Shown piece after piece: positions 1 to 64,000 of a DNA stretch of 64,000 nucleotides. The stretch is from Flagellimonas oceanensis (GTDB taxonomy: Bacteria > Bacteroidota > Bacteroidia > Flavobacteriales > Flavobacteriaceae): assembly GCF_003992595.1 (NCBI RefSeq), contig NZ_RZNA01000052.1, positions 1 to 64,000 on the forward strand, in the 5' to 3' direction. The notes below the pieces were generated by a model. The model was not told the origin of the DNA, ran no database searches, and saw only the letters and a list, made by a program, of their open reading frames with translations. The translations under genes were made by a program, and so were the position numbers. Positions within the stretch are counted from its first letter, which is position 1, and each line of letters begins with the position of its first letter.

Positions 1-35
1 TTTTCACTAATTCAAATAGACCATGACAAGTGACC

Positions 36-2378
36 TTAGTCATCTTGGATGGAATTCGTTGGAGTCACTAACAATGCAGTATTGATTTTTTCGAGACACA
101 ATCGCCAATGGCCCAATGTGTCGACATTTCTATTCCTTCTCATGCCTTTTTCAATCTCTGTTTTCAAATCCATCAATTGTATGAGCAATAGGCCTTTTGA
201 ATAGTCAGAATGCACAAAGAATTGGTTTTCAATTTCCATAATGCTCCTTTCCTGTCCCAACATAGCTATTATAGTATCGATATAGGCCCTTTGAATTTCC
301 TGTTTCCTGCGATCAACATGACCGAAACTTTCCCATATCTCTTTGAACAAACCATCTTGCAAATACCTTAGATATGCTTTGACCAATCCTTTATTCCCCG
401 AGACTTCCTCCAGATGCTCCATTCGTTTTATCCTACGGGCCCTAAGCAGGTCGATGATTAACTTTTGTTGGTAGTGCAAGACCAGGTCTGGGAAGGTGGA
501 ATATCTGTTTTTGGTATGGAAATCGGGTTCTACCAACCAATCCGGAGGGGCAAAAGCATGTGTCAAAAGAAAATCCAAGGCTTCCATTTGGTCCTTCCAA
601 GGAATGGAAGTGTACATGTTCCCCGGTTGACTCATGGCTTTGTAATGGATATCATACCCCCCTATAAGGGTCGAAACATGTACCATATGATTGTACCACA
701 ATTCCAGGGTCTTTTCATATAATCGATTCAAGCGTCCATTATCATTTTGATCGTTCGTGACATCAGGTAATAGGTCGATCACACGTTCTATATTTTTTAA
801 GGCCAATCCTGTACTACGGACCGGATCGTTGGTCTCAACCACCTCATTGGAGGCTGTGGGTCCAATAACCTCCATCTGGTTCCGATTGAACCGGTACCAA
901 GGCACCGAATCCTGCCATCGGACCATCCGTTCCAAAGCAGCTTTCTCCTGCTGGGGAGTTGTCCCCTCGGGAAATTCCGTATAGGCCCATTTGATGTTAT
1001 ACCTATCGGTGGGCCCCACATGTCTTAACAACAACGAAGGGGGTACACTATCCGAGGGCTGGGGAATGTTTGAGGGCCTGGTATAGTTCATTACACTTGG
1101 GGTATACCCCATGGTGCGCAACCAAGTGCTGTCGCCCATTTTATCCCATGGGTACCGATACTCCCCAAAATTGGCATCCATGATTCCAAAAACATGTCCT
1201 GCTTCGTGGGCCGTTATCGCTTGGAACAGTTCGCCAATGAGTTCATCGGGAAAGGGGAAACGCTGCGCCCTATTGTCCAATGGGGCAGCCCGGACAAAGT
1301 AAGCCTCCATTACAGTCCGCACTGATGCCCCCATAAAAATGTCGCCACGTAGAATTTCCCCGGACCTCAAATCAATAATATGGCCAAGGGTTCCTCCATA
1401 ATCCTCATATTCCCAACCTCTCATATATTTTTTTTGGTTCCAGTGCACTACGTTGGAATGGATACTATGAGCCGTCCATTCGTCCAAACTGTCCAATTCC
1501 TTGACCACAAGGGCGTCCTTGAATCCCGCGGACTCAAATGCGGGCACCCACTCTTCAATCCCTGCCTTGATATAGGATCGCCATTTTTTGGGGACCTCTG
1601 GGGAAATCAAAAACGAAATAGGTTTAACGGGAACGCTGATATTTTGATCCTTGAATTTTTTTTCCAACCGCCAACGGGTGATATTGGCCAATCCATTTTG
1701 TTGGCCGAACCTAACCCCCATCTTCCCGTCGGGATAGAAGCCCATGCGATAATCAAACCTTCTGGCTTTCATTGGTGACCCCAAGGCACAGAACCCAAAA
1801 TAGAGGGGAACCGAAGCTTTGGAATTCCTCCTGATCATGCCCCTTCGGGCCTTGATAATTACCTCCCCGTCCAAATCCTTGGTGCCCATTAAGACCGACA
1901 ATCGGGGCACCGGGTTTCCAAAGGAAACTCCCAGTCCTTGGGGCCATTCCAATTCTTGGTTCAAAATGAGGTCGGTGATATTGATACAATGGCCACCGGG
2001 TAAAGCCAGTTCCCTTTCCATGGGAAATATGGCCAGGATATTGTCCTTCAGGTCAATCCCTTCCTTGAACGGTATAATGATTCCTGCAGTGGAGGCAACG
2101 GCCTGTTGCTTCAACAGTATCTTGTCATGGAGTTTCGACCATACCACTTGCATGGCACTTCGCCTCATATTGTCATGGCAAGTAAAAAGCATCGGCTTGT
2201 CCAATAGCGAATCTGGGATGTTCAAATAGAGTTGCCCCCCTTGGATAAAAGAGGTCAAGAAAGGTTCTTGTTCAATGGTTTCAACAATTGAACCATTCAT
2301 TACAGCTCCTTTGATTGGGTCAAGGGCATATCCCCAACACTGTAGAGACAACAAACAGATAAGGATTAAGTTTCTCAT
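36..2378 (-). CDS. Secreted zinc-dependent metalloprotease (DUF5117/DUF5118/DUF4953 type)
   Basis: 780-residue exported protein with an N-terminal signal peptide (hydrophobic stretch at residues 3-18). A zinc-binding HEAGH sits at residues 391-395, followed by G398 and D401, so the site reads HExxHxxGxxD rather than the usual HExxHxxGxxH. A Met-turn-like SVMNY motif follows about 40 residues later. This is the metzincin arrangement of the large Bacteroidota metalloproteases that travel with SusC/SusD pairs. It is the last gene of a minus-strand operon, 83 bp after the SusD gene. The likely role is cleavage of proteins or peptides before or after SusCD import (inference). The family call is firm; substrate unknown. 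Confidence 0.85.
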   Translation of the reverse strand: MRNLILICLLSLQCWGYALDPIKGAVMNGSIVETIEQEPFLTSFIQGGQLYLNIPDSLLDKPMLFTCHDNMRRSAMQVVWSKLHDKILLKQQAVASTAGIIIPFKEGIDLKDNILAIFPMERELALPGGHCINITDLILNQELEWPQGLGVSFGNPVPRLSVLMGTKDLDGEVIIKARRGMIRRNSKASVPLYFGFCALGSPMKARRFDYRMGFYPDGKMGVRFGQQNGLANITRWRLEKKFKDQNISVPVKPISFLISPEVPKKWRSYIKAGIEEWVPAFESAGFKDALVVKELDSLDEWTAHSIHSNVVHWNQKKYMRGWEYEDYGGTLGHIIDLRSGEILRGDIFMGASVRTVMEAYFVRAAPLDNRAQRFPFPDELIGELFQAITAHEAGHVFGIMDANFGEYRYPWDKMGDSTWLRTMGYTPSVMNYTRPSNIPQPSDSVPPSLLLRHVGPTDRYNIKWAYTEFPEGTTPQQEKAALERMVRWQDSVPWYRFNRNQMEVIGPTASNEVVETNDPVRSTGLALKNIERVIDLLPDVTNDQNDNGRLNRLYEKTLELWYNHMVHVSTLIGGYDIHYKAMSQPGNMYTSIPWKDQMEALDFLLTHAFAPPDWLVEPDFHTKNRYSTFPDLVLHYQQKLIIDLLRARRIKRMEHLEEVSGNKGLVKAYLRYLQDGLFKEIWESFGHVDRRKQEIQRAYIDTIIAMLGQERSIMEIENQFFVHSDYSKGLLLIQLMDLKTEIEKGMRRNRNVDTLGHWRLCLEKINTALLVTPTNSIQDD

Positions 2379-2461
2379 ATTTTGGATTTACTTTGGGTTT
2401 GGAATCGGAACCCTCCCCGTTTTGAGGGAATAGGGTATCGTTGCTATGTAATGTGATAAAC

Positions 2462-3898
2462 TCAATAGCCCGGGTTCTGTGGCAATAAGTTGGGGTTGGT
2501 GTCCAATTCGCTCTCTGGGATTGGCAGCCGTACATCCGTGGCTTTCCAATTCGGTTTGAATTGTCCCAAGATTTCGTCCGCTTTCCCCAATCGTTTAAGG
2601 TCAAACCATCGATGTCCCTGCTCTGTAAAAAGTTCAAACCTGCGTTCATTAATGATAGCATCCAAAATCTCGTTCTGTGTACTGGCCATGGTATTGGCCA
2701 AACCTGCCCGGTTCCGAATGGCGTTCAAATCACTTTGAGCTCCGACAATATCACCCAACCTAATCCTGGCTTCTGCACGGATCAACATTTGTTCGGCAGA
2801 TCGAAAAAGAATGGAATATTCCAAGGCTTCATTTTCATTGATACCAGCCTTGTATTTATGGGCATAGTAATAGGTAACAGTATTGTCCATATCTGAAATA
2901 CCATTGACCCATTGGTCCCTTCGCAAGTCATCCGCTTCAAAAGCATTTAGAAGATCATTTGTTAGCGCATAGGTCTGGCCTGGAACACTCTGGATGATGA
3001 GCTGTTCGGCCTCACGGGTATTTTTCGGAGATTCATTGTCCGCCTTTAGTTGCCAAATCGTTTCTTGGGAACCCTTGAGAAAAACTTGATTCAAGTCGGA
3101 CTCCAGGGGAAAGTCGTCGATCAGTTCGGTTGCCATTGCTGCAGCCTCTTCCCAGTATCCAATATAAAGGTGCATTCGCGCCAATAAGGCCTTGACCACA
3201 TTTTGGTCAGGATAAATACGTTCATCGGAAACAGGTGCAGTCCCTTCCAACAAAACCAATGCGGCTTCAAGGTCTGCTATGATAAGATCATTTACCTCGT
3301 CCACATCCGTTCGGACAACCGTATTGGTTTTCAAGTAGTCCGTGGTCTCGACATAGGGCACGTCCCCAAAAACTGATACCAATAAACTGTGCAAATAGGC
3401 CCTGATAAACAAGGCCTGACCCTTGAAGCTGTTCTTTTCTACCGTGGTCAGCCCATCCGTACCATCCACTCCCTTGATTATATCATTGGCCCCATAAATG
3501 AGATGGTATGCCTGTCGCCACCATTCCAAGACGGCCCCATTCCCCGGGAGTACATTATGTTGGAAGAGTTGGACATAATCGGCGCTAAAACCATAATAAT
3601 CCAATTCATCACTATAAATGCCCATCGCCGTTGTCAGGCCAAAGGCCCCCGAAACCATCCCCTGTTCGCGCATATCGTAATAAAGGTTGGCCAATGCGGA
3701 CTCCACAGTGGCCGCATCATTGAACACGGTTTCGGATACCAAGGTATTTTTAGGTGGTTGCACTTCCACAAAGTCTGCACAACCCATTACCAAAATGGCT
3801 GATATTAAAAGGCATGACTTTTTAAGGGTTGGATAGGGTTTCAACAATGACCTCAATAGGGCCACATCAAGTGTATTTATATATTCTGAATGTTTCAT
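2462..3898 (-). CDS. RagB/SusD family nutrient-binding outer-membrane lipoprotein
   Basis: 478 residues. A lipobox (LVMGC, Cys40) follows an unusually long N-terminal extension, and no closer ATG is available. The C-terminal half has typical SusD features: SAEQMLIRAEARIRLGD, the AIRNRAGL segment, and the ERRFELFTEQGHRWFDLKR motif near the end. SusD proteins cap the SusC transporter on the cell surface and capture substrate. The start lies 16 bp after the SusC stop, so the two are co-transcribed. Linkage to a metalloprotease suggests a peptide or glycoprotein substrate (inference). Confidence 0.9.
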   Translation of the reverse strand: MKHSEYINTLDVALLRSLLKPYPTLKKSCLLISAILVMGCADFVEVQPPKNTLVSETVFNDAATVESALANLYYDMREQGMVSGAFGLTTAMGIYSDELDYYGFSADYVQLFQHNVLPGNGAVLEWWRQAYHLIYGANDIIKGVDGTDGLTTVEKNSFKGQALFIRAYLHSLLVSVFGDVPYVETTDYLKTNTVVRTDVDEVNDLIIADLEAALVLLEGTAPVSDERIYPDQNVVKALLARMHLYIGYWEEAAAMATELIDDFPLESDLNQVFLKGSQETIWQLKADNESPKNTREAEQLIIQSVPGQTYALTNDLLNAFEADDLRRDQWVNGISDMDNTVTYYYAHKYKAGINENEALEYSILFRSAEQMLIRAEARIRLGDIVGAQSDLNAIRNRAGLANTMASTQNEILDAIINERRFELFTEQGHRWFDLKRLGKADEILGQFKPNWKATDVRLPIPESELDTNPNLLPQNPGY

Positions 3899-3914
3899 AC
3901 TGCTGTTTTATCGG

Positions 3915-6900
3915 TTAAAAACTAATTTGGACGCCCAAGGTTATTTGTCTCAATGGGGGCAATCGGGTGCTTGAAGGTTGCTCGGGATCGGGCCCCTCGT
4001 AATTGGTCAGTGTCCAGAGGTTCTGTCCTTGGAGATAGACTTTCATATCCAATCCGGGACGCATAGAAGGAACTTTATAGGTCAGGGATATATTCCGCAA
4101 TCGGACAAAGGATGCATCGGAAATGGACGCATTGCTATCCTCTTGAAGTGACCCTAGATCCTCGCCGCCGGCTAGGCCACCCGAAGCCCTCTGGATGGGT
4201 TTCACATCCCCTGGCTCCTCCCATCGGTTGTAGAGTTCTGCAGGAGTGTTGCCCTTGTACCCAGGGGTTGCATCGAATCGTAAGGTGTTATAGGCCTTTT
4301 GTTTTTTGAACTGGAAGAGCACATCCATAGTCAGGTTGCCCAGACTTAGGGAATTTCCAAATCCACCATAAAACTTGGGGGCCAGATCTTCTATCCATTG
4401 TCGGTCCTCCGCCCTGTTGATGTCACCGTCCCCATTATAGTCCTCAAAGGTATATGCCCCTGTTTCCGGATCTACCCCAAGGGCATGATAGAGTTTAACG
4501 ATGGTCAGGGGTTGGCCAATACTATAGCGATTTGCAAAAGTGGAGTTTTTCAAGCCATCAAAGGCTACAAGTTTGCTCTTGGGAACGGTCAGATTAAGGG
4601 TTGTGGACCAGTTGAACCCTTTTGATTGGATATTTACCGTACGAAGGTCCACTTCAAGCCCCGTATTCTCCACAACGGCATCGAAGTTTCCCGTCAGTTC
4701 CGCAAACCCTGTGGTCGCTGCCAAAGGAATTCCTACCAACTGATTGGAAGAACGATTGCGGTACCATGAGGTGTTGACCAACAGTCTGTCCTTGAAAAAG
4801 CCCAGTTCCAGGGCGGCTTCCAGTTTGTTGTTTTCCTCCCAACTGAAACGTGGATTGTAGATGCCCGTTGGCTCCAACACCGTAACACCGTTATAGTTAT
4901 TTCCGGAAACCTGATAGGTGTCCAAAAAGCGATAGTCGCCGATGTTGTCACTTCCCGTGCTTCCATAACTTGCCCGTAGCTTACCGAAACTCAACAGGGA
5001 GCCTTCACTGAACAGGCGCTCTTTTGAAAATATCCAAGCAAGGCCTACCGCACCAAAGTTTCCGAACTGTTTTCCAGGGCCGAAGCGCGAAGAGCCGTCC
5101 CTACGGCCCGTAAGGTTGAGGATATACCGATTCAATAAGTTCACATTGATTCTTCCAAACAATGCATTGTATTTGTATTTGCCATCGGTATCTGAAAATA
5201 CTTGAAGGTTTTCTGCGGCGGCAAGGTTTTCCAACAATCCATTATTGGGAAAACCCAGTCCCCTTTGCACTAACTGCTCCATGGTTTCCTCTTGGAATGT
5301 GGTTCCGACGAGAAGGTCCAGGGCAACTCCATTCCAATCCTTCCGCCAGTTCAATTGGGGTTCCACGATCCATGACACCCTTTGGGAAGCATTGGTGATC
5401 AGATGGGAATAGTTTTGCGGAGTAACCCCCAGACCCGGATTCCGTGCCGAACTGGGCATGGCCCTGTACGAATCCAAGCGGTAATCCGTGAACCCCATAT
5501 TTGACCTGAATTCCAAGTTTGATGTAACCTCATAGGAAACAAGCGCATTTGAAATAAGGGTATTCGATGTGGATTTATAGGTTTCCTCCAAGGAGGCCAA
5601 TGGGTTGTCCCAAGTATTGTTCTCCCAATTGATGTTCCCCTCGTCATCATAAATTCGAGGTGCATTGGGTTCCAAGGAATAGGCCTTGGAAGTAAAATCG
5701 ACTGTGGGCATTTTGTTGTTCTCATTGGTGTACCCGATCGAGAGGTTGATCTTGAAGCGAGCATTCTCGGATTGATGGTTTATATTGCTACGCAGGTTTG
5801 CCTTTTGATAATTGGAATCCCCGGGAAACACGGTAGTCTCCTTTTGATAGGATCCACTGATCAAAAATTGTGTCAGGTCATTGCCGCCGGATACAGAGAG
5901 CTGTGCATTGTTCCGGTAGGAGGTTCCCCCGATGAGTTCCTTTTGCCAGTCAGTGTATCGGTTATTGTCCCATAATTTGACATCGGGCCAGAAAAAGTCA
6001 AATCCGGGATCTTCCAATAGGTCGCCGTATCCATCATTTGTAATGCCCTCCCTTCGTACTTCCAAATACTGTTCGGTGTCCATTAGGTCCAAAAAACGGG
6101 ACACTTTACCAAGGGTGGTGCTCAAGTGGGCATCAAAACGTGTTTTGCCGGCCCTGCCTTTTTTGGTGGTGATCAGTACCACCCCATTGGCCCCACGGGA
6201 TCCATAGATGGCTGTGGCATCAGCATCCTTGAGCACTTCAATACTCTCAATGTCGTTTGGATTGATGGCGTTTAAGGGACTGATACTGCCACCGATGATT
6301 TGGCCAGATACTCTCGATGCCCCAAGGGATTGTGAACCGAAGGGCACACCATCCACGATGAACAGGGGGTCTGTAGCACCATTGATAAAATTCCTGCCCC
6401 GCACTTCGATGTTGAAACCACCACCAGGTAGCCCAGTGGTCTGGGCAATGTTGACCCCGGACAATTGGCCTTGCATCGCCGCCAAGGGATTCCCCACGGG
6501 TTGTTTTTCCATAGTAGCCGCCTTAATGGTGGCAATATTACCGGTGCGTTCCTTTTCCTTAACGGAATAGTAACCGGCATTGAGCACGACTTCCCCCAAT
6601 TGGGTAACATTCTCTTCCAGTTGGACATTGATTACAGTTCTTCCATCGATAGGAACATTCAAGGTTGTAAAGCCCACTATGGAAAAAACAATCATGTCCT
6701 CTGGACCGGCCTCAATGTTATAGGTGCCATTCATATCGGAAATAGCTCCACGGTTGGTGGATGGTACTACAACATTGACCCCGCCCAAGGGCAGCCCCTC
6801 CATGTCAGTAACAGTACCGGTTATAGTGGTCTGTGGTGGATCAAATGTTACCCCTGCTATCAATTTTTGATGGAGTAGGGGTGCTAATAGGAGATATAAA

Positions 6901-6947
6901 AACAGGAACAGTTTGGTCCTGTTTAAGCGTTTTGGTGATTTCTTCAT
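3915..6947 (-). CDS. SusC/RagA family TonB-linked outer-membrane transporter
   Basis: 1010 residues. Signal peptide at about 1-31, a carboxypeptidase-D-like regulatory domain at about 40-118 (GTVTDMEGLPLGGVNV), then a TonB plug containing the SusC signature SIEVLKDADATAIYGSRGAN, and a 22-strand-type barrel ending in an aromatic residue (QISF). Unlike the SusC at 12946 it has no N-terminal STN domain, so it is not expected to signal to an anti-sigma factor. It is the first gene of the operon with SusD and the metalloprotease. No FecR or sigma gene is adjacent. Confidence 0.92.
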   Translation of the reverse strand: MKKSPKRLNRTKLFLFLYLLLAPLLHQKLIAGVTFDPPQTTITGTVTDMEGLPLGGVNVVVPSTNRGAISDMNGTYNIEAGPEDMIVFSIVGFTTLNVPIDGRTVINVQLEENVTQLGEVVLNAGYYSVKEKERTGNIATIKAATMEKQPVGNPLAAMQGQLSGVNIAQTTGLPGGGFNIEVRGRNFINGATDPLFIVDGVPFGSQSLGASRVSGQIIGGSISPLNAINPNDIESIEVLKDADATAIYGSRGANGVVLITTKKGRAGKTRFDAHLSTTLGKVSRFLDLMDTEQYLEVRREGITNDGYGDLLEDPGFDFFWPDVKLWDNNRYTDWQKELIGGTSYRNNAQLSVSGGNDLTQFLISGSYQKETTVFPGDSNYQKANLRSNINHQSENARFKINLSIGYTNENNKMPTVDFTSKAYSLEPNAPRIYDDEGNINWENNTWDNPLASLEETYKSTSNTLISNALVSYEVTSNLEFRSNMGFTDYRLDSYRAMPSSARNPGLGVTPQNYSHLITNASQRVSWIVEPQLNWRKDWNGVALDLLVGTTFQEETMEQLVQRGLGFPNNGLLENLAAAENLQVFSDTDGKYKYNALFGRINVNLLNRYILNLTGRRDGSSRFGPGKQFGNFGAVGLAWIFSKERLFSEGSLLSFGKLRASYGSTGSDNIGDYRFLDTYQVSGNNYNGVTVLEPTGIYNPRFSWEENNKLEAALELGFFKDRLLVNTSWYRNRSSNQLVGIPLAATTGFAELTGNFDAVVENTGLEVDLRTVNIQSKGFNWSTTLNLTVPKSKLVAFDGLKNSTFANRYSIGQPLTIVKLYHALGVDPETGAYTFEDYNGDGDINRAEDRQWIEDLAPKFYGGFGNSLSLGNLTMDVLFQFKKQKAYNTLRFDATPGYKGNTPAELYNRWEEPGDVKPIQRASGGLAGGEDLGSLQEDSNASISDASFVRLRNISLTYKVPSMRPGLDMKVYLQGQNLWTLTNYEGPDPEQPSSTRLPPLRQITLGVQISF

Positions 6948-7650
6948 TATATTGAGTTTCTTTGATTAAAGTGTCAGTTGTTATTGTATTCCCACAAGAC
7001 AATCATATAGCGGTCCTTGGGTTTTAGCCACACTGCCCAAAAAGTCAGGATAAAGCCGTAACTTACTTGGGGACATAAAGGTTCGGACATAGGCCACCCT
7101 GTCCAAGCAGCAAAGGTTCTTGGAAATAGGATTCCTACATGAAAATGACTATGAAACTGTGTTAGGGCCGGATGCCCAAAAAAGTGTAAACGTGAACCAT
7201 GGGACAAAAGGATATCGTTAACCGGAAAAATGTTGTAGCTATCCCATAGTTATAGTCTTAGGGTTATACGGGATTTTTGGGCTTTTTCTTAAAGAGAATA
7301 TCAAATAGGGTCAGGCCCGCTCTAGTACTGGATCTGACCGATGATAAATGCTCTGCTAAAAAAATAAGCCTTTTGTTTCCCATAACCCATTGTTTGGGCG
7401 ATGCCCCCGAAAAGCAAAAGAAATCAAACGCTATGAAAAAGTTGGGCGTGGAACTCAACTTAACGGAAAGAGGTACTGGTATACCGCGCAACGATAAGAG
7501 AGCTCACGCCCGGGTCGTGAGCCTATCTGCTTGTCGTCTCGTTGCTAAAAATTACCAGTTTTCTTTCCGAGATTCAAAGCGATGGCTTCAAATATTGTCT
7601 AAACGAAGAATCGCAAATTATGTATTTCTTAGGCAAGATACCAAATAAGT
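6948..7650. other. Non-coding or degenerate stretch upstream of the SusC operon
   Basis: About 700 bp with no convincing gene. Short overlapping open frames on both strands (7277-7648 plus, 7264-7491 minus) resemble no family I recognise and lack a good start signal. The only strong structure is the nested inverted repeat at 7465-7568, annotated separately. The minus-strand promoter of the SusC operon must lie near 6950-7050, but I could not pick out a clear TAnnTTTG box. Confidence 0.5.
7465..7568. repeat. Nested four-step inverted repeat (possible structured RNA or element end)
   Basis: Four 7-bp complementary segments are nested symmetrically: GGAAAGA 7465-7471 with TCTTTCC 7562-7568; ACTGGTA 7475-7481 with TACCAGT 7553-7559; GCAACGA 7488-7494 with TCGTTGC 7539-7545; GCTCACG 7502-7508 with CGTGAGC 7516-7522, with CCCGGGT as apical loop. 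Bases between the arms are unequal, with the extra bases mainly on the 3' side. The whole could fold as one long bulged hairpin in DNA or RNA. No T-tract follows, so it is not an ordinary terminator. Confidence 0.7.
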
Positions 7651-7678
7651 TTATTCGATACAAATATGTATCGAATAA
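7651..7678. promoter_or_regulatory. Perfect palindrome, probable operator of the XRE regulator
   Basis: TTATTCGATAC (7651-7661) and GTATCGAATAA (7668-7678) are exact 11-bp inverted arms around the 6-bp spacer AAATAT. The palindrome ends 28 bp before the ATG of the HTH gene at 7707. That is the classic position for autoregulation by a dimeric XRE repressor (inference). Confidence 0.7.
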
Positions 7679-7683
7679 ATATT

Positions 7684-7712
7684 CCTCATTTCTCAATTTT
7701 TACTGAATGAGG
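7684..7712 (+). promoter_or_regulatory. Hairpin covering the start codon of the XRE gene
   Basis: CCTCATT at 7684-7690 is complementary to AATGAGG at 7706-7712, which contains the ATG at 7707-7709. Folding in the mRNA would occlude the start codon, suggesting translational restraint in addition to the upstream palindrome. The stem is only 7 bp with a 15-nt loop, so the effect may be modest. Confidence 0.4.
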
Positions 7713-8087
7713 AAATACAGCGGTATTGAAATAGAATTAATTAATATTCAAATTGGCTGTCTTATAAGATTGGCAAGATTGAAAAAAGGGCTTTCTCAGC
7801 TTGATTTGGGACACCAAATAGATTCGAATTCAACCCTTGTGGGTAGAATTGAAAGAGCGGAGGGTAAAACAAGTTGGGAAAAAATTTTCATGTTAAGTAA
7901 ACAATTAGATGTCAACTTTTATAATCTTTTTGAATTAAAGAAAAAAGATGTCTTGCTATCAGTTGTTGATGAAGCGTTACAATATGAGAACAAACTTACT
8001 CAGGAGAAGAGGGAATTCTATGAATCTCTAAAAATAAAAATTGAGGAAACATATAGTACCTTTTTTATGGAACAAAAGTCGAATTAA
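7707..8087 (+). CDS. XRE-family helix-turn-helix transcriptional regulator
   Basis: 126 residues. An HTH_3 domain occupies about residues 15-72 (LIRLARLKKGLSQLDLGHQI, then the recognition-helix region SNSTLVGRIERAEG). A charged helical tail (residues 85-120) may be a dimerisation segment. Probably represses itself through the palindrome at 7651-7678. The gene is AT-rich compared with the flanking SusCD operons, as is the deacetylase gene downstream, which points to a transferred stretch. Its regulon is unknown. Confidence 0.8.
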   Translation: MRKYSGIEIELINIQIGCLIRLARLKKGLSQLDLGHQIDSNSTLVGRIERAEGKTSWEKIFMLSKQLDVNFYNLFELKKKDVLLSVVDEALQYENKLTQEKREFYESLKIKIEETYSTFFMEQKSN

Positions 8088-8287
8088 CCACCCGCATATA
8101 TATTCCCAATGTATTCTACACTAGAATTTTCTTATATTCAGTTCTCATGCTCCCCCCATAGATTTATCGAATTTTAAGAAAACTATGTTTTGCATTAATT
8201 GCAAAAGTTATGCATAGACAACCAAATAGGTGGTATAAGCTTAATAAAGTTGGGTATATAAACAAGTTACCAGTCATAAACTGCACC

Positions 8288-9187
8288 ATGAAAAATAAAA
8301 TTTTAATTTTAATCTTTTCGATACCATTAACCGCCATTGCTCAGTCAACAATAAGTTTCACCTTCGATGATGGAAGCATGTCAAACCGTGCAAACTATGA
8401 ATTTAAAGAATGGAACAACATGATTTTGAATGCTTTGGATAGTGCAGAAATCAAAGCTGTCTTTTTTGTTAAAACCGATGACAAAGCAACAAATAAGGGA
8501 CGATATCTGATAGAAACTTGGAACAACGAAGGTCATTTGATTGCTAACCACACTTACTCTCATCCAAACTTTAACAAAGAAGAAATCAAGGCTACAGATT
8601 TTCGAATCGAACTTTTACGGGCTGACTCTTTGATTAGCTCCTACAGTAACTATGTTAAGTTATTCAGGTTCCCATATCTAAAAGAAGGTGATACAAACAC
8701 AGAAATTGATAGTATCCGACAAATTATGAAATCCTATGGATATCAAAACGGACATGTCACAATTGATGGGTCGGATTGGTATATTGATAGTCGGTTAAGA
8801 AAGAGACTTAAACAGAATCCTAAAGCCAAAATTGAAGCTTTTAAGGATTTCTATTTGGAGCACATATTTGAACGTGCTAACTATTATGAAAACTTATCCT
8901 ACGAACTAACAGGGAGGCACATCAGTCATACGCTACTTCTCCATCATAACCTTGCAGCCGCACTCTTCTTGGATGACCTTATTGAAATGTTTAAATCTAA
9001 AGGGTGGAATGTGATTTCAGCGGATGAAGCATTCAAAGACCCTATTTTTCAACAAACTCCTAACCATGCGGGAGAAAGCTTAATTTGGGCTTTGGCTAAA
9101 GACTCTGGAAAATATGAAGATGAACTTAGATATCCGGCAGAAGACAGCAGATACGAAAAAGAACGAATGGATGAGCTTGGACTCTAA
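8288..9187 (+). CDS. Secreted polysaccharide deacetylase (NodB homology domain)
   Basis: 299 residues from the ATG at 8288, chosen over the upstream 8210 start because it gives a clean signal peptide (MKNKILILIFSIPLTAIAQ). The catalytic TFDDG motif is at residues 25-29 and the zinc motif HTYSHP about 60 residues on, as in carbohydrate esterase family 4. A later LLHHNLAAALFLDDLIEMF segment corresponds to the family's C-terminal His motif. It probably removes N- or O-acetyl groups from a glycan in the periplasm or outside the cell. It stands alone in an AT-rich accessory stretch between two SusCD loci. Confidence 0.85.
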   Translation: MKNKILILIFSIPLTAIAQSTISFTFDDGSMSNRANYEFKEWNNMILNALDSAEIKAVFFVKTDDKATNKGRYLIETWNNEGHLIANHTYSHPNFNKEEIKATDFRIELLRADSLISSYSNYVKLFRFPYLKEGDTNTEIDSIRQIMKSYGYQNGHVTIDGSDWYIDSRLRKRLKQNPKAKIEAFKDFYLEHIFERANYYENLSYELTGRHISHTLLLHHNLAAALFLDDLIEMFKSKGWNVISADEAFKDPIFQQTPNHAGESLIWALAKDSGKYEDELRYPAEDSRYEKERMDELGL

Positions 9188-9195
9188 AGACGAAA

Positions 9196-9356
9196 GGTAA
9201 CAAATGCTATGAATGAATGGGGTTTTATCGGTCAGGATATTTTTGCGGTACTTGCAAAGTCCGCCACAAGTTTTATTTTTAAATCAAGGCGAGGCTATGT
9301 GCAAGAGGAAGGGGTTCTGCTTTCTAATCCCCACTGATCATAGCGCTATCGTTGCC
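9196..9356. repeat. Imperfect inverted repeat, cassette-boundary-like
   Basis: The left arm at 9196-9222 (starts GGTAACAAATGCTATGA, ends ATGGGG) is matched by the reverse complement of 9329-9356 (starts CCCC, ends GCTATCGTTGCC). The arms share GG-AAC, GCTATGA and TGGGG with small gaps. The intervening 106 bp is non-coding. It sits directly upstream of a small orphan gene. It resembles folded recombination sites of gene cassettes but lacks the canonical attC core boxes. A further GTAGGCAAC at 10046-10054 is the exact complement of GTTGCCTAC at 9351-9359. Confidence 0.5.
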
Positions 9357-9380
9357 TACAATACGTGGAATATAAATAAC

Positions 9381-9737
9381 ATGATTAAAATTATAGAGAA
9401 TGACAATCTGATCAAACTGGAAATAGGTAGGGATACCCTTTATCTAGCGACTGCGATAGCGACGTATATTGAAAATAATCCAATGGAGAGTGATTTTTTC
9501 AGTATGCGCCCAGACATTGAAGAAAATATATTTGCCGAAGCATTGGGTGTTTTAGGACAAGCCAGAAGTAGTATGAATAAGCATGATACGATAGGTCTTA
9601 TATATTTGGATAGGGGGCAATATTGTGTGCTGGAGGCCATATTTTGGTTTGGAAGGAACTTTGGTGATGACGTGGCAGAACTAGAAGAGTTTCATGATGA
9701 TATTTGGAATGTTGATTTCCCCTTATCGAAAATATAA
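9381..9737 (+). CDS. Small hypothetical protein, cassette-like context
   Basis: 118 residues from the ATG at 9381 (MIKIIENDNLIKLEIGRDTL). The open frame extends upstream to 9213, but that part runs through the inverted repeat and is unlikely to be translated. The protein is acidic, soluble and has no signal peptide or membrane segment. I do not recognise a family. It lies between GTTGCCTAC (9351-9359) and its inverted copy (10046-10054), like a single-gene cassette. Confidence 0.55.
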   Translation: MIKIIENDNLIKLEIGRDTLYLATAIATYIENNPMESDFFSMRPDIEENIFAEALGVLGQARSSMNKHDTIGLIYLDRGQYCVLEAIFWFGRNFGDDVAELEEFHDDIWNVDFPLSKI

Positions 9738-10129
9738 TTTATCTTCCTATTGAGGTAAACTGAATGTAACAAGCTCTGATATCAAAAATATCGAAAAAGA
9801 TTCATACATTAAATGTCCTGAGAAAAATTCAAGCAATGTATGATGCGTTAATCAAATGTACTTTTAGGGAGCGGAAAAATTGAAAATTAGGAATGAAAAC
9901 AGAAACACAAAAAGAAAACTTTAAGAAAACGGGATTGAAAATCTGATTCCAAACATTGCGTGGAACCCAAACATGACGCTGAATCCCAAAAACGTGGAAT
10001 ACAAATACGTCCGTTTAAGAAAAGGCAGATAAAACAAAAAGTACTGTAGGCAACAATGCTAAAAATAAAAGCGGTTTATTCGTCAATGTCGATGTTGTAA
10101 AAAAAAAAAAGGACTGTCCAAGAATCTTT
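9738..10129. other. Gene-free stretch with fragmentary coding traces
   Basis: About 390 bp without an intact gene. A short frame near 9961-10031 reads like the C-terminal end of some protein (NPKNVEYKYVRLRKGR then stop) but has no upstream partner. GTAGGCAACAATGCT at 10046-10060 echoes the cassette-like repeat at 9196-9356. A run of 12 A lies at about 10099-10110. Confidence 0.4.
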
Positions 10130-10520
10130 TCAAATAGACTTGGCATACTCCATTAAGGCAGGATCATTTTTCAGTTTTCCCATATCGTCAGAAATTTTGC
10201 TGTCCAATACCTTGGCATAAATCTGGGTCGTCTTCAAAGAGGTATGCCCCCAACATTTTGCTAACCGACTCAATCGGTACTCCATTGGAAAGGGTTACAG
10301 TGGTTGCAAAAGTGGGTCTGGCCAGATGGGTGGTCAGGTTCTTTTTAATGCCGCATAGGTCGGTAATTTCCTTTAAATAGGCATTGGACTTTTGATTGCT
10401 CAGTACAGGCAAAACACAATCCCCATTGATGACTTTTGGATGGTCTTGATATTTTTCAATAATGGATAAAGCAGTTGGGAGTAGGGGAATGCCTCGTCTG
10501 GATTTTGTTTTGGTGTGCTT
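10130..10520 (-). pseudogene. Decayed tyrosine recombinase, C-terminal fragment (relic 1)
   Basis: The minus strand encodes only the catalytic C-terminal part of a Bacteroidota phage/ICE-type integrase (SRRGIPLLPTALSIIEKY, then LCGIKKNLTTHLAR). A run of five G in the coding strand (plus-strand C-run near 10247-10251), where four are expected, shifts the frame after KMLG. The shifted frame continues perfectly as HTSLKTTQIYAKVLDSKISD to a stop at 10130-10132, so the catalytic tyrosine codon is still present but out of frame. The His after the HxxR arginine is Pro. The N-terminal core-binding half is absent. Homologous to the relic at 25296-26463. Confidence 0.85.
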
Positions 10521-10559
10521 GCAGCCCTTTACTTCGTTGTGGTCGTGCTCATGCTCCAA

Positions 10560-10981
10560 AGTTAATTTTGATAAAAAGAGTATTGGGCTGTTTTACTGAT
10601 TGCGGACTTTTCAATGCACCGAAGTTCACTCAGGATTGGATGAATGAAAAGTATGCTATTGAATAAGGAAAATGCCCAGAAAAATAAAAATTATGATGAA
10701 GTTTAAAGATTTTTTTATACTTTGTTAACGTTTTTTGGAATAAATTTCTATTGGTTTTCATTCATGCAATGAGCAATTACTTCCTTTTTCCGTGGAAATA
10801 GCATCATTGTGTGGTATTGATTTTTCAATTAAAGCACTTTTTTCGTTTATACAGGTTTTGCCCGAATGTTAATTCGAGCGACACATGTTAGAAATAAAAG
10901 TATTGGCACATATAAAAGCTGAGCAAACTATACTCTGAGGCTTTAATGGACGCCCTGATACTTTAAAAGAAAGGCGAAAAA
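10560..10981. other. Intergenic region before the ECF sigma gene
   Basis: About 420 bp. The first 100 bp hold an open tail on the plus strand (ending NEKYAIE, stop near 10664) with no recognisable start; it may be a remnant disrupted by the integrase relic. The remainder is AT-rich and must contain the promoter of the sigma gene. I found no box close enough to consensus to place it. Confidence 0.4.
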
Positions 10982-11536
10982 ATGAATCGAAATAGCTTTG
11001 ATAACGAACCTTATCTTGTTGAACAATTGAAAATAGGCCGGAAGGAAGCCTATTCCCATCTCTTTCAGTTGTATCATCAAGAGCTTTGCAATTACATGAC
11101 GGCAATTTCAGGTGATCCCAAGGCCGCTCAGGACATTGCCCAACAAACCTTTATTAAAATCTGGGATAATCGTTCCAAGTTAAAAATCGGGGACAACAAA
11201 CTTAAACGATACGTTTTTAAGACTGCCTACCATCTCTTCATTGATTCCCAAAGAAAAAGGAACAAAGAATCCCAATTACTGGAAAGTTTAAAGCAACAGG
11301 CTTATTTGGATATGATAGAGGTAGATAGTTCGCTTTTTGAGGAACGACTCCAAAGGGTGGAACGAGAGATAGAAAATCTTCCCGAACAGTGTAAGAAGGT
11401 GTTCATTCTCAGTAAAAGAGAAGGGTTGAAATACAAGGAAATTTCGGAACAACTACATATTTCGATAAAGACCGTAGAGGTCCACATGGCCAGGGCCATG
11501 AAGCGCCTCAGGGCACAGCTTGCCAGTTTTCTATAG
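10982..11536 (+). CDS. ECF-type RNA polymerase sigma factor
   Basis: 184 residues. Sigma-70 region 2 at about 30-95 (DPKAAQDIAQQTFIKIWDNR) and region 4 at about 125-180 (LPEQCKKVFILSKREGLKYK, then ISIKTVEVHMARAMKRLRAQ). Followed by a FecR anti-sigma gene and an STN-containing SusC, the order of Bacteroidota carbohydrate-responsive trans-envelope signalling. It would activate the SusCD operon downstream when SusC senses substrate. Confidence 0.93.
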   Translation: MNRNSFDNEPYLVEQLKIGRKEAYSHLFQLYHQELCNYMTAISGDPKAAQDIAQQTFIKIWDNRSKLKIGDNKLKRYVFKTAYHLFIDSQRKRNKESQLLESLKQQAYLDMIEVDSSLFEERLQRVEREIENLPEQCKKVFILSKREGLKYKEISEQLHISIKTVEVHMARAMKRLRAQLASFL

Positions 11537-11697
11537 CAGCCTCAAGATTTCGCGTCACACCACTTTCCCATTAGTTTTTTGCGCAAAGTTCAGCGGTATA
11601 ACCGTGTTACTTCACAATATAAATGTTAAAAAATTAAATTCTTGTAAGGGTTTTTTGAAAATGTCACGTCTCTTAACAAAGTGACAAATAATTTCAG

Positions 11698-12882
11698 ATG
11701 ACCAAACTTGATATAAGAAGAATAATCACAAGGTATATCAACCAAGAAGCTTCCCAGGAAGAATTGGCCATTTTGTACGAATGGGTCAAAAAGGGAAACA
11801 ACAAGGATGTATTCAAAAAATTAGTGCAAGCCGATTTCCTGGTCAACTATGAAGATAAATCGTGGGAGACAGAGGAAGCATTTGAAGATTTTTTGGATGC
11901 CATTCAGGACAAGGGGCATACATCCGTGAGAACTTTATACTTCCCGCAACAACTATGGAAATATGCCGCCATAATTACCATTATGATAGGTTCTTCATTG
12001 TATTTTCTATTGACCCAAACAACAAATCCAAGTTCCAATCCTATTCATATGGATATGGAAACCAATCAAATCACATTACAATTGGACAATGGGGAAGTGT
12101 TGACCATAGATCCAGAATCCGACGGGACTTTGCAAAGCCAAAATGGGGACACACAGGTATCCATGATTCAAGGAGTGCTGACCCAAAAGGAGAAAAAAGC
12201 GAAGGGGAGAATCACGAACAATACCATAAAGGTACCCTATGGGAAGAGTTTATCCATAACCCTTCAGGATGGCTCCACGGTTATGCTGAATTCCGGTTCC
12301 AGCATGACATATCCCTCCAGTTTTGAGGGAATGGAGACCCGGGAGATCAGCCTGACAGGGGAGGCCTTTTTTGAAATCGCTAAAAATCCCGAACAACCCT
12401 TTATCGTAAAAACGAGAAAAATGCATACTCGGGTTTATGGAACCGTGTTCAATGTTTCCGCCTACGAAGAGGATGAAATCAGTGAAGTTGTGTTGGTGGA
12501 GGGGTCCGTAGGAGTAGGAAGAAGTTTCGAAGGGGAGAATCATACCATTCAGATGCTAGAGCCTTCCCAAAAAGCATCAAATTCCTTGGAGAATAAAGAC
12601 CTCTTTACAGTGGAAGATGTGGATGTTTCATCATATATATCCTGGACCAAGGGTATACTCACTTTTGAAAATGAGCCTATGCACAAAATCATCAAAAGAT
12701 TGGAACGTCAGTACAATGTGAGAATTGAAAACCAAAGCGAAGAGCTTGAAGAAAGGCAGTTTACGGGCATGTTCGATGAAGAGGATATTGAGCATGTCCT
12801 GAGGACCATTCAAGCCCATACCCATTTTAGTTACGATAAAAAAGATGATTTGATAATAATTAAGAAACCTAATAAACAATAG
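11698..12882 (+). CDS. FecR-family anti-sigma factor with DUF4974
   Basis: 394 residues. A cytoplasmic N-terminal segment binds the sigma factor; one membrane helix at about 85-103 (YAAIITIMIGSSLYFLL); the periplasmic FecR domain at about 175-270 (IKVPYGKSLSITLQDGSTVM); and the C-terminal DUF4974 at about 312-392 (SWTKGILTFENEPMHKIIKR), which contacts the STN domain of SusC. The 161-bp gap from the sigma gene leaves room for a separate promoter. Together with the neighbouring genes this forms a closed sense-and-respond circuit. Confidence 0.93.
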   Translation: MTKLDIRRIITRYINQEASQEELAILYEWVKKGNNKDVFKKLVQADFLVNYEDKSWETEEAFEDFLDAIQDKGHTSVRTLYFPQQLWKYAAIITIMIGSSLYFLLTQTTNPSSNPIHMDMETNQITLQLDNGEVLTIDPESDGTLQSQNGDTQVSMIQGVLTQKEKKAKGRITNNTIKVPYGKSLSITLQDGSTVMLNSGSSMTYPSSFEGMETREISLTGEAFFEIAKNPEQPFIVKTRKMHTRVYGTVFNVSAYEEDEISEVVLVEGSVGVGRSFEGENHTIQMLEPSQKASNSLENKDLFTVEDVDVSSYISWTKGILTFENEPMHKIIKRLERQYNVRIENQSEELEERQFTGMFDEEDIEHVLRTIQAHTHFSYDKKDDLIIIKKPNKQ

Positions 12883-12945
12883 TGCCTATGATGTGAAAAC
12901 CAATAGACCAAAAAACAGATACTAACTAACTACACCAATTCCATT

Positions 12946-15900
12946 ATGAAAAAAAATAAAATATTAATATGTACGATGTGGCCAAAAATTGGCAAAAAAC
13001 TGATGTACGGATTTTTTCTACTGTTCATGTTCGGACAGGTCAGTGCTGCATCTTGCGCACAGTATGATAAGGTCGCCCAAAACTTCAACAATACCAAATT
13101 GAGCGATGTTTTCGAGACGATTACAGAAACCACGGGTTATAAGTTTTTTTATGAAGCTTCTGAAGTTGATGTCAACCGAAAAATCTCAGTGAATGGCGAA
13201 AACCTATGTGTGGAGGACTTTTTGAAAGAAGTATTTAAGGAAACCGACCTTACGTTTGAAATCATAGCCAGACAGATCGTAATCAAGAAAAGGGGCAAAA
13301 CCCTTCCGAGTTTAGTTCCACAAAAAAAGATTGAAACCGAAAATCCACAGACAAATTTAACTGGACTTGTATTGGATCAATCGGGAATTCCCCTAGCGGG
13401 AGCCAGTGTTGTGGCTAAAGGGACAAGTGTTGGAACGACAACTGATTTTGATGGAAATTTCGAGATTACATTGCCTGCAGGGGTTACTGTCATACAAGTA
13501 TCTTATATAGGATATAAATCAAAAGAAGTAAATGTTGCCGGACAAACTTCCATTACAGTAGGCATGGAAGAGGATGCCGCATCTTTGGAAGAAGTGGTTG
13601 TGGTAGGATACGGTACCTTGGCCAAGAAGAAGGTGACAGGTGCAGTGGTATCTGTGTCTACAGAAACCATTACCGAGGTACCTGCACTTACACCTGAGGC
13701 CGCCCTTATTGGTCAAGTATCCGGAGTTCAAGTACAGGAAGTATCTGGAGAGCCCGGTGCTGCCCCTAACATTAGGGTAAGGGGTTCGGGGTCCATATCG
13801 GCGGGAAACGATCCGTTGTTCGTTGTGGATGGGATACCTATTTCCCGTAACTTGACATCATCCAGTCAATTGGGTGGTGTTGCGAACAGGAGGTCGACCT
13901 TTCAGCCGCCAACGATAAATCCATTGGCCACATTGAACCCCAACGACATAGAATCCATTCAAGTACTAAAGGATGCCAGTGCCGCAGCCATCTATGGTTC
14001 AAGAGGGGGTAACGGAGTATTGCTTGTTACAACGAAGAAGGGGTCAAATGGGGACGAGGGAGTCTATTCATTCGATTCTTATGTAAGTATGCAATCCGTT
14101 GCCAACAAATTGGACTTGATGAACGCGGAGGAACTGATTGATTTTACCAGGGACTCTAGAAACAATGCTTATTTGCAATCCGTGGACGGTGCTTCCATTG
14201 ACGATCCAATTGGACCTGGAGACAGGGGCAATGGGAACTATGAGATGCCTGAATCTTTTTTGAACTGGGATGGAACCGATACTGATTGGCAAGATCTTTT
14301 GTTCAAGACCGGCATTGTTCAGAGTTACAATTTTTCCTATGCCTCGCCCATTCGCAACAAGACCAGTTTCTATGCCTCAACAGGTTACTTTTCGCAGACA
14401 GGTATCATAGATAAAGCAAAATTTGAGCGTTACTCCGTTTTATTGAACTTGAATTCCCAATTATCGGAAAAGTTGAATTTGGACTTGAGACTGGCACCTA
14501 CGGTAACTGAAAACCAAAGGGTTCCGGCTTCATCACCTTATTTCGCAACACCTCCTGGAATTGTATATTCAGGTATTGTACACTCGCCCACGGTCAGCCC
14601 GTATAATCCTGATGGAACCATCAACCAATTGAATAACCAATCGTATTTGGGGAGTGGTACTACAACGGCAAGTAATCCTTTGGCCATTATCGAGGCCGTG
14701 GATGATCAGATTTTCCAATTCCAGACAAGAGGGACCCTTGGTTTGACCTATGATATTCTTCCCGAATTGAGCTTTAAAACATTTGGAGGGGTCTATATCA
14801 ACTTGTTCAACCAAGATTTTTACAGGGCCAACACATTGCTGTACAGGAATTCAGCGGATGGCAACCCTTATGGTCAAGCCTCTTCTTCTACAGAGACCAA
14901 TTGGCTTTGGGAAAATACGCTTAACTGGAAAAAAGAGATTGGAGATCATTATATTGATGCTGTGTTGGGATACACGGCCCAGAAGGATAATTTGACACTT
15001 AAGCAAGTGCTGGCGAACAATTATCCGGACGACCTTGTGCCCACGGTTAGTGGTGGCCAAGTATTTGGTGGAACTTCCGTTAAGGAGCAATGGTCGTTGC
15101 TTTCCTCTCTTTTCAGGGTAAATTATAGCTATAAAGACAAGTACCTCTTTACAGGGACTTTTCGTTCCGATAAATCATCCAGGTTTGGAAAGAATAACCA
15201 AACGGGATATTTCCCTTCCTTTTCTTTGGGTTGGAGATTGAATGAAGAATCATTTTTGCAGGATTCTGAAACGATATCGGAGTTGAAACTTCGTGTGAGC
15301 TGGGGTCAAACAGGAAACTTTGAGATTCCAAACTACGGTGCTGTAGGATTACTATCGCCCCAGAATTACAATCTTGGGGGAAACGAAATCAATGGATTGG
15401 TACAGAGCACTATTCCAAATCCAAACCTTACCTGGGAAAAATCCGAACAGTTTGATGCGGGTTTAGAGTTGGGCTTGTTCAATAACAGGGTTTTTCTATT
15501 GGCCGATTACTACGATACAAAAACAAGGGACTTATTGCTTAATGTTGCCATTTCCTCTGTTTCAGGTTTCGAAACAACGTTAAGAAACCTTGGAGAGGTT
15601 CAGAATACAGGTTTTGAAGTTGCCTTGAGCACCAAAAATTTTGTAGGTGATTTTACTTGGAATACAGATATCAATTTTGCCACCAATAAAAATGAGGTGC
15701 TTTCCCTGAACGAAGGTAATGAGCCCATTTATTCTTCCGGTAGTGCTGGTGTAAGGCATGTTACCCGTGTTGGAGACCCCATTGGCAGCTACTATGGTTA
15801 TGTGGTGGACGGAATCTATCAATCCCAAGCAGATATTGATAGCGCACCTTTTGATACACAAGCGCCAGACCCTGCACCTGGTGACTTTAAATTCAAGGAT

Positions 15901-16470
15901 GTGGATGGAGACGGTGAAATCACCCCGGACGATAGGACGGTGACCGGTAGTTATTTTCCAGATTTCACTTGGGGTATCAACAATAGATTGACTTTCAAAA
16001 ATATTGACTTCAGCTTTTTGATTCAAGGGGTCGAAGGGAACGAGATATTGAACCTTACCTCACGACATATGAAGAACGGGGAGGCCAACTTTAACTCCTA
16101 CGCCGTTTTCAATGAACGATGGAGATCTCCCTCCGAACCTGGAAATGGTTCGATCCCAAGAGCGGATAGGGAATCAGGAAACCACGGAAACAATAATAGA
16201 CCTTCTTCTTTTCAAGTTGAGGATGGATCTTATGTGCGTTTGAGAAATGTGACCTTGGGCTATACTCTGCCAACCGAAAAGTTTTTCGGGAGCAAAATAC
16301 AGAAACTTAGGTTCTATGTTACCGCGACCAACCTCTTTACCATTACGGATTATCTTGGTTACAACCCAGAGGTTAGTAGTATTACAACGAATAGTTTGAC
16401 CCCCGGTGAGGATTATGGTGCATTTCCATTGACCAGATCCTTTACGATGGGAGTAAACCTAAAGTTCTAA
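12946..16470 (+). CDS. SusC/RagA TonB-linked transporter with STN signalling domain
   Basis: 1174 residues. Signal peptide at about 14-38, STN (secretin/TonB N-terminal) domain at about 43-108, carboxypeptidase-D-like domain at about 124-205, the EEVVVVGYGT segment at about 214, a plug with SIQVLKDASAAAIYGSRGGN, and the outer-membrane barrel ending in Phe. The STN domain marks it as a transducer that signals to the FecR protein encoded immediately upstream. It imports the oligosaccharide handled by the rest of the locus. Confidence 0.95.
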   Translation: MKKNKILICTMWPKIGKKLMYGFFLLFMFGQVSAASCAQYDKVAQNFNNTKLSDVFETITETTGYKFFYEASEVDVNRKISVNGENLCVEDFLKEVFKETDLTFEIIARQIVIKKRGKTLPSLVPQKKIETENPQTNLTGLVLDQSGIPLAGASVVAKGTSVGTTTDFDGNFEITLPAGVTVIQVSYIGYKSKEVNVAGQTSITVGMEEDAASLEEVVVVGYGTLAKKKVTGAVVSVSTETITEVPALTPEAALIGQVSGVQVQEVSGEPGAAPNIRVRGSGSISAGNDPLFVVDGIPISRNLTSSSQLGGVANRRSTFQPPTINPLATLNPNDIESIQVLKDASAAAIYGSRGGNGVLLVTTKKGSNGDEGVYSFDSYVSMQSVANKLDLMNAEELIDFTRDSRNNAYLQSVDGASIDDPIGPGDRGNGNYEMPESFLNWDGTDTDWQDLLFKTGIVQSYNFSYASPIRNKTSFYASTGYFSQTGIIDKAKFERYSVLLNLNSQLSEKLNLDLRLAPTVTENQRVPASSPYFATPPGIVYSGIVHSPTVSPYNPDGTINQLNNQSYLGSGTTTASNPLAIIEAVDDQIFQFQTRGTLGLTYDILPELSFKTFGGVYINLFNQDFYRANTLLYRNSADGNPYGQASSSTETNWLWENTLNWKKEIGDHYIDAVLGYTAQKDNLTLKQVLANNYPDDLVPTVSGGQVFGGTSVKEQWSLLSSLFRVNYSYKDKYLFTGTFRSDKSSRFGKNNQTGYFPSFSLGWRLNEESFLQDSETISELKLRVSWGQTGNFEIPNYGAVGLLSPQNYNLGGNEINGLVQSTIPNPNLTWEKSEQFDAGLELGLFNNRVFLLADYYDTKTRDLLLNVAISSVSGFETTLRNLGEVQNTGFEVALSTKNFVGDFTWNTDINFATNKNEVLSLNEGNEPIYSSGSAGVRHVTRVGDPIGSYYGYVVDGIYQSQADIDSAPFDTQAPDPAPGDFKFKDVDGDGEITPDDRTVTGSYFPDFTWGINNRLTFKNIDFSFLIQGVEGNEILNLTSRHMKNGEANFNSYAVFNERWRSPSEPGNGSIPRADRESGNHGNNNRPSSFQVEDGSYVRLRNVTLGYTLPTEKFFGSKIQKLRFYVTATNLFTITDYLGYNPEVSSITTNSLTPGEDYGAFPLTRSFTMGVNLKF

Positions 16471-16488
16471 CCTAAAAAAACGGAAAAA

Positions 16489-17868
16489 ATGAAACGAATT
16501 CTATATATCATGCTATGCACGGCTCTTTTTACCGGGTGTAGTGAAGACTTTACCGATCTCGCGCCAATTTCCAACAGAAACGAGGCCGATTTTTACAATG
16601 CTCCAGCGGATTTCGAGGTGGCGATCAATGCAAGTTATGCTGGATTGCAAAGTACTGGAGTGTATGGCCGCGGATACTGGACCATGTTCGAGATGCGAAG
16701 TGATAATACCGATCAGGGGCCCGATGCCACTGGATTGGCTCGTCAATATACTGAAATAAACTCCTTTACCGAAGATGCTTTAAATGAACAGGTCACTTCA
16801 GCTTGGAGCGAGTCTTATAGGGTAATCGCCAATTGCAATGTTATTTTGGAGCGTATTCCTTCTATTGAAATGAATGAAGCACTTAGGGATAGGATTGTTG
16901 GGGAAGCCTTGTTCATCCGTTCTTTGGTCTATTATCATTTGGCCATTGGTTTTGGTAATATTCCATTGCAGCTTACGCCATACGTGAGCGGTGATGAATT
17001 GGTTCAGGTTGATGAAAACACTGTTTTGGAGCAGTTGGTTACCGATTTGAACACAGCAGAGGAAAACTTGCCTGTTTCATATTCAGGTAGTGAGGTAGGA
17101 AAAGCAACAAAAGGAGCTGCCGCCATATTGTTGGCCAAAGTTCATTTGACCTTAGGGAATAATTCAGCAGCTGAACCAGTACTTAGACGTATTATCAGTA
17201 ATTATGGTTATGAGTTGTTGCCCGATTATGCTGATTTATGGGGCGTTGCCAATGAGAACAATGCCGAATCGATTTTTGAGGTTCAGTATATCAGCGGAGG
17301 TATTGGGCAGGGAAGCCTTTTTACCAATGATTTTTCTCCAAGTACAGATTTACAGACGGGTTCCGGTTTTGGACGAAACCGACCTACAGTTGACATGCAG
17401 GAGGCTTATGAAGATGGGGATTTGAGATATGAAATTTCCATGGGGGCTACCTATATGAATTTGGAAGGAGAAATAGTTGAAGCCAGACACGTAAGAAAAT
17501 ACCAATCCGATTTGGCTGTTGAAAACGATTCGGATATCAATTTCGTGGTATTTAGATATGCAGATGTGCTATTGATGTTGGCAGAAGCCCTTGGAGAGAC
17601 ACCTGAAAGCTATGACCTGATCAATGAGGTAAGGGATAGGGCAGGTCTTCCTGATATCGATGCTTCCACGCCGGGTACATTTGAGGAAAAATTACTTCAT
17701 GAAAGAAGGGTGGAGCTTGCTTTTGAAAATCATAGATGGCCCGATTTGAAAAGGTTTGGTTCCACTGGTATGGTAGTGGATGCCGAAACATTCATTACCG
17801 GTACCAGGGAGTACTTCTATATCCCACAAAGGGAAATGGACATCAACCCCAACTTTGTACAAAACTAA
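16489..17868 (+). CDS. RagB/SusD family nutrient-binding lipoprotein
   Basis: 459 residues. Lipoprotein signal with LFTGC (Cys17). SusD features include RDRIVGEALFIRSLVYYHLA, the VFRYADVLLMLAEALGETPE segment, INEVRDRAGLP, and near the C-terminus LLHERRVELAFENHRWPDLK. Begins 18 bp after the SusC stop. It forms the surface lid of that transporter. Confidence 0.94.
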   Translation: MKRILYIMLCTALFTGCSEDFTDLAPISNRNEADFYNAPADFEVAINASYAGLQSTGVYGRGYWTMFEMRSDNTDQGPDATGLARQYTEINSFTEDALNEQVTSAWSESYRVIANCNVILERIPSIEMNEALRDRIVGEALFIRSLVYYHLAIGFGNIPLQLTPYVSGDELVQVDENTVLEQLVTDLNTAEENLPVSYSGSEVGKATKGAAAILLAKVHLTLGNNSAAEPVLRRIISNYGYELLPDYADLWGVANENNAESIFEVQYISGGIGQGSLFTNDFSPSTDLQTGSGFGRNRPTVDMQEAYEDGDLRYEISMGATYMNLEGEIVEARHVRKYQSDLAVENDSDINFVVFRYADVLLMLAEALGETPESYDLINEVRDRAGLPDIDASTPGTFEEKLLHERRVELAFENHRWPDLKRFGSTGMVVDAETFITGTREYFYIPQREMDINPNFVQN

Positions 17869-18068
17869 AAGACAGTAAGATAGTGCATGTTTTCATTCAT
17901 TAAGTTAGTTTGATTGATTAGGCCCAATACCATGAATTACCTACTTATCACTATGTGCCTATCAATACCATAATGATTTTGGGAACAAAGGATTGCTGAG
18001 GTTGTCTCTTTAGGAGCGACCAGCACCACAATTGTAAAATTTTAACGAATTATATACCTATTAAAACG

Positions 18069-18956
18069 ATGAGAAAATTACTAATGGCCGTTTGTCTATG
18101 CTTTGCATTCACAACCCTTCAGGCCCAACAAAAAAAAGTCTTGAACATTTTAGCCATCGGGGCCCATCCCGATGATTGTGACTCCAAATTTGGAGGTACG
18201 GCAGCACTATTTGCCAAAATGGGACACAATGTGAAATTTTTGGCACTTACCAATGGTGATGCCGGACACTATGCCATGGGTGGAGGTGTTTTGGCCAAAA
18301 AACGTAGGCAAGAAGCAAAGGATGCAGCTAAAACATTGGGCATTGCCGAATATGAGGTATTGGACAATCATGATGGCGAGCTGTTCCCAACCTTGAATGT
18401 AAGATTGGAGGTTATTCGGCGCATCAGGGATTGGGACGCAGACATTGTTCTGGGATTAAGACCGAATGATTATCACCCAGACCATAGAAATGCAGGTTCC
18501 GTGGTACAGGATGCGGCATACATGAACATCGTGCCCAATGTAGCACCAGATACTCCACCATTGAAAAAGAATCCTGTCTTTCTTTACATGAGCGATCACT
18601 TTAAAAAGCCATATCCATTCCAGAAGGATATTGCGGTAATCATTGATGATGTGATCGATACCAAGGTAAAGGGATTGGCCGCCCACGATTCCCAGATGTT
18701 CGAGTGGTTGCCATGGACCAATGGGGTAGATGTTTCAACCATACCTAAGGGAGAACAGGAAAGATTGGTTTGGCTTAAGGACAAGTGGATGAACAGAACC
18801 GCGGACGAGAGCACTTTGGAAGCCGTTAAAAAATGGTATCCCAATGTGGATATCTCAGAGGTACAGCATGTTGAGTTCTTTGAAATATGTGAATACGGAA
18901 AGCAGCCTACCGATGATGAAATCAAGGAAATGTTCCCGATGCTGGGATCGAAATAA
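18069..18956 (+). CDS. Exported PIG-L (LmbE-like) deacetylase
   Basis: 295 residues with a signal peptide (MRKLLMAVCLCFAFTTLQAQ). Zinc-site motif AHPDD at residues 32-36 and a second HPDH near 138-141, as in N-acetylglucosaminyl-phosphatidylinositol and mycothiol-pathway deacetylases. In Bacteroidota PULs, exported PIG-L proteins are thought to de-N-acetylate amino sugars. It starts 200 bp after the SusD gene and is followed closely by the MFS transporter, so it probably processes the imported sugar in the periplasm (inference). Confidence 0.88.
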   Translation: MRKLLMAVCLCFAFTTLQAQQKKVLNILAIGAHPDDCDSKFGGTAALFAKMGHNVKFLALTNGDAGHYAMGGGVLAKKRRQEAKDAAKTLGIAEYEVLDNHDGELFPTLNVRLEVIRRIRDWDADIVLGLRPNDYHPDHRNAGSVVQDAAYMNIVPNVAPDTPPLKKNPVFLYMSDHFKKPYPFQKDIAVIIDDVIDTKVKGLAAHDSQMFEWLPWTNGVDVSTIPKGEQERLVWLKDKWMNRTADESTLEAVKKWYPNVDISEVQHVEFFEICEYGKQPTDDEIKEMFPMLGSK

Positions 18957-19013
18957 GCTGTAAACACTGACCACCCAGGTAATATCCAATTGTAAATAAC
19001 GAACCCATAAACC

Positions 19014-20270
19014 ATGGAGAACAGCAAGCCCACAACCAAAAGGTACATCCACATTATAGGATTGGTAATGATTGTATTCTTTGTGATATCCTTCATTACC
19101 AATATTCTTAATTCCATTATCGTGGATGTAAAGGATAGCTTTGACCTTAGTCTTACTTTGACAGGCCTATTGCCTTTCACTTTTTTCATAGCCTATGGCA
19201 TTATGTCCATACCGGCAGGATTTTTGTCTGAAAAGTACAGCGAAAGAACCTTGCTTTCCGTTTCTTTTTTGCTCATGGCGCTTGCTTCCCTGGGTTTTGC
19301 ACTGTTGCCGCAATATGGGGTTTTCAGTATTACCTTGTTCGTATTGGGATGCTGCATGGCCGTACTACAGGTCATCATTAATCCAATGCTAAGGGTGGCC
19401 GGGGGAGAAGAGCACTTTGCTTTCAATTCCGTTCTTGCTCAGCTTGTATTTGGGGCTGCATCCTTTTTGAGTCCTTATTTGTACAAGTATTTGGTAAATG
19501 ATGCTCATTCGGAAGACACCGTAGCGACATTGTTGCGTGGATGGGTTCCACAGGATTTGCCCTGGGCATCACTTTACATCGTATTTGCATTGATCTCTTT
19601 GTTCCTGTTCATTTATGTTTTCTTGACCAATTACCCAAAATTCGAAAAAACCGAAGAAGAGAAGGCAGGTGATAAAGGTTCGTATTGGGATCTTTTAAAG
19701 AATAAATGGACCATTCTCTATTTCCTTGGCATCTTTTGCTATGTGGGCACAGAGCAAGGGGTGGGGAACTGGATTTCACAGTTTTTGAGTCAATACCATG
19801 GTCTTGATCCCAAAACCACCGGTGCCGATACGGTATCCTACTTTTGGGCCATGCTTACCGTAGGCTGTTTGTTGGGGCTCTTGCTTCTTAAGGTAATGGA
19901 TAGCAGAAAACTTTTGATTTTGGCTACATCCATAACCGTTATCAGTCTTATTGTGGCTTTAACGGGTTCATCCCAAATGGCCTTGATAGGTTTTCCGGCG
20001 GTTGGATTTTTCATTTCCGTAATGTATTCCATCATATTTTCCTTGGCGCTCAATTCAGTCAAGGAGCACCATGGCTCCCTATCTGGGATCCTGTGCACTG
20101 GAATAGCGGGTGGCGCTGTGATTCCTTTCATCGTTGGAGGATTGGGGGAACTCTTTACCCTAAAGGCAGGGATGTTTTTCTTGATGATTCCGTTGGCATT
20201 CATTCTTACCATTGGCTTTTGGGCCAAACCCTTGGTAAACAATAAAACCATAAGCTTAAAAAAGGACTAG
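19014..20270 (+). CDS. MFS sugar transporter (FucP/NagP-like)
   Basis: 418 residues, about 12 membrane helices. The N-terminal segment with FFVISFITNILNSIIV and PFTFFIAYGIMSIPAGFLSE resembles the fucose/glucose/galactose:H+ symporter group used by Bacteroidota to import monosaccharides across the inner membrane. Its TAG stop (20268-20270) overlaps the GTG start of the ROK gene by one base, so transport and phosphorylation are translationally coupled. Exact sugar unknown. Confidence 0.87.
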   Translation: MENSKPTTKRYIHIIGLVMIVFFVISFITNILNSIIVDVKDSFDLSLTLTGLLPFTFFIAYGIMSIPAGFLSEKYSERTLLSVSFLLMALASLGFALLPQYGVFSITLFVLGCCMAVLQVIINPMLRVAGGEEHFAFNSVLAQLVFGAASFLSPYLYKYLVNDAHSEDTVATLLRGWVPQDLPWASLYIVFALISLFLFIYVFLTNYPKFEKTEEEKAGDKGSYWDLLKNKWTILYFLGIFCYVGTEQGVGNWISQFLSQYHGLDPKTTGADTVSYFWAMLTVGCLLGLLLLKVMDSRKLLILATSITVISLIVALTGSSQMALIGFPAVGFFISVMYSIIFSLALNSVKEHHGSLSGILCTGIAGGAVIPFIVGGLGELFTLKAGMFFLMIPLAFILTIGFWAKPLVNNKTISLKKD

Positions 20271-21115
20271 TGGAAAAACAGGAAAAAATGGTCGTAGGGG
20301 TTGATGTAGGCGGCACCAAAATTAAAGCAGGAAGGATTTTGGGAGGGGAAGTGATACAGAGCAGCTTTTCCAAAGTGGATAAGAATGCCTCTCAAGATAA
20401 TTCACTTTCAACATTGTTCAACACTATTGAAGAAGTGATGACGGATGAGGTTGAGGCAATAGGTATTGGGGTTCCAGCTGTTGTGGACCCAGATTTCGGA
20501 ATAGTATATGACGTACAGAATATCCCTTCTTGGAGAAAAGTTCCTTTGAAGGATCTGGCACAAAAAAACTTTAATGTCCCAGTCTATTTAAACAATGATG
20601 CCAATTGTTTTGCATTGGGCGAGAAGTTTTTTGGTAAGGCCAAAAGCTATGATAATTGCGTGGCCCTTTCATTGGGCACTGGGCTCGGTATGGGGATTTT
20701 AATAGATGGCAAGCTTTACAATGGTGTCCTATGCGGTGCAGGCGAAGTGGGTATGCTTCCCTATAGAAATGGAATTTTGGAGGAATATGCCGGGAGTTTC
20801 TTTTTTGAAAACGAATACGGTGAATCGGCCAAGGAACTCTACGATAAGGCGCTGCAAGGCAATGCAATGGTACTTTCAGCCTTCAATCAATATGGGGTGC
20901 ATTTGGGAGAAGCCATAAGGGCCATCCTCTATTTGTTCGCACCGGAATCCATCATCCTCGGTGGGTCCATTAGCAATGCATACGCTTTTTTCAAGGATGC
21001 ACTACAGGAAGTATTGGATTCTTTCGCCTATCAAAAGCAATTGAAAAAATTTAAACTAGAAACATCGGACTTGGTGGATTCCCCCATTTTGGGCGCGGCT
21101 GCACTTTGTCTGTAA
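20270..21115 (+). CDS. ROK-family sugar kinase-like protein
   Basis: 281 residues, GTG start overlapping the preceding stop. ATP-binding motif VVGVDVGGTKIKAG at about 8-21, NNDANCFALGE at about 105, and LSLGTGLGMGILIDGKLYNG. The usual ROK zinc motif (CxCGxxGC) after the E-x-G segment is missing: GAGEVGMLPYRNGILEEYAG appears in its place. The coupled transporter suggests it phosphorylates the imported monosaccharide. The missing zinc motif puts it in an atypical ROK branch; substrate not assignable. Confidence 0.85.
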   Translation: MEKQEKMVVGVDVGGTKIKAGRILGGEVIQSSFSKVDKNASQDNSLSTLFNTIEEVMTDEVEAIGIGVPAVVDPDFGIVYDVQNIPSWRKVPLKDLAQKNFNVPVYLNNDANCFALGEKFFGKAKSYDNCVALSLGTGLGMGILIDGKLYNGVLCGAGEVGMLPYRNGILEEYAGSFFFENEYGESAKELYDKALQGNAMVLSAFNQYGVHLGEAIRAILYLFAPESIILGGSISNAYAFFKDALQEVLDSFAYQKQLKKFKLETSDLVDSPILGAAALCL

Positions 21116-21137
21116 AACGAATAACCTTACTATACAA

Positions 21138-23801
21138 ATGAGAATATTAATTACAGTCCTGATAGCATGTTTTCTGCTGAAATCCTGTGCAGAACCCGAA
21201 ACCATCGGAAAAAAGCTCAGTATTACGGTCGAGAACAACGAGGAGGGAGCGCCCATAACCTTGGGAATCCCTTTTCCCAAAGGAGAGTTGAATTCAGTGG
21301 ACCATGTACGTTTATTGACAGCCGATGGTGTTGAAATCCCGTCTCAGATCACGGAAGTAAGCAATTGGGGACCCATTGATGAGAGTGTTAAATGGGTATG
21401 GGTTTTCTTTTTCTCAGAAGAAACCCAAGACTATGTTTTGGAATACGGCGAAGGGGTTGTTCCCATGCTTCCGAAGGAGAAAATCATTTCAACCAACAAT
21501 ATGAGGCCTCAAGGTGGTATTGACGTGAATACAGGACCCCTATCATTTTCGATTCACAAGAAAGGCAATGGATTTTTGGATGAAGTCTTCTTGGATTCCA
21601 ACAACGATGGAAAGTTCGAAACGGAAGAATTGATTGCTTCCTCCCCGGAAAAGAACAGAGGATCGTTTTTGGATTTATTGGATGATTCAGGAATAGATGC
21701 ATCAAAAGCAGTCATCAATGAGGTGTTCAGGGAAAAAGGTTCGGGCCCTATGCATACTATTTTTAGGATAGAAGGTACCTATACATACAACAGGGAGGAT
21801 AACAACCTGTCGCCCTTTACCATATGGTTGCATGCCTATGCAGGTAAAAGCTATATCAAGGTGCTTCATACCATGACTTATACTGGGATACCGGATAAGC
21901 ACAAACCACAAGATGGCGAACATGCCAATATCGCTACACAGAACTCAAAAATCATTACAGAGAGTACTGAGGATGATGAGGGATGGACACAGCCCAATGA
22001 TCAAATTGCCGCTTGTGGACTACAATTGAAGTACCATTTAAAAGATGATGTCAACGTTTCAATGCCATTGTACACTGGAAGTTGGGAAGAGGACGATACG
22101 GCCGATACCAAAATGGAGGAATTGGCTGTAAGTGGGCAAGAACCAGTACAACTTTTACAAAAAGGCCCAGGATATCGGAAAAGTACCAGTTTAAGAAGTC
22201 TTTACCTGAACAACTTCAATAAGGATGGAGAACAGGCGGAACAAGATGTAAAAATGGATTTTGAAGCTAGTTTGACCCAAGGTTCGGAGCGATTGGCCAC
22301 ATCTGAAAGAGCAAAAGGGTGGATGAACATTTCCGATGGCACTAGAGGAATAGGAGTGGGAATCAAGAACTTTATGAAGGAATATCCCAAAGGGATAGAA
22401 GTGGATCCAGGAACCGGAACATTGCTCGGAAGTATTTGGCCCAAGGAGAATGGCTCCATGAGTTTTGCAAGACATAATTCAGAACCGGATGGGGGGATGT
22501 TGGACAATTTTGCGCAAGGAATTACCAAAACCACCGAGTTCATCTACTATTTCCATGGTAATGAGAGTTCGGAGGAAGTAGGTAAAACGATGGATTACGT
22601 AGTGGAAGCTCCGGTTGCTCATGCTACACCCGAATGGTATGCCAATTCCAAAGTATACGGCAATATGGCACCGGCTTCTGACCAAAGACCGGAATTCGAA
22701 AATGCATTGCAATATAGATACCAATGGTGGGCCTATAACCAGAAACACGAGCCATGGTACGGTATATTCAATTATGGTGATGGAAAGAGTTATTTCTTCA
22801 ATGGAAAATGGGTGCAATGGACCAATAATGAACCAACTGTGGATTTTATGCTATGGACCAATTTCATGAGGACTGGAGATCCTGAATATTTCAAGTTGGC
22901 ACAGGCCATGAGTAGGCACACCATGGACGTTGACAACATCCACTGGCCCAAAAAGCGAACGTATTATGGAGAAGTCAATGATGCCATCGATTTTTGGAAT
23001 TATGAGGACGAACCTGAGTCAACTCCTTATTTGGGAATTGGCAGAAGACATGCGAACGAGCATTGGTATGCATTGCTCAGTGCCCATGTTTGGATTCAGG
23101 GTTGGATCGCGGATTATTATTTGTCTGCAGACCACCGTGCCCTGGAAGTTGCTAAAATGACAGGAGATACCTATATAAAAAGGATTTGGGGTGAGCACGA
23201 CCTAAGGGGAAGACGTTTGTACCTATCCGTTTTGAACTTGGTCGAACTCTATGATGCCACAAAGCTCAATAAGTATAAAACCGAACTCGACGAAAGGGTG
23301 GATTTGATGCTCGAACTACAGGAAAGACAAGGCGGGAACCTACTATTGGATAGGTATGGATATAGCCAGACCTACGTAGCACAAGGTCTGTACAAATACC
23401 AACAGATAACAGGGAACGAAGAGGTCAGGAAAGCACTACTGAAACATGCAAGATGGGTGCGTGATGTACCACCATTGAATCACGAAATGGAATCGTATTT
23501 GGCAACCATATATCCATTGTTGCTCGGATATGAAATAAGTGGGGAAAAGGTGTATTTGGATGAAGCTTTGGCAAGAGCAGAGATGTTGAAAATTGGGGAG
23601 CTCCCTAAAAAACCTGATGCATACGAAAATGCAAGTGAATACAGCGAAGATTTACTTGGGATATCCAATCTCCCCATGAGCAAAGGACGCTTTACCAATT
23701 GGCAGACGAATCAAGGGCTTCGTGTATTCGGATGGACACATGCCTACAACATACCTTATTTGCTCTACTGGATGGATGAAGAGCATATTGATATCGACTA
23801 A
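21138..23801 (+). CDS. Lipoprotein of the YetA/PcRGLX (exo-rhamnogalacturonan lyase-like) family
   Basis: 887 residues with a lipobox (LLKSC, Cys17). The N-terminal RIFT-barrel-like domain starts at about 28 (TVENNEEGAPITLGIPFPKG, then SVKWVWVFFF). The C-terminal half has alpha/alpha-barrel-type segments (YNQKHEPWYGIFNYGDGKSY, then WYALLSAHVWIQGWIADYY). This architecture matches the PcRGLX/YetA-like group, some members of which are exo-acting polysaccharide lyases. In this locus it would be the only candidate backbone-cleaving enzyme. The family call is from memory of architecture and is moderate. Confidence 0.7.
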   Translation: MRILITVLIACFLLKSCAEPETIGKKLSITVENNEEGAPITLGIPFPKGELNSVDHVRLLTADGVEIPSQITEVSNWGPIDESVKWVWVFFFSEETQDYVLEYGEGVVPMLPKEKIISTNNMRPQGGIDVNTGPLSFSIHKKGNGFLDEVFLDSNNDGKFETEELIASSPEKNRGSFLDLLDDSGIDASKAVINEVFREKGSGPMHTIFRIEGTYTYNREDNNLSPFTIWLHAYAGKSYIKVLHTMTYTGIPDKHKPQDGEHANIATQNSKIITESTEDDEGWTQPNDQIAACGLQLKYHLKDDVNVSMPLYTGSWEEDDTADTKMEELAVSGQEPVQLLQKGPGYRKSTSLRSLYLNNFNKDGEQAEQDVKMDFEASLTQGSERLATSERAKGWMNISDGTRGIGVGIKNFMKEYPKGIEVDPGTGTLLGSIWPKENGSMSFARHNSEPDGGMLDNFAQGITKTTEFIYYFHGNESSEEVGKTMDYVVEAPVAHATPEWYANSKVYGNMAPASDQRPEFENALQYRYQWWAYNQKHEPWYGIFNYGDGKSYFFNGKWVQWTNNEPTVDFMLWTNFMRTGDPEYFKLAQAMSRHTMDVDNIHWPKKRTYYGEVNDAIDFWNYEDEPESTPYLGIGRRHANEHWYALLSAHVWIQGWIADYYLSADHRALEVAKMTGDTYIKRIWGEHDLRGRRLYLSVLNLVELYDATKLNKYKTELDERVDLMLELQERQGGNLLLDRYGYSQTYVAQGLYKYQQITGNEEVRKALLKHARWVRDVPPLNHEMESYLATIYPLLLGYEISGEKVYLDEALARAEMLKIGELPKKPDAYENASEYSEDLLGISNLPMSKGRFTNWQTNQGLRVFGWTHAYNIPYLLYWMDEEHIDID

Positions 23802-23820
23802 ATCTGGTTACTTTTATGGA

Positions 23821-23853
23821 GGGATGGTGCGCCTAGGCATCATCCCTTTTTTT
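23821..23853 (+). terminator. Rho-independent terminator after the YetA-like gene
   Basis: GGGATGGTGC (23821-23830) pairs with GCATCATCCC (23837-23846) around the loop GCCTAG, with one G-T pair, followed by seven T at 23847-23853. It closes the glycan operon 19 bp after the stop at 23801. The SLC13 gene begins only 23 bp later and would depend on read-through or its own promoter. Confidence 0.9.
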
Positions 23854-23875
23854 GCATACAACTAAACAACAAAAT

Positions 23876-25315
23876 ATGTCATATAAGAAAATCGGCTTTG
23901 TATTGGGCCCGCTCCTATTTGTCCTTGTACATTTCTATTTTTCAGGGGAAGGACTTTCCAATGAAGGGCGTGATATACTTGCGGCTACCTTGTGGATAGG
24001 GATTTGGTGGGTCTTTGAAGTGATTCCAATAGCAGCCACGGCATTGCTCCCCATCATTCTGTTCCCTTTGATGAATTCAATTTCATTGGGTGATACCACA
24101 GCCAGTTATGGGCATAAATATGTATTTCTGTATATGGGAGGTTTTATGTTGGCCGTGGCCATGGAGAGGTGGAACCTGCATAAAAGGATAGCACTTCAAA
24201 TTATAAGGGCCATTGGAACAAATATGTATACCATAGTCTTGGGCTTTATGGTTGCAACAGCATTTCTTTCCATGTGGATTTCCAATACGGCCACAACAGT
24301 GATGGTATTGCCCATGGCTGTTTCCATAGTGAAACAAATGAAGGATAATCCCAATACCCTGAAAGATGAAAACAAGGTGTTCAGTAAGTTATTGATGCTG
24401 GGAATTGCATATGCTGCATCAATTGGCGGTATTGCAACATTGATAGGTACACCTCCAAATTTGGTTTTTGCCGGTTTTGTCCAAGAGACCTATGGAGTGG
24501 ACATCGGTTTTTGGCAATGGATGAAATTTGGTTTGCCCGTGGCATCCCTTCTTTTGATATTGGCCTGGTTATATTTAACAAGGTTGGCCTATCCATTGGA
24601 AAGTGCACGTTTCCCTGGAGGTAAAGAGGAAATATATAGGATGTTGGTTGAATTGGGGCCGATGGGAAAGGAAGAGAAAATCGTTCTATCTGTATTTGGT
24701 CTGACCGCTTTTTGTTGGATAACAAGATCATTTTTTTTGCAAAATATAATTCCAGGGATTGATGATACCATCATTGCGGTAGGTGCTGCGATATTACTTT
24801 TCATTATACCCGCGAACGAGACAGGGCGAGCGCTTATTAAATGGAGTGAGGCTGTGAAGATTCCATGGGGGATCATTCTGCTGTTCGGTGGAGGCCTGGC
24901 CATAGCGAAAGGGTTTCAGGATACCGGTTTGGACCTTTATCTGGGAGGTCAAATGGCATTTTTTGATGGTTTTTCCTTGTTTGGCGTCTTATTGCTTGTA
25001 GTGGCTTCTATCAATTTTTTGACCGAGATCACCTCAAATTTGGCGACTACCGCCATGATGTTACCGGTTCTTGCTCCCTTGGCAGTGTCATTGGAAGTTG
25101 ACCCGTTTATGCTTATGGTGGCCTGCACCACCGCAGCATCATGCGCATTTATGCTACCCGTGGCAACTCCTCCCAATGCAGTTGTGTTTGGGTCGGGTTA
25201 TTTAAGGATCCCGGAAATGGTACGGTCCGGTTTTTTTATGAATATAGTATCGATTGTATTGATGACCTTGGCCGTTTATTTCTTACTGCCGTTAATTATG
25301 GATTTTTCCTTTTAA
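23876..25315 (+). CDS. SLC13/DASS family sodium:anion symporter
   Basis: 479 residues from the ATG at 23876; an in-frame TTG at 23852 lies inside the terminator T-run and is rejected. About 11-12 membrane segments, with the two family SNT-type motifs (WISNTATTVMVLP and EITSNLATTAMMLPVLAPLA). Members import di- or tricarboxylates, sulfate or related anions with Na+. Placed after a sugar-degradation operon, it might take up acidic sugars or carboxylates released by it (inference). Its 3' end overlaps an integrase relic on the other strand. Confidence 0.88.
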   Translation: MSYKKIGFVLGPLLFVLVHFYFSGEGLSNEGRDILAATLWIGIWWVFEVIPIAATALLPIILFPLMNSISLGDTTASYGHKYVFLYMGGFMLAVAMERWNLHKRIALQIIRAIGTNMYTIVLGFMVATAFLSMWISNTATTVMVLPMAVSIVKQMKDNPNTLKDENKVFSKLLMLGIAYAASIGGIATLIGTPPNLVFAGFVQETYGVDIGFWQWMKFGLPVASLLLILAWLYLTRLAYPLESARFPGGKEEIYRMLVELGPMGKEEKIVLSVFGLTAFCWITRSFFLQNIIPGIDDTIIAVGAAILLFIIPANETGRALIKWSEAVKIPWGIILLFGGGLAIAKGFQDTGLDLYLGGQMAFFDGFSLFGVLLLVVASINFLTEITSNLATTAMMLPVLAPLAVSLEVDPFMLMVACTTAASCAFMLPVATPPNAVVFGSGYLRIPEMVRSGFFMNIVSIVLMTLAVYFLLPLIMDFSF

Positions 25316-26463
25316 ATAGATGAATTGGGGTTATATTCAACTTGCTGTGTCCTAGCATGGCTAAAATGTCCCTTAAGGGAATATTTTGAAGTAAAACTTG
25401 TGTGGCTAAAGCATGCCTGGCCAAATGTGTGGTCAGATTCTTTTTAATGCCACAGAGGTCAGCAATCTCTTTAATTAAGCATTGGACTTTTGATTGCTCA
25501 AACCAGGCAATACACAATCCCCATTGACAACTTTAGGGTGGTCATGATATTTATTTAAAATACCCAAAGCAGTTGGGAGTAGGGGAATGCCCAATCTGGA
25601 CTTGGTTTAGGTGCGTTTGGACTTTATCCAAAACCTTCCATCTGTATGTTTCAAAACATTATCGGGATGTAGTTTTTGGACATCGATATAGGAAAGGCCA
25701 GTATAGCAGCAGAACACAAACGTATCCCGAACAACATCCAAACGTTCTCCATCAATTTCCTTGTTCACTAAAACCTGTAGTTCCTCTTTGGATAGGAATT
25801 CCCGTTCCACTGTTTTGAATTGTACTTTGTAGTTATAAAATGGGTCTTTGCTGAACCATTCATGGGTAACGGCAATTCGGATTATCTTTTTGAAATTGTT
25901 GATGTATTTCAATGCTGAGTATGGTTACATTCTTTGGTTGTTTTTAAGAAGTATTCAAATCCTTTAATGAATTTTAAATCCACATCTCGGATGGGAATAT
26001 CTGACTTGCTCTGTTCAGTTTTGATAAATTCGGCCACATGGTTTCTGGTGGTATGATACCTTTTATAGGTACCCAAGGCAAATTCAATTCCAATGAGCTT
26101 CTTCATTTGCTGGTTATGCTCATCGAAGAGTTCCAACAACATCTTAACCCTCTTGTCATTGCCTGAAAATTTATCCTTTACATCATGCACTGTGAAAAAT
26201 TCGCCTTCTTCTACCAACTCATTATGAATCTTATTAATCCTATGACGTACTGTGGCCATGAATCGATTTAATTCTTCTGCTTCAATTCCCTTTCCTTTCA
26301 ATTTGTTCATTCTAGAGTCCCATTTTTCAGGGTCGATCTTTCTGTGGAGGCTAATGACAGATCGTTGGCCATTCACTGTTAATCTTAGGTATAGTCCGGC
26401 TTTACCGTTCTTATCGAGCCGTTTGTCTTTAAGGTAAAATAAGACTGCCAAGGAATTTGACAT
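25296..26463 (-). pseudogene. Decayed tyrosine recombinase (relic 2), nearly full length
   Basis: The minus strand carries an integrase in three broken frames. The N-terminal Arm/SAM-like part runs from the ATG at 26463 (MSNSLAVLFYLKDKRLDKNG) to a frameshift near 25910. The core part (MKYINNFKKIIRIAVTHEWF, with CCYTGLSYIDV) ends in an in-frame TAA at 25607-25609 where the relic-1 reading has Lys. The C-terminal part (LCGIKKNLTTHLARHALATQ) follows a further frameshift. The catalytic TQIY tyrosine is changed (NITPIHLF). Homologous, at nucleotide level too, to relic 1. Confidence 0.9.
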
Positions 26464-26582
26464 GTTTTGGGTATCGATTTGGTGCGTTTTAGTGGAGCCG
26501 GTGGAACGAAATTTTCCACATAATCCACATGGATTGTTGATCATGGAATTTTTTGAAAACTCACTCCGTAAAATTGAAGGAT

Positions 26583-27058
26583 ATGAAACTACAGAAAAAT
26601 AGAATTGTTTTTGTGCTGGTAATGGTCTGTGTCGTGCTTTTCATCACCGTATATGCCATTGTGGCCTTTGGGCAAGATAAGGAACCTGAACTGGATCCAG
26701 AACGGATACCCGTTCCCGATCTGGAGGATTACCAGGTTGATTTCGAAACTAAACTGGAAGCTGTGGAGGCCATTAAAAAGGAACATGAAACCAATGCACC
26801 ATCCATATATCCAGAACATATGGTGGATGAGAAAGGGTATTTCAACCCTGATTATATGGAGTATGAAAAGCATTGCATCATTGACAGTGTTTATCAATCC
26901 AAGACTTTTGTTGGAGCCGACCCCATTGTTCACAAGGAGGAGGATTCCATGTCCAATACCGCAGGGTCAGTTGAAACACACGATGGGGCAGTGGGACTCG
27001 AGCAATCTGTAGCTGCCAAACAAAACGTTACAAGGGATTGCGATTACAGCTACAGCAT
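26583..27058 (+). pseudogene. traM: Conjugative transposon protein TraM, N-terminal remnant
   Basis: From the ATG at 26583 the frame encodes an N-terminal cytoplasmic tip and one membrane helix (RIVFVLVMVCVVLFITVYAI) followed by a PVPDLEDYQVDFETKLEAVE segment and ETNAPSIYPEHM. This matches my recollection of TraM from Bacteroidota integrative conjugative elements. Homology stops near residue 150, and the frame then runs out of phase into traN sequence and ends at 27101. The remainder of traM is deleted. Confidence 0.7.
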
Positions 27059-27361
27059 ATGGTCTACGATGCTTCCGAAATGTACTTGGTCATCGAAATA
27101 AGGAACAATTCGGGAATCAACTTTGAAATTGACTATATTGAAGTTTACCGGGCCAACGGAAACCGCAATAAAAAGGCTTCCCACCAAAAAATACCTTTGA
27201 CCGTATTATACAAATACAGGATGCCTTGTTCCATAATGCCCGGTCACAGGCAGCGGTTTATATATGTACTTCCAAAATATGTGTTGGGTGCCGATGAAAA
27301 ATTTGTCGTGGAACTGAAGGAACTAAATGGGGGAAGGAAGGTCAAATTATCTTGGAAGTAA
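27059..27361 (+). pseudogene. traN: Conjugative transposon protein TraN (DUF4138), C-terminal remnant
   Basis: About 100 residues from HMVYDASEMYLVIEIRNNSG to the stop at 27361. They correspond to the C-terminal part of TraN (YLVIEIRNNSGINFEIDY, then FIYVLPKYVLGADEKF). There is no N-terminal half or start codon of its own, and it overlaps the end of the traM remnant in another frame. The traM-traN junction near 27035-27060 is therefore a deletion scar joining the 5' part of traM to the 3' part of traN. Confidence 0.7.
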
Positions 27362-27419
27362 ATTCATGGAAACATATTTTTCGTGTTAAAATGTAAACAT
27401 TTTTGTTTATATTTGTGGT

Positions 27420-27896
27420 ATGAACTCATATGCTGAAAAATATCAGGGAATTCACCCGGGCCGGGTACTCAAGAGAGAGCTAAAAAAAAGGTCCCTTAAA
27501 CAACGTCCCTTCGCCATAGGGCTTGGGGAGCATCCGCAGACCCTCAATGCCATTATAAAGGGAAACCGTGACTTGAACACGGCATTGGCCCTTAAGATTG
27601 AGGATAAGCTGAAATTGCAGGAAGGTAGTTTGGTTCTTTTACAGGCATTTTACGACATTAAAAAAGAGAAGGATGGGATGCCTAGAAGGAAGCCTGATTT
27701 CTCGATTTTGCGTAAATCCCTGTTCTGGGATACGGATATCGAGAGCATCGATTGGGAAGGACGGTACAAAGCGGTCATCCGTCGTGTTCTCGAACGCGGT
27801 AATGTCCAGGAGAAAAAGGAAATCTCCCGGTTTTATGGTCCAAAAAAAGTTGCCGCTGTGGCCAACTCTTTGAAAGAAGCCCATACTTCATCTTAG
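27420..27896 (+). CDS. Antitoxin-like HTH protein with DUF6922-type tail (AbiE-pair partner)
   Basis: 158 residues. A HigA-like HTH at about 10-70 (IHPGRVLKRELKKRSLKQRP) and a C-terminal segment at about 93-145 (SLFWDTDIESIDWEGRYKAV, IRRVLERG) that resembles DUF6922-type domains. It sits 15 bp upstream of a nucleotidyltransferase toxin gene, the standard order for this toxin-antitoxin type. It probably binds its own promoter and neutralises the toxin. Confidence 0.75.
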   Translation: MNSYAEKYQGIHPGRVLKRELKKRSLKQRPFAIGLGEHPQTLNAIIKGNRDLNTALALKIEDKLKLQEGSLVLLQAFYDIKKEKDGMPRRKPDFSILRKSLFWDTDIESIDWEGRYKAVIRRVLERGNVQEKKEISRFYGPKKVAAVANSLKEAHTSS

Positions 27897-27911
27897 CGTT
27901 AATGCATCATA

Positions 27912-28559
27912 ATGCTATACTACAATACCGTAAATGATATACTTAAAGATAGCCTGGTCAAGTTGATGGGCGCAAATGAGTTTGAGGATTTTCGATTGGT
28001 GGGCGGAACTTCCCTTAGTCTGCAGGTGGGTCATCGGGAATCGGTGGATATTGACCTTTTTACCGATAGTCCTTATGGATCTATTGATTTTGGGGTTATC
28101 GATACCTATTTGGACAACGAATTTGCATATGTGGATGACATTCGGGAATTGTTTCCGGGAATGGGAAAATCTTATCTTATCGGTGTGGACAGGAACCAAG
28201 CCATCAAGTTGGATGTTTTTTACACCGACACCTTTATTGAACCCGTAAAGATTCAGGATGGGATTCGTATGGCCACCATTGAAGAAATCATTGCCATGAA
28301 ACTGGACGTAATCCAACGGGAAGGACGAAAAAAGGATTTTTGGGATCTTCACGGGCTACTTCCTGATTATGGAATCAGAAAAATGTTGGAGTTGCATAAA
28401 CAACGATATCCCTATGGTCACGAAAGGGATTTGATATTGAGAAATTTAATCAACTTTACAAGAGCCGATGATGATTTTGACCCAATTTGTTTACGAGGAA
28501 AGCACTGGGAATTTATCAAGGAAGATTTTGAGGAAGCTGCAAGCGCATTTGAAAGCTGA
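27912..28559 (+). CDS. AbiEii/AbiGii-family nucleotidyltransferase toxin
   Basis: 215 residues. The NTase signature is at residues 31-50 (GGTSLSLQVGHRESVDIDLF), giving the GG-S/T and D-x-D metal-binding residues, followed by DVFYTDTFIEPVKIQDGIRM and a KDFWDLHGLL motif typical of AbiEii. AbiE toxins act as nucleotidyltransferases (some modify tRNA) and mediate phage abortive infection or plasmid maintenance. Paired with the HTH antitoxin gene just upstream. Located among mobile-element relics, so it may be an addiction module left from the lost conjugative element. Confidence 0.85.
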   Translation: MLYYNTVNDILKDSLVKLMGANEFEDFRLVGGTSLSLQVGHRESVDIDLFTDSPYGSIDFGVIDTYLDNEFAYVDDIRELFPGMGKSYLIGVDRNQAIKLDVFYTDTFIEPVKIQDGIRMATIEEIIAMKLDVIQREGRKKDFWDLHGLLPDYGIRKMLELHKQRYPYGHERDLILRNLINFTRADDDFDPICLRGKHWEFIKEDFEEAASAFES

Positions 28560-28653
28560 CTGTTCCATTTTTTCAATAGGGTTAAAGAAATCCTTTAATC
28601 AAATCGGTGGATTCAAATAATATGGTTTGGGTTGGATGGGATACCTGACATAG

Positions 28654-28686
28654 TATGCCGCCCTCACCCAGATACAATTCGGCATA
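28654..28686. repeat. Short inverted repeat upstream of the IS110 fragment
   Basis: TATGCCG (28654-28660) and CGGCATA (28680-28686) are perfect 7-bp arms with a 19-nt loop and no T-tract. It could be a weak transcriptional stop after the AbiE pair or part of a lost element end. Confidence 0.35.
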
Positions 28687-28814
28687 CAACAATTTAAAGC
28701 AAATATTAACTTTCAAATCACTTTAGCCGAATTTTGGGAGGAGGTATAATGATAATTTTATGAAATTAGCGATGTCCTAATACGGGTAAGGCTACAAAAA
28801 AGGGAAGGCTACAC

Positions 28815-29295
28815 ATGGCCGTATCGGTCGTGAACCCTTTGTCCGTAAAACGTTTTGTACAGATGAAGCTTTCCAAGGTAAAGACGGACAAGAGCGATGC
28901 CAAGGCCATAGCGGAGTACGCCAAGGTCAACGCTGTTCCCCTGTACGACGGCAAGGGCGAGGACCAAGCTGAGAGCCTCCAATTATTGGCTTTGATGGAC
29001 ATCTATCTCAAACAGCGGACACAGGTAAAGAACAAGCTGCACGGTGAAAAGGTCCTGGGCATCCCTTCAAGGGCGGTCCATTCCTCCTTGTTACGTTCTT
29101 TGAAAAGCCTGGACAGGGAGCTGGAAGCCCTTCAATCACGATTGCTCGGATTGGTCAAGAAAACGCAGCAACGGCAGCTTACCAACCTGAAGAGCATACC
29201 TGGACTCGGGGACAAGACAGTGGCTCTTCTGATCGTGCTAACAGAGGGCTTCACGAAATTCGGGAATGCTGGGCAGCTTTGCAATTACGTGAAAC
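28815..29295 (+). pseudogene. IS110-family transposase fragment
   Basis: About 160 residues of an IS110-type transposase. The region NPLSVKRFVQMKLSKVKTDK followed by SDAKAIAEYAK is diagnostic, and the central SIPGLGDKTVALLIVLTEGF belongs to the C-terminal transposase-20 domain. The N-terminal DEDD portion is missing (about 75 residues). The protein breaks off after QLCNYV, where the sequence changes to the AT-rich terminator at 29298-29338. Not functional. Confidence 0.85.
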
Positions 29296-29297
29296 CA

Positions 29298-29338
29298 AAT
29301 AAAATAAAAAAACCTGTAAATCAGTAATTTACAGGTTT
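29298..29338 (-). terminator. Likely original tmRNA terminator, now separated from tmRNA
   Basis: AAACCTGTAAAT (29310-29321) and ATTTACAGGTTT (29327-29338) form a perfect 12-bp stem with a 5-nt loop. Read on the minus strand it is followed by a T-rich tract (complement of 29298-29309). It lies just beyond the duplicate of the tmRNA 3' end at 29364-29378, which is where the tmRNA terminator would have been before the island inserted. Confidence 0.75.
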
Positions 29339-29363
29339 GTTGTTTTGTTTTGATGGTGATTTA

Positions 29364-29378
29364 GTGGAGCCGGAGGGA
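29364..29378. repeat. Island attachment site, left copy (duplicate of tmRNA 3' end)
   Basis: GTGGAGCCGGAGGGA is identical to 40845-40859, which contains the 3' terminal bases of the tmRNA gene on the minus strand. The matching T at 29380/40861 lies beyond one mismatch. It is located about 200 bp from the integrase gene, as expected of an att site. The two copies bound an 11.5-kb island. Confidence 0.82.
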
Positions 29379-29578
29379 CTATGTATAGTTCAATGGTTAG
29401 TTTTTTAAATGCCCTTTAAATGATACCTGACCCGTTTAAATCCCCCTTTGTAATTGAATTTAGCTTATAGGGTTTTATTGAACTAGATTGAGGTAAATTG
29501 AAATAAATGGAAAGTTTGTTGACTAAATGTTGACTTACTATTACTTCTTTTATAGTTTTAAGGCTATTCTTTATAAAA

Positions 29579-30893
29579 ATGGCCACCGTCAAATTTCTTC
29601 TACAAAGCACGTCTGTCTACAAGTGCGCCAATATATTTGAGATTATCCCTAGGTAGAAATAATTCTGTAAAAAGGAAAACAGGTTTGATAATTGATTATG
29701 TCAATTGGAGTATTCAAACTGGTTTTCCCAAACAAAATAATGCTAGAAATAAGGTTACGCGTAATAGGTTAAAGAATCTAGAAACTTATGTTCTTGAACA
29801 AGTAAACGAAGCTCAATCTTGTGGGGAAATTATTGATGGTTACTGGTTAGAGAATCAGATCGATTTACATTTTAACCGAACTCCAATAAACAGTCTCTCA
29901 TATTTGATTGAATACGGAGAACATTTCCTGAAACAACTTAGGTATAAATCCGGAGGTGTGGATAAAAATGCAGTTAGTAGTGCAACCTTTAAAAAGTATC
30001 AAACCATTTTGAATAAAATCAAAGGTTTTGAAGAGTACAAGGGCCAAAAATATTTGGTTAAAAATGTTGATCTGGTCTTTCGAAATGAATTCATGGAATT
30101 TCTTGATAAGCAAGAAAGATTGAGTCGGAACACAATAGGACGATATTTAAAGTTTGTAAAAACAATTTGTCTTGATGCAAGCAAAAATGGGATTGAAATA
30201 AGTGAACAACTCAAACACTTTAAGGGTTTCACGGTTAAAGCGGATAAGATAACCTTATCTTTTGAAGAGCTCAGGGTTCTTGGAGAACTAAGGTTTTTAG
30301 AAAGGAAATATCAGATTGCCAGGGATTGGCTAATTATCGGTTGTTATACAGGCCAAAGAGTTTCCGATTTATTCAGGATGAAGAAAAGTTTTATTGAAAA
30401 AATTGAGGGCTTTGATTTTATTGTTTTAAATCAGGTTAAGACAGGTAAGCTTGTTCAGATTCCGTTGCATCCTGAGGTACAGAAAGTATTGAGTAAGTAT
30501 AAAGGGTTTTTTCCTCCTTTGTTTACAGATAATTTACAAAGTAGTGCTGCAATATTTAATAAGTTATTAAAGGAGATATGTAAAATCGCAGGGTTTAACC
30601 AATTAATTTCGGGTAGTTGTTATAATGCAGACTCTGGGAGAAAGGAAAATGGCACTTTTGCTAAATATAGTTTAATCTCTTCTCATGTGTGTAGACGTTC
30701 ATTTGCTACTAATTTTTATGGTGACCCCTATCATCCAACTCCTTTATTGATGAATATTACAGGACATTCAACAGAAAAAATGTTCTTGGAATACATCGGT
30801 AAAAAACCAATTGATTATAGTCTTCAATTGGCCCGGATATGGAAAGCAAGATTCAAAGAAAATGTCAACATGGATAATGCACAACAAGCTTAA
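29579..30893 (+). CDS. Tyrosine integrase of the tmRNA island (5' frameshift)
   Basis: From an in-frame TTG at 29637 the protein is 418 residues, with a SAM-like core-binding domain and catalytic residues R241 (TGQR), H350 and R353 (HVCRR), H377 (GHS) and Y386. All are present. The family N-terminus (MATVKFLLQSTS) is encoded from an ATG at 29579 in another frame. One extra base near 29615-29617 separates it from the APIYLRLSLGRN continuation. The gene therefore has either a disabling frameshift or translation from the internal TTG. Placement beside the att site marks it as the island's own integrase. Confidence 0.88.
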
Positions 30894-30895
30894 AC

Positions 30896-31729
30896 ATGAG
30901 AAGCTCAGAAATTAATTTAGATGGACTCGGATTCTCTTCTTCTTTTAGGGAAATTATTTTGAATAGCAGTAAAATAAAACAGACCATTGGAGATGAAATG
31001 CTTTTTCAAAGAGAAAATGACCTATCTAAAACAAATATCATCAAGGTACTCCTAAAAATTGACCAAAGTGTTCAACAATTATCCAAACCATTGAGACAAA
31101 TGGAGAATAGGGAGAATTTTGGCGATACCGTTGCCGAGTCAGTAATTGAACAACTTGGAAAGCTCGGTAATTCACGTCTTGTTTACAATATTGCAAACAA
31201 ACTCATAAACTTGGATGAAGGGGAAATTATACTATTACGTCAAAAAGCAAGAAAACTCAATAATCCTGCATTCAAAACATCTGATATACAACACCTTATT
31301 GATGACTATCAAATTTCAAAGTCATTTTTTAATAGAGGAATGAGATTATTTTTAGATGAAATAAAATATAAAGGAAATTTTGATGAATCTAAAAAGAGCT
31401 CTTCTCCCGATTCTTCTACGCACATGGAAGGGAATATTGAACCAAGGAAGACTCATTCATTTGAGAAAAAACTTTGGTTTAAAGTTGGCCTGCTATTTTT
31501 AAAGGGGGAAATCCAAAAACAGCTTAAATATAAATCTGCCTTACAGGTCGCCAAAGAACTTGACCTTCCCGAAGGACGGGTTTATATCTCTGGAACTTGG
31601 AATGGTACATCCAAAAATATATTGGTAAATCCCAAATATCTGGAATCACTACTTACCTATGCCCAAGAACATAAAATTAAGCCAAGTGAGGATTTTGTCA
31701 ATGCGGCAAAAAAATTAAACCTACTCTAA
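30896..31729 (+). CDS. Island protein of unknown function
   Basis: 277 residues, starting 3 bp after the integrase stop, so co-transcribed with it. Soluble and mostly helical; a charged linker near 160-185 (DESKKSSSPDSST) separates an N-terminal helical part from a C-terminal part beginning LWFKVGLLFLKGEIQKQLKY. The C-terminal part, with ALQVAKELDLPEGRVYISGT, resembles the tail of other Bacteroidota mobile-element proteins I have no name for. Possibly a regulator of excision. Confidence 0.65.
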   Translation: MRSSEINLDGLGFSSSFREIILNSSKIKQTIGDEMLFQRENDLSKTNIIKVLLKIDQSVQQLSKPLRQMENRENFGDTVAESVIEQLGKLGNSRLVYNIANKLINLDEGEIILLRQKARKLNNPAFKTSDIQHLIDDYQISKSFFNRGMRLFLDEIKYKGNFDESKKSSSPDSSTHMEGNIEPRKTHSFEKKLWFKVGLLFLKGEIQKQLKYKSALQVAKELDLPEGRVYISGTWNGTSKNILVNPKYLESLLTYAQEHKIKPSEDFVNAAKKLNLL

Positions 31730-31748
31730 GGTCCCTAAAATTAGAACT

Positions 31749-31763
31749 GTACAAAAATTGTAC
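31749..31763. promoter_or_regulatory. Palindrome upstream of the HTH/excisionase gene
   Basis: GTACAA (31749-31754) and TTGTAC (31758-31763) form a perfect 6-3-6 palindrome. A further GTAC lies at about 31777-31780. It sits about 70 bp before the small HTH gene, so it could be its operator or an accessory site for excision. Confidence 0.45.
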
Positions 31764-31831
31764 AAAACTGTTTCCTGTACATACTTTCTTTATTGGCACC
31801 TTGGCAATATTTGCATACAAATGTCAAGAAA

Positions 31832-32104
31832 ATGAAAACGGTTCAACTAATTCAGATAACGCTAGAAGAGCTCAGTGAGATAGTTGTTGTTGCTGTCAAA
31901 AGTGAGGTTGAAAAGTTAATGACTAACCAATCCAAGTGTGATTCCGATAAGCTATTAACTCGAAAGGAAGTTTCTGAATTTTTCAAGGTTGATATTTCAA
32001 CAGTTCATAATTGGACCAAAAAAGGGAAATTAAAAGCCTATGGTATAGCCAATAGAGTCTATTATAAGGAATCTGAACTGAAACGAGCACTAACTGAAAT
32101 ATAG
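31832..32104 (+). CDS. Excisionase-like helix-turn-helix protein
   Basis: 90 residues from the ATG at 31832, preferred to a TTG at 31793. The C-terminal half is a MerR/HTH_17-type DNA-binding domain (LLTRKEVSEFFKVDISTVHN, then WTKKGKLKAYGIANRVYYKE). Such proteins are the usual recombination-directionality or transcription factors of Bacteroidota islands. The position after the integrase fits an Xis role. Confidence 0.8.
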   Translation: MKTVQLIQITLEELSEIVVVAVKSEVEKLMTNQSKCDSDKLLTRKEVSEFFKVDISTVHNWTKKGKLKAYGIANRVYYKESELKRALTEI

Positions 32105-32164
32105 TAAAACACTGATTTTAATAATGTTACAGGGGTTGTCTCCTTGAACCTAAACTATGTAAAT

Positions 32165-32575
32165 ATGTACACCCTTGAATCTAACAAATTAGTTAAGGAA
32201 TGGGGCTCTTGGTTGGGCTCCATGAGTTGGGATTATTTTGTGACCATTACTTACAAGTTTGATGTTACAATGAAGCAAAATCAAAGATTGATGAATGATT
32301 TGAGTAATTATTTACACTCAAGTGGGGAAGGGATTTGTGTGTTCTGGGTAACTGAAAGTGCGTATGGTAAAGCTCACACTCATAATCATATGCTCGTTAT
32401 GGGTCCAAATATTTATCGACTGATATTTAACTTTTTTAATAAGCGGAAACTAATTTCGGACAAATTCGTGAGGTTTTTGAAGTATCGGAAAAACTTGGGT
32501 GCCAATTTTTATGTAGCAAAATATCTAGGTTCAGCTTATACGGACTATGGATTAATTAATACAACACTAAAATAG
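32165..32575 (+). CDS. Candidate HUH endonuclease (Rep/relaxase-like)
   Basis: 136 residues from the ATG at 32165. Three motifs occur in the right order for a rolling-circle Rep: motif 1 FVTITY at 25-30, motif 2 HTHNHMLV at 71-78 (HNH gives the H-hydrophobe-H pattern loosely), and motif 3 NFYVAKYLGS at 114-123 with candidate nucleophile Y116 or Y120. The protein is shorter than most Reps. If real, it would nick the island DNA for replication or mobilisation. The call rests on motifs only. Confidence 0.5.
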   Translation: MYTLESNKLVKEWGSWLGSMSWDYFVTITYKFDVTMKQNQRLMNDLSNYLHSSGEGICVFWVTESAYGKAHTHNHMLVMGPNIYRLIFNFFNKRKLISDKFVRFLKYRKNLGANFYVAKYLGSAYTDYGLINTTLK

Positions 32576-32586
32576 TATAGAATAGT

Positions 32587-32865
32587 ATGCCATTTAAGCC
32601 TGGACATAAGAAAGTAGGAGGTCGTAAAAAAGGGACACCAAATAGATACACGGAAGATGTTAGAAAGATTCTGAAAGATGTGGTTTTTAATGAACTGGAA
32701 AATATTCCAGATATTTTAGAGGAGTTACCACCTGAAAAGAGAATTGATGTTTTCTTGAAATTAATACCTTTCGTTTTTCCTAAGGTTAACAATGTAGTTA
32801 TGGATGACGGTGAGCCCAAATATATAAGACCGCCTGAGGAGCAATTCAGATATAAGGAGGATTAG
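32587..32865 (+). CDS. Small basic hypothetical protein
   Basis: 92 residues. The basic N-terminus FKPGHKKVGGRKKGTPNRYT resembles the start of DUF5681-like and phage small-terminase-like proteins (GRPKGTPNK motif), followed by an acidic helical middle and a YIRPPEEQFRYKED tail. It lies 11 bp after the HUH candidate, so probably the same transcript. Possibly a DNA-binding accessory protein. Confidence 0.6.
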   Translation: MPFKPGHKKVGGRKKGTPNRYTEDVRKILKDVVFNELENIPDILEELPPEKRIDVFLKLIPFVFPKVNNVVMDDGEPKYIRPPEEQFRYKED

Positions 32866-32908
32866 TCCCTGTAACAACTGTAACATTTAGTTAGGCCATA
32901 AGATTGAT

Positions 32909-32916
32909 TATATTTG
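32909..32916 (+). promoter_or_regulatory. Probable -7 element for the hsd operon
   Basis: TATATTTG matches the Bacteroidota -7 consensus TAnnTTTG and lies 33 bp before the hsdM ATG. The -33 TTG is not clear. A direct repeat of CTGTAACA just upstream (32872-32888 area) might be regulatory. Confidence 0.5.
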
Positions 32917-32948
32917 ATTGATCTTAATCAAATTTCCACGCTAACTAT

Positions 32949-34511
32949 ATGTCCGAAGAACAAAAGAAACTGCTCGAAACGCAATTATGGAACATTGCCA
33001 ACGAGTTAAGAGGCAAAATGGATGCCGATGAGTTTAGAGATTACATACTAGGCTTTATTTTCTACAAATACCTTTCCGAAAAACAATATTTGTACGCAAA
33101 CACCTTGTTGGAAACCGAAGCAATAAAGGATTATATTTTGGTAACCGATGCAGGCGATTTGGATGCGATTAAAGAGGAGTCGCTTTTAAAGTTAGGCTAC
33201 TTTTTAAAACCCGAAGAACTTTTTAGTTCCATAGCAAAAAAGGGGAATGCCAATACCGAGAATGAAAGCAATTTCATACTAGCCGATTTGGAAAGCATTC
33301 TCAACAGTATTGAGCAAAGTACCATGGGTACGGAAAGTGAGGATGATTTCAATAAACTTTTTGAAGATTTAGACCTCAACAGCACCAAATTGGGGAGAAG
33401 TACCGAAGCCCGAAATAGCCTTATCTCCAAAGTACTGTTCCATTTGGATAAAATTGACTTTGCCTTGGAGGATGCCGAGGCCGATGTATTGGGTGATGCC
33501 TACGAGTATCTGATTTCTCAGTTTGCCAGTGGTGCGGGCAAAAAGGCGGGGGAGTTTTATACTCCTCAGCAAGTTTCCAAGATACTGGCCAAAATCGTGA
33601 CAACGGGCAAAAAACGCCTTAAAAGCGTGTATGATCCCACCTGTGGCTCCGGTTCGTTGCTCTTGCGTGTAAGTAGGGAAGTACCAGTGGATGATTTTTT
33701 TGGGCAGGAACTCAACCGAACCACCTACAATTTGGCTCGGATGAATATGATTTTGCACGATGTCCATTTTAGGCATTTTGATATTAGGCAAGAGGACACC
33801 TTGGAACAGCCTCAGCATTTGGATATGCGATTTGAGGCCATTGTGGCCAATCCACCTTTCTCGGCTAAATGGAAAGGGAAGAACAACCCATTGAATGAAA
33901 ACGATGAACGCTTTAGCCAATACGGGCGTTTAGCACCCACTAGTAAGGCCGATTTTGCCTTTGTGCAGCACATGCTCTACCAATTGGCAGAAAACGGCAC
34001 CATGGCCTGTGTATTGCCCCATGGTGTATTGTTCAGAGGAAGTGCCGAAGGCATGATTAGGGAATATCTCATTAAAGAACTCAATTATTTGGATGCCGTG
34101 ATAGGTTTGCCTTCCAATGTTTTTTACGGTACAAGCATCCCCACCTGTATTTTGGTATTGAGCAAATGCAGGGTAAATAGCGATAACATTTTGTTTATTG
34201 ACGCCTCACAAGGTTTTGAGAAGGATGGCAACAAAAATAAACTGGGAGAAGCCCATATTGATGCCATTATAGACACCTACCGAAACCGCATTGCAAAAGA
34301 TAAATTTAGCAACGTAGCCTCTTTGGATGAGATAACAGAAAACGATTACAACCTCAATATCCCCCGTTATGTGGATACTTTTGAAGAAGAGGAGCCTGTG
34401 GATTTGAACCAAGTTACCACCGACTTACAGACCTTGGAAAAAGAAATAGGCGAAACTGATGCTACCATAGCCGATTTTTGTCAACAGTTAAACATTAAAA
34501 CACCGTTTTGA
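32949..34511 (+). CDS. hsdM: Type I restriction-modification DNA methyltransferase subunit
   Basis: 520 residues. An N-terminal HsdM helical domain (about 8-150), then an N6-adenine methyltransferase domain with the SAM-binding DPTCGSGSLLL at about 229 and the catalytic NPPF at about 301. A C-terminal helical region binds HsdS. It methylates adenine in the target set by HsdS, protecting host DNA. The HsdS ATG follows its TGA by one base, so they are translated together. Full length. Confidence 0.96.
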   Translation: MSEEQKKLLETQLWNIANELRGKMDADEFRDYILGFIFYKYLSEKQYLYANTLLETEAIKDYILVTDAGDLDAIKEESLLKLGYFLKPEELFSSIAKKGNANTENESNFILADLESILNSIEQSTMGTESEDDFNKLFEDLDLNSTKLGRSTEARNSLISKVLFHLDKIDFALEDAEADVLGDAYEYLISQFASGAGKKAGEFYTPQQVSKILAKIVTTGKKRLKSVYDPTCGSGSLLLRVSREVPVDDFFGQELNRTTYNLARMNMILHDVHFRHFDIRQEDTLEQPQHLDMRFEAIVANPPFSAKWKGKNNPLNENDERFSQYGRLAPTSKADFAFVQHMLYQLAENGTMACVLPHGVLFRGSAEGMIREYLIKELNYLDAVIGLPSNVFYGTSIPTCILVLSKCRVNSDNILFIDASQGFEKDGNKNKLGEAHIDAIIDTYRNRIAKDKFSNVASLDEITENDYNLNIPRYVDTFEEEEPVDLNQVTTDLQTLEKEIGETDATIADFCQQLNIKTPF

Positions 34512-34512
34512 G

Positions 34513-35676
34513 ATGAAAAAAAACGGACAAATTCCCGAATTAAGGTTTAAAGAATTTAACAATCCATGGAAATTGGAGTTGCTTGAAAATATTGCAAAGC
34601 GAGGTTCTGGACATACTCCAAATAAAAAACATAAGAATTATTACAATGGTGATATTAAATGGGTGTCGTTGGCTGATTCCAAATATTTAGATGATGGATT
34701 TATTAACGAAACTACTTATCAAATTTCAGAAGAAGGAATAAGAAATTCTTCTGCTGTATTACACGATAAAGGTAGTGTTTTGCTATCAAGAGATGCAGGG
34801 ATAGGTAAAAGTGCCGTAATGAAATCTAAAATGGCAGTTAGCCAACATTTTATTGTTTGGAAACCTCATAAGGATAAACTTGATAATTGGTTTTTGTATT
34901 ATATCTTGCAAATTTATAAGCCTGAATTTGAAAGAATTGCAATTGGCAGTACAATTAAAACGATAGGCCTCCCCTATTTCAAGAAACTTAAAATTAAAGT
35001 GCCAGAGTTAGAGGAGCAGCAAAAAATAGCCTCTTTCCTTTCAGCAGTAGATATAAAAATAGCCCAATTACAGCGAAAGAAAGAGTTGTTGGAAGAATAC
35101 AAAAAAGGGGTAATGCAGCAAATCTTTTCCCGACAATTGCGGTTTACCAAAGAAGATGGGGGTGCTTACCCTGATTGGGAAGAGAAACGGTTGGGTGAGG
35201 TTGCAAAAAAAGAATCATCTAGTATTTCTGCGAATAAAATCGAGGACAATTTCGGGAATTATAAAATTTATGGAGCAACGGGTCTTATCAAATGCATTGA
35301 TTTTTATGAAGTAGGAGAAGACTATATTTCAATTGTAAAGGATGGTGCGGGAGTCGGTAGAACTCTTTTATGTGAAGCTGAATCTTCTGTTTTGGGGACT
35401 TTAGATATAATCAAACCCCAAAAGGATGCAAACCTATATTTTCTTTATTCATTGTTGAATAATCTCAATTTCACAAAGTATATCACTGGTAGCACCATTC
35501 CTCATATTTATTTTAAGGATTATTCAAAGGCAAGAATAAAAATTCCTTGCATTGAAGAACAAACCCAAATCTCCCATTTTTTAAGTGCCATTGATAAAAA
35601 AATAGAAGTGGTGCAAAGCCAAATAAAGCATACCCAGAATTTTAAGAAGGGGTTGTTGCAGCAGATGTTTGTTTAG
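34513..35676 (+). CDS. hsdS: Type I restriction-modification specificity subunit
   Basis: 387 residues with two target-recognition domains at about 8-180 and 205-370. Each is followed by a matching helical repeat: EEQQKIASFLSAVDIKIAQL near 175 and EEQTQISHFLSAIDKKIEVV near 350. These repeats hold the two TRDs apart and dock HsdM. The TRDs are more AT-rich than hsdM, as usual for exchanged specificity modules. Full length, so the target is probably bipartite. Confidence 0.95.
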   Translation: MKKNGQIPELRFKEFNNPWKLELLENIAKRGSGHTPNKKHKNYYNGDIKWVSLADSKYLDDGFINETTYQISEEGIRNSSAVLHDKGSVLLSRDAGIGKSAVMKSKMAVSQHFIVWKPHKDKLDNWFLYYILQIYKPEFERIAIGSTIKTIGLPYFKKLKIKVPELEEQQKIASFLSAVDIKIAQLQRKKELLEEYKKGVMQQIFSRQLRFTKEDGGAYPDWEEKRLGEVAKKESSSISANKIEDNFGNYKIYGATGLIKCIDFYEVGEDYISIVKDGAGVGRTLLCEAESSVLGTLDIIKPQKDANLYFLYSLLNNLNFTKYITGSTIPHIYFKDYSKARIKIPCIEEQTQISHFLSAIDKKIEVVQSQIKHTQNFKKGLLQQMFV

Positions 35677-35749
35677 AATTTAAATTGGAAGACATATATA
35701 AAATGTTAAAAAAGGTAATAAATTGTTCGAAAAGTTGTTATTTTGCAGT

Positions 35750-35835
35750 AACAGTACACACCACGCTACATCATAAGAACAGCGTCCCAGGGTGTGTCTT
35801 TTGCTTTATGGGCTTTAGTTTTATTCCCTTAAAAC
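35750..35835 (+). ncRNA. AbiF-type structured RNA upstream of the Abi_2 gene
   Basis: The 168-bp gap between hsdS and the Abi gene holds a compact two-stem structure. ACACACC (35756-35762) pairs with GGTGTGT (35791-35797). Directly inside it ACGCT (35763-35767) pairs with AGCGT (35781-35785), with a 13-nt loop and CCCAG left as a 3' internal bulge. A conserved-looking pyrimidine-rich tail with GGG/CCC pairing (about 35810-35828) follows, ending just before the ATG at 35845. Structured RNAs in this position are a known companion of Abi_2/AbiF genes. Ends are estimated. Confidence 0.72.
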
Positions 35836-35844
35836 TTAAATTGA

Positions 35845-36756
35845 ATGTTTAAAAAGCCCGCATTTACCAAAGAACAACAATTACAACAATTAAAGGATAG
35901 GGGACTTCACTTTTCCAATGATGCCATTGCGTTAAAGTATTTGTCGCATATCAGTTATTACCGTTTAGGGGAATATTGGTATGTGATGCAAGAAGATAAA
36001 GAAAATCATACATTTAAGGCTGGCAGTAAATTTGATGATGTCGTTGCCCTTTACAATTTCGATGCAGAGCTAAGATTACTATTATTTGGGGTGATTGAAA
36101 AAATTGAAATCAGTCTTCGTACCAAATTAATATATCACCTTTCCCATGAATACGACCCATGGTGGTTTCAGAATTTTGAACTTTTTTCAGACAGCAGGGC
36201 TTTAGTAAAGACCTTATTCAATCTTGAGGAGGAAATCAGTAGGACAAAAGACAAATCGATAAAAAACCACTTTAAAAGACACACGGACGATTTGAGATTC
36301 CCCCCATCATGGAAATCACTTGAGCATACCAGTTTTGGTTCATTGTCCAAGCTATACGGTAATTTGAAAAACACCATAAAATCAAAGGACACCATTGCTG
36401 ATGAGTTTGGGGCTGTAAATCATACTTATTTGCCAAGTTGGCTGCAATCCATAGCACAAATACGCAATTTTTGTGCGCACCATTCGAGACTCTGGAATCG
36501 TAATCTACCCGGCACGGTAAAGCTATTGCCTAAACCTCCGAACCCGTGGATTGGGGATGTAAACAATGTGCCAAAGCAGCATGAGTTTTCAAAGCTATAT
36601 GTGCATTTGTGCCTAATGAAATATTTATTGGATACCATTCAGCCCAAAAATAATTTTGGAGAAAAATTAGTTGAGTTATTCACTAAATTTCCAAATGTTG
36701 ATCCTGATGCACTTGGAATGAAACCTGATTGGAAACAAGAACCCCTTTGGAAATAA
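35845..36756 (+). CDS. abiF: Abi_2/AbiF (AbiD-like) HEPN abortive-infection protein
   Basis: 303 residues. Conserved Abi_2 features include an N-terminal LSHISYYRLGEYWYVM segment, LYNFDAELRLLLFGVIEKIE, LRTKLIYHLSHEYDPWWF, and a HEPN RNase motif RxxxxH as RNFCAH at residues 207-212 (QIRNFCAHHSRLWNR). HEPN proteins of this group are RNA-cutting toxins controlled by a cognate RNA. It stands between hsdS and hsdR; only one base separates its TAA from the hsdR ATG, so it is translationally coupled to restriction. A structured RNA lies directly upstream. Confidence 0.9.
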   Translation: MFKKPAFTKEQQLQQLKDRGLHFSNDAIALKYLSHISYYRLGEYWYVMQEDKENHTFKAGSKFDDVVALYNFDAELRLLLFGVIEKIEISLRTKLIYHLSHEYDPWWFQNFELFSDSRALVKTLFNLEEEISRTKDKSIKNHFKRHTDDLRFPPSWKSLEHTSFGSLSKLYGNLKNTIKSKDTIADEFGAVNHTYLPSWLQSIAQIRNFCAHHSRLWNRNLPGTVKLLPKPPNPWIGDVNNVPKQHEFSKLYVHLCLMKYLLDTIQPKNNFGEKLVELFTKFPNVDPDALGMKPDWKQEPLWK

Positions 36757-36757
36757 T

Positions 36758-39592
36758 ATGACCACCCAACCCGAATACATTTTAGAAGAAAACCTAGTTG
36801 AACAGCTACAGGACTTAGGGTACGAAAAAGTCATCATTAAAGATGAAGATCAACTCGTTGCCAACTTAAAGGGTCAGTTGGAAAAACACAACCGGACCAC
36901 CTTTTCGGATGCAGAGTTTAAGCAAATATTAAATCAGCTCTCCAAGGGTAACATTTATGAAAAGGCCAAAACCCTCCGTGACCGAATTACCTACCCCAAA
37001 GACAATGGGGAAACGGGTTATGTAGAGTTGATTAACCAAGTGCATTGGTGCAAAAACCAATACCAAGTTACCCACCAAGTAACTATGGAAGGCTCTTACA
37101 AAAACCGTTATGATGTTACTATTCTCATCAATGGGTTGCCCTTGGTGCAAATCGAGCTTAAAAAAAGAGGCTTGGAGATGAAAGAAGCCTTCAACCAAAT
37201 CAACCGTTACGAGAGGCATTCATTTAGTTCGGGAAGTGGTTTGTTTCAATATGTGCAGCTCTTTGTAATCAGCAATGGCGTAAACACAAAGTATTTTGCA
37301 AACAACCCTGTAAAAGCACGGTCATTCAAACAGACTTTCTTTTGGGCGGATAAGGAGAATAACATCATCACGCAATTGAGCGATTTTGCCACAGCGTTTC
37401 TAGAGCCTTGCCATCTCTCTAAAATGATAACCAAATACATCGTACTGAACACGGCCAATATTTTAATGGTTTTGCGCCCATATCAGTACTATGCCACGGA
37501 AGCCATCGTGGAGCGTGTGAAAAACAGCAATAAGTTTGGTTATATATGGCATACCACGGGATCGGGGAAAACATTGACCTCCTTTAAAGCTGCCCAAATA
37601 TTAACCAATTTGGAAGATGTGTATAAGGTGGTTTTTGTGGTAGACCGCAAGGATTTAGATTACCAAACTATCAAGGAGTTCAATAGCTTTAGTGAGGGCA
37701 GTATTGATGCTACGACCAATACAAGTACTTTGGTGAAACAGCTCTCCGATGATACCAAACTCATAGTAACAACAATACAAAAGCTTAACACCGCCATCTC
37801 GAAGCCCAAGCATATGGCTAAAGTGGATGAACTAAAAAACGAGCGGATTGTTTTTATTTTTGATGAATGCCACCGCAGTCAGTTTGGTGATACCCACAAT
37901 GCTATCAAAACTTATTTTGGCAATGCCCAAATGTTTGGCTTTACGGGTACTCCAATCTTTGCCGATAATTCAGTGAAGAATAAGTTGGGTAGACGAACCA
38001 CTAAAGATTTGTTTGATGAGTGTTTGCATAAATACGTAATTACCGATGCCATAAGAGATAGGAACGTATTGAAGTTTTCCATTGAGTATATGAACACCGT
38101 AAAGCTAAAAGAGGAGGTTGTTGATATTAAGGTGGAGGATATTAATACCGCTGAGGTATTGGAGGCTCCTGAGCGTTTGGAGAACAACGTTGATTTTATA
38201 ATCGATAATCACAACCGTAAAACCCATAATAAGCGTTATACAGCCATTTTTTGCGTTCAGAATGTAAAGACTCTTATAAAGTATTATGAGCTGTTCCAAG
38301 CCAAAAAAGAAGCCGGAGAACACGATTTAAAAGTAGCGACTATCTATTCTTACCACGCCAATCAATTGGACGAGGATGCCCAAGGCTTTATCCCCGACGA
38401 AGATTATGAGGATTTTGCCGCAGAACCTTCTTCACAATACGATACAAAGCATACAAGGGACAAATTGGAAGAGTTTATTGGAAACTATAACCAAATGTTT
38501 AAAACTAATTATTCCACTAATGAGTTTTATTCATACTACAAGGATATTGGCAAGCGTGTAAAAAACAAACAGGTGGATATTTTACTGGTGGTTAACATGT
38601 TCTTGACTGGTTTTGACAGTAAACTTCTCAATACGATTTACGTCGATAAAAACTTAAAGTATCACGGTTTGATTCAGGCTTATTCACGTACCAACAGAAT
38701 ATTGGACGAGGTTAAGTCCCAGGGAAATGTTGTGGCTTTCAGGAATCTAAAAGAGGCTACTGATGAGGCGATAACCCTATTTTCCAATAAGGAAGCCATT
38801 GAAGAAATCATAGTACAACCCTACGAGGATTACATTGAAAAGTTTGATGAAGCAGTTGAACGTGTAAAGGATATTGCACCAACCTTTGATAGTGTAAACG
38901 ATTTAGTTTCCGAAGCAGAAGAACTGGAATTTGTAAAGGCCTTTAGGGAGTTGATGCGTGTTAAAAATGTGCTTAGCACATTCACTGAATTCAGTTTTGA
39001 GGATTTGGGCATGGATGAGCAAACCTTTGAAAACTATAAAAGCAAGTACTTAGATTTATATGATACCATTAAATTGGAGATTCAAAAGGAGAAAGTGTCT
39101 ATACTGAATGACATTGATTTTGAATTGGAACTAATTAGAAGGGATGAAATAAATGTCACTTATATCTTGACTCTGTTGGCCAAACTTCACGATTCTGAGC
39201 CAAGGGAGAAAGAAGAACAGCGAAGAGTAATTTCAGATATTTTATCATCAGAAACTCAATTAAGAAGTAAAAAAGAATTGATTGAGAAGTTTATAGAGGA
39301 AAATTTACCAATGATTACTGACTCCGAATTGGTGCCCAATGCGTTTGAATCTTTTTGGACAGTAGAGAAGAAAAAGGCTATACTAAAAATATCAGAAGAA
39401 GAAAATTTGGATTACCAAAAGTTGGTTGATTTGGTGAGTAATTACTTGTTCACTGAAAAAGAACCATTAAGGGATGAGACTATTGCCGTAATGAAAAAAA
39501 GGCCTAGTTTAAGAGATAGAGCGACCTCAGCAACAAGGATTTTAAGCAAGATAAAAGGCTTTGTAGAAACTTTTATTGATGGTATGGGGTAG
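36758..39592 (+). CDS. hsdR: Type I restriction endonuclease/translocase subunit
   Basis: 944 residues. An N-terminal PD-(D/E)xK nuclease domain (NRYDVTILINGLPLVQIELK at about 120), the Walker A motif HTTGSGKT at about 265-272, DECH box at about 368 (FDECHRSQFGD), the helicase motif FTGTP soon after, and the motif VI-like region HGLIQAYSRTNRILD near 640. A C-terminal helical part contacts HsdM. It cuts DNA lacking the HsdM/S methylation. Full length; no inactivating lesion seen. Confidence 0.95.
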   Translation: MTTQPEYILEENLVEQLQDLGYEKVIIKDEDQLVANLKGQLEKHNRTTFSDAEFKQILNQLSKGNIYEKAKTLRDRITYPKDNGETGYVELINQVHWCKNQYQVTHQVTMEGSYKNRYDVTILINGLPLVQIELKKRGLEMKEAFNQINRYERHSFSSGSGLFQYVQLFVISNGVNTKYFANNPVKARSFKQTFFWADKENNIITQLSDFATAFLEPCHLSKMITKYIVLNTANILMVLRPYQYYATEAIVERVKNSNKFGYIWHTTGSGKTLTSFKAAQILTNLEDVYKVVFVVDRKDLDYQTIKEFNSFSEGSIDATTNTSTLVKQLSDDTKLIVTTIQKLNTAISKPKHMAKVDELKNERIVFIFDECHRSQFGDTHNAIKTYFGNAQMFGFTGTPIFADNSVKNKLGRRTTKDLFDECLHKYVITDAIRDRNVLKFSIEYMNTVKLKEEVVDIKVEDINTAEVLEAPERLENNVDFIIDNHNRKTHNKRYTAIFCVQNVKTLIKYYELFQAKKEAGEHDLKVATIYSYHANQLDEDAQGFIPDEDYEDFAAEPSSQYDTKHTRDKLEEFIGNYNQMFKTNYSTNEFYSYYKDIGKRVKNKQVDILLVVNMFLTGFDSKLLNTIYVDKNLKYHGLIQAYSRTNRILDEVKSQGNVVAFRNLKEATDEAITLFSNKEAIEEIIVQPYEDYIEKFDEAVERVKDIAPTFDSVNDLVSEAEELEFVKAFRELMRVKNVLSTFTEFSFEDLGMDEQTFENYKSKYLDLYDTIKLEIQKEKVSILNDIDFELELIRRDEINVTYILTLLAKLHDSEPREKEEQRRVISDILSSETQLRSKKELIEKFIEENLPMITDSELVPNAFESFWTVEKKKAILKISEEENLDYQKLVDLVSNYLFTEKEPLRDETIAVMKKRPSLRDRATSATRILSKIKGFVETFIDGMG

Positions 39593-39629
39593 ATTATTAA
39601 GATGGTAATAAAAACTTTAATTTTTTGTT

Positions 39630-40694
39630 TTGGGGTTATATAAAAAAGTTATTTGGATTGTTGGTCTAGCAATTATTTTGATAATTGGTTTTGTCACCTT
39701 CAAGGCGATATACGAGAATCCAAATTGGGAGTGGTTTAATTTAGATTTTACTAAAAGGACTGACTTGATTACTTCTTATGGCACCTTAATTGGTGGTCTT
39801 TTGGCATTTCTCTCAACACTTGTCGTTGCCTATGGTTTGGTTGATCAAAATGAGAAATTATTAATTTCAAAAAATGAAGAAAGACAAAGAGAGATAATTG
39901 GTTACCGTGATAATTTGATTCTTTTAAGTAGTTTTTTGACTTCAATCATAGACAATATCCAAAATCAAGGAAAGACTCTAAATAAATTTATTCAAAGTGA
40001 GCTTAAAAACCCTACACTAGCCAACGTCACTGGTTTTTCAGTTAATAAGAATTTTGAACGTATAATTGAAATGGACTATTCAATGATATATAAGTCCATT
40101 AGGCATTTTATGCATGATCAACAGGAATGGGAGAAAGAATTTCTCAATATGTATTCTGTGTTGGATTTCTACAAGGAAATAATCCCTCATATAATGGTTA
40201 ATTACCAATCACAACAGGCAGAGAAAACACAACGTAAAAATGAAATTAGTGATTTGGTTAATGATTTTTTATTCAACCTGTCAGAGGTCAGAAATGAAAT
40301 TATAGTCCATTCTAGTGAAGTGGAAAGAAGAAAGAATCAATGGTTTAAGGTTATTGATGAATTTCATTCAAATTACCAATTATACATAGAAGAAATGAAG
40401 AAGGGTCGGGATAAAGAATCTGATTTGTCACTTCTAAGGAATGAGTACTTTTTACCATTCCATGAAAATCTCGTTAAAATTAAAAAAGGCAACTGGCCTG
40501 AAAAATTTAATGAATCAACTTTAATCGATGTTGTAGGTGCCCTAAGCATTAAGATACAAGAATTAGAAGGTTTTTCTAGAAACTATATCTTAAACTTGAA
40601 AGATACTTATAAAAATTACTTGTACCCGTCAAGTGAAAATCTGGTTAAATTAAAACGATTAAAATCAAAAATAGATCGATCAATATCTGTTTGA
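39630..40694 (+). CDS. Two-helix membrane protein, candidate abortive-infection effector
   Basis: 354 residues from a TTG at 39630; an ATG at 39602 is out of frame by one base across a T-run. Two N-terminal membrane helices (VIWIVGLAIILIIGFVTF at about 7-24, LIGGLLAFLSTLVVAYGLV at about 53-72) flank a short periplasmic loop. A long coiled-coil-rich cytoplasmic domain with many Glu/Lys and Asn follows. The layout resembles the putative phage abortive infection membrane family. It is the last gene before attR, and strongly AT-rich. Function inferred from layout and context only. Confidence 0.6.
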   Translation: MGLYKKVIWIVGLAIILIIGFVTFKAIYENPNWEWFNLDFTKRTDLITSYGTLIGGLLAFLSTLVVAYGLVDQNEKLLISKNEERQREIIGYRDNLILLSSFLTSIIDNIQNQGKTLNKFIQSELKNPTLANVTGFSVNKNFERIIEMDYSMIYKSIRHFMHDQQEWEKEFLNMYSVLDFYKEIIPHIMVNYQSQQAEKTQRKNEISDLVNDFLFNLSEVRNEIIVHSSEVERRKNQWFKVIDEFHSNYQLYIEEMKKGRDKESDLSLLRNEYFLPFHENLVKIKKGNWPEKFNESTLIDVVGALSIKIQELEGFSRNYILNLKDTYKNYLYPSSENLVKLKRLKSKIDRSISV

Positions 40695-40794
40695 TATAGA
40701 TGTTTCCTTGGAAATAACTTTTCAAATTTTTCGGGTTTTTCAATTCAATCTTCTGGATTTCTATAATTGTTGACTAACTACTGTCTAATTTTTA

Positions 40795-40839
40795 AATAAA
40801 AAAACCACAACTATCTATAATATAGAATATTGTGGTTTT
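40795..40839 (-). terminator. tmRNA terminator now supplied by the island
   Basis: AAAACCACAA (40801-40810) pairs with TTGTGGTTTT (40830-40839). On the minus strand the stem is followed by TTTTTTTATTTAAA (complement of about 40790-40803). It lies 6 bp from the tmRNA 3' end on the island side of attR and has a different sequence from the old terminator at 29298-29338. Confidence 0.78.
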
Positions 40840-40844
40840 ATCTT

Positions 40845-40859
40845 GTGGAGCCGGAGGGA
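40845..40859. repeat. Island attachment site, right copy (tmRNA 3' end)
   Basis: GTGGAGCCGGAGGGA, identical to 29364-29378. On the minus strand it forms the acceptor-stem and T-arm end of tmRNA (TCCCTCCGGCTCCAC). Integration at this copy preserves an intact tmRNA. Confidence 0.82.
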
Positions 40860-41242
40860 TTCGAACCCTCGTCCAAACAAGCAATAACCATGCTTTCTAC
40901 ATGCTTAGTATCTGCTTGGTTTTCGATGCATGCCTGACCAGATACGGCCTAACATACACTTATCTTCTTTAGGTTTTAGAGGTGCCGCCAAAGCGAGCGG
41001 ACACCCTTGTGTTGACTTTTTTGGTGCTCCTAAACGAATCGCCGTCAACAAGGGCTATTCAGGAACATCTCGCTTCCCTACCTTGTAGGGACGAGGCATA
41101 TCTTACTATAATTCAGATTATGCGGCAAGAGCGTAATTATTTTCGCCAATTAAAAGTGTGAAACATGAGATTTACGAGCTGTATCCCAGCGCTCGGCATG
41201 CTTACATCGCCATTGGTCTTGCTGTCAAAACCGGTCGGCCCC
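40846..41242 (-). ncRNA. ssrA: Transfer-messenger RNA
   Basis: On the minus strand the 5' end GGGGCCG (41242 to 41236) pairs with CGGCTCC before the discriminator A at 40846, forming the acceptor stem with one G-U. The T-arm sequence GGTTCGAATCCC lies next to the 3' end. The coding part at 41118-41147 reads GGC GAA AAT AAT TAC GCT CTT GCC GCA then TAA, giving the degradation tag GENNYALAA. tmRNA rescues stalled ribosomes and tags the nascent chain for proteolysis. CCA is not fully encoded. Confidence 0.96.
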
Positions 41243-41464
41243 ATAATGAGATGTCATTCCCACTTAGGCAGGAATCGCTCACTTTTTTATCAAAGAACGC
41301 ATTTTAGGGCGTGACCCCAATATTGCCCTGCAACATTTGGGTCGGGCTATCTGCCCTATCCCTAACGCGGTCGGCAAAGGTAACGCATATCCATCAAACA
41401 ATAAAAAGTTTGCTTACCCTGCCTATTACCCTTATTTTGGTCAATAATTATACCAAAATACCAT

Positions 41465-42670
41465 ATGAAGTTCGGAATCATCAGGGAACGTAAAAATCCG
41501 CCCGATCGCAGGGTGGTACTATCACCGGAGGCGTGTCAAAATGTCCTTTCCAAATTTCCAAAAGCCGAGATCCTGGTGGAATCATCCCCCATTCGGGTAT
41601 TTGCCGATCAGGAGTATGCCGATCAGGGACTCCAAGTGGTCAAGGATATGGAAGCCTGCGAAGTGCTTCTGGGTGTAAAGGAAGTTCCCATAGAAGCATT
41701 GATTCCCCATAAAAAGTACTTCTTTTTTTCACATACCATTAAAAAACAGCCCTATAATAGGGAGCTGCTCCGAGCCATACTGGACAAAAACATAGAACTC
41801 TACGACCATGAGGTCATTACCAATGCCAAAGGGGGGCGTTTGGTGGCTTTTGGTCGATATGCTGGGATTGTCGGTGCCTATAACGGTTTTAGGGCGTATG
41901 GCCTAAAGTACAATTTGTACCAATTGCCCAAAGCCGAGTCCCTTTTGGACCAACAGGCCTTGATCGCCGAGCTTAAAAAAATAGAACTGCCCAACATCAA
42001 AACACTGCTCACAGGAAAAGGAAGAGTGGGCAATGGTGCCAAGGAAATGCTCGATGCCATGGAACTGAGGCAGGTCCCGCCAAGTGAATATTTGAACGGG
42101 ACATTCAACGAGCCCGTATATTGCCAGATAGATGTGTCCCAATACGTCAAACGAAAGGATGGCAACAAGGGAAACAAAGCGGATTTTTTCGAGAATCCAG
42201 AAGATTACAAATCCGATTTTTTCAGGTTTGCCCAAGTAACCGACTTTTATATCGCGGGACATTTTTATGGGGACGGGGCACCGTACCTCTATACCCGAGA
42301 GGATGCCAAGCAGCCAGGCTTCAAAATCAAAGTAGTGGCCGATATCAGCTGTGATATTGACGGTCCGGTGGCATCCACCATTCGTCCATCCACCATTGCG
42401 GAGCCCATTTACGGCTACGACCCGGAGTCCGAAACGGAAACCGATTTCATGGCCGAAGATGCCATTGCGGTAATGGCCGTTGACAATTTGCCCTGTGAAC
42501 TTCCCAGGGATGCAAGCGTTGGTTTTGGCGATGCATTCTCTACATATGTGATTCCATCTTTTTTCAATGACGACAAAGATGGGGTTTTGGAACGGGCACG
42601 TATGACCCAGGATGGAAAATTGACACCGCGCTACGGCTATCTACAGGACTATGTGGACGGTAAGGAATAA
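41465..42670 (+). CDS. Saccharopine/alanine dehydrogenase-like NAD(P)-dependent oxidoreductase
   Basis: 401 residues. The N-terminal AlaDh/PNT-type domain starts at once (MKFGIIRERKNPPDRRVVLS), followed by KEVPIEALIPHKKYFFFSHT, and a Rossmann-type region (TLLTGKGRVGNGAKEMLDAM at about 180) binds the cofactor. It ends with DISCDIDGPVASTIRPSTIA, common to the alanine dehydrogenase/saccharopine dehydrogenase family. Likely cytoplasmic, in lysine or amino-acid metabolism; exact substrate not assigned. It stands 222 bp beyond the tmRNA 5' end on the opposite strand. Confidence 0.85.
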   Translation: MKFGIIRERKNPPDRRVVLSPEACQNVLSKFPKAEILVESSPIRVFADQEYADQGLQVVKDMEACEVLLGVKEVPIEALIPHKKYFFFSHTIKKQPYNRELLRAILDKNIELYDHEVITNAKGGRLVAFGRYAGIVGAYNGFRAYGLKYNLYQLPKAESLLDQQALIAELKKIELPNIKTLLTGKGRVGNGAKEMLDAMELRQVPPSEYLNGTFNEPVYCQIDVSQYVKRKDGNKGNKADFFENPEDYKSDFFRFAQVTDFYIAGHFYGDGAPYLYTREDAKQPGFKIKVVADISCDIDGPVASTIRPSTIAEPIYGYDPESETETDFMAEDAIAVMAVDNLPCELPRDASVGFGDAFSTYVIPSFFNDDKDGVLERARMTQDGKLTPRYGYLQDYVDGKE

Positions 42671-42750
42671 CCCTATATCCAAAAACTAGGCCCAGAAGTT
42701 GGTAATGGGTTGTTTTTTAGTATATTGTATGTCCTAATTTTTGAAAGCCA

Positions 42751-43020
42751 GTGAAGTTCAATTGGGTATTTTCTGGAGATGACAATCCAGCAATGCAACG
42801 CACCTGTATCGATTTGGAATACAGCCTCAGACCTAGAATCATGCGGTTCTTGTTGTCAAGATTGGATGTGGATGCTGATTTTTCCTCTTTTCACTTTGAT
42901 GTCAATGTCGACAAACAGTGGGTCTCCATCTCGGAGAAGACCCCTAAGGAGTACATCCGTAAATTATTGCCGGATTTCGATCGGGCCATCAATGGATCTG
43001 AGTTTTCCTCCGTAGCTTGA
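42751..43020 (+). CDS. Small hypothetical protein
   Basis: 89 residues with a GTG start at 42751. Soluble, mixed charge (SGDDNPAMQRTCIDLEYSLR, then DKQWVSISEKTPKEYIRKLL). I do not recognise a domain. The 80-bp gap from the dehydrogenase gene allows co-transcription. Its open frame is clean and codon use resembles the core genes around it. Confidence 0.55.
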   Translation: MKFNWVFSGDDNPAMQRTCIDLEYSLRPRIMRFLLSRLDVDADFSSFHFDVNVDKQWVSISEKTPKEYIRKLLPDFDRAINGSEFSSVA

Positions 43021-43141
43021 TTCACTTGTGATTCCACGAGTGGCTCAAAACCAAAAATCACAATTAATAAATTTTTAAGGTTAAAAAGCAATGAGATGCT
43101 CAAAATCCTTATTACTTTTACCAGCTTAAAACCTCGATACT

Positions 43142-43597
43142 TTGCACATCGATTTGATCATAGCGGCATTATGGAGCCTATCGCCCTTCGGCGAGGCCAA
43201 AGTGGGCATTCCCTACGGAATGTACCAAGGGGCAAACGAGTATTTGGTCTTCATTGTGTGTTTTGGGGCCAACGTACTGGTCTTTCCCATGATGATGTTC
43301 TTTTTGGAGTATATCAACCGTCATCTGATCAAATGGCGTTTCTATAAAAAGTCTGCTGTGTTCGTTGGGCAAAGGGCAAAGAAGGGCTCGGGAAAAAAAA
43401 TACAGCGCTTCGGGTTTTTGGGGATTGTACTTTTCGTCATGATTCCCTTGCCGGGAACGGGGGTGTATGCCGGCAGTATCGCCGCTTATCTCTTTAAAAT
43501 GAAAAAACGGGAGGCCTTTGCGGCCAATACCATTGGGATTTTCTTCTCCTCTGTCATTATCTGGGCCGCTACTCTGATGTCCATGGAAGGGATTTGA
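43142..43597 (+). CDS. Small multidrug export protein family (PF06695 type) membrane protein
   Basis: 151 residues from a TTG at 43142; no in-frame ATG is close. About four membrane segments, with the family start LWSLSPFGEAKVGIPYGMYQ and the later LGIVLFVMIPLPGTGVYAGS. The PF06695 group is annotated as small multidrug export proteins, but its transport role is poorly tested. Core-type gene in a run of small membrane proteins. Confidence 0.75.
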   Translation: MHIDLIIAALWSLSPFGEAKVGIPYGMYQGANEYLVFIVCFGANVLVFPMMMFFLEYINRHLIKWRFYKKSAVFVGQRAKKGSGKKIQRFGFLGIVLFVMIPLPGTGVYAGSIAAYLFKMKKREAFAANTIGIFFSSVIIWAATLMSMEGI

Positions 43598-43684
43598 GGC
43601 AATAGTTTTTTCGATTTTTACCCATCTTAAGTCGGGATTTATTTATTTTGCCCCCAACTTGATCACTAACCTTAAAAGATTTCT

Positions 43685-44554
43685 ATGGCTTCAGGTATTT
43701 TTGCTGTTTTGGACGACATTTCTGCATTGATGGATGACGTGGCGACCATGAGCAAGGTGGCTACAAAAAAAACAGCGGGCATTTTAGGGGACGACCTGGC
43801 CGTGAATGCCGAAAAGGCCACTGGCTTTTTGTCCAGCAGGGAAATCCCGGTGCTTTGGGCCATTACCAAAGGTTCCTTTTTGAACAAATTGATCATTCTC
43901 CCCATTGCTTTTCTGTTGAGCGCCTATCTTCCCGTGGCGATAACCGTTGTTTTGATCCTAGGTGGGGTCTATTTGGCCTACGAAGGGGCTGAAAAGGTCT
44001 ATGAATACATTTTTCACAGGAATGGGGAAGACCATGCCGAAGACCCCATGGAGGTACCTGAAGGGGAATTGCCCGAGCTGGAAAAGAAAAAGATAAAACA
44101 GGCCATTGTCACGGATTTTATCCTCTCCGTTGAGATTGTGATCATTGCGTTGAGCACCGTTGTGAATGAACCATTGGCAACGCGCATTATCGTGGTTTCA
44201 GTGGTGGCACTGCTTGCCACGGTGGGTGTTTATGGCATTGTCGCCCTAATCGTAAGAATGGACGATTATGGCTATCGTCTGATCAACCTGAATGAAAGAA
44301 CGGACAGTTTCTCCGACAAAGTGGGTTTGGTGTTGGTCAATGCGCTCCCCAAAATAATCAAGGGCCTGTCCATCGTTGGTACTTTGGCGCTATTATTGGT
44401 TTCTGGGGGGATCTTCACCCATAATGTTGAATTTTTCCATCATTTGTTCCCAAGCCTGCCGACCTTGCTCAAGGACTTTATTTTTGGGTTGGTCATTGGT
44501 TTTGTTGCACTTCTTTTGTTGAAGTTGGTCAAAAAGCTGTTCAAGCGTACCTAA
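43685..44554 (+). CDS. DUF808 (YedI-like) inner-membrane protein
   Basis: 289 residues, starting MASGIFAVLDDISALMDDVA, the signature of the DUF808/YedI family, and KKTAGILGDDLAVNAEKATG after it. About six membrane helices (70-100, 140-190, 225-285). Function of the family is unknown. Full length. Confidence 0.9.
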   Translation: MASGIFAVLDDISALMDDVATMSKVATKKTAGILGDDLAVNAEKATGFLSSREIPVLWAITKGSFLNKLIILPIAFLLSAYLPVAITVVLILGGVYLAYEGAEKVYEYIFHRNGEDHAEDPMEVPEGELPELEKKKIKQAIVTDFILSVEIVIIALSTVVNEPLATRIIVVSVVALLATVGVYGIVALIVRMDDYGYRLINLNERTDSFSDKVGLVLVNALPKIIKGLSIVGTLALLLVSGGIFTHNVEFFHHLFPSLPTLLKDFIFGLVIGFVALLLLKLVKKLFKRT

Positions 44555-44582
44555 ATGCTATCAATTCTCTAATTCAGCTTCC

Positions 44583-44951
44583 ATGAAACCAGCTGAAAAT
44601 TATATCTTACTACAGCCTGAACCTTTCAGGGGTATATTGTTGGAATTACTGGTCTTAGTGGAGACAACGGTCCCTGAGGTGCGGTTGGACTATAAGTATA
44701 AATTGCCTTTTTACTATCTGAACGATAAGCCTTTCTGCTATTTCAACGCTTCACGAAAGAAAGGCTACGTGGATATGTGCCTATGGAATTCCGCCCATCT
44801 CACTGTTCACTTGGATAAATTGGTCACCGATGGGAGAAAGGTCATGAAATCCCTAAGGTATTTCGCTGCAGAGGAGATTGACGGGGCCATCGTCGTTGAA
44901 CTTCTCAACGATGCTAAATCCGTCAACCACAAAGGTTTCTACAAAAAATAG
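44583..44951 (+). CDS. DUF1801-domain protein
   Basis: 122 residues resembling the YdhG/YjbR-like DUF1801 fold: LETTVPEVRLDYKYKLPFYY-type core (residues about 25-50) and a LRYFAAEEIDGAIVVELLND segment. Cytoplasmic, small; biochemical role unknown. It converges with the minus-strand iron operon, with only 2 bp between the stops. Confidence 0.75.
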   Translation: MKPAENYILLQPEPFRGILLELLVLVETTVPEVRLDYKYKLPFYYLNDKPFCYFNASRKKGYVDMCLWNSAHLTVHLDKLVTDGRKVMKSLRYFAAEEIDGAIVVELLNDAKSVNHKGFYKK

Positions 44952-44953
44952 AC

Positions 44954-46519
44954 TTAGGAGGGCACAAGATCTTTTCTAGAGGTGTTCAGTTTAAAGAAAG
45001 CGATCCATAACGATACCAAGCCCAAGATCAACCAGAGCAAATCCACCAAAAGGATGTGCTGATAACCATTTTGATATGCCACCCACATCCAATTGCCTGT
45101 TGCGATTCCATTTGCAATCGGCACCAATAGTCCCAAAATACCACCAGATATCAAGGTCCATTTGTTGGTAAAGGCAATATCCTTTTTTAGGATAAAGAAC
45201 ACGGTGGTCACCAACCATATCGAAAAATACGTTTGATAGAGAAAGTCCATGTTCACTGTGGGGGCAAACTTCACGATAATAAATTCCAAAGCGGTAACGG
45301 GCAGTAAGGTAAGGCAGATGGCCATATACCAATTGGCCACTTGCTGGTTGAACCTTCTCCGTTTTTCAGGAATGTTCTTTTTATCACGTGCTACAAGCCA
45401 TATCATAATCCCGGAGAGGATCACAAAGCAGGAAACCAATCCAAGAACAAAGGATATCACCCGCAACCCATAGCCTGCGTAATCGCCGAAATGGAGACGG
45501 AACATCATGTTCTTCACGCCATCCAAATAGGACGTAGGGGCAACCGGTACTTTTTCCTGTGCAATGGAACCATCGGCAATTTTGTAAATACGGTAGCCCA
45601 GACCATTGAGTTTGGTGTCGTAACCGAGGTATCCGCTGATGGCGGCGTGCATGTTTTGGTCGCCGTAATTGAAAATATGCGTCTCCGTTACCCTGAAATC
45701 CCCCCATTCCTCTTTCATTTCTTGTACATATTGGTCCAAGTTGATGGTGTTTTCCAATTTTTTATCCTGGAACTCGTAAACAGGGTGGTTGTACTCCAAA
45801 TCCTCGTACAACTGGCTTTCGTTGCCATCATAGAGTCCCATTACGACCGGGAGGATCAAAATGCCCTTCAGTAAGAAGAAGGCTCCCGTGACGGCGTACA
45901 CGAACTGAAATGGAAATCCGATCACACCAAGGGCGGTATGGGCATCCGTCCACATGGTTTTGAGTTTTGCCCACGGCCTGAAGGTGTAGAAGTTGGAAAC
46001 GATCTTGTTCCAATGTACCAAGAGCCCTGTAATGATGGCAAACAGGAAAAAAAAGGCCACAAACCCCGCCAATGTCCTTCCATAAGGGTAGGGGATTTGG
46101 TCTAAAAAATGAAGACGGTACAGGAATTCCCCCAAATGGTAGTTGCTTGCATAATCAGTGGTCTTGGTTTTGGATTCAGGGTCCAAGTAGAAAAATACCG
46201 GGGCCTTGTCCTCCTCAGGGGCCAAGGAATCCTTGGACGCTCCCAAGTTGACGGTAATGCTTCTTTCGTTGTAGTAATGCCTCAGTTCCACATCCCGTCC
46301 AAACAAATTGTAATCTTTGGAAAGGTCATTGAGATGGGCATCCACACTTCCCGGCAGTGCATCTTCCTGACCAACGGAATGTCCACGTTGCCAATTGGCG
46401 ATCTCATCCCTGAAAAAAGAGAAAGATCCCGTGAAGAAAATAACGTAGAGCGCTACGCTGATCACGATACCGCTTACGGTATGTGTGTGGAACAATATAT
46501 TGTAGATACGGTTTCCCAT
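44954..46519 (-). CDS. PepSY-associated membrane protein (ferric reductase-like)
   Basis: 521 residues. N-terminal HTHTVSGIVISVALYVIFFT is the typical PepSY_TM first helix with paired His residues; more helices near 145-165, 200-225, 345-370, and four toward the C-terminus (400-515). A large periplasmic loop follows helix 1 with the PepSY domain. Such proteins accompany siderophore receptors and are thought to reduce or release iron at the inner membrane. Last gene of the iron operon, 3 bp after its upstream neighbour. Confidence 0.88.
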   Translation of the reverse strand: MGNRIYNILFHTHTVSGIVISVALYVIFFTGSFSFFRDEIANWQRGHSVGQEDALPGSVDAHLNDLSKDYNLFGRDVELRHYYNERSITVNLGASKDSLAPEEDKAPVFFYLDPESKTKTTDYASNYHLGEFLYRLHFLDQIPYPYGRTLAGFVAFFFLFAIITGLLVHWNKIVSNFYTFRPWAKLKTMWTDAHTALGVIGFPFQFVYAVTGAFFLLKGILILPVVMGLYDGNESQLYEDLEYNHPVYEFQDKKLENTINLDQYVQEMKEEWGDFRVTETHIFNYGDQNMHAAISGYLGYDTKLNGLGYRIYKIADGSIAQEKVPVAPTSYLDGVKNMMFRLHFGDYAGYGLRVISFVLGLVSCFVILSGIMIWLVARDKKNIPEKRRRFNQQVANWYMAICLTLLPVTALEFIIVKFAPTVNMDFLYQTYFSIWLVTTVFFILKKDIAFTNKWTLISGGILGLLVPIANGIATGNWMWVAYQNGYQHILLVDLLWLILGLVSLWIAFFKLNTSRKDLVPS

Positions 46520-46522
46520 GGT

Positions 46523-46822
46523 TTAAACAAGAGGGTTGGTTTGGTTTCCAAAATAGAATATGACAAACAGTACAAGACTGATCAACAGATAAATGCCCCA
46601 TACCTTCCAGCCATTTTTGCCCAAAAAGGCAATGACCATCAAAACGGCCCAAAGGATAAATGCCGAAAAGGTGCTGGTGATGATGACCGCCACATGGTCG
46701 AACCAGCTGGCCAAGGCCATATGGAACAGTACGGCCACAACAAGACCACCCAAAATGGCAGCGGTGATTTTGGCAAATCGTTGCGTTGGCGAAGGGGTCA
46801 AATGTTTTTTGTTGGCTGGCAT
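46523..46822 (-). CDS. Small three-helix membrane protein of the iron operon
   Basis: 99 residues with three membrane helices at about 18-40, 43-66 and 72-93 (VWGIYLLISLVLFVIFYFGN). No family name recognised. It is packed between a second small membrane protein (3 bp) and the PepSY gene (3 bp), which marks it as part of the same uptake unit. Confidence 0.75.
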   Translation of the reverse strand: MPANKKHLTPSPTQRFAKITAAILGGLVVAVLFHMALASWFDHVAVIITSTFSAFILWAVLMVIAFLGKNGWKVWGIYLLISLVLFVIFYFGNQTNPLV

Positions 46823-46825
46823 AGG

Positions 46826-47158
46826 TTAGAACAACAAGGTTTCAAAAAGGATGGAACATAAAAAAAGAGCACCCAAAAAGCGGTAGTTCAACAAGCGTAA
46901 GGGAGCCAAGAGGATGACCAAACTGGCAACCGTCATCAAAATGATGACAAAAGTGAAGGTGCCCGAACCCAGCCCCCAGTAAAAACAGCTGAGCCCCAAT
47001 GAAAGAATCATTAGGGCCGAACTGAGATATTTTGTGGCTTTTCCATGCTCAGCGATGGAGTGCTCAAAACCAAGACTTCCCATTGCCGACATTTTTTTCG
47101 AGGTACTGTACAGCAGGTAAAACGCTATAAAAGAGAGAAGGGAAATTCCTGTGGCCAT
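46826..47158 (-). CDS. Small four-helix membrane protein (DUF3325-like)
   Basis: 110 residues from the ATG at 47158, which follows the DUF4198 TAA by 2 bp; an in-frame start at 47176 would overlap that gene and is less likely. Four helices (ISLLSFIAFYLLYS, YLSSALMILSLGLSCFYWGL, TFVIILMTVASLVILLAPLR, FLGALFLCSIL). Resembles DUF3325-type partners of iron-uptake operons. Role unknown. Confidence 0.7.
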   Translation of the reverse strand: MATGISLLSFIAFYLLYSTSKKMSAMGSLGFEHSIAEHGKATKYLSSALMILSLGLSCFYWGLGSGTFTFVIILMTVASLVILLAPLRLLNYRFLGALFLCSILFETLLF

Positions 47159-47160
47159 AT

Positions 47161-47877
47161 TTATGGTTTTATGCAATAGGTGGCACAGTGCCAGATAAAT
47201 TCATAATCCTCTCCATTGTAGGTGCCGGGAATTTCTTCCTTGGTCGTGGTCTCCACAATGTACTTGGTGTTCCAGGGCAGGGCAAAGGAAACCTCCCCAT
47301 TATCGTCGGTGTAGAGGGTTTTGGACCATAGGTCGGAAACATAGATCTTAAGCTCGTTTTTGGCGATGGGCTCGCCTTTGTACAATACTTGAAGCTTGAT
47401 TTCCCCTCCATCGTTCTCCAACTGCTTGACCACGATCCCATCTGGATTTGCGGTTTTCGTATCGCCATCGGTTCCCACCTGGACCTTTGCGGTGGAATGA
47501 TAGTGCGTCTTGAAAATCCCAAAATCGTATTGGGTGTAATCGATCACATCAATCTCGTTGTTGTTCAAAGCGATGGTGTACACGCCTTTCTGGGATGGTG
47601 TAAAGCTTGCCAGGTAATGGTCTTCCATGGCCTCTGTGCTCAATTGGGTCTTCGTGCCATCGGGAGCTATTGCCCAAAGGGTAAACTTGGAAACCAGTGG
47701 AAAGGCCTCGCCTTCTACTTTCTCAATAACACCATAGGTGTATTCTCCATAATGCACACGGACTTCCTGTGCCTGGCCCAAGGCCCCTGTACCGTTGGTC
47801 TCAATCCACAGATAATGGGCTGATGCCGACAGTACGGGCAGGGTAATGAGCAATAGGGTTGCTATGATTTTTTTCAT
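47161..47877 (-). CDS. DUF4198 periplasmic protein (metal-uptake associated)
   Basis: 238 residues with a signal peptide (MKKIIATLLLITLPVLSASA) followed at once by HYLWIETNG, the DUF4198 beginning. An immunoglobulin-like C-terminal part (ELKIYVSDLWSKTLYTDDNG) and a final CATYCIKP with two Cys. DUF4198 proteins commonly pair with TonB receptors for iron, nickel or cobalt. Starts 9 bp after the receptor gene. Confidence 0.85.
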   Translation of the reverse strand: MKKIIATLLLITLPVLSASAHYLWIETNGTGALGQAQEVRVHYGEYTYGVIEKVEGEAFPLVSKFTLWAIAPDGTKTQLSTEAMEDHYLASFTPSQKGVYTIALNNNEIDVIDYTQYDFGIFKTHYHSTAKVQVGTDGDTKTANPDGIVVKQLENDGGEIKLQVLYKGEPIAKNELKIYVSDLWSKTLYTDDNGEVSFALPWNTKYIVETTTKEEIPGTYNGEDYEFIWHCATYCIKP

Positions 47878-47886
47878 TTGGTTCTC

Positions 47887-50349
47887 TTAGAATTTATAAG
47901 TGAAATTGGCAGAAAGACTTCTCAGGTTTTGAGGGCTGATGGTCGACCAACCTTTGTAATAGTCCTTGTTGGCAATGTTGTCCAACTTCAAGGTGATCCT
48001 GAAGTTCCTGGCATCGTAAAAGGCGGATGCATTGAGAATGGTATACTCGTCAATGGCAAAGGTGCCGTTGGATCTATTGAAAATCTTGTTCTCGCTGGCG
48101 TAGTTACCTCCGAATCCAAGTCCAAAGTTTTCCAGCGTACCTTGAGTAAATCTGTAACTTGCCCAAACATTGGCCAAGTTCATTGGACCGGCGCTCTCAG
48201 GCCTGAACCCTGTAAAGCTGGCATCTCCTTCGATCAGTTCACTGTCGTTATAGCTATAGCCGGCAACAATGTTCAATCCATCAATCGGGGAGGCGATAAT
48301 GTTCGCTTCAAAACCTTTACTGGTCTGTTCGCCATCTTGGGTATAGAAGTAGTTGTTGGCATCGGTATCGATTCGTTGTGCCATATCGCTCACGGTAATG
48401 TCGTAGTAGCTCAAAGTGGCAGAAAGTTTGTCATCGAACAAGTTCAATTTGGTACCCACCTCAAACTGGTTGGCATGTTCCGGGTTCAAAGCTCTTACTG
48501 ATGTATTTCCGCTGGATAACTCGGTAACCGGGGCAACATTGCTGAATCCGTCCATGTAGTTGGCGAAAACCGATACTTTGTTCAAAATAGGTTGGTACAC
48601 CAAACCGAATTTCGGTGAGAATGCGGTTTGATTGTATCCGTCGTTAGCAAAACGGTCCACACGCAAACTGGCCATTGCGGACAATTCCGGCAATAGGTTG
48701 ATGACGTTGGAAGCGTAGGCACTGAAAATTTCTTGCTCAGCCTCGCTGAATTGTGCTCCTGGATTGGCCAAGGTGGCAATTCCGGCATCGGCACCTGCCT
48801 GTGTCAACACACCGGAGTCGTACAGGCCTGTTCCCATTGGGGTTCCATAATAATCGTGCAGGGCAGGGGCAACAGCTTGGAACTCATTGGGGTTTGCGCC
48901 AACATAGGCAAAACCTTGGTTTCCGTAGCCTGTACTGTTGTTGATGGTTCTTGTTTTAAGATAATCCAGTCCAACGACCAAACGGTTTCTCATGCTTCCG
49001 ATATTGAAATCTCCGATGAAATTCTGTTGGATATCAGTTCCCAAGGTCTCGGAATTCTGGTTACTGGTGTAACGGGACAGGATAATGCCGTCTTCAATTG
49101 GAGCGCCTGAAAGACCTTCGACCGTTGAAGTTACCTCGTACAGGTAAGAGTAGTAACCATCAGATTTTGCGTTAGATCTAGAGATTACGGTCTGAGAGGT
49201 CCAAGAATCGCTCAAAATGTAGTTCATCTGACCTTGTAGGCTGTACGTTGGCGTATCAATATACAGATCGTTGCTGGTGTACGAACGTTTAAAGTCGTAA
49301 CCCAATTCATCCAGATTGGTCACACGAAGCGGGGAGCCACGATCAAGGAATAGCATGGTCTGGTTAGTGCTTCTACCGTTGTAGAATTCGGTGTTGATGT
49401 TAAATGAAAGTCTATCACTGGCCTGGAACGCCAAAGATGGCGCAAAGAAGAACGATTTTCTAAACCCAGCATCTTGATAACTGTTCTGCGTATGGTAGGA
49501 CGTATTCACTCGAAGTGCAATATTGTTCTGGTTGCCCAAAGTAGTATTGACATCGGCGCTTACCCGGTTCAATCCATAACTTCCGGAGGTGTAGGAGATG
49601 TTCCCCCCAAAACCGTAATATGGCTTTTTGGTGTTGATGTTGATCAAACCACCGTAAGAAATCAAACTGCTGCCATATAAGGTTCCTGATGGGCCTTTTA
49701 TGACTTCAATGGATTCTATGTTAGCTGGGTCGGGGCTGCCGTTGGTCAAACCGGGCAATCCGTTGATCATTGTGGGCTGTACGGCAAAACCGCGTAACGA
49801 GAAATAACCTGCTCCATCGTTACCTCTACCGGTGGATTCCCAAAGTTTATCGATTCCAGGGGCGTTTTTAAGGGCGTCATCAAAATTGGTGACCACTTGG
49901 TCCTGTAGCAACTCGGTGGAGATGGAGTTGTATACCTGAGGGTTTTCGATATCCTTCAAGGGCATTTTTGATACATAAACGCTGGCCTTACGGGTAAATT
50001 TATTCACTTGGTTCCCTTCGACCACAACTTCATTCAGTTGCTCTTGGCGTTCTACCAGAGTGATGGTCTGTACGTTTGTGGTTTGATTGGCATAAACGCT
50101 CACAGTTTTGTTCTGGGTGCCAAAACCCACCATGGAAAACGTCAAGGTGTAGGAGCCAGGGGCTAGGTTCGATATTTCATAGTCCCCCGAATAATCCGTA
50201 TTGGTACCTAAACTGGTATTTGAAACGGCAATATTTACATTGCCGAGCGGGTTGTTGTTTTGATCGGTTACTTTTCCTTTTAGGTTTCCTGTTTGTGCCT
50301 GTGAAGTGAAAAAAGCAGCGAAACCAAGAATGAATAATAGATGTTTCAT
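47887..50349 (-). CDS. TonB-dependent siderophore receptor
   Basis: 820 residues. Signal peptide (about 1-18), carboxypeptidase-D-like domain at about 22-95 (NLKGKVTDQNNNPLGNVNIA), plug at about 120-230 (IESIEVIKGPSGTLYGSSLI, a siderophore-receptor plug motif) and a barrel ending in Phe (ANFTYKF). Leads a five-gene minus-strand operon ending with the PepSY protein. It should import a ferric chelate. Regulated by the operator and promoter just upstream. Confidence 0.93.
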   Translation of the reverse strand: MKHLLFILGFAAFFTSQAQTGNLKGKVTDQNNNPLGNVNIAVSNTSLGTNTDYSGDYEISNLAPGSYTLTFSMVGFGTQNKTVSVYANQTTNVQTITLVERQEQLNEVVVEGNQVNKFTRKASVYVSKMPLKDIENPQVYNSISTELLQDQVVTNFDDALKNAPGIDKLWESTGRGNDGAGYFSLRGFAVQPTMINGLPGLTNGSPDPANIESIEVIKGPSGTLYGSSLISYGGLININTKKPYYGFGGNISYTSGSYGLNRVSADVNTTLGNQNNIALRVNTSYHTQNSYQDAGFRKSFFFAPSLAFQASDRLSFNINTEFYNGRSTNQTMLFLDRGSPLRVTNLDELGYDFKRSYTSNDLYIDTPTYSLQGQMNYILSDSWTSQTVISRSNAKSDGYYSYLYEVTSTVEGLSGAPIEDGIILSRYTSNQNSETLGTDIQQNFIGDFNIGSMRNRLVVGLDYLKTRTINNSTGYGNQGFAYVGANPNEFQAVAPALHDYYGTPMGTGLYDSGVLTQAGADAGIATLANPGAQFSEAEQEIFSAYASNVINLLPELSAMASLRVDRFANDGYNQTAFSPKFGLVYQPILNKVSVFANYMDGFSNVAPVTELSSGNTSVRALNPEHANQFEVGTKLNLFDDKLSATLSYYDITVSDMAQRIDTDANNYFYTQDGEQTSKGFEANIIASPIDGLNIVAGYSYNDSELIEGDASFTGFRPESAGPMNLANVWASYRFTQGTLENFGLGFGGNYASENKIFNRSNGTFAIDEYTILNASAFYDARNFRITLKLDNIANKDYYKGWSTISPQNLRSLSANFTYKF

Positions 50350-50383
50350 TTTATTTGTAATTGGTCTAAATAAATTTCGAGTG

Positions 50384-50414
50384 CAAATGTAAATCCCAAC
50401 ACTTGATTCAACAA
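50384..50414 (-). promoter_or_regulatory. Promoter of the iron-uptake operon
   Basis: On the minus strand TACATTTG (50391 to 50384) is a perfect TAnnTTTG -7 box, and TTG triplets at 50414-50412 and 50411-50409 lie 20 or 17 nt upstream, matching the -33 element. The transcription start should fall near 50377, about 28 bp before the receptor ATG. Confidence 0.75.
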
Positions 50415-50420
50415 AAAATA

Positions 50421-50447
50421 TTTAGACTAATTATAAATAAATCTAAA
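50421..50447. promoter_or_regulatory. Probable Fur/DtxR-type operator of the iron operon
   Basis: TTTAGA (50421-50426) and TCTAAA (50442-50447) are inverted half-sites with a mostly A/T interior, directly upstream of the -33 element. A further partial copy TCTAAATAAATTT lies at 50365-50377 across the start point. The TTTAGA/TCTAAA pattern is typical of metal-dependent repressors of the Fur or DtxR families; which one is not decidable here. Confidence 0.55.
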
Positions 50448-50512
50448 AACAGAATGTAACCTATTTTAAATCAATGATTTGTATTTGTGAAATTATGGGG
50501 TTTTTGAGAGAC

Positions 50513-51331
50513 CTACAATGAATTGATAGTCTTTCGGATGGCGGTCAAATCCGTCAATAATTTCTCCAATAAACTTAAATCCAGCATATTGGCGCCATCA
50601 CTTTTGGCATTGGCGGGGTCAAAATGGGTCTCCATGAAAAGTCCGTCCACACCTGCTGCGATTCCTGCTCGGGCCATTGTTCCGATCAAAGCAGGCCTTC
50701 CTCCCGTAACTCCGGAAGATTGGTTGGGCTGTTGGAGGGAATGGGTAACATCCAGCACCACAGGAGCATATTGTTTCATGGTGGGAACACCGCGGAAATC
50801 CACGATCATGTCGTGGTATCCGAACATGGTCCCACGGTCAGTGATCCAAACTTGCCCATTTCCGGAGTCGGTAACTTTGGTAACGGCATGCTTCATACTT
50901 TCAGGACTCATAAATTGTCCCTTTTTCAAGTTGACGACCTTGCCAGTTTCCGCAGCGGCCACGACCAAGTCGGTCTGTCTTACCAAAAAGGCCGGAATCT
51001 GCAGCACATCCACATATTCAGCGGCCATGGCAGCATCAGAAACTTCATGAATGTCGGTAATCGTCGGAACTTCAAAAGTATCCGAAACCTTTTTCAAGAT
51101 TTTAAGTGCCTTTTCATCGCCAATCCCGGTAAAAGAATCAATACGGCTACGGTTCGCCTTTTTAAAACTTCCTTTAAACACATAGGGGATATTCAGCTTA
51201 TCCGTAATGGCCACGACCTTCTCTGCAATACGCATGGCCATGTCCTCGCCTTCTATGGCACAGGGGCCAGCCAATAAGAAAAAATTATCGCTATCCGTGT
51301 GTTTTATCTGTGGGATTTTGGTGATGTCCAT
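50513..51331 (-). CDS. kdsA: 3-deoxy-8-phosphooctulonate synthase
   Basis: 272 residues. It condenses arabinose 5-phosphate with phosphoenolpyruvate to give KDO-8-phosphate for lipopolysaccharide core. FLLAGPCAIEGEDMAMRIAE at about 18-37 and the PVVLDVTHSLQQPNQSSGVT segment near 190 are family signatures. Full length. A minus-strand TATATTTG (51354 to 51347) fits the -7 box about 16 bp before the start, so the 5' leader is very short. Confidence 0.95.
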   Translation of the reverse strand: MDITKIPQIKHTDSDNFFLLAGPCAIEGEDMAMRIAEKVVAITDKLNIPYVFKGSFKKANRSRIDSFTGIGDEKALKILKKVSDTFEVPTITDIHEVSDAAMAAEYVDVLQIPAFLVRQTDLVVAAAETGKVVNLKKGQFMSPESMKHAVTKVTDSGNGQVWITDRGTMFGYHDMIVDFRGVPTMKQYAPVVLDVTHSLQQPNQSSGVTGGRPALIGTMARAGIAAGVDGLFMETHFDPANAKSDGANMLDLSLLEKLLTDLTAIRKTINSL

Positions 51332-51346
51332 TTCTTAAAGTTTGCA

Positions 51347-51354
51347 CAAATATA
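51347..51354 (-). promoter_or_regulatory. Probable -7 box of kdsA
   Basis: Minus-strand TATATTTG matches TAnnTTTG. No good TTG is visible at -33. The short leader implies a start of transcription only a few bases before the ATG. Confidence 0.45.
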
Positions 51355-51404
51355 GTATTTAACGATGGTATCCTTTTTAGATTTATCAAACTAAACCATC
51401 AACC

Positions 51405-51986
51405 ATGAAGTATAGGAATGTTTTGTTCGCCCTTGTTCTGTTGCCCGTGATCTCCACTGCACAATGGCAGGAAAGGGGCAGTACTTTTGATTTGGCCCAT
51501 TTGGAGCGTCACCAGTTCCAATTGAATTTGTTGAGCCCCGGTTTCACCTATGAGCTTGGTGTTTTCAAAAACCAAAGTGTTTCCACCAACTTGGGTCTGG
51601 CCACTGCCACTTATGAGGAAGGTTACGTGTTCGGTTTGGCATCCAATAACCGGTATAGATATTACCATAATTTTAATCGAAGGGAAAGACTTGATAAAAA
51701 CACTTCTGGCAATTCGGGGAACTATATTGCTGCTGCCCAAGCTATCTTTTTTTCACAATTGCGGATTTCCACGGATGTGGAAGGCCCCGATGATTTTAAC
51801 CTGGGATTTTACGGAATGGTCTATGGCATCCAGCGAACCTTTGAGAAAGGCTTCAATTTCAATCTTGAGGTCGGGGCCGGGTATTATAAAGGGGACGGTG
51901 TGCCCGATGGTTATGGGCCGTTGATCAATCTAACTTTTGGTTGGGTGGCGACCAAACGGAAGAAAAAGGATCCTTACCTTGATTAA
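51405..51986 (+). CDS. Outer-membrane barrel protein, tandem paralogue 1
   Basis: 193 residues with a signal peptide (to about 20) and alternating hydrophobic strands suggestive of a small beta-barrel. Shared blocks with the next two genes: a PG-x-x-YE segment near 45, R-x-YY-H-N-F-x-RRE, SGNYIA near 105, GMVYGIQR and a final GW. No named family recognised. Likely surface-exposed. Confidence 0.7.
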   Translation: MKYRNVLFALVLLPVISTAQWQERGSTFDLAHLERHQFQLNLLSPGFTYELGVFKNQSVSTNLGLATATYEEGYVFGLASNNRYRYYHNFNRRERLDKNTSGNSGNYIAAAQAIFFSQLRISTDVEGPDDFNLGFYGMVYGIQRTFEKGFNFNLEVGAGYYKGDGVPDGYGPLINLTFGWVATKRKKKDPYLD

Positions 51987-52051
51987 ATAAAGATATCAAA
52001 ACATACTATTTTGATCAAGTTTGGGTTATAATACTACCAAATTAACCTACG

Positions 52052-52609
52052 ATGCGTCGCTTACTACTTTTGGCACTCCTTTGCTCAGGTACTTTTTTGC
52101 ATGCCCAATACGGTACGAATTGCGAGGTCCGCCAGTTTAAGCTCAATGCCATCAATCCCGGCATCGAGTACGAAATGGCCTTGGGGGTAAACAGCACACT
52201 GGATGTTCGGGTGGCGTACCAAGCGGCCTTGGAGCCTGCCAGTTCACGACCGCTGGAGGATTTTGACTTTTTCCCGGCCATTACAGTGCAAAACAGATAC
52301 TATCACAATTTGAATGCCCGGGAAAGGCGAAGAAGGTCCATCTATGGGAATTCCGGCAATTACATTGCGCCTTCTGTGGCCCTATTTTCCCCAGGGGACC
52401 GTGTGGTCGAAGGCCGATTGGTCGACGGTATTCACGGATACGGTGGCTTGGTCTATGGCGTTCAGCGCAGCTATGATTCAGGTTTTAGCTTCTCCTTGGA
52501 TGCTGGGGCAGGGTATTACGTGGGGCCGTTCAAAGGCACCATTCAGCCTGTGGTGAACTTGAGTATCGGTTGGATCATCAGCGAAAAGCGTTGGTGCGTT
52601 GGTTTGTGA
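52052..52609 (+). CDS. Outer-membrane barrel protein, tandem paralogue 2
   Basis: 185 residues, signal peptide MRRLLLLALLCSGTFLHAQ. It contains NPGIEYEMALGVNS, NRYYHNLNARERRRR, YGNSGNYIAPSVALF, GGLVYGVQRSYDSG and a final SIGWI, the same order as paralogues 1 and 3. The 65-bp gap after paralogue 1 allows one transcript or separate ones. Confidence 0.7.
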   Translation: MRRLLLLALLCSGTFLHAQYGTNCEVRQFKLNAINPGIEYEMALGVNSTLDVRVAYQAALEPASSRPLEDFDFFPAITVQNRYYHNLNARERRRRSIYGNSGNYIAPSVALFSPGDRVVEGRLVDGIHGYGGLVYGVQRSYDSGFSFSLDAGAGYYVGPFKGTIQPVVNLSIGWIISEKRWCVGL

Positions 52610-52662
52610 CTTCCATTTGGTACGGTATTTGTAATTGAAGTGGAAATTCAAACTGACCATTT

Positions 52663-53202
52663 ATGAAAACCATTACCTCTTTGCTTTTAAGCTTGTCCAT
52701 TGGCGCTATCGGAATCGCCCAATCTGGAAAAAACGTCGAAAACCACCAACTGACCCTGAATGTACTGCTGCCCGGCATTATCTACGAACAGGGACTTTCC
52801 CAAAATTCAACCATAGCGGCAGAGGCCACAATGGGTTTTGCCTATGTAGAGTCCAGTTTTACCGATGATGGATTCGGTATTTATCCCATTGGCAGGGTCC
52901 AATACCGACATTACTATAATTTTCAGAGACGGCTCGAAAGGGGGAAGAACATCGCTGGCAATACGGGAAACTATATTGCTCCCACCATCGCGATTCAAGG
53001 CGGGAAGGCAGTGATCGGAAATTTGGACCATGTTTCCGATTATTTTGGGGGAATTGGGGTGGTGTACGGTCTTCAGCGCACGGGCCAGAAAGGATTGCAG
53101 TTTAGATTTGAGGTTGGCCCGGGTTATTTCTTCGATGAATTTGAAAGTAACTTCGGTATTTTCCTTGCCTTGAAGCTCGGTTGGGTGGTCAGTAGAAAAT
53201 GA
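52663..53202 (+). CDS. Outer-membrane barrel protein, tandem paralogue 3
   Basis: 179 residues, signal peptide to about 19 (MKTITSLLLSLSIGAIGIAQ). Has LPGIIYEQGLSQNST, YRHYYNFQRRLERGK, AGNTGNYIAPTIAI, GVVYGLQRTGQKG, and a C-terminal LKLGWVVSRK. Third of the tandem family, 53 bp after paralogue 2; the array arose by duplication and has diverged strongly. Confidence 0.7.
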   Translation: MKTITSLLLSLSIGAIGIAQSGKNVENHQLTLNVLLPGIIYEQGLSQNSTIAAEATMGFAYVESSFTDDGFGIYPIGRVQYRHYYNFQRRLERGKNIAGNTGNYIAPTIAIQGGKAVIGNLDHVSDYFGGIGVVYGLQRTGQKGLQFRFEVGPGYFFDEFESNFGIFLALKLGWVVSRK

Positions 53203-53253
53203 TATATCGGAACTCCCACAAAATCAATAAGATAAAAATAACATTTAGGAGTG

Positions 53254-53282
53254 TTGCACAATGAAAAATAGCAGTATCTTTG
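53254..53282 (+). promoter_or_regulatory. Promoter of typA
   Basis: TTG (53254-53256), an 18-nt spacer, then TATCTTTG (53275-53282) match the Bacteroidota consensus exactly. The ATG follows 19 bp downstream. Confidence 0.8.
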
Positions 53283-53301
53283 CGGGCTTAAAATTTAGGT
53301 T

Positions 53302-55101
53302 ATGTCCAAAATCAAAAACATTGCGATCATTGCACACGTAGACCACGGTAAGACTACCTTGGTCGATAAAATCATGTACCATTGCCAGTTGTTCCGCGAG
53401 AACGAGAACAAGGGCGACCTGATATTGGATAACAACGACCTGGAAAGGGAACGCGGGATCACCATTGTTTCCAAAAACGTTTCCGTTGTATACAAAGACA
53501 CAAAAATCAATATTATAGATACCCCTGGTCACGCCGATTTCGGTGGGGAAGTGGAACGTGTTCTGAACATGGCCGACGGGGTCTTGTTGTTGGTGGATGC
53601 CTTTGAGGGGCCCATGCCACAGACCCGTTTCGTGCTTCAAAAGGCAATCGACCTTGGTTTGAAGCCCTGCGTGGTGATCAACAAGGTGGATAAGGAAAAC
53701 TGTACCCCGGAGGAAGTGCACGAGAAAGTGTTCGATTTGATGTTTGAATTGGGTGCCGAAGAATGGCAGCTGGATTTCCCAACAGTCTATGGTTCTGCAA
53801 AGAACAACTGGATGGGCGAGGATTGGAAGACCCCGACCGAGAACATCGAACCATTGTTGGACATGGTCATTGAGCACGTACCTGAATTCAAACCAGAAGA
53901 AGGTACCACCCAAATGTTGATCACCTCATTGGATTACTCTTCGTTCACGGGACGAATTGCCATTGGTAGGTTGCAAAGAGGAACACTTCGCGAGGGACAA
54001 CAGGTCTCTTTGGTGAAAAGGGATGGCTCCGTTGTAAAAACTCGAATCAAAGAACTTTACACTTTTGAAGGTTTGGGCCGTTTGCGCGTAGAGGAAGTAG
54101 TAGCAGGGGATATTTGTGCCATTGTGGGTATGGAAGGGTTTGAAATCGGCGATACCGTTGCTGACCTGGAAAACCCTGAAAAATTAAAGACCATTGCCAT
54201 TGATGAGCCTACCATGAGTATGCTTTTCACCATTAACGATAGCCCGTTTTTCGGTAAGGATGGAAAGTTTGTTACTTCCCGTCACATCAAGGAGCGTTTG
54301 GAAAAGGAATTGGAGAAAAACCTGGCGCTTCGCGTTCAAGAAACCGATAGTGCCGATAAATTCTTGGTGTTCGGACGTGGGGTATTGCACCTTTCCGTTT
54401 TGATCGAAACCATGCGTAGAGAGGGTTATGAGCTTCAAATCGGTCAGCCACAGGTAATCATCAAGGAGATTGATGGCGTAAAATGTGAGCCCGTGGAGCA
54501 CTTGACCATCGATTTGCCTGAGGAAGTATCCGGGAAAGCTGTTGAAATGGTTTCCATCCGTAAAGGGGAGATGACCAGTATGGAGGCAAGAGGTTCTCGA
54601 ATGGTGTGTGAATTCATTATTCCATCCAGGGGGATCATCGGTCTTAGGAACCAATTGTTGACCGCTACGGCAGGTGAGGCGATCATGGCACACCGATTTT
54701 TTGAATATCAACCTTTGAAAGGGGATATCGCACAGCGATTGAACGGGTCTTTGGTTTCCATGGAAAATGGAACCGCAATTCCTTATTCCATTGATAAGCT
54801 TCAGGAAAGAGGTAAGTTCTTTATCGACCCGGGAGAGGATATCTACGAAGGACAGGTTATTGGTGAAAACTCCCGTCAAGATGATATGACCGTGAACGTG
54901 ACCAAGACCAAGAAACTATCGAACGTACGTTCTGCTGGTGCCGATGACAAGGCGAAGATCGTTCCGGCCATTAAATTCTCATTGGAAGAAGCTCTGGAAT
55001 ACATCCAAAAGGATGAATACGTAGAGGTAACGCCAAACCACTTGAGGATCAGAAAAATCTATCTGAAAGAGGTGGACAGAAAAAGAAACAAGGTAGTTTA
55101 G
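53302..55101 (+). CDS. typA: Translational GTPase TypA/BipA
   Basis: 599 residues. P-loop [13 protein letters not shown] at 10-22, switch [12 protein letters not shown], switch [16 protein letters not shown], and the NKVD motif near 130; then the EF-G-like domains and the BipA-specific C-terminal domain ([20 protein letters not shown]). It assists late 50S ribosomal subunit assembly and stress or low-temperature growth. Full length, with its own promoter and terminator. Confidence 0.97.
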
Positions 55102-55129
55102 CTATAATTCAATTTGACATTTGAATACA

Positions 55130-55170
55130 AAGCGGATGGAGTGGTATACTTCATCCGCTTTTCTTTTTTT
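55130..55170 (+). terminator. Rho-independent terminator of typA
   Basis: AAGCGGATG (55130-55138) pairs with CATCCGCTT (55152-55160), loop of 13 nt, followed by a T-rich tract TTCTTTTTTT to 55170. It lies 28 bp after the typA stop. Confidence 0.88.
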
Positions 55171-55223
55171 CAAAGGGAATCACCTTGGCTCTGGATTCCG
55201 CCAAGTCCTGAATCAAAAAACAA

Positions 55224-55982
55224 TTAATGCAGATGACCGTGGTGCTGCTCCCGTAAACAAGCTACGGCAGCCCCAATGATACCGGCGTGGTTCATGAGCT
55301 CTGCTTTGACCACCTCGGTCTCAATTTTGATGTGATGGCTGAACTCTTCCCACTTTTTTGAGGTTCCCCCACCCACGATGATAAGATCAGGGGATACAAT
55401 AAGTTCCACGAACTTCAAAAACTTGTTGAAGCGCTTGCCCCATTTCTTAAAACTAAGGTCTTCGCGTTCCTTGGCCGAGGCCGCGGCCCATTTTTCGATC
55501 TTCTTGTACTTTTTGTACGGAATCTGGCCCAGTTCAAAATTGGGGATCAGCACGCCATTGTAGAATGCGCCACTGCCCAATCCCGTTCCAATGGTGATCA
55601 TGACGACCAATCCGTTCTTGCCTTTTCCCACCCCATAGTTCATGGAGGCATAACCTGCCGCATCGGCATCATTCAGCACCGTAAACTCGTGACCGGTGTA
55701 TTCAGTGAACAGCTCATCGATATTGACACCGACCCAGCTTTTGTCCAGGTTGCCAGGGGATTTGCAGACTCCGTTTTTTACAATTGAAGGGAACCCACAG
55801 CCCACGGGACCATCATAATCAAAATGATTCACGATCTCGGCCACAACCTTGGCCATGTCCTTTGGTTTTCTTGATTTTGGAGTTGGAATTCGGAAACGTT
55901 CTGTCAACATTTCCCCAGTTTCGGCGTTAACCAAGGCACCTTTTATGCCCGAACCGCCAATATCAATACCTAGAATTTCCAT
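55224..55982 (-). CDS. ppgK: ROK-family polyphosphate-glucokinase-like protein
   Basis: 252 residues. It begins [20 protein letters not shown] (ATP-binding at about 5-15). Further motifs are [20 protein letters not shown] and [20 protein letters not shown]; the compact form without a CxCGxxGC zinc motif and the [20 protein letters not shown] segment match PpgK-type enzymes, which phosphorylate glucose using polyphosphate or ATP. Single gene, cytoplasmic. Confidence 0.85.
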
Positions 55983-56078
55983 ATAGAGGAAGCAAGATTA
56001 GTTTTAACAAAGTAACAAAAACTTTTGCTGATCAAGTAATTCCTGTGGAAATCAATGCGCTATGCGGATTCTCGATGG

Positions 56079-56762
56079 TTATATGGCCTTTTGGATCACT
56101 TCGAAAACTTTACTGCCATCGCATTTCAGGGTTTTGTGCGGATATTTCAGGATTAGGGCGTAATCATGTGTGGCCATGATGATGGTCCGTCCGTTCTGGT
56201 TGATGTCCTGTAGAACCTTCATTACCTCTACACTGGTCTGTGGATCCAAATTGCCCGTGGGCTCATCGGCCAAAATAAGTTCAGGGTCGTTCAATAAGGC
56301 GCGGGCAATGGCGATACGTTGTTGCTCGCCACCTGATAGTTCATGGGGGAACTTAAAACCTTTGGTTTTCATGCCCACTTTATCCAGGACCTCTTCAATT
56401 TTGTCGTCCATTTTTTTTGGGTCAGTCCATCCCGTGGCTTTGAGGACAAATTTCAGGTTGTTGTTGACATTTCTATCGGGAAGCAATTTAAAATCCTGGA
56501 AAACAATGCCCAGTTTTCTGCGCAGGTAGGGGATGTCTTTTTCCTTTAAGGTCTTCAAATCAAAATCCACCACATTGCCGTTACCCTGTTTCAACGGTAG
56601 GTCGGCATAGAGGGTCTTCATAAAACTACTCTTTCCACTGCCCGTTTTACCGATCACATATACAAATTCCCCTTTCTTGACCTCAAGGTCAATCTCATTG
56701 AGAACCATGTTCTCGTTCTGAAATACGGCTACGTCTTGTAATTTTACAATGGTTTCGGGCAT
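56079..56762 (-). CDS. ftsE: Cell division ABC-transporter ATPase FtsE-like
   Basis: 227 residues. Walker [11 protein letters not shown] at about 37-46, signature [20 protein letters not shown] near 140, Walker [14 protein letters not shown]. Length and the [20 protein letters not shown] segment match FtsE. With FtsX (not in this window) it controls peptidoglycan hydrolases at the septum. A different LolD-type assignment is possible but less likely. Confidence 0.85.
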
Positions 56763-57175
56763 AATTTTATTTCAAAAGCTACACAAAAGTATTTGAAAAT
56801 ATGGTACGCTCCATCAAAATGAACCGTTAATCCTAAATTAACCTGACCGTATTGTCTCTTCCGTGCTCTCGATTCTTCCATTGGTGTCAGGGTCTTCCAC
56901 AAGTCCGATTGCCGCGGAAATATCCCCTTGAAGTGATTCGAAAGTGCCCCTTTCCAATATCTTTTCCCTGGGTTGGGCAAATGCTGTCAAAGTTTCCCGT
57001 CCATGCTGCATGGGGGCTTTTACAGCAGCTACAGTTTTTGGGGGTCGAATCGGTTCATTTTCATGCCAATAAATCAAACCTAGGGTCGTAAATTTCGGCA
57101 AATGGCGGATAAAATATACTTTGGCCTTAAATTTGACGTTATCAGTAAAGTCAATCGAGAAGAGCGTAGAACACT
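56763..57175. other. Intergenic region between ftsE and the TPR gene
   Basis: 413 bp. Minus-strand TACTTTTG (56791 to 56784) is a TAnnTTTG box for ftsE, about 21 bp before its start. An 87-codon minus-strand frame (56838-57101, TTG start, containing GLIYWHENEPIRPPKTVAAV) looks protein-like but has no good start or known family, so I leave it uncalled. Confidence 0.45.
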
Positions 57176-60100
57176 ATGAATCGAAAAAACCTCCTTTTAC
57201 TTCCCATCATTATGGGAACTTTTTTTGTGCTTTCCGCACAGGAAACCAAAATATACACCCACGAGAACAAAGCCTATCAAGATGCCTTGGCGCTCTACAA
57301 CAATGAGCAGTACCAAGCGGCTCAAAACATTTTCGAGTCCGTCAAGGCCAACACCAAGGACGGGGAAACCGAAGCCAACAGCGCATACTATGCCGCCAAT
57401 GCCGCCATTCGACTGAATCAACGAGGAGCGGATAAAATGATGGAGGATTTTGTGGAACGTTATCCCACCTCCACCAAAAGAAATTCCGCCTTTTTGGATG
57501 TGGCCGACTACTATTTTGAAACGGGAAAATACCCCTACGCCTTGAAATGGTACAAAAAAGTGGATGAAAACTCCATGCCGTACTCGGAGCGCGACCGTTT
57601 TAACTTCAATAACGGGTACGCTCTATACGCGTCAAAGCGTCCGCAAGAAGCAGAAAGCTATTTGAACAAGGTGACCACTTCCCAGAAATACGGTTCACAG
57701 GCCAAATATTATTTGGGATACATCGCCTACGAGCAGGATGATTATAATTCGGCAAGTGCACGTTTCGATCAGATTCAAGACCCGGAATTACTTGATGAAA
57801 AGTTGACCTACTATCAGGCGGACCTGAATTTTAAATTGGGAAAGTTTGAAGAAGCGATCGCATTGGCCAAAAAGCAACTGCCCAAATCCAATCGTCAGGA
57901 AGTCTCGGAATTGAACAAGATCATCGGTGAGAGTTATTTCAATTTGGAGCAATACGCCGAGGCTGTTCCATATTTAGAGGAATACAAGGGCAAACGTGGC
58001 AAATGGAACAACACCGATTACTATTTGTTGGGGTACAGCCATTACAAATTGGGGGATTACCAAAAAGCCGTTCAGCAGTTCAACAAGATCATAGGGGGCG
58101 CCAATGCCGTTTCCCAGAATGCATATTACCACTTGGCTGAATGTTATTTGAAGTTGGATAAAAAATCCGAGGCCTTGAATGCGTTCCGAAATGCCTCGCA
58201 GATGGAGTTCAGTCCAGAAATCCAAAAAGATGCCTGGTTGAACTATGCGCGTTTGAGTTATGAAATAGGTAATGCTTACGAACCCGTTCCACAGGTGTTG
58301 ACCACCTATCTGGAAAAATATCCAAAGGACGAGCATCAAATGGAAATCCAGGAACTTTTAGTGGACTCCTACATTACCTCCCGAAATTTTGAGGGGGCCA
58401 TGCAACTTTTGGAAGAAAATCAAAACTATGCCAGCAAGGAAACTTACCAGAAAGTGGCTTACTACCGTGGGGTGGAACTTTTTATTGATGGCGATTACGA
58501 AGGGGCTTGGGAACGATTCGATAAATCCCTGAAAAGTGCGGAAAATTCAAGTTTTGAAGCACGTGCCCTCTACTGGAAAGGGGAATCGGCCTATCGATTG
58601 AACCGTTTTGAGGAGGCTTTGGTCGATTTTGTACGGTTCCAGAACTCGCCAGCGGCCCAGTCACTATCAGAATACGAGCAGCTGGATTACAATCTGGGCT
58701 ACTCGTACTTCAAACTAAAAGATTACAACAATGCCATATCCTATTTTCAAAATGTGGTAAGCTCCAATGCCATTGATGACCAAAGAAAGAATGATGGGTA
58801 TTTGCGCTTGGGCGACAGCTATTTTGTAAGCAGTAAATACCAATTGGCGAAGAAGGCTTACGATGCTTCATCAAAGATGAACGGCCCCGAACGGGATTAT
58901 GCTGCCTTCCAAAAAACACTTTGCGATGGCTTTTTGGGCAATAATTCTGCAAAAATTGACGGCTTGAACGAATTCTTGAGGATGTTCCCTACATCATCTT
59001 TGCGGGATGATGCCCTGTTTGAATTGGGTAACACCCTTATCAGTAATAATCAAGAAAATTTAGGGCTTCAGACCTATGACCGTATTGTGAACGAATTCCC
59101 GGGTAGCAAGTTTGCCCCAAGAGGATTGTTAAGATCGGGCTTGGTTCATTATAATGCCAGTCGTAACGATCGGGCTTTGGAGAAACTCAAGGAAGTGGTC
59201 CAAAAATATCCGAACACCCAAGAGGCCAAACAAGCGGTGGCTACCGCCAAATTGGTGTACGTGGATGAAGGTCGGGTAAGCGAGTATGCTGCTTGGGCCA
59301 GAAATTTGGATTTTGTGGAGGTAACGGATGCCGAGCTGGATAATGCCAGTTTTGAATCCGCGGAACGCAAACAAATTGAAGGCAAAACTGCAGCCGCCAT
59401 CCGTGGCTATGAAGATTACTTGAACGAATTCCCGAACGGACTCCATGCGCAAAACGCCAATTTTGCCTTGGCGCAACTCTATTTTGCCGATGGCGATAAG
59501 GACAAGGCTTTGCCAAGATATAGGGCCGTTGCCGATGGTGGCAATGGGGAGTATACCGAGCAGGCCTTGACTCGCGTTTGTGAAATCTACGTGGATAAAC
59601 AGGATTATGGCAGTGCCATCCCTTATTTGAAAAGATTGGAAAGCACAGCGGATATTTCAGAGAACAAAACCTTTGCCCAATCCAATTTGATGAAGGGCTA
59701 CTATGGCCAAAAGGATTATGCCCAGACCATTGCCTATGCCGAAAAGGTGTTGGACGCACCCAAAATAGATGATCGCATTAAAAGTGATGCGCAAATCATG
59801 ATAGCGCGCTCGGCCATTGCCACGGACAATGGGAATTTAGCTAAAACCGCTTACCAAGATGTTAAACAAATAGCATCGGGAGAGCTCGCTGCCGAAGCTT
59901 GGTACTATGATGCCTATTTTAAAAATAAGGAGCAGGCCTATGAAGCCTCCAACGAGGCCGTTCAAAAATTGGCCAAGGATTATGCCGCCTACAAGGAGTG
60001 GGCGGGAAAAGGCTTGGTGATCATGGCCAAGAACTTCTATAATCTGGGGGATGCCTTCCAGGCCACTTACATTTTGGAAAGTGTCATTTCCAATTTCGCC

Positions 60101-60199
60101 GAATTTGAGGAAATCGTTTCGGATGCGGAAAATGAACTGGCCACGATCAAGGCCAAGGAAGCCGAGAGCAATTCATCCGTAGACCCCGATAAAAACTAA
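57176..60199 (+). CDS. Large periplasmic tetratricopeptide-repeat protein
   Basis: 1007 residues with a signal peptide (MNRKNLLLLPIIMGTFFVLS). Many TPR units from about 30 to 980, for example YYLGYIAYEQDDYNSASARF, YYLLGYSHYKLGDYQKAVQQ and LGYSYFKLKDYNNAISYFQN. TPR arrays form superhelical protein-binding surfaces. The outer-membrane barrel gene starts 12 bp later, so the two probably work as a pair at the cell envelope. Partner proteins unknown. Confidence 0.9.
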   Translation: MNRKNLLLLPIIMGTFFVLSAQETKIYTHENKAYQDALALYNNEQYQAAQNIFESVKANTKDGETEANSAYYAANAAIRLNQRGADKMMEDFVERYPTSTKRNSAFLDVADYYFETGKYPYALKWYKKVDENSMPYSERDRFNFNNGYALYASKRPQEAESYLNKVTTSQKYGSQAKYYLGYIAYEQDDYNSASARFDQIQDPELLDEKLTYYQADLNFKLGKFEEAIALAKKQLPKSNRQEVSELNKIIGESYFNLEQYAEAVPYLEEYKGKRGKWNNTDYYLLGYSHYKLGDYQKAVQQFNKIIGGANAVSQNAYYHLAECYLKLDKKSEALNAFRNASQMEFSPEIQKDAWLNYARLSYEIGNAYEPVPQVLTTYLEKYPKDEHQMEIQELLVDSYITSRNFEGAMQLLEENQNYASKETYQKVAYYRGVELFIDGDYEGAWERFDKSLKSAENSSFEARALYWKGESAYRLNRFEEALVDFVRFQNSPAAQSLSEYEQLDYNLGYSYFKLKDYNNAISYFQNVVSSNAIDDQRKNDGYLRLGDSYFVSSKYQLAKKAYDASSKMNGPERDYAAFQKTLCDGFLGNNSAKIDGLNEFLRMFPTSSLRDDALFELGNTLISNNQENLGLQTYDRIVNEFPGSKFAPRGLLRSGLVHYNASRNDRALEKLKEVVQKYPNTQEAKQAVATAKLVYVDEGRVSEYAAWARNLDFVEVTDAELDNASFESAERKQIEGKTAAAIRGYEDYLNEFPNGLHAQNANFALAQLYFADGDKDKALPRYRAVADGGNGEYTEQALTRVCEIYVDKQDYGSAIPYLKRLESTADISENKTFAQSNLMKGYYGQKDYAQTIAYAEKVLDAPKIDDRIKSDAQIMIARSAIATDNGNLAKTAYQDVKQIASGELAAEAWYYDAYFKNKEQAYEASNEAVQKLAKDYAAYKEWAGKGLVIMAKNFYNLGDAFQATYILESVISNFAEFEEIVSDAENELATIKAKEAESNSSVDPDKN

Positions 60200-60211
60200 A
60201 CGAGACACAGC

Positions 60212-61957
60212 ATGCAAAAGAGAACCTATATATTTTCATTACTTTTTTTGAGCCTATGCGGAATGGTTATCGCCCAGGAAGAGGATAACATCGGTACGGA
60301 AACGGTAACGGTGGTAAAGCCGTATTCCCCGACCGTTTCGGATGCCTTTAAGATCAAATCATCCCCGAGCTTGAACGATTCCATTGTGCTCCAAAAGAAA
60401 AAAATCAATTACAGTATATTTTCCGTGCCAGTGGCGTCAACTTTTACCCCGGCAAAAGGAAAAGCTTCGGGAGTGGAAAAAACACCACCACCCACCTTGT
60501 ACAATTCCTATGCGTCGGTTGGTTTGGGCAATTACAACAATGCCCTGGTCGATTTTTATACCAGCAGGGATTTCAACAGGGGAGAGGATCTGTTGGATTT
60601 CGGGCTCAGCCATAACTCCTCACGCGGGGACTTGGACTCCACACCCTTGGACACGGACTTCTACAATACCCAATTGAATGCCTCCTATGCCAAAAAGGAT
60701 CGTTATATGGATTGGGGTGCCAGTATAGGTCTGCAGCATCAACTGTACAATTGGTACGGCATCCAGAGTGACTTGTTCAGCGAGGATGAGGTCAATGCCA
60801 TGGATGAGACACAAAACTATTTCAATGCAGAGGCCAAGGCAAATTTCAACATGGAGGATTCCTATTTTAAAAGTGGGAATGTGTTGTTGAGGCGCTTTTG
60901 GGATGCAACCGAGTCTGCGGAGAACCGCGCGGTGATCAACCCGACTTTTGAACTCCCCATTACCGAGGAATTGATCACAATTTCTGCCAAAGTGGATTAT
61001 GTAGGGGGAAGTTTTCAAAATGGCTCCATTTCCGATGCGGTAAATGAAGGAGAGAAAAAATACGGTAATCTTCAGGCAGGCGTTACCCCAAGTTTGTTGA
61101 TCCTTCGAGATGATCTTACATTGAACCTGGGAGCCAATATCGTCTACGGACTGGATATGGAAAACAGCGAGAACAATTTTTATATCTATCCCGCTGTAAC
61201 GGCATCCTACCGCGTGATGGACGAAAATGTGATCGCCTATGGGGGAATAGAAGGGGAGTTGAAGCAAAACTCCTATCACGATTTTGTGGATGACAATCCT
61301 TATGTGTCCCCGACCTTGGACATCGTTCCTACCGACCAACAGTATGAAGGGTATTTGGGATTGAAAGGTCAGTTGACCTCCAATGTGGGGTACAACATCA
61401 AGGGTTCGTACATGGCGGAAAACAGGAAGCCCTTGTTCTTTCACAATCCAATCAATACGGCCAGGGATGATGAAAAGAGCTATTTCTACGGTAATTCCTT
61501 TCAGGTGTTTTACGATGATGTAAAGACCTTGGGTGTGTTCGGGGAAATCAATGTGGATGTGAACCGTAACTTTTCTTTAGGTGTCAATGCTGAATTCTAT
61601 GATTATGACACCGAGACGGATAATCCAGCGTGGAACCTGCCATCAATAAAGGGTTCGGTGTTCATGGATTACCAAATTACCGATCAATGGTATATGGGAG
61701 CCAATCTGTTCTATGTGGGGGAAAGGGATGACCTGTTGTCCCAAGTAGATCCGCTTGATTCGGAATTGCTGTTCCAACAAGTGACCTTGGATGGCTTTTT
61801 TGATGCCAATGCACACGTAGGGTATCGATTCAATGAGCAACTCTCTATTTTTGTGAAAGCATCCAATATTGCCAACAATAATTACCAGCGTTGGGCCAAT
61901 TTCGGGGTGCAGGGATTCCAGGCTCTGGCAGGGGTATCCTATAAGTTCGATTTCTAG
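60212..61957 (+). CDS. Outer-membrane beta-barrel protein (TonB-receptor barrel-like, no plug)
   Basis: 581 residues, signal peptide MQKRTYIFSLLFLSLCGMVI with cleavage near 21. The mature N-terminus has a VTVVKPYSPTVSDAFKIKSS segment, then about 500 residues of barrel-type strands ending SYKFDF. No plug domain was seen, so transport by TonB is doubtful. It forms an operon with the TPR gene 12 bp upstream. Confidence 0.8.
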   Translation: MQKRTYIFSLLFLSLCGMVIAQEEDNIGTETVTVVKPYSPTVSDAFKIKSSPSLNDSIVLQKKKINYSIFSVPVASTFTPAKGKASGVEKTPPPTLYNSYASVGLGNYNNALVDFYTSRDFNRGEDLLDFGLSHNSSRGDLDSTPLDTDFYNTQLNASYAKKDRYMDWGASIGLQHQLYNWYGIQSDLFSEDEVNAMDETQNYFNAEAKANFNMEDSYFKSGNVLLRRFWDATESAENRAVINPTFELPITEELITISAKVDYVGGSFQNGSISDAVNEGEKKYGNLQAGVTPSLLILRDDLTLNLGANIVYGLDMENSENNFYIYPAVTASYRVMDENVIAYGGIEGELKQNSYHDFVDDNPYVSPTLDIVPTDQQYEGYLGLKGQLTSNVGYNIKGSYMAENRKPLFFHNPINTARDDEKSYFYGNSFQVFYDDVKTLGVFGEINVDVNRNFSLGVNAEFYDYDTETDNPAWNLPSIKGSVFMDYQITDQWYMGANLFYVGERDDLLSQVDPLDSELLFQQVTLDGFFDANAHVGYRFNEQLSIFVKASNIANNNYQRWANFGVQGFQALAGVSYKFDF

Positions 61958-62060
61958 TCTGTAGGGGAATACGCAATAAAATGTTAAAAATACCGTTCAT
62001 TATTTTCGGTTAACTTGTTGATGTTCCAATGGTTGACCGTTCCCTTTAAAAAAGGAAATA

Positions 62061-63155
62061 ATGCAACCAAGACCAATACATACCCTATTTCTCCACCTGT
62101 TTTTGATGGGTTTCTCCATTGGATTTAGTCAAAACCTTGTGCAAAACGGTGGTTTTGAAGACTTTGTGTCTTGTCCTGTTAAAATGAGCAATCTTAACAA
62201 AGATGCGGAACATTGGAGTGCCCCAACACTGGGCACTACGGATTATTTCAACGAATGCAGCCGAACCAAGCTGGGTGTCCCCATGAACTTTAAGGGAAGG
62301 CAAGAGCCGTACGAAGGGGCCGCTTATGCAGGACTCTATCTTTTCGCGCCTCGTGATTATCGCGAATACATTCAAGTGCCTTTGACGGAAACCCTTGAAA
62401 AGGGAAGTAGGTATCGATTGACTCTGTTTATCAGTCTTTCCGAAAAATCGGATGGGGCCGTTATGGATATGGGCGCGGTTTTCTCGGAGAAACCACTATC
62501 GGTCCATACCAAACGAGAGCTATCACAAAGAGAACTTATGGAGGCGACCGCCCAGACCACGCACATTAAACAATTTCCCGTTGCGGGATATTATCAGGAT
62601 AAGCAGGATTGGATGGAATTGAGCTTTGATATGGTCTCCAAGGGTTTTGAGAGCTATTTGATCCTCGGTAATTTCAAAAGTAACGCTGGGACTTCTTACC
62701 TGGATGGCCAAAATCCATCAACAAAAGAGGAGGGCTACGCCTACTATTATTTGGACGATATTTCGTTGACCTATCTCGGGCCAGAATATAAGACCGATGA
62801 GGTTTATGTGTTGGATCATGTCAATTTCAATTTTGACCGTTTTGACCTTCAGCCCAAAGCAGAGCAGAGTCTTCGGGATGTGTACGAGCATCTCAGGAGA
62901 AACCCGAACTTAAAGGTGGCCATCAATGGACACACCGATGATCTGGGGTCGGATGACTATAACGATATTCTCTCACGGGAGCGCGCCAGTTCGGTTGCGC
63001 AATATTTGATCGACCTTGGCTTGGATAAAAACAGAATTACCTCCAAAGGATACGGGGATAGCAAACCTTTGGACACGACACTTACCGAGGAAGCCCGAAG
63101 AAAGAACCGAAGGGTGGAGTTTGTGATGACAAAGTTTGAGGACGAAAACCCGTAA
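62061..63155 (+). CDS. OmpA-family cell-envelope protein
   Basis: 364 residues, signal peptide to about 24. The N-terminal part (about 30-245) looks like a beta-sandwich domain (NLVQNGGFEDFVSCPVKMSN). The C-terminal OmpA/MotB domain at about 260-360 has NFDRFDLQPKAEQSLRDVYE and the peptidoglycan-binding NGHTDDLGSDDYNDILSRER and GYGDSKP. It anchors the outer membrane to peptidoglycan. Typical of Flavobacteriia. Confidence 0.9.
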   Translation: MQPRPIHTLFLHLFLMGFSIGFSQNLVQNGGFEDFVSCPVKMSNLNKDAEHWSAPTLGTTDYFNECSRTKLGVPMNFKGRQEPYEGAAYAGLYLFAPRDYREYIQVPLTETLEKGSRYRLTLFISLSEKSDGAVMDMGAVFSEKPLSVHTKRELSQRELMEATAQTTHIKQFPVAGYYQDKQDWMELSFDMVSKGFESYLILGNFKSNAGTSYLDGQNPSTKEEGYAYYYLDDISLTYLGPEYKTDEVYVLDHVNFNFDRFDLQPKAEQSLRDVYEHLRRNPNLKVAINGHTDDLGSDDYNDILSRERASSVAQYLIDLGLDKNRITSKGYGDSKPLDTTLTEEARRKNRRVEFVMTKFEDENP

Positions 63156-63197
63156 ACATTTCTTTCCTTTTTCTATTTTTGATGGAAACCACCAGAA

Positions 63198-64000
63198 ATG
63201 AAAAAGTTCCTATTACTAACTACCGGCCTATTTGTTTTTTCTTGCGCCACCAAAGAAGAGGTGGACCTGATCGTCACCAATGCAAACATCTATACCGTGG
63301 ATGCCGATTTCTCCAAAGCCTCCAGTATGGCCATCAAGGATGGAAAATTTGTCGCCGTTGGCGAGACCGGGGAAATTTCAAAAAAATACAATGCCCAAGA
63401 GAACTTGGATGCCCAGGGCAGGACCATTGTTCCAGGCCTTATTGATGCCCATTGCCATTTTTATGGGTTGGGACAGAACCAACAAGTGGTGGATTTGGTC
63501 GGTACCCAAAGCTTTGATGAAGTTTTGGAAAGAGTGGTGGCTTTTCAAAAAGAGCGTCAGTCCAACTTTATCCAAGGTAGGGGATGGGATCAAAATGATT
63601 GGGAAGTAAAGGAATTCCCGACCAAGGACAAATTGGATGAACTGTTCCCGGATACACCGGTGGCATTGCGCCGTATCGATGGCCACGCCCTTTTGGTCAA
63701 CCAAAAAGCATTGGACATGGCGGGCATTACGGCGGATACTGAAACGGAAGGTGGCGAGATCGTGAAGGAAAACGGTGAGCCTACCGGCATTTTGGTGGAT
63801 AATCCAATGGGATTGATCGGCGCTATTGTGCCCCCTTCCACCAGAGCACAAAAAATACAGGCCCTCAAGGATGCGGAGGAGATTTCTTTGGATTACGGGT
63901 TGACCACGGTAAACGATGCAGGACTGTCCAGGGATATCATTGAGTTGATCGATAGTCTACAGCAAGCCGGCGAACTATCCATCAGGGTCTATGCCATGGT
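63198..64000 (+). CDS. YtcJ-like amidohydrolase lipoprotein (truncated by window end)
   Basis: At least 267 residues, open at the right edge. Lipobox VFSC (Cys16). Amidohydrolase_3 fold begins EVDLIVTNANIYTVDADFSK, with the metal-binding DAHCHF (H85, H87) and RIDGHALLVNQKALDMAGIT near 155-175. YtcJ-type enzymes hydrolyse amides or carbamates; substrate unknown. The rest of the gene lies beyond position 64000. Confidence 0.88.
   Translation, partial: MKKFLLLTTGLFVFSCATKEEVDLIVTNANIYTVDADFSKASSMAIKDGKFVAVGETGEISKKYNAQENLDAQGRTIVPGLIDAHCHFYGLGQNQQVVDLVGTQSFDEVLERVVAFQKERQSNFIQGRGWDQNDWEVKEFPTKDKLDELFPDTPVALRRIDGHALLVNQKALDMAGITADTETEGGEIVKENGEPTGILVDNPMGLIGAIVPPSTRAQKIQALKDAEEISLDYGLTTVNDAGLSRDIIELIDSLQQAGELSIRVYAM

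Follow-up and report, generated by a model that had tools for sequence, protein, structure and literature searches.

A structured RNA and an AbiF-type HEPN gene inside a type I restriction–modification operon of Flagellimonas oceanensis, and toxin-less copies of the RNA in viral contigs

The AbiF module and its operon

We analysed a 64,000-nucleotide stretch of Flagellimonas oceanensis contig NZ_RZNA01000052.1 (hereafter the window), in which a type I restriction–modification (RM) operon holds a small structured RNA and an AbiF-type gene between hsdS and hsdR (Table 1). The initial annotation had placed the module there with a one-base spacing to hsdR, and ORF coordinates as well as Pfam and PADLOC assignments agree: the abi stop is followed by one base and then the hsdR start (36758), and a 168-base gap runs from the hsdS end (35676) to the abi start (35845). 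The RNA had been said to fill this gap; it does lie within it, but occupies only ~60 of the 168 bases. Both claimed stems are present at those letters, i.e., an outer stem pairing ACACACC (35756-35762) with GGTGTGT (35791-35797) and an inner stem pairing ACGCT (35763-35767) with AGCGT (35781-35785), with CCCAG (35786-35790) forming the bulge on the 3' side. The RNA thus sits directly 5' of the toxin gene on the same strand, the position and strand of type III toxin-antitoxin systems. Its 52-nt core folded with a z-score of -2.95 (3 of 200 shuffles were as good); the fold of the whole 168-nt gap was unremarkable (z -0.66, 45 of 200). In 74 of 80 sequences, the 20 nt preceding the RNA contain TAnnTTTG, which we take to be the Bacteroidota -7 promoter consensus; the window, with a one-base variant, belongs to the six lacking an exact match, and the RNA probably has its own, predicted promoter. 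By analogy with the system studied in C. difficile (PMC12373285), the U-rich tail that follows the hairpin may serve as a terminator.

Table 1. Features of the RM operon in the window, and viral stretches in which the RNA adjoins tRNA-Thr(UGU)
Feature	Position	Strand	Evidence
hsdM, type I modification methylase	32949..34511	+	Pfam N6_Mtase 1.2e-110, HsdM_N 2.7e-18; PADLOC MTase_I
hsdS, type I specificity subunit	34513..35676	+	Pfam Methylase_S 5.5e-44; PADLOC Specificity_I
Candidate promoter -7 element of the small RNA (TTATTTTG)	35738..35745	+	One mismatch to TAnnTTTG
AbiF-associated antitoxin-like RNA (model R1)	35749..35808	+	R1 84.6 bits (the window is one of R1's building sequences); conservation and covariation
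Hairpin: outer 7-bp stem, inner 5-bp stem, 5-nt bulge	35756..35797	+	Sequence, pair counts, fold
U-rich tail (CUUUUGCUUU); may act as attenuator/terminator between RNA and toxin gene	35798..35807	+	Conserved in alignment
abiF/abiD-type HEPN toxin gene (predicted), 303 aa	35845..36756	+	Pfam Abi_2, PADLOC AbiD, PDB 8vz6
Codons of RNFCAH (R207-H212), HEPN catalytic motif	36463..36480	+	Invariant residues in relatives; PbAbiF alignment
hsdR, type I restriction subunit	36758..39592	+	Pfam HSDR_N, SWI2_SNF2, T1R_D3-like, EcoR124_C (C terminus)
RNA + tRNA-Thr(UGU) stretches	L092 9643-9774; L098 6346-6476; L111 3841-3967; L112 2015-2141		

The abi product matched Pfam Abi_2 (3.2e-55; 187.7 bits against a curated cut-off of 25.6) and PADLOC AbiD (245 bits), and PbAbiF (PDB 8vz6; Zilberzwige-Tal et al. 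2025) aligned over residues 2-303, i.e., nearly the full length (E 1.2e-52), with the catalytic R210/H215 of PbAbiF lining up with R207/H212 of the window protein. The R210/H215 double mutant of PbAbiF is inactive (PMC12373285), and R207, N208, C210, A211, and H212 were invariant in 16 sequences (the window plus 15 relatives, 75-95% identical, chosen for the comparison). Judged from these matches, the ORF is an AbiF/AbiD-type HEPN protein carrying RNFCAH, as initially annotated, with predicted toxic RNase activity; the kinship of the AbiF family to Cas13 that had been claimed alongside is likewise described in PMC12165695, and AbiF has been proposed as a Cas13 ancestor. The closest named relative, also from Flagellimonas, is 95% identical, and the whole genome holds one Abi_2 match. 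Pfam returned Abi_2 only on this protein, and an ABC ATPase domain of the PrrC type was not found.

Several further features accompany the operon. A 354-aa ORF directly 3' of hsdR (39630-40694), possibly a further operon member, had no match in Pfam or PADLOC, and a tmRNA gene lies on the minus strand just after the operon (40843-41242). An integrase is encoded at 29637-30893; the end of the tmRNA gene was considered as the att site of an integrated element and rejected, as no second copy of that end was found in the window. At 27420-28559, an HTH-like gene (labelled by eye) and an AbiEii-like nucleotidyltransferase (PADLOC 26.9 bits) possibly form a second toxin-antitoxin pair.

The RNA and its settings among bacterial relatives

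A scan of genome contigs yielded 99 relatives of the module, of which the best 80 were kept, and L065, which lacks a full 5' end, was left out of RNA counts. The RNA was found upstream of abi in 79/79 relatives with upstream DNA and in the window, 28-106 bases before the abi start codon; the search pattern was written from those same upstream sequences, so 79/79 is a description and not a blind test. At L080 the abi frame is split and the RNA is present. Across 58 distinct RNA sequences, 99.3% of pair cells were standard, one A-U pair changed to U-A or U-G in 10 sequences and another pair to G-C in 22, and double-changed cells numbered 32 against 10.1 in shuffles, a value that 0 of 500 shuffles reached. 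Slid structures scored at most 0.023 against 0.140 for the proposed one. Of the 12 pairs, eight are constant and just two vary on both sides, a count not above that in shuffles (440/500). The compensatory changes support the structured, covarying RNA of the initial annotation, and the lack of covariance support that it had named as a counter-indication was looked for and not encountered.

In the window's genome, R1 at E <= 0.001 gave a single match (35749-35808). Among 395 genomes of the host's order, R1 was present in 10 and Abi_2 in 21, and by coordinates the RNA lay just 5' of Abi_2 in eight of the 10 R1-bearing genomes, a check that is not fully blind given that G000 is the window and some others may already be in R1. 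An R1 match at E <= 0.001 was present in ten of the 19 over-cut-off Abi_2 loci of the order, including two that stricter filters had passed over; the remaining nine, all with lower Abi_2 scores, gave no R1 match at that threshold. In genome G095, where no Abi_2 match was found, the RNA (80 bits) lies in an hsd operon between a toxin-antitoxin-like pair (by-eye label) and hsdR, and in G400, also without an Abi_2 match, two weaker R1 copies (46 and 35 bits) share a 3.7-kb contig. An hsd operon with the AbiF RNA and without abi was seen at L141 (6912-13306), and L142, a contig without Abi_2, has two AbiF-RNA-like copies ~220 bases apart (1719-2053), of which the first overlaps a PIN-like gene (by-eye label) at its end.

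The covariance-model check suggested at the outset, with the Rfam AbiF RNA family RF03085, came back negative: there was no match on 35500-36900 even at E <= 10 (gathering score 37). RF03085 resembles the window RNA in topology, a hairpin with an asymmetric 3'-side bulge, and in lying 5' of abiF genes (PMC12373285), and it occurs in phages as well; sequence and stem lengths differ. It matched the phage record of L088 at the R1 place with 26.7 bits, below the cut-off, and gave no match on five other R1-bearing viral records, so that L088 may offer a weak bridge between the two RNA families. Since RF03085 does not match at the window, homology between the two RNAs is argued from shape, position, and this one weak bridge, and R1 describes an RNA family that goes unrecognised in the window by Rfam release 15.

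The RM setting recurs. At least 33 of the 80 loci have HsdR (the type I label being a phmmer match to the window's HsdR and, with several loci incomplete, a lower bound); in 29 it follows abi directly, with an abi-hsdR gap of 0-20 bases in 22 of them. With HsdM, HsdS, and HsdR all assigned at the window, the placement of AbiF inside a type I RM operon put forward by the initial annotation is well founded, and Abi2/AbiF was listed as embedded in R-M operons already in 2013 (PMC3710099). Another 13 loci have a type IIG-like enzyme, seven of these with a pAgo-like gene as well (pAgo occurs in eight of 80 overall), and 34 have neither type I nor type IIG, a count that includes L036, which has pAgo and an ApeA-like gene and no type IIG match. 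L013 has a CBASS cyclase. Near-identical DNA precedes abi in different genera at L022 (1375-9047) and its kin (L023, L026, L028, L050, L056, L073), loci that combine a type IIG-like enzyme, RNA-AbiF, and a pAgo-like gene, with an ApeA-like HEPN protein in L022 and L056. On an abi tree of 79 rows (type I label on 34, the window among them; L065 and L080 left out; quick method, SH-aLRT only), the type I label needed 10 changes against 25.7 when shuffled, at least four of them forced by strong branches; therefore, the type I RM tie appears old in places and gained or lost repeatedly. Because RNA-abi also stands beside type IIG enzymes or neither kind, it seems a portable unit with RM operons as carriers, riding in more than one kind of RM locus.

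Copies of the RNA in phages

Pattern scans and R1 together located the RNA on 23 IMG/VR viral contigs (38.5-90.8 bits), which by flank comparison represent 13 lineages, plus a second, differing copy on L110's contig. They carry the antitoxin-like RNA without the toxin, as a phage antitoxin mimic would: Abi_2 was found in 0/23 whole viral records, which may all be fragments and do not prove its absence from the phages, and in 0/9 named phages chosen for study (below). A pattern-seeded scan of viral contigs for the AbiF protein likewise gave no close relative. Among 15 distinct phage RNAs, 99.4% of cells retain the stems; double-changed cells numbered 11, against 3.0 shuffled (0/500), and three pairs changed on both sides (reached by 20/500 shuffles). 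Having been fitted to the model, this alignment is biased in its favour; a chance row (L097 3241-3281, 15.4 bits) was excluded. Bulge and 5' AGUAC are kept in most phage RNAs, the divergent copies being those of L096 (38.5 bits) and L106 (38.7 bits). L109, matched by a 21-base 3' piece only and without an R1 match, was dropped.

Of 20 chosen proteins from these contigs compared with PHROG, 11 matched families of named function, five matched families of unknown function only, and four had no match. The named functions comprised large terminase (L089, L090, L097, L111), tape measure (L088), DNA polymerase (L112), ribonucleotide reductase (L099), helicase (L095), endolysin and sugar epimerase (L108), and head protease (L100). 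L092, L094, L096, L098, and L106 are viral by IMG/VR classing alone, and L101-L105, L107, and L110 are kin of L100 and L108, the PHROG scan having covered the other contigs. The L111 terminase matched 110 phage records, 88 of them Flavobacterium, Cellulophaga, Tenacibaculum, Azobacteroides, or Maribacter phages and 22 uncultured or unnamed; best matches for L089 and L090 were Bacteroides, Parabacteroides, and Flavobacterium phages within mixed wider lists, and the host signal of L100 and L112 was ambiguous. Blastn with the 59-nt window RNA against INPHARED phages and PLSDB plasmids gave no match, the L100 variant gave only one chance-level match among named phages (E 2), and R1 was not found in six named phages that a marker gene links to the viral contigs. 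With no blastn counterpart among named phages, the R1 phage copies are those of IMG/VR contigs.

In 13 of the 23 contigs (L092, L098, L100-L105, L107, L108, L110-L112), tRNA genes share the examined stretch with the RNA. The RNA match begins at the end of tRNA-Thr(UGU) in four contigs that make up three lineages by flanks (L092, L098, L111, L112), and tRNA-Val follows immediately 3' of the RNA in L098; the recurrence of tRNA-Thr(UGU) could hint at the toxin's target. In the L100 group, Rfam gave no tRNA before the RNA, and only T-arm-like sequence was seen there by eye. TAnnTTTG is found upstream of the RNA in L088, L090, and L095. The differing copies on one contig (L153 1839-1897 and L110 1563-1620) lie ~15 kb apart, each near tRNA genes, that of L153 starting where an interrupted tRNA of 156 bases ends (Rfam tRNA, 40.6 bits); these two AbiF RNAs might answer two AbiF variants.

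RF03085 RNAs occur in named phages. The lytic cyanophage S-CREM1, for which an RF03085 abiF sRNA is listed in PMC9964418 and no decoy role is proposed in the accessible text of that paper, carries a 52.2-bit match between tRNA-Asn and tRNA-Gly. Like the R1 phage copies, it stands without Abi_2 and, as many of them do, by tRNA genes; host phylum and RNA family differ. Blastn with the S-CREM1 stretch returned 52 phage records, 46 of them at E > 0.01. RF03085 scored over its cut-off in eight of nine phages chosen from cyanophages, T7-like Aeromonas phages, mycobacteriophages, and a Salicola phage (S-CREM1, S-SZBM1, S-SRM01, Wanda, Redno2, T7-Ah, PZL-Ah8, and CGphi29) and below it in Pasto (30.3 bits), a proportion that is no prevalence because the records were chosen by similarity. 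In all three cyanophages the RNA precedes a tRNA gene (Gly, Ala, Arg), stopping 4-5 bases short of it, whereas the R1 copies come after a tRNA. The T7-like Aeromonas phages have the RNA between connector and scaffold genes, and the match in Wanda, a Mycobacterium phage, overlaps the start of an annotated gene.

Function of the module and of the phage copies

A close counterpart is AbiFCd/RCd22 of C. difficile, which shares with the window an Abi_2 HEPN toxin with an RNxCAH motif and a structured RNA at its 5' side, the RNA being promoter-driven and followed by a terminator, elements whose window equivalents are putative (PMC12373285). RCd22 neutralises AbiFCd in cis and in trans and needs its stems; it differs in having two RF03085 motifs within a prophage lysis module, as against one bulged, RF03085-negative hairpin in a type I RM operon here (PMC12373285). 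PbAbiF/AbiFr, compared with the window at the protein level, forms an RNA-protein complex with one RNA per monomer and inhibitory nucleotides in the bulge (PMC12373285, PMC12737573). Tandem repeats in the antitoxin RNA are described as a key feature of type III toxin-antitoxin systems (PMC12373285), and none were found upstream of abi; a single motif is present, and the RNA-AbiF unit would work like type III but is not filed as a member.

Our preferred reading, held with considerable confidence, is a two-part RNA-AbiF toxin-antitoxin unit carried as accessory cargo in a type I RM operon, with the toxin-less phage RNAs probably serving as decoys. The RNA is most likely, by comparison with studied relatives, an antitoxin that keeps AbiF off. 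As in those relatives, it would be made in excess, its bulged hairpin would bind the AbiF dimer and block the R207/H212 active site, and read-through past the U-rich tail would make toxin; phage infection would upset the RNA supply, and freed AbiF would cut RNA and stop growth. As cargo between hsdS and hsdR, the unit would gain from the RM operon help in spreading and perhaps in expression. A stem-loop acting as nothing but an attenuator or terminator of abi would account for the U-rich tail and for the second terminator-like hairpin that follows in some loci (L032, L035, L039; by eye), but we regard it as very improbable: conservation of bulge and flank seems to exceed a terminator's need, RCd22 has its trans activity, and stand-alone phage copies exist.

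How far the RM operon matters functionally is judged against PrrC, a HEPN RNase whose gene likewise lies inside a type Ic RM operon (PMC2610378, PMC3710099), so that the position of abi in an hsd operon is a feature in common with PrrC-type RM-linked anticodon nucleases. EcoprrI keeps PrrC silent, and T4 Stp activates it (PMC2610378). Similarly, the RM complex, perhaps together with the RNA, could hold AbiF inactive until a phage block of restriction unleashes it, and AbiF might then act as a second defence layer triggered by failed restriction, as the initial annotation had conjectured. The EcoR124_C end of HsdR here, the recurrence and tight spacing of HsdR after abi, and the clustering of type I context on the abi tree are in keeping with such a guard. 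We nevertheless think it unlikely: up to 47 of the 80 loci (13 type IIG, 34 neither, several loci incomplete) have RNA-abi without type I HsdR, contact of AbiF with RM proteins is not known, and PrrC, which contains an ABC ATPase domain, is kept silent by the RM protein, with RNA antitoxin not mentioned in the available portions of the two papers, whereas the window protein has Abi_2 only. It is reasonably probable, instead, that the hsdS-hsdR slot simply takes accessory genes and that AbiF has no functional tie to restriction, given a PD-(D/E)XK protein in the slot of L008, a toxin-antitoxin-like pair (by-eye label) with the RNA and no abi in that of L141, a second Abi gene in L034, and Abi_2 neighbourhoods generally rich in defence and mobile genes (PMC12373285); the recurrent, clustered association and tight hsdR spacing may, on the other hand, reflect shared expression.

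On the phage side, the distribution of the RNA suggests decoys that disarm AbiF defence. Phages of several lineages would carry the RNA without the toxin as a probable decoy antitoxin; copies adjoining tRNA genes would be freed from the shared transcripts by tRNA maturation, and those of L088, L090, and L095 would be made from the host-type promoter. We consider it fairly likely that Bacteroidota phages and, independently, cyanophages, T7-like Aeromonas phages, and mycobacteriophages carry AbiF RNA decoys, commonly in tRNA operons, and that such mimicry is widespread. That the copies serve the phage otherwise, as terminators, tRNA-operon processing elements, or remnants of lost AbiF modules, appears rather doubtful. 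In its favour, transcription could be terminated by a hairpin with a U-rich tail, the copies of L096 and L106 diverge, the Wanda match overlaps a gene start, and the S-CREM1 sRNA was listed without a decoy role; yet both stems are kept with compensatory changes, as are bulge and 5' flank in most copies, the genomic places are diverse, the bacterial RNA is tied to Abi_2 in eight of 10 genomes, and viral contigs gave no close abi relative. A precedent is pseudo-ToxI of PhiTE, a phage-encoded mimic of a bacterial RNA antitoxin, by which the toxin is suppressed; ToxIN belongs to another toxin family, and pseudo-ToxI was expanded in escape mutants, in contrast to AbiF RNAs on natural phage contigs, often by tRNAs (PMC5449768).

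The bacterial module adds a new RNA to a known kind of system, and the surprise is the phage side: the literature searched, which did not take in the Cell 2025 AbiF paper, holds no statement of a decoy role for phage-borne abiF RNAs and no account of how phages answer AbiF. If the decoy reading is true, antitoxin mimicry would be a widespread natural counter-defence against a Cas13-ancestor family and not a rare laboratory escape. The conserved RNA accompanies its toxin in bacteria and stands by itself among tRNA genes in phages, which makes the phage answer to AbiF directly testable. Phage tRNAs are known to blunt tRNA-cutting defences (PMC11555353), and the decoy reading would offer phage tRNA arrays a function beyond codon supply. 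A report of 2000, known by its title as cited in PMC12737573, described protection of phage 712 against AbiF by a region of lactococcal phage sk1; RF03085 gave no match in Lactococcus phages sk1 and 712, so this RNA family does not explain that protection. Rfam tRNA matches number two in sk1 (L166 27505-27717) and one in 712 (L167 29388-29458), a difference that possibly bears on the old report.
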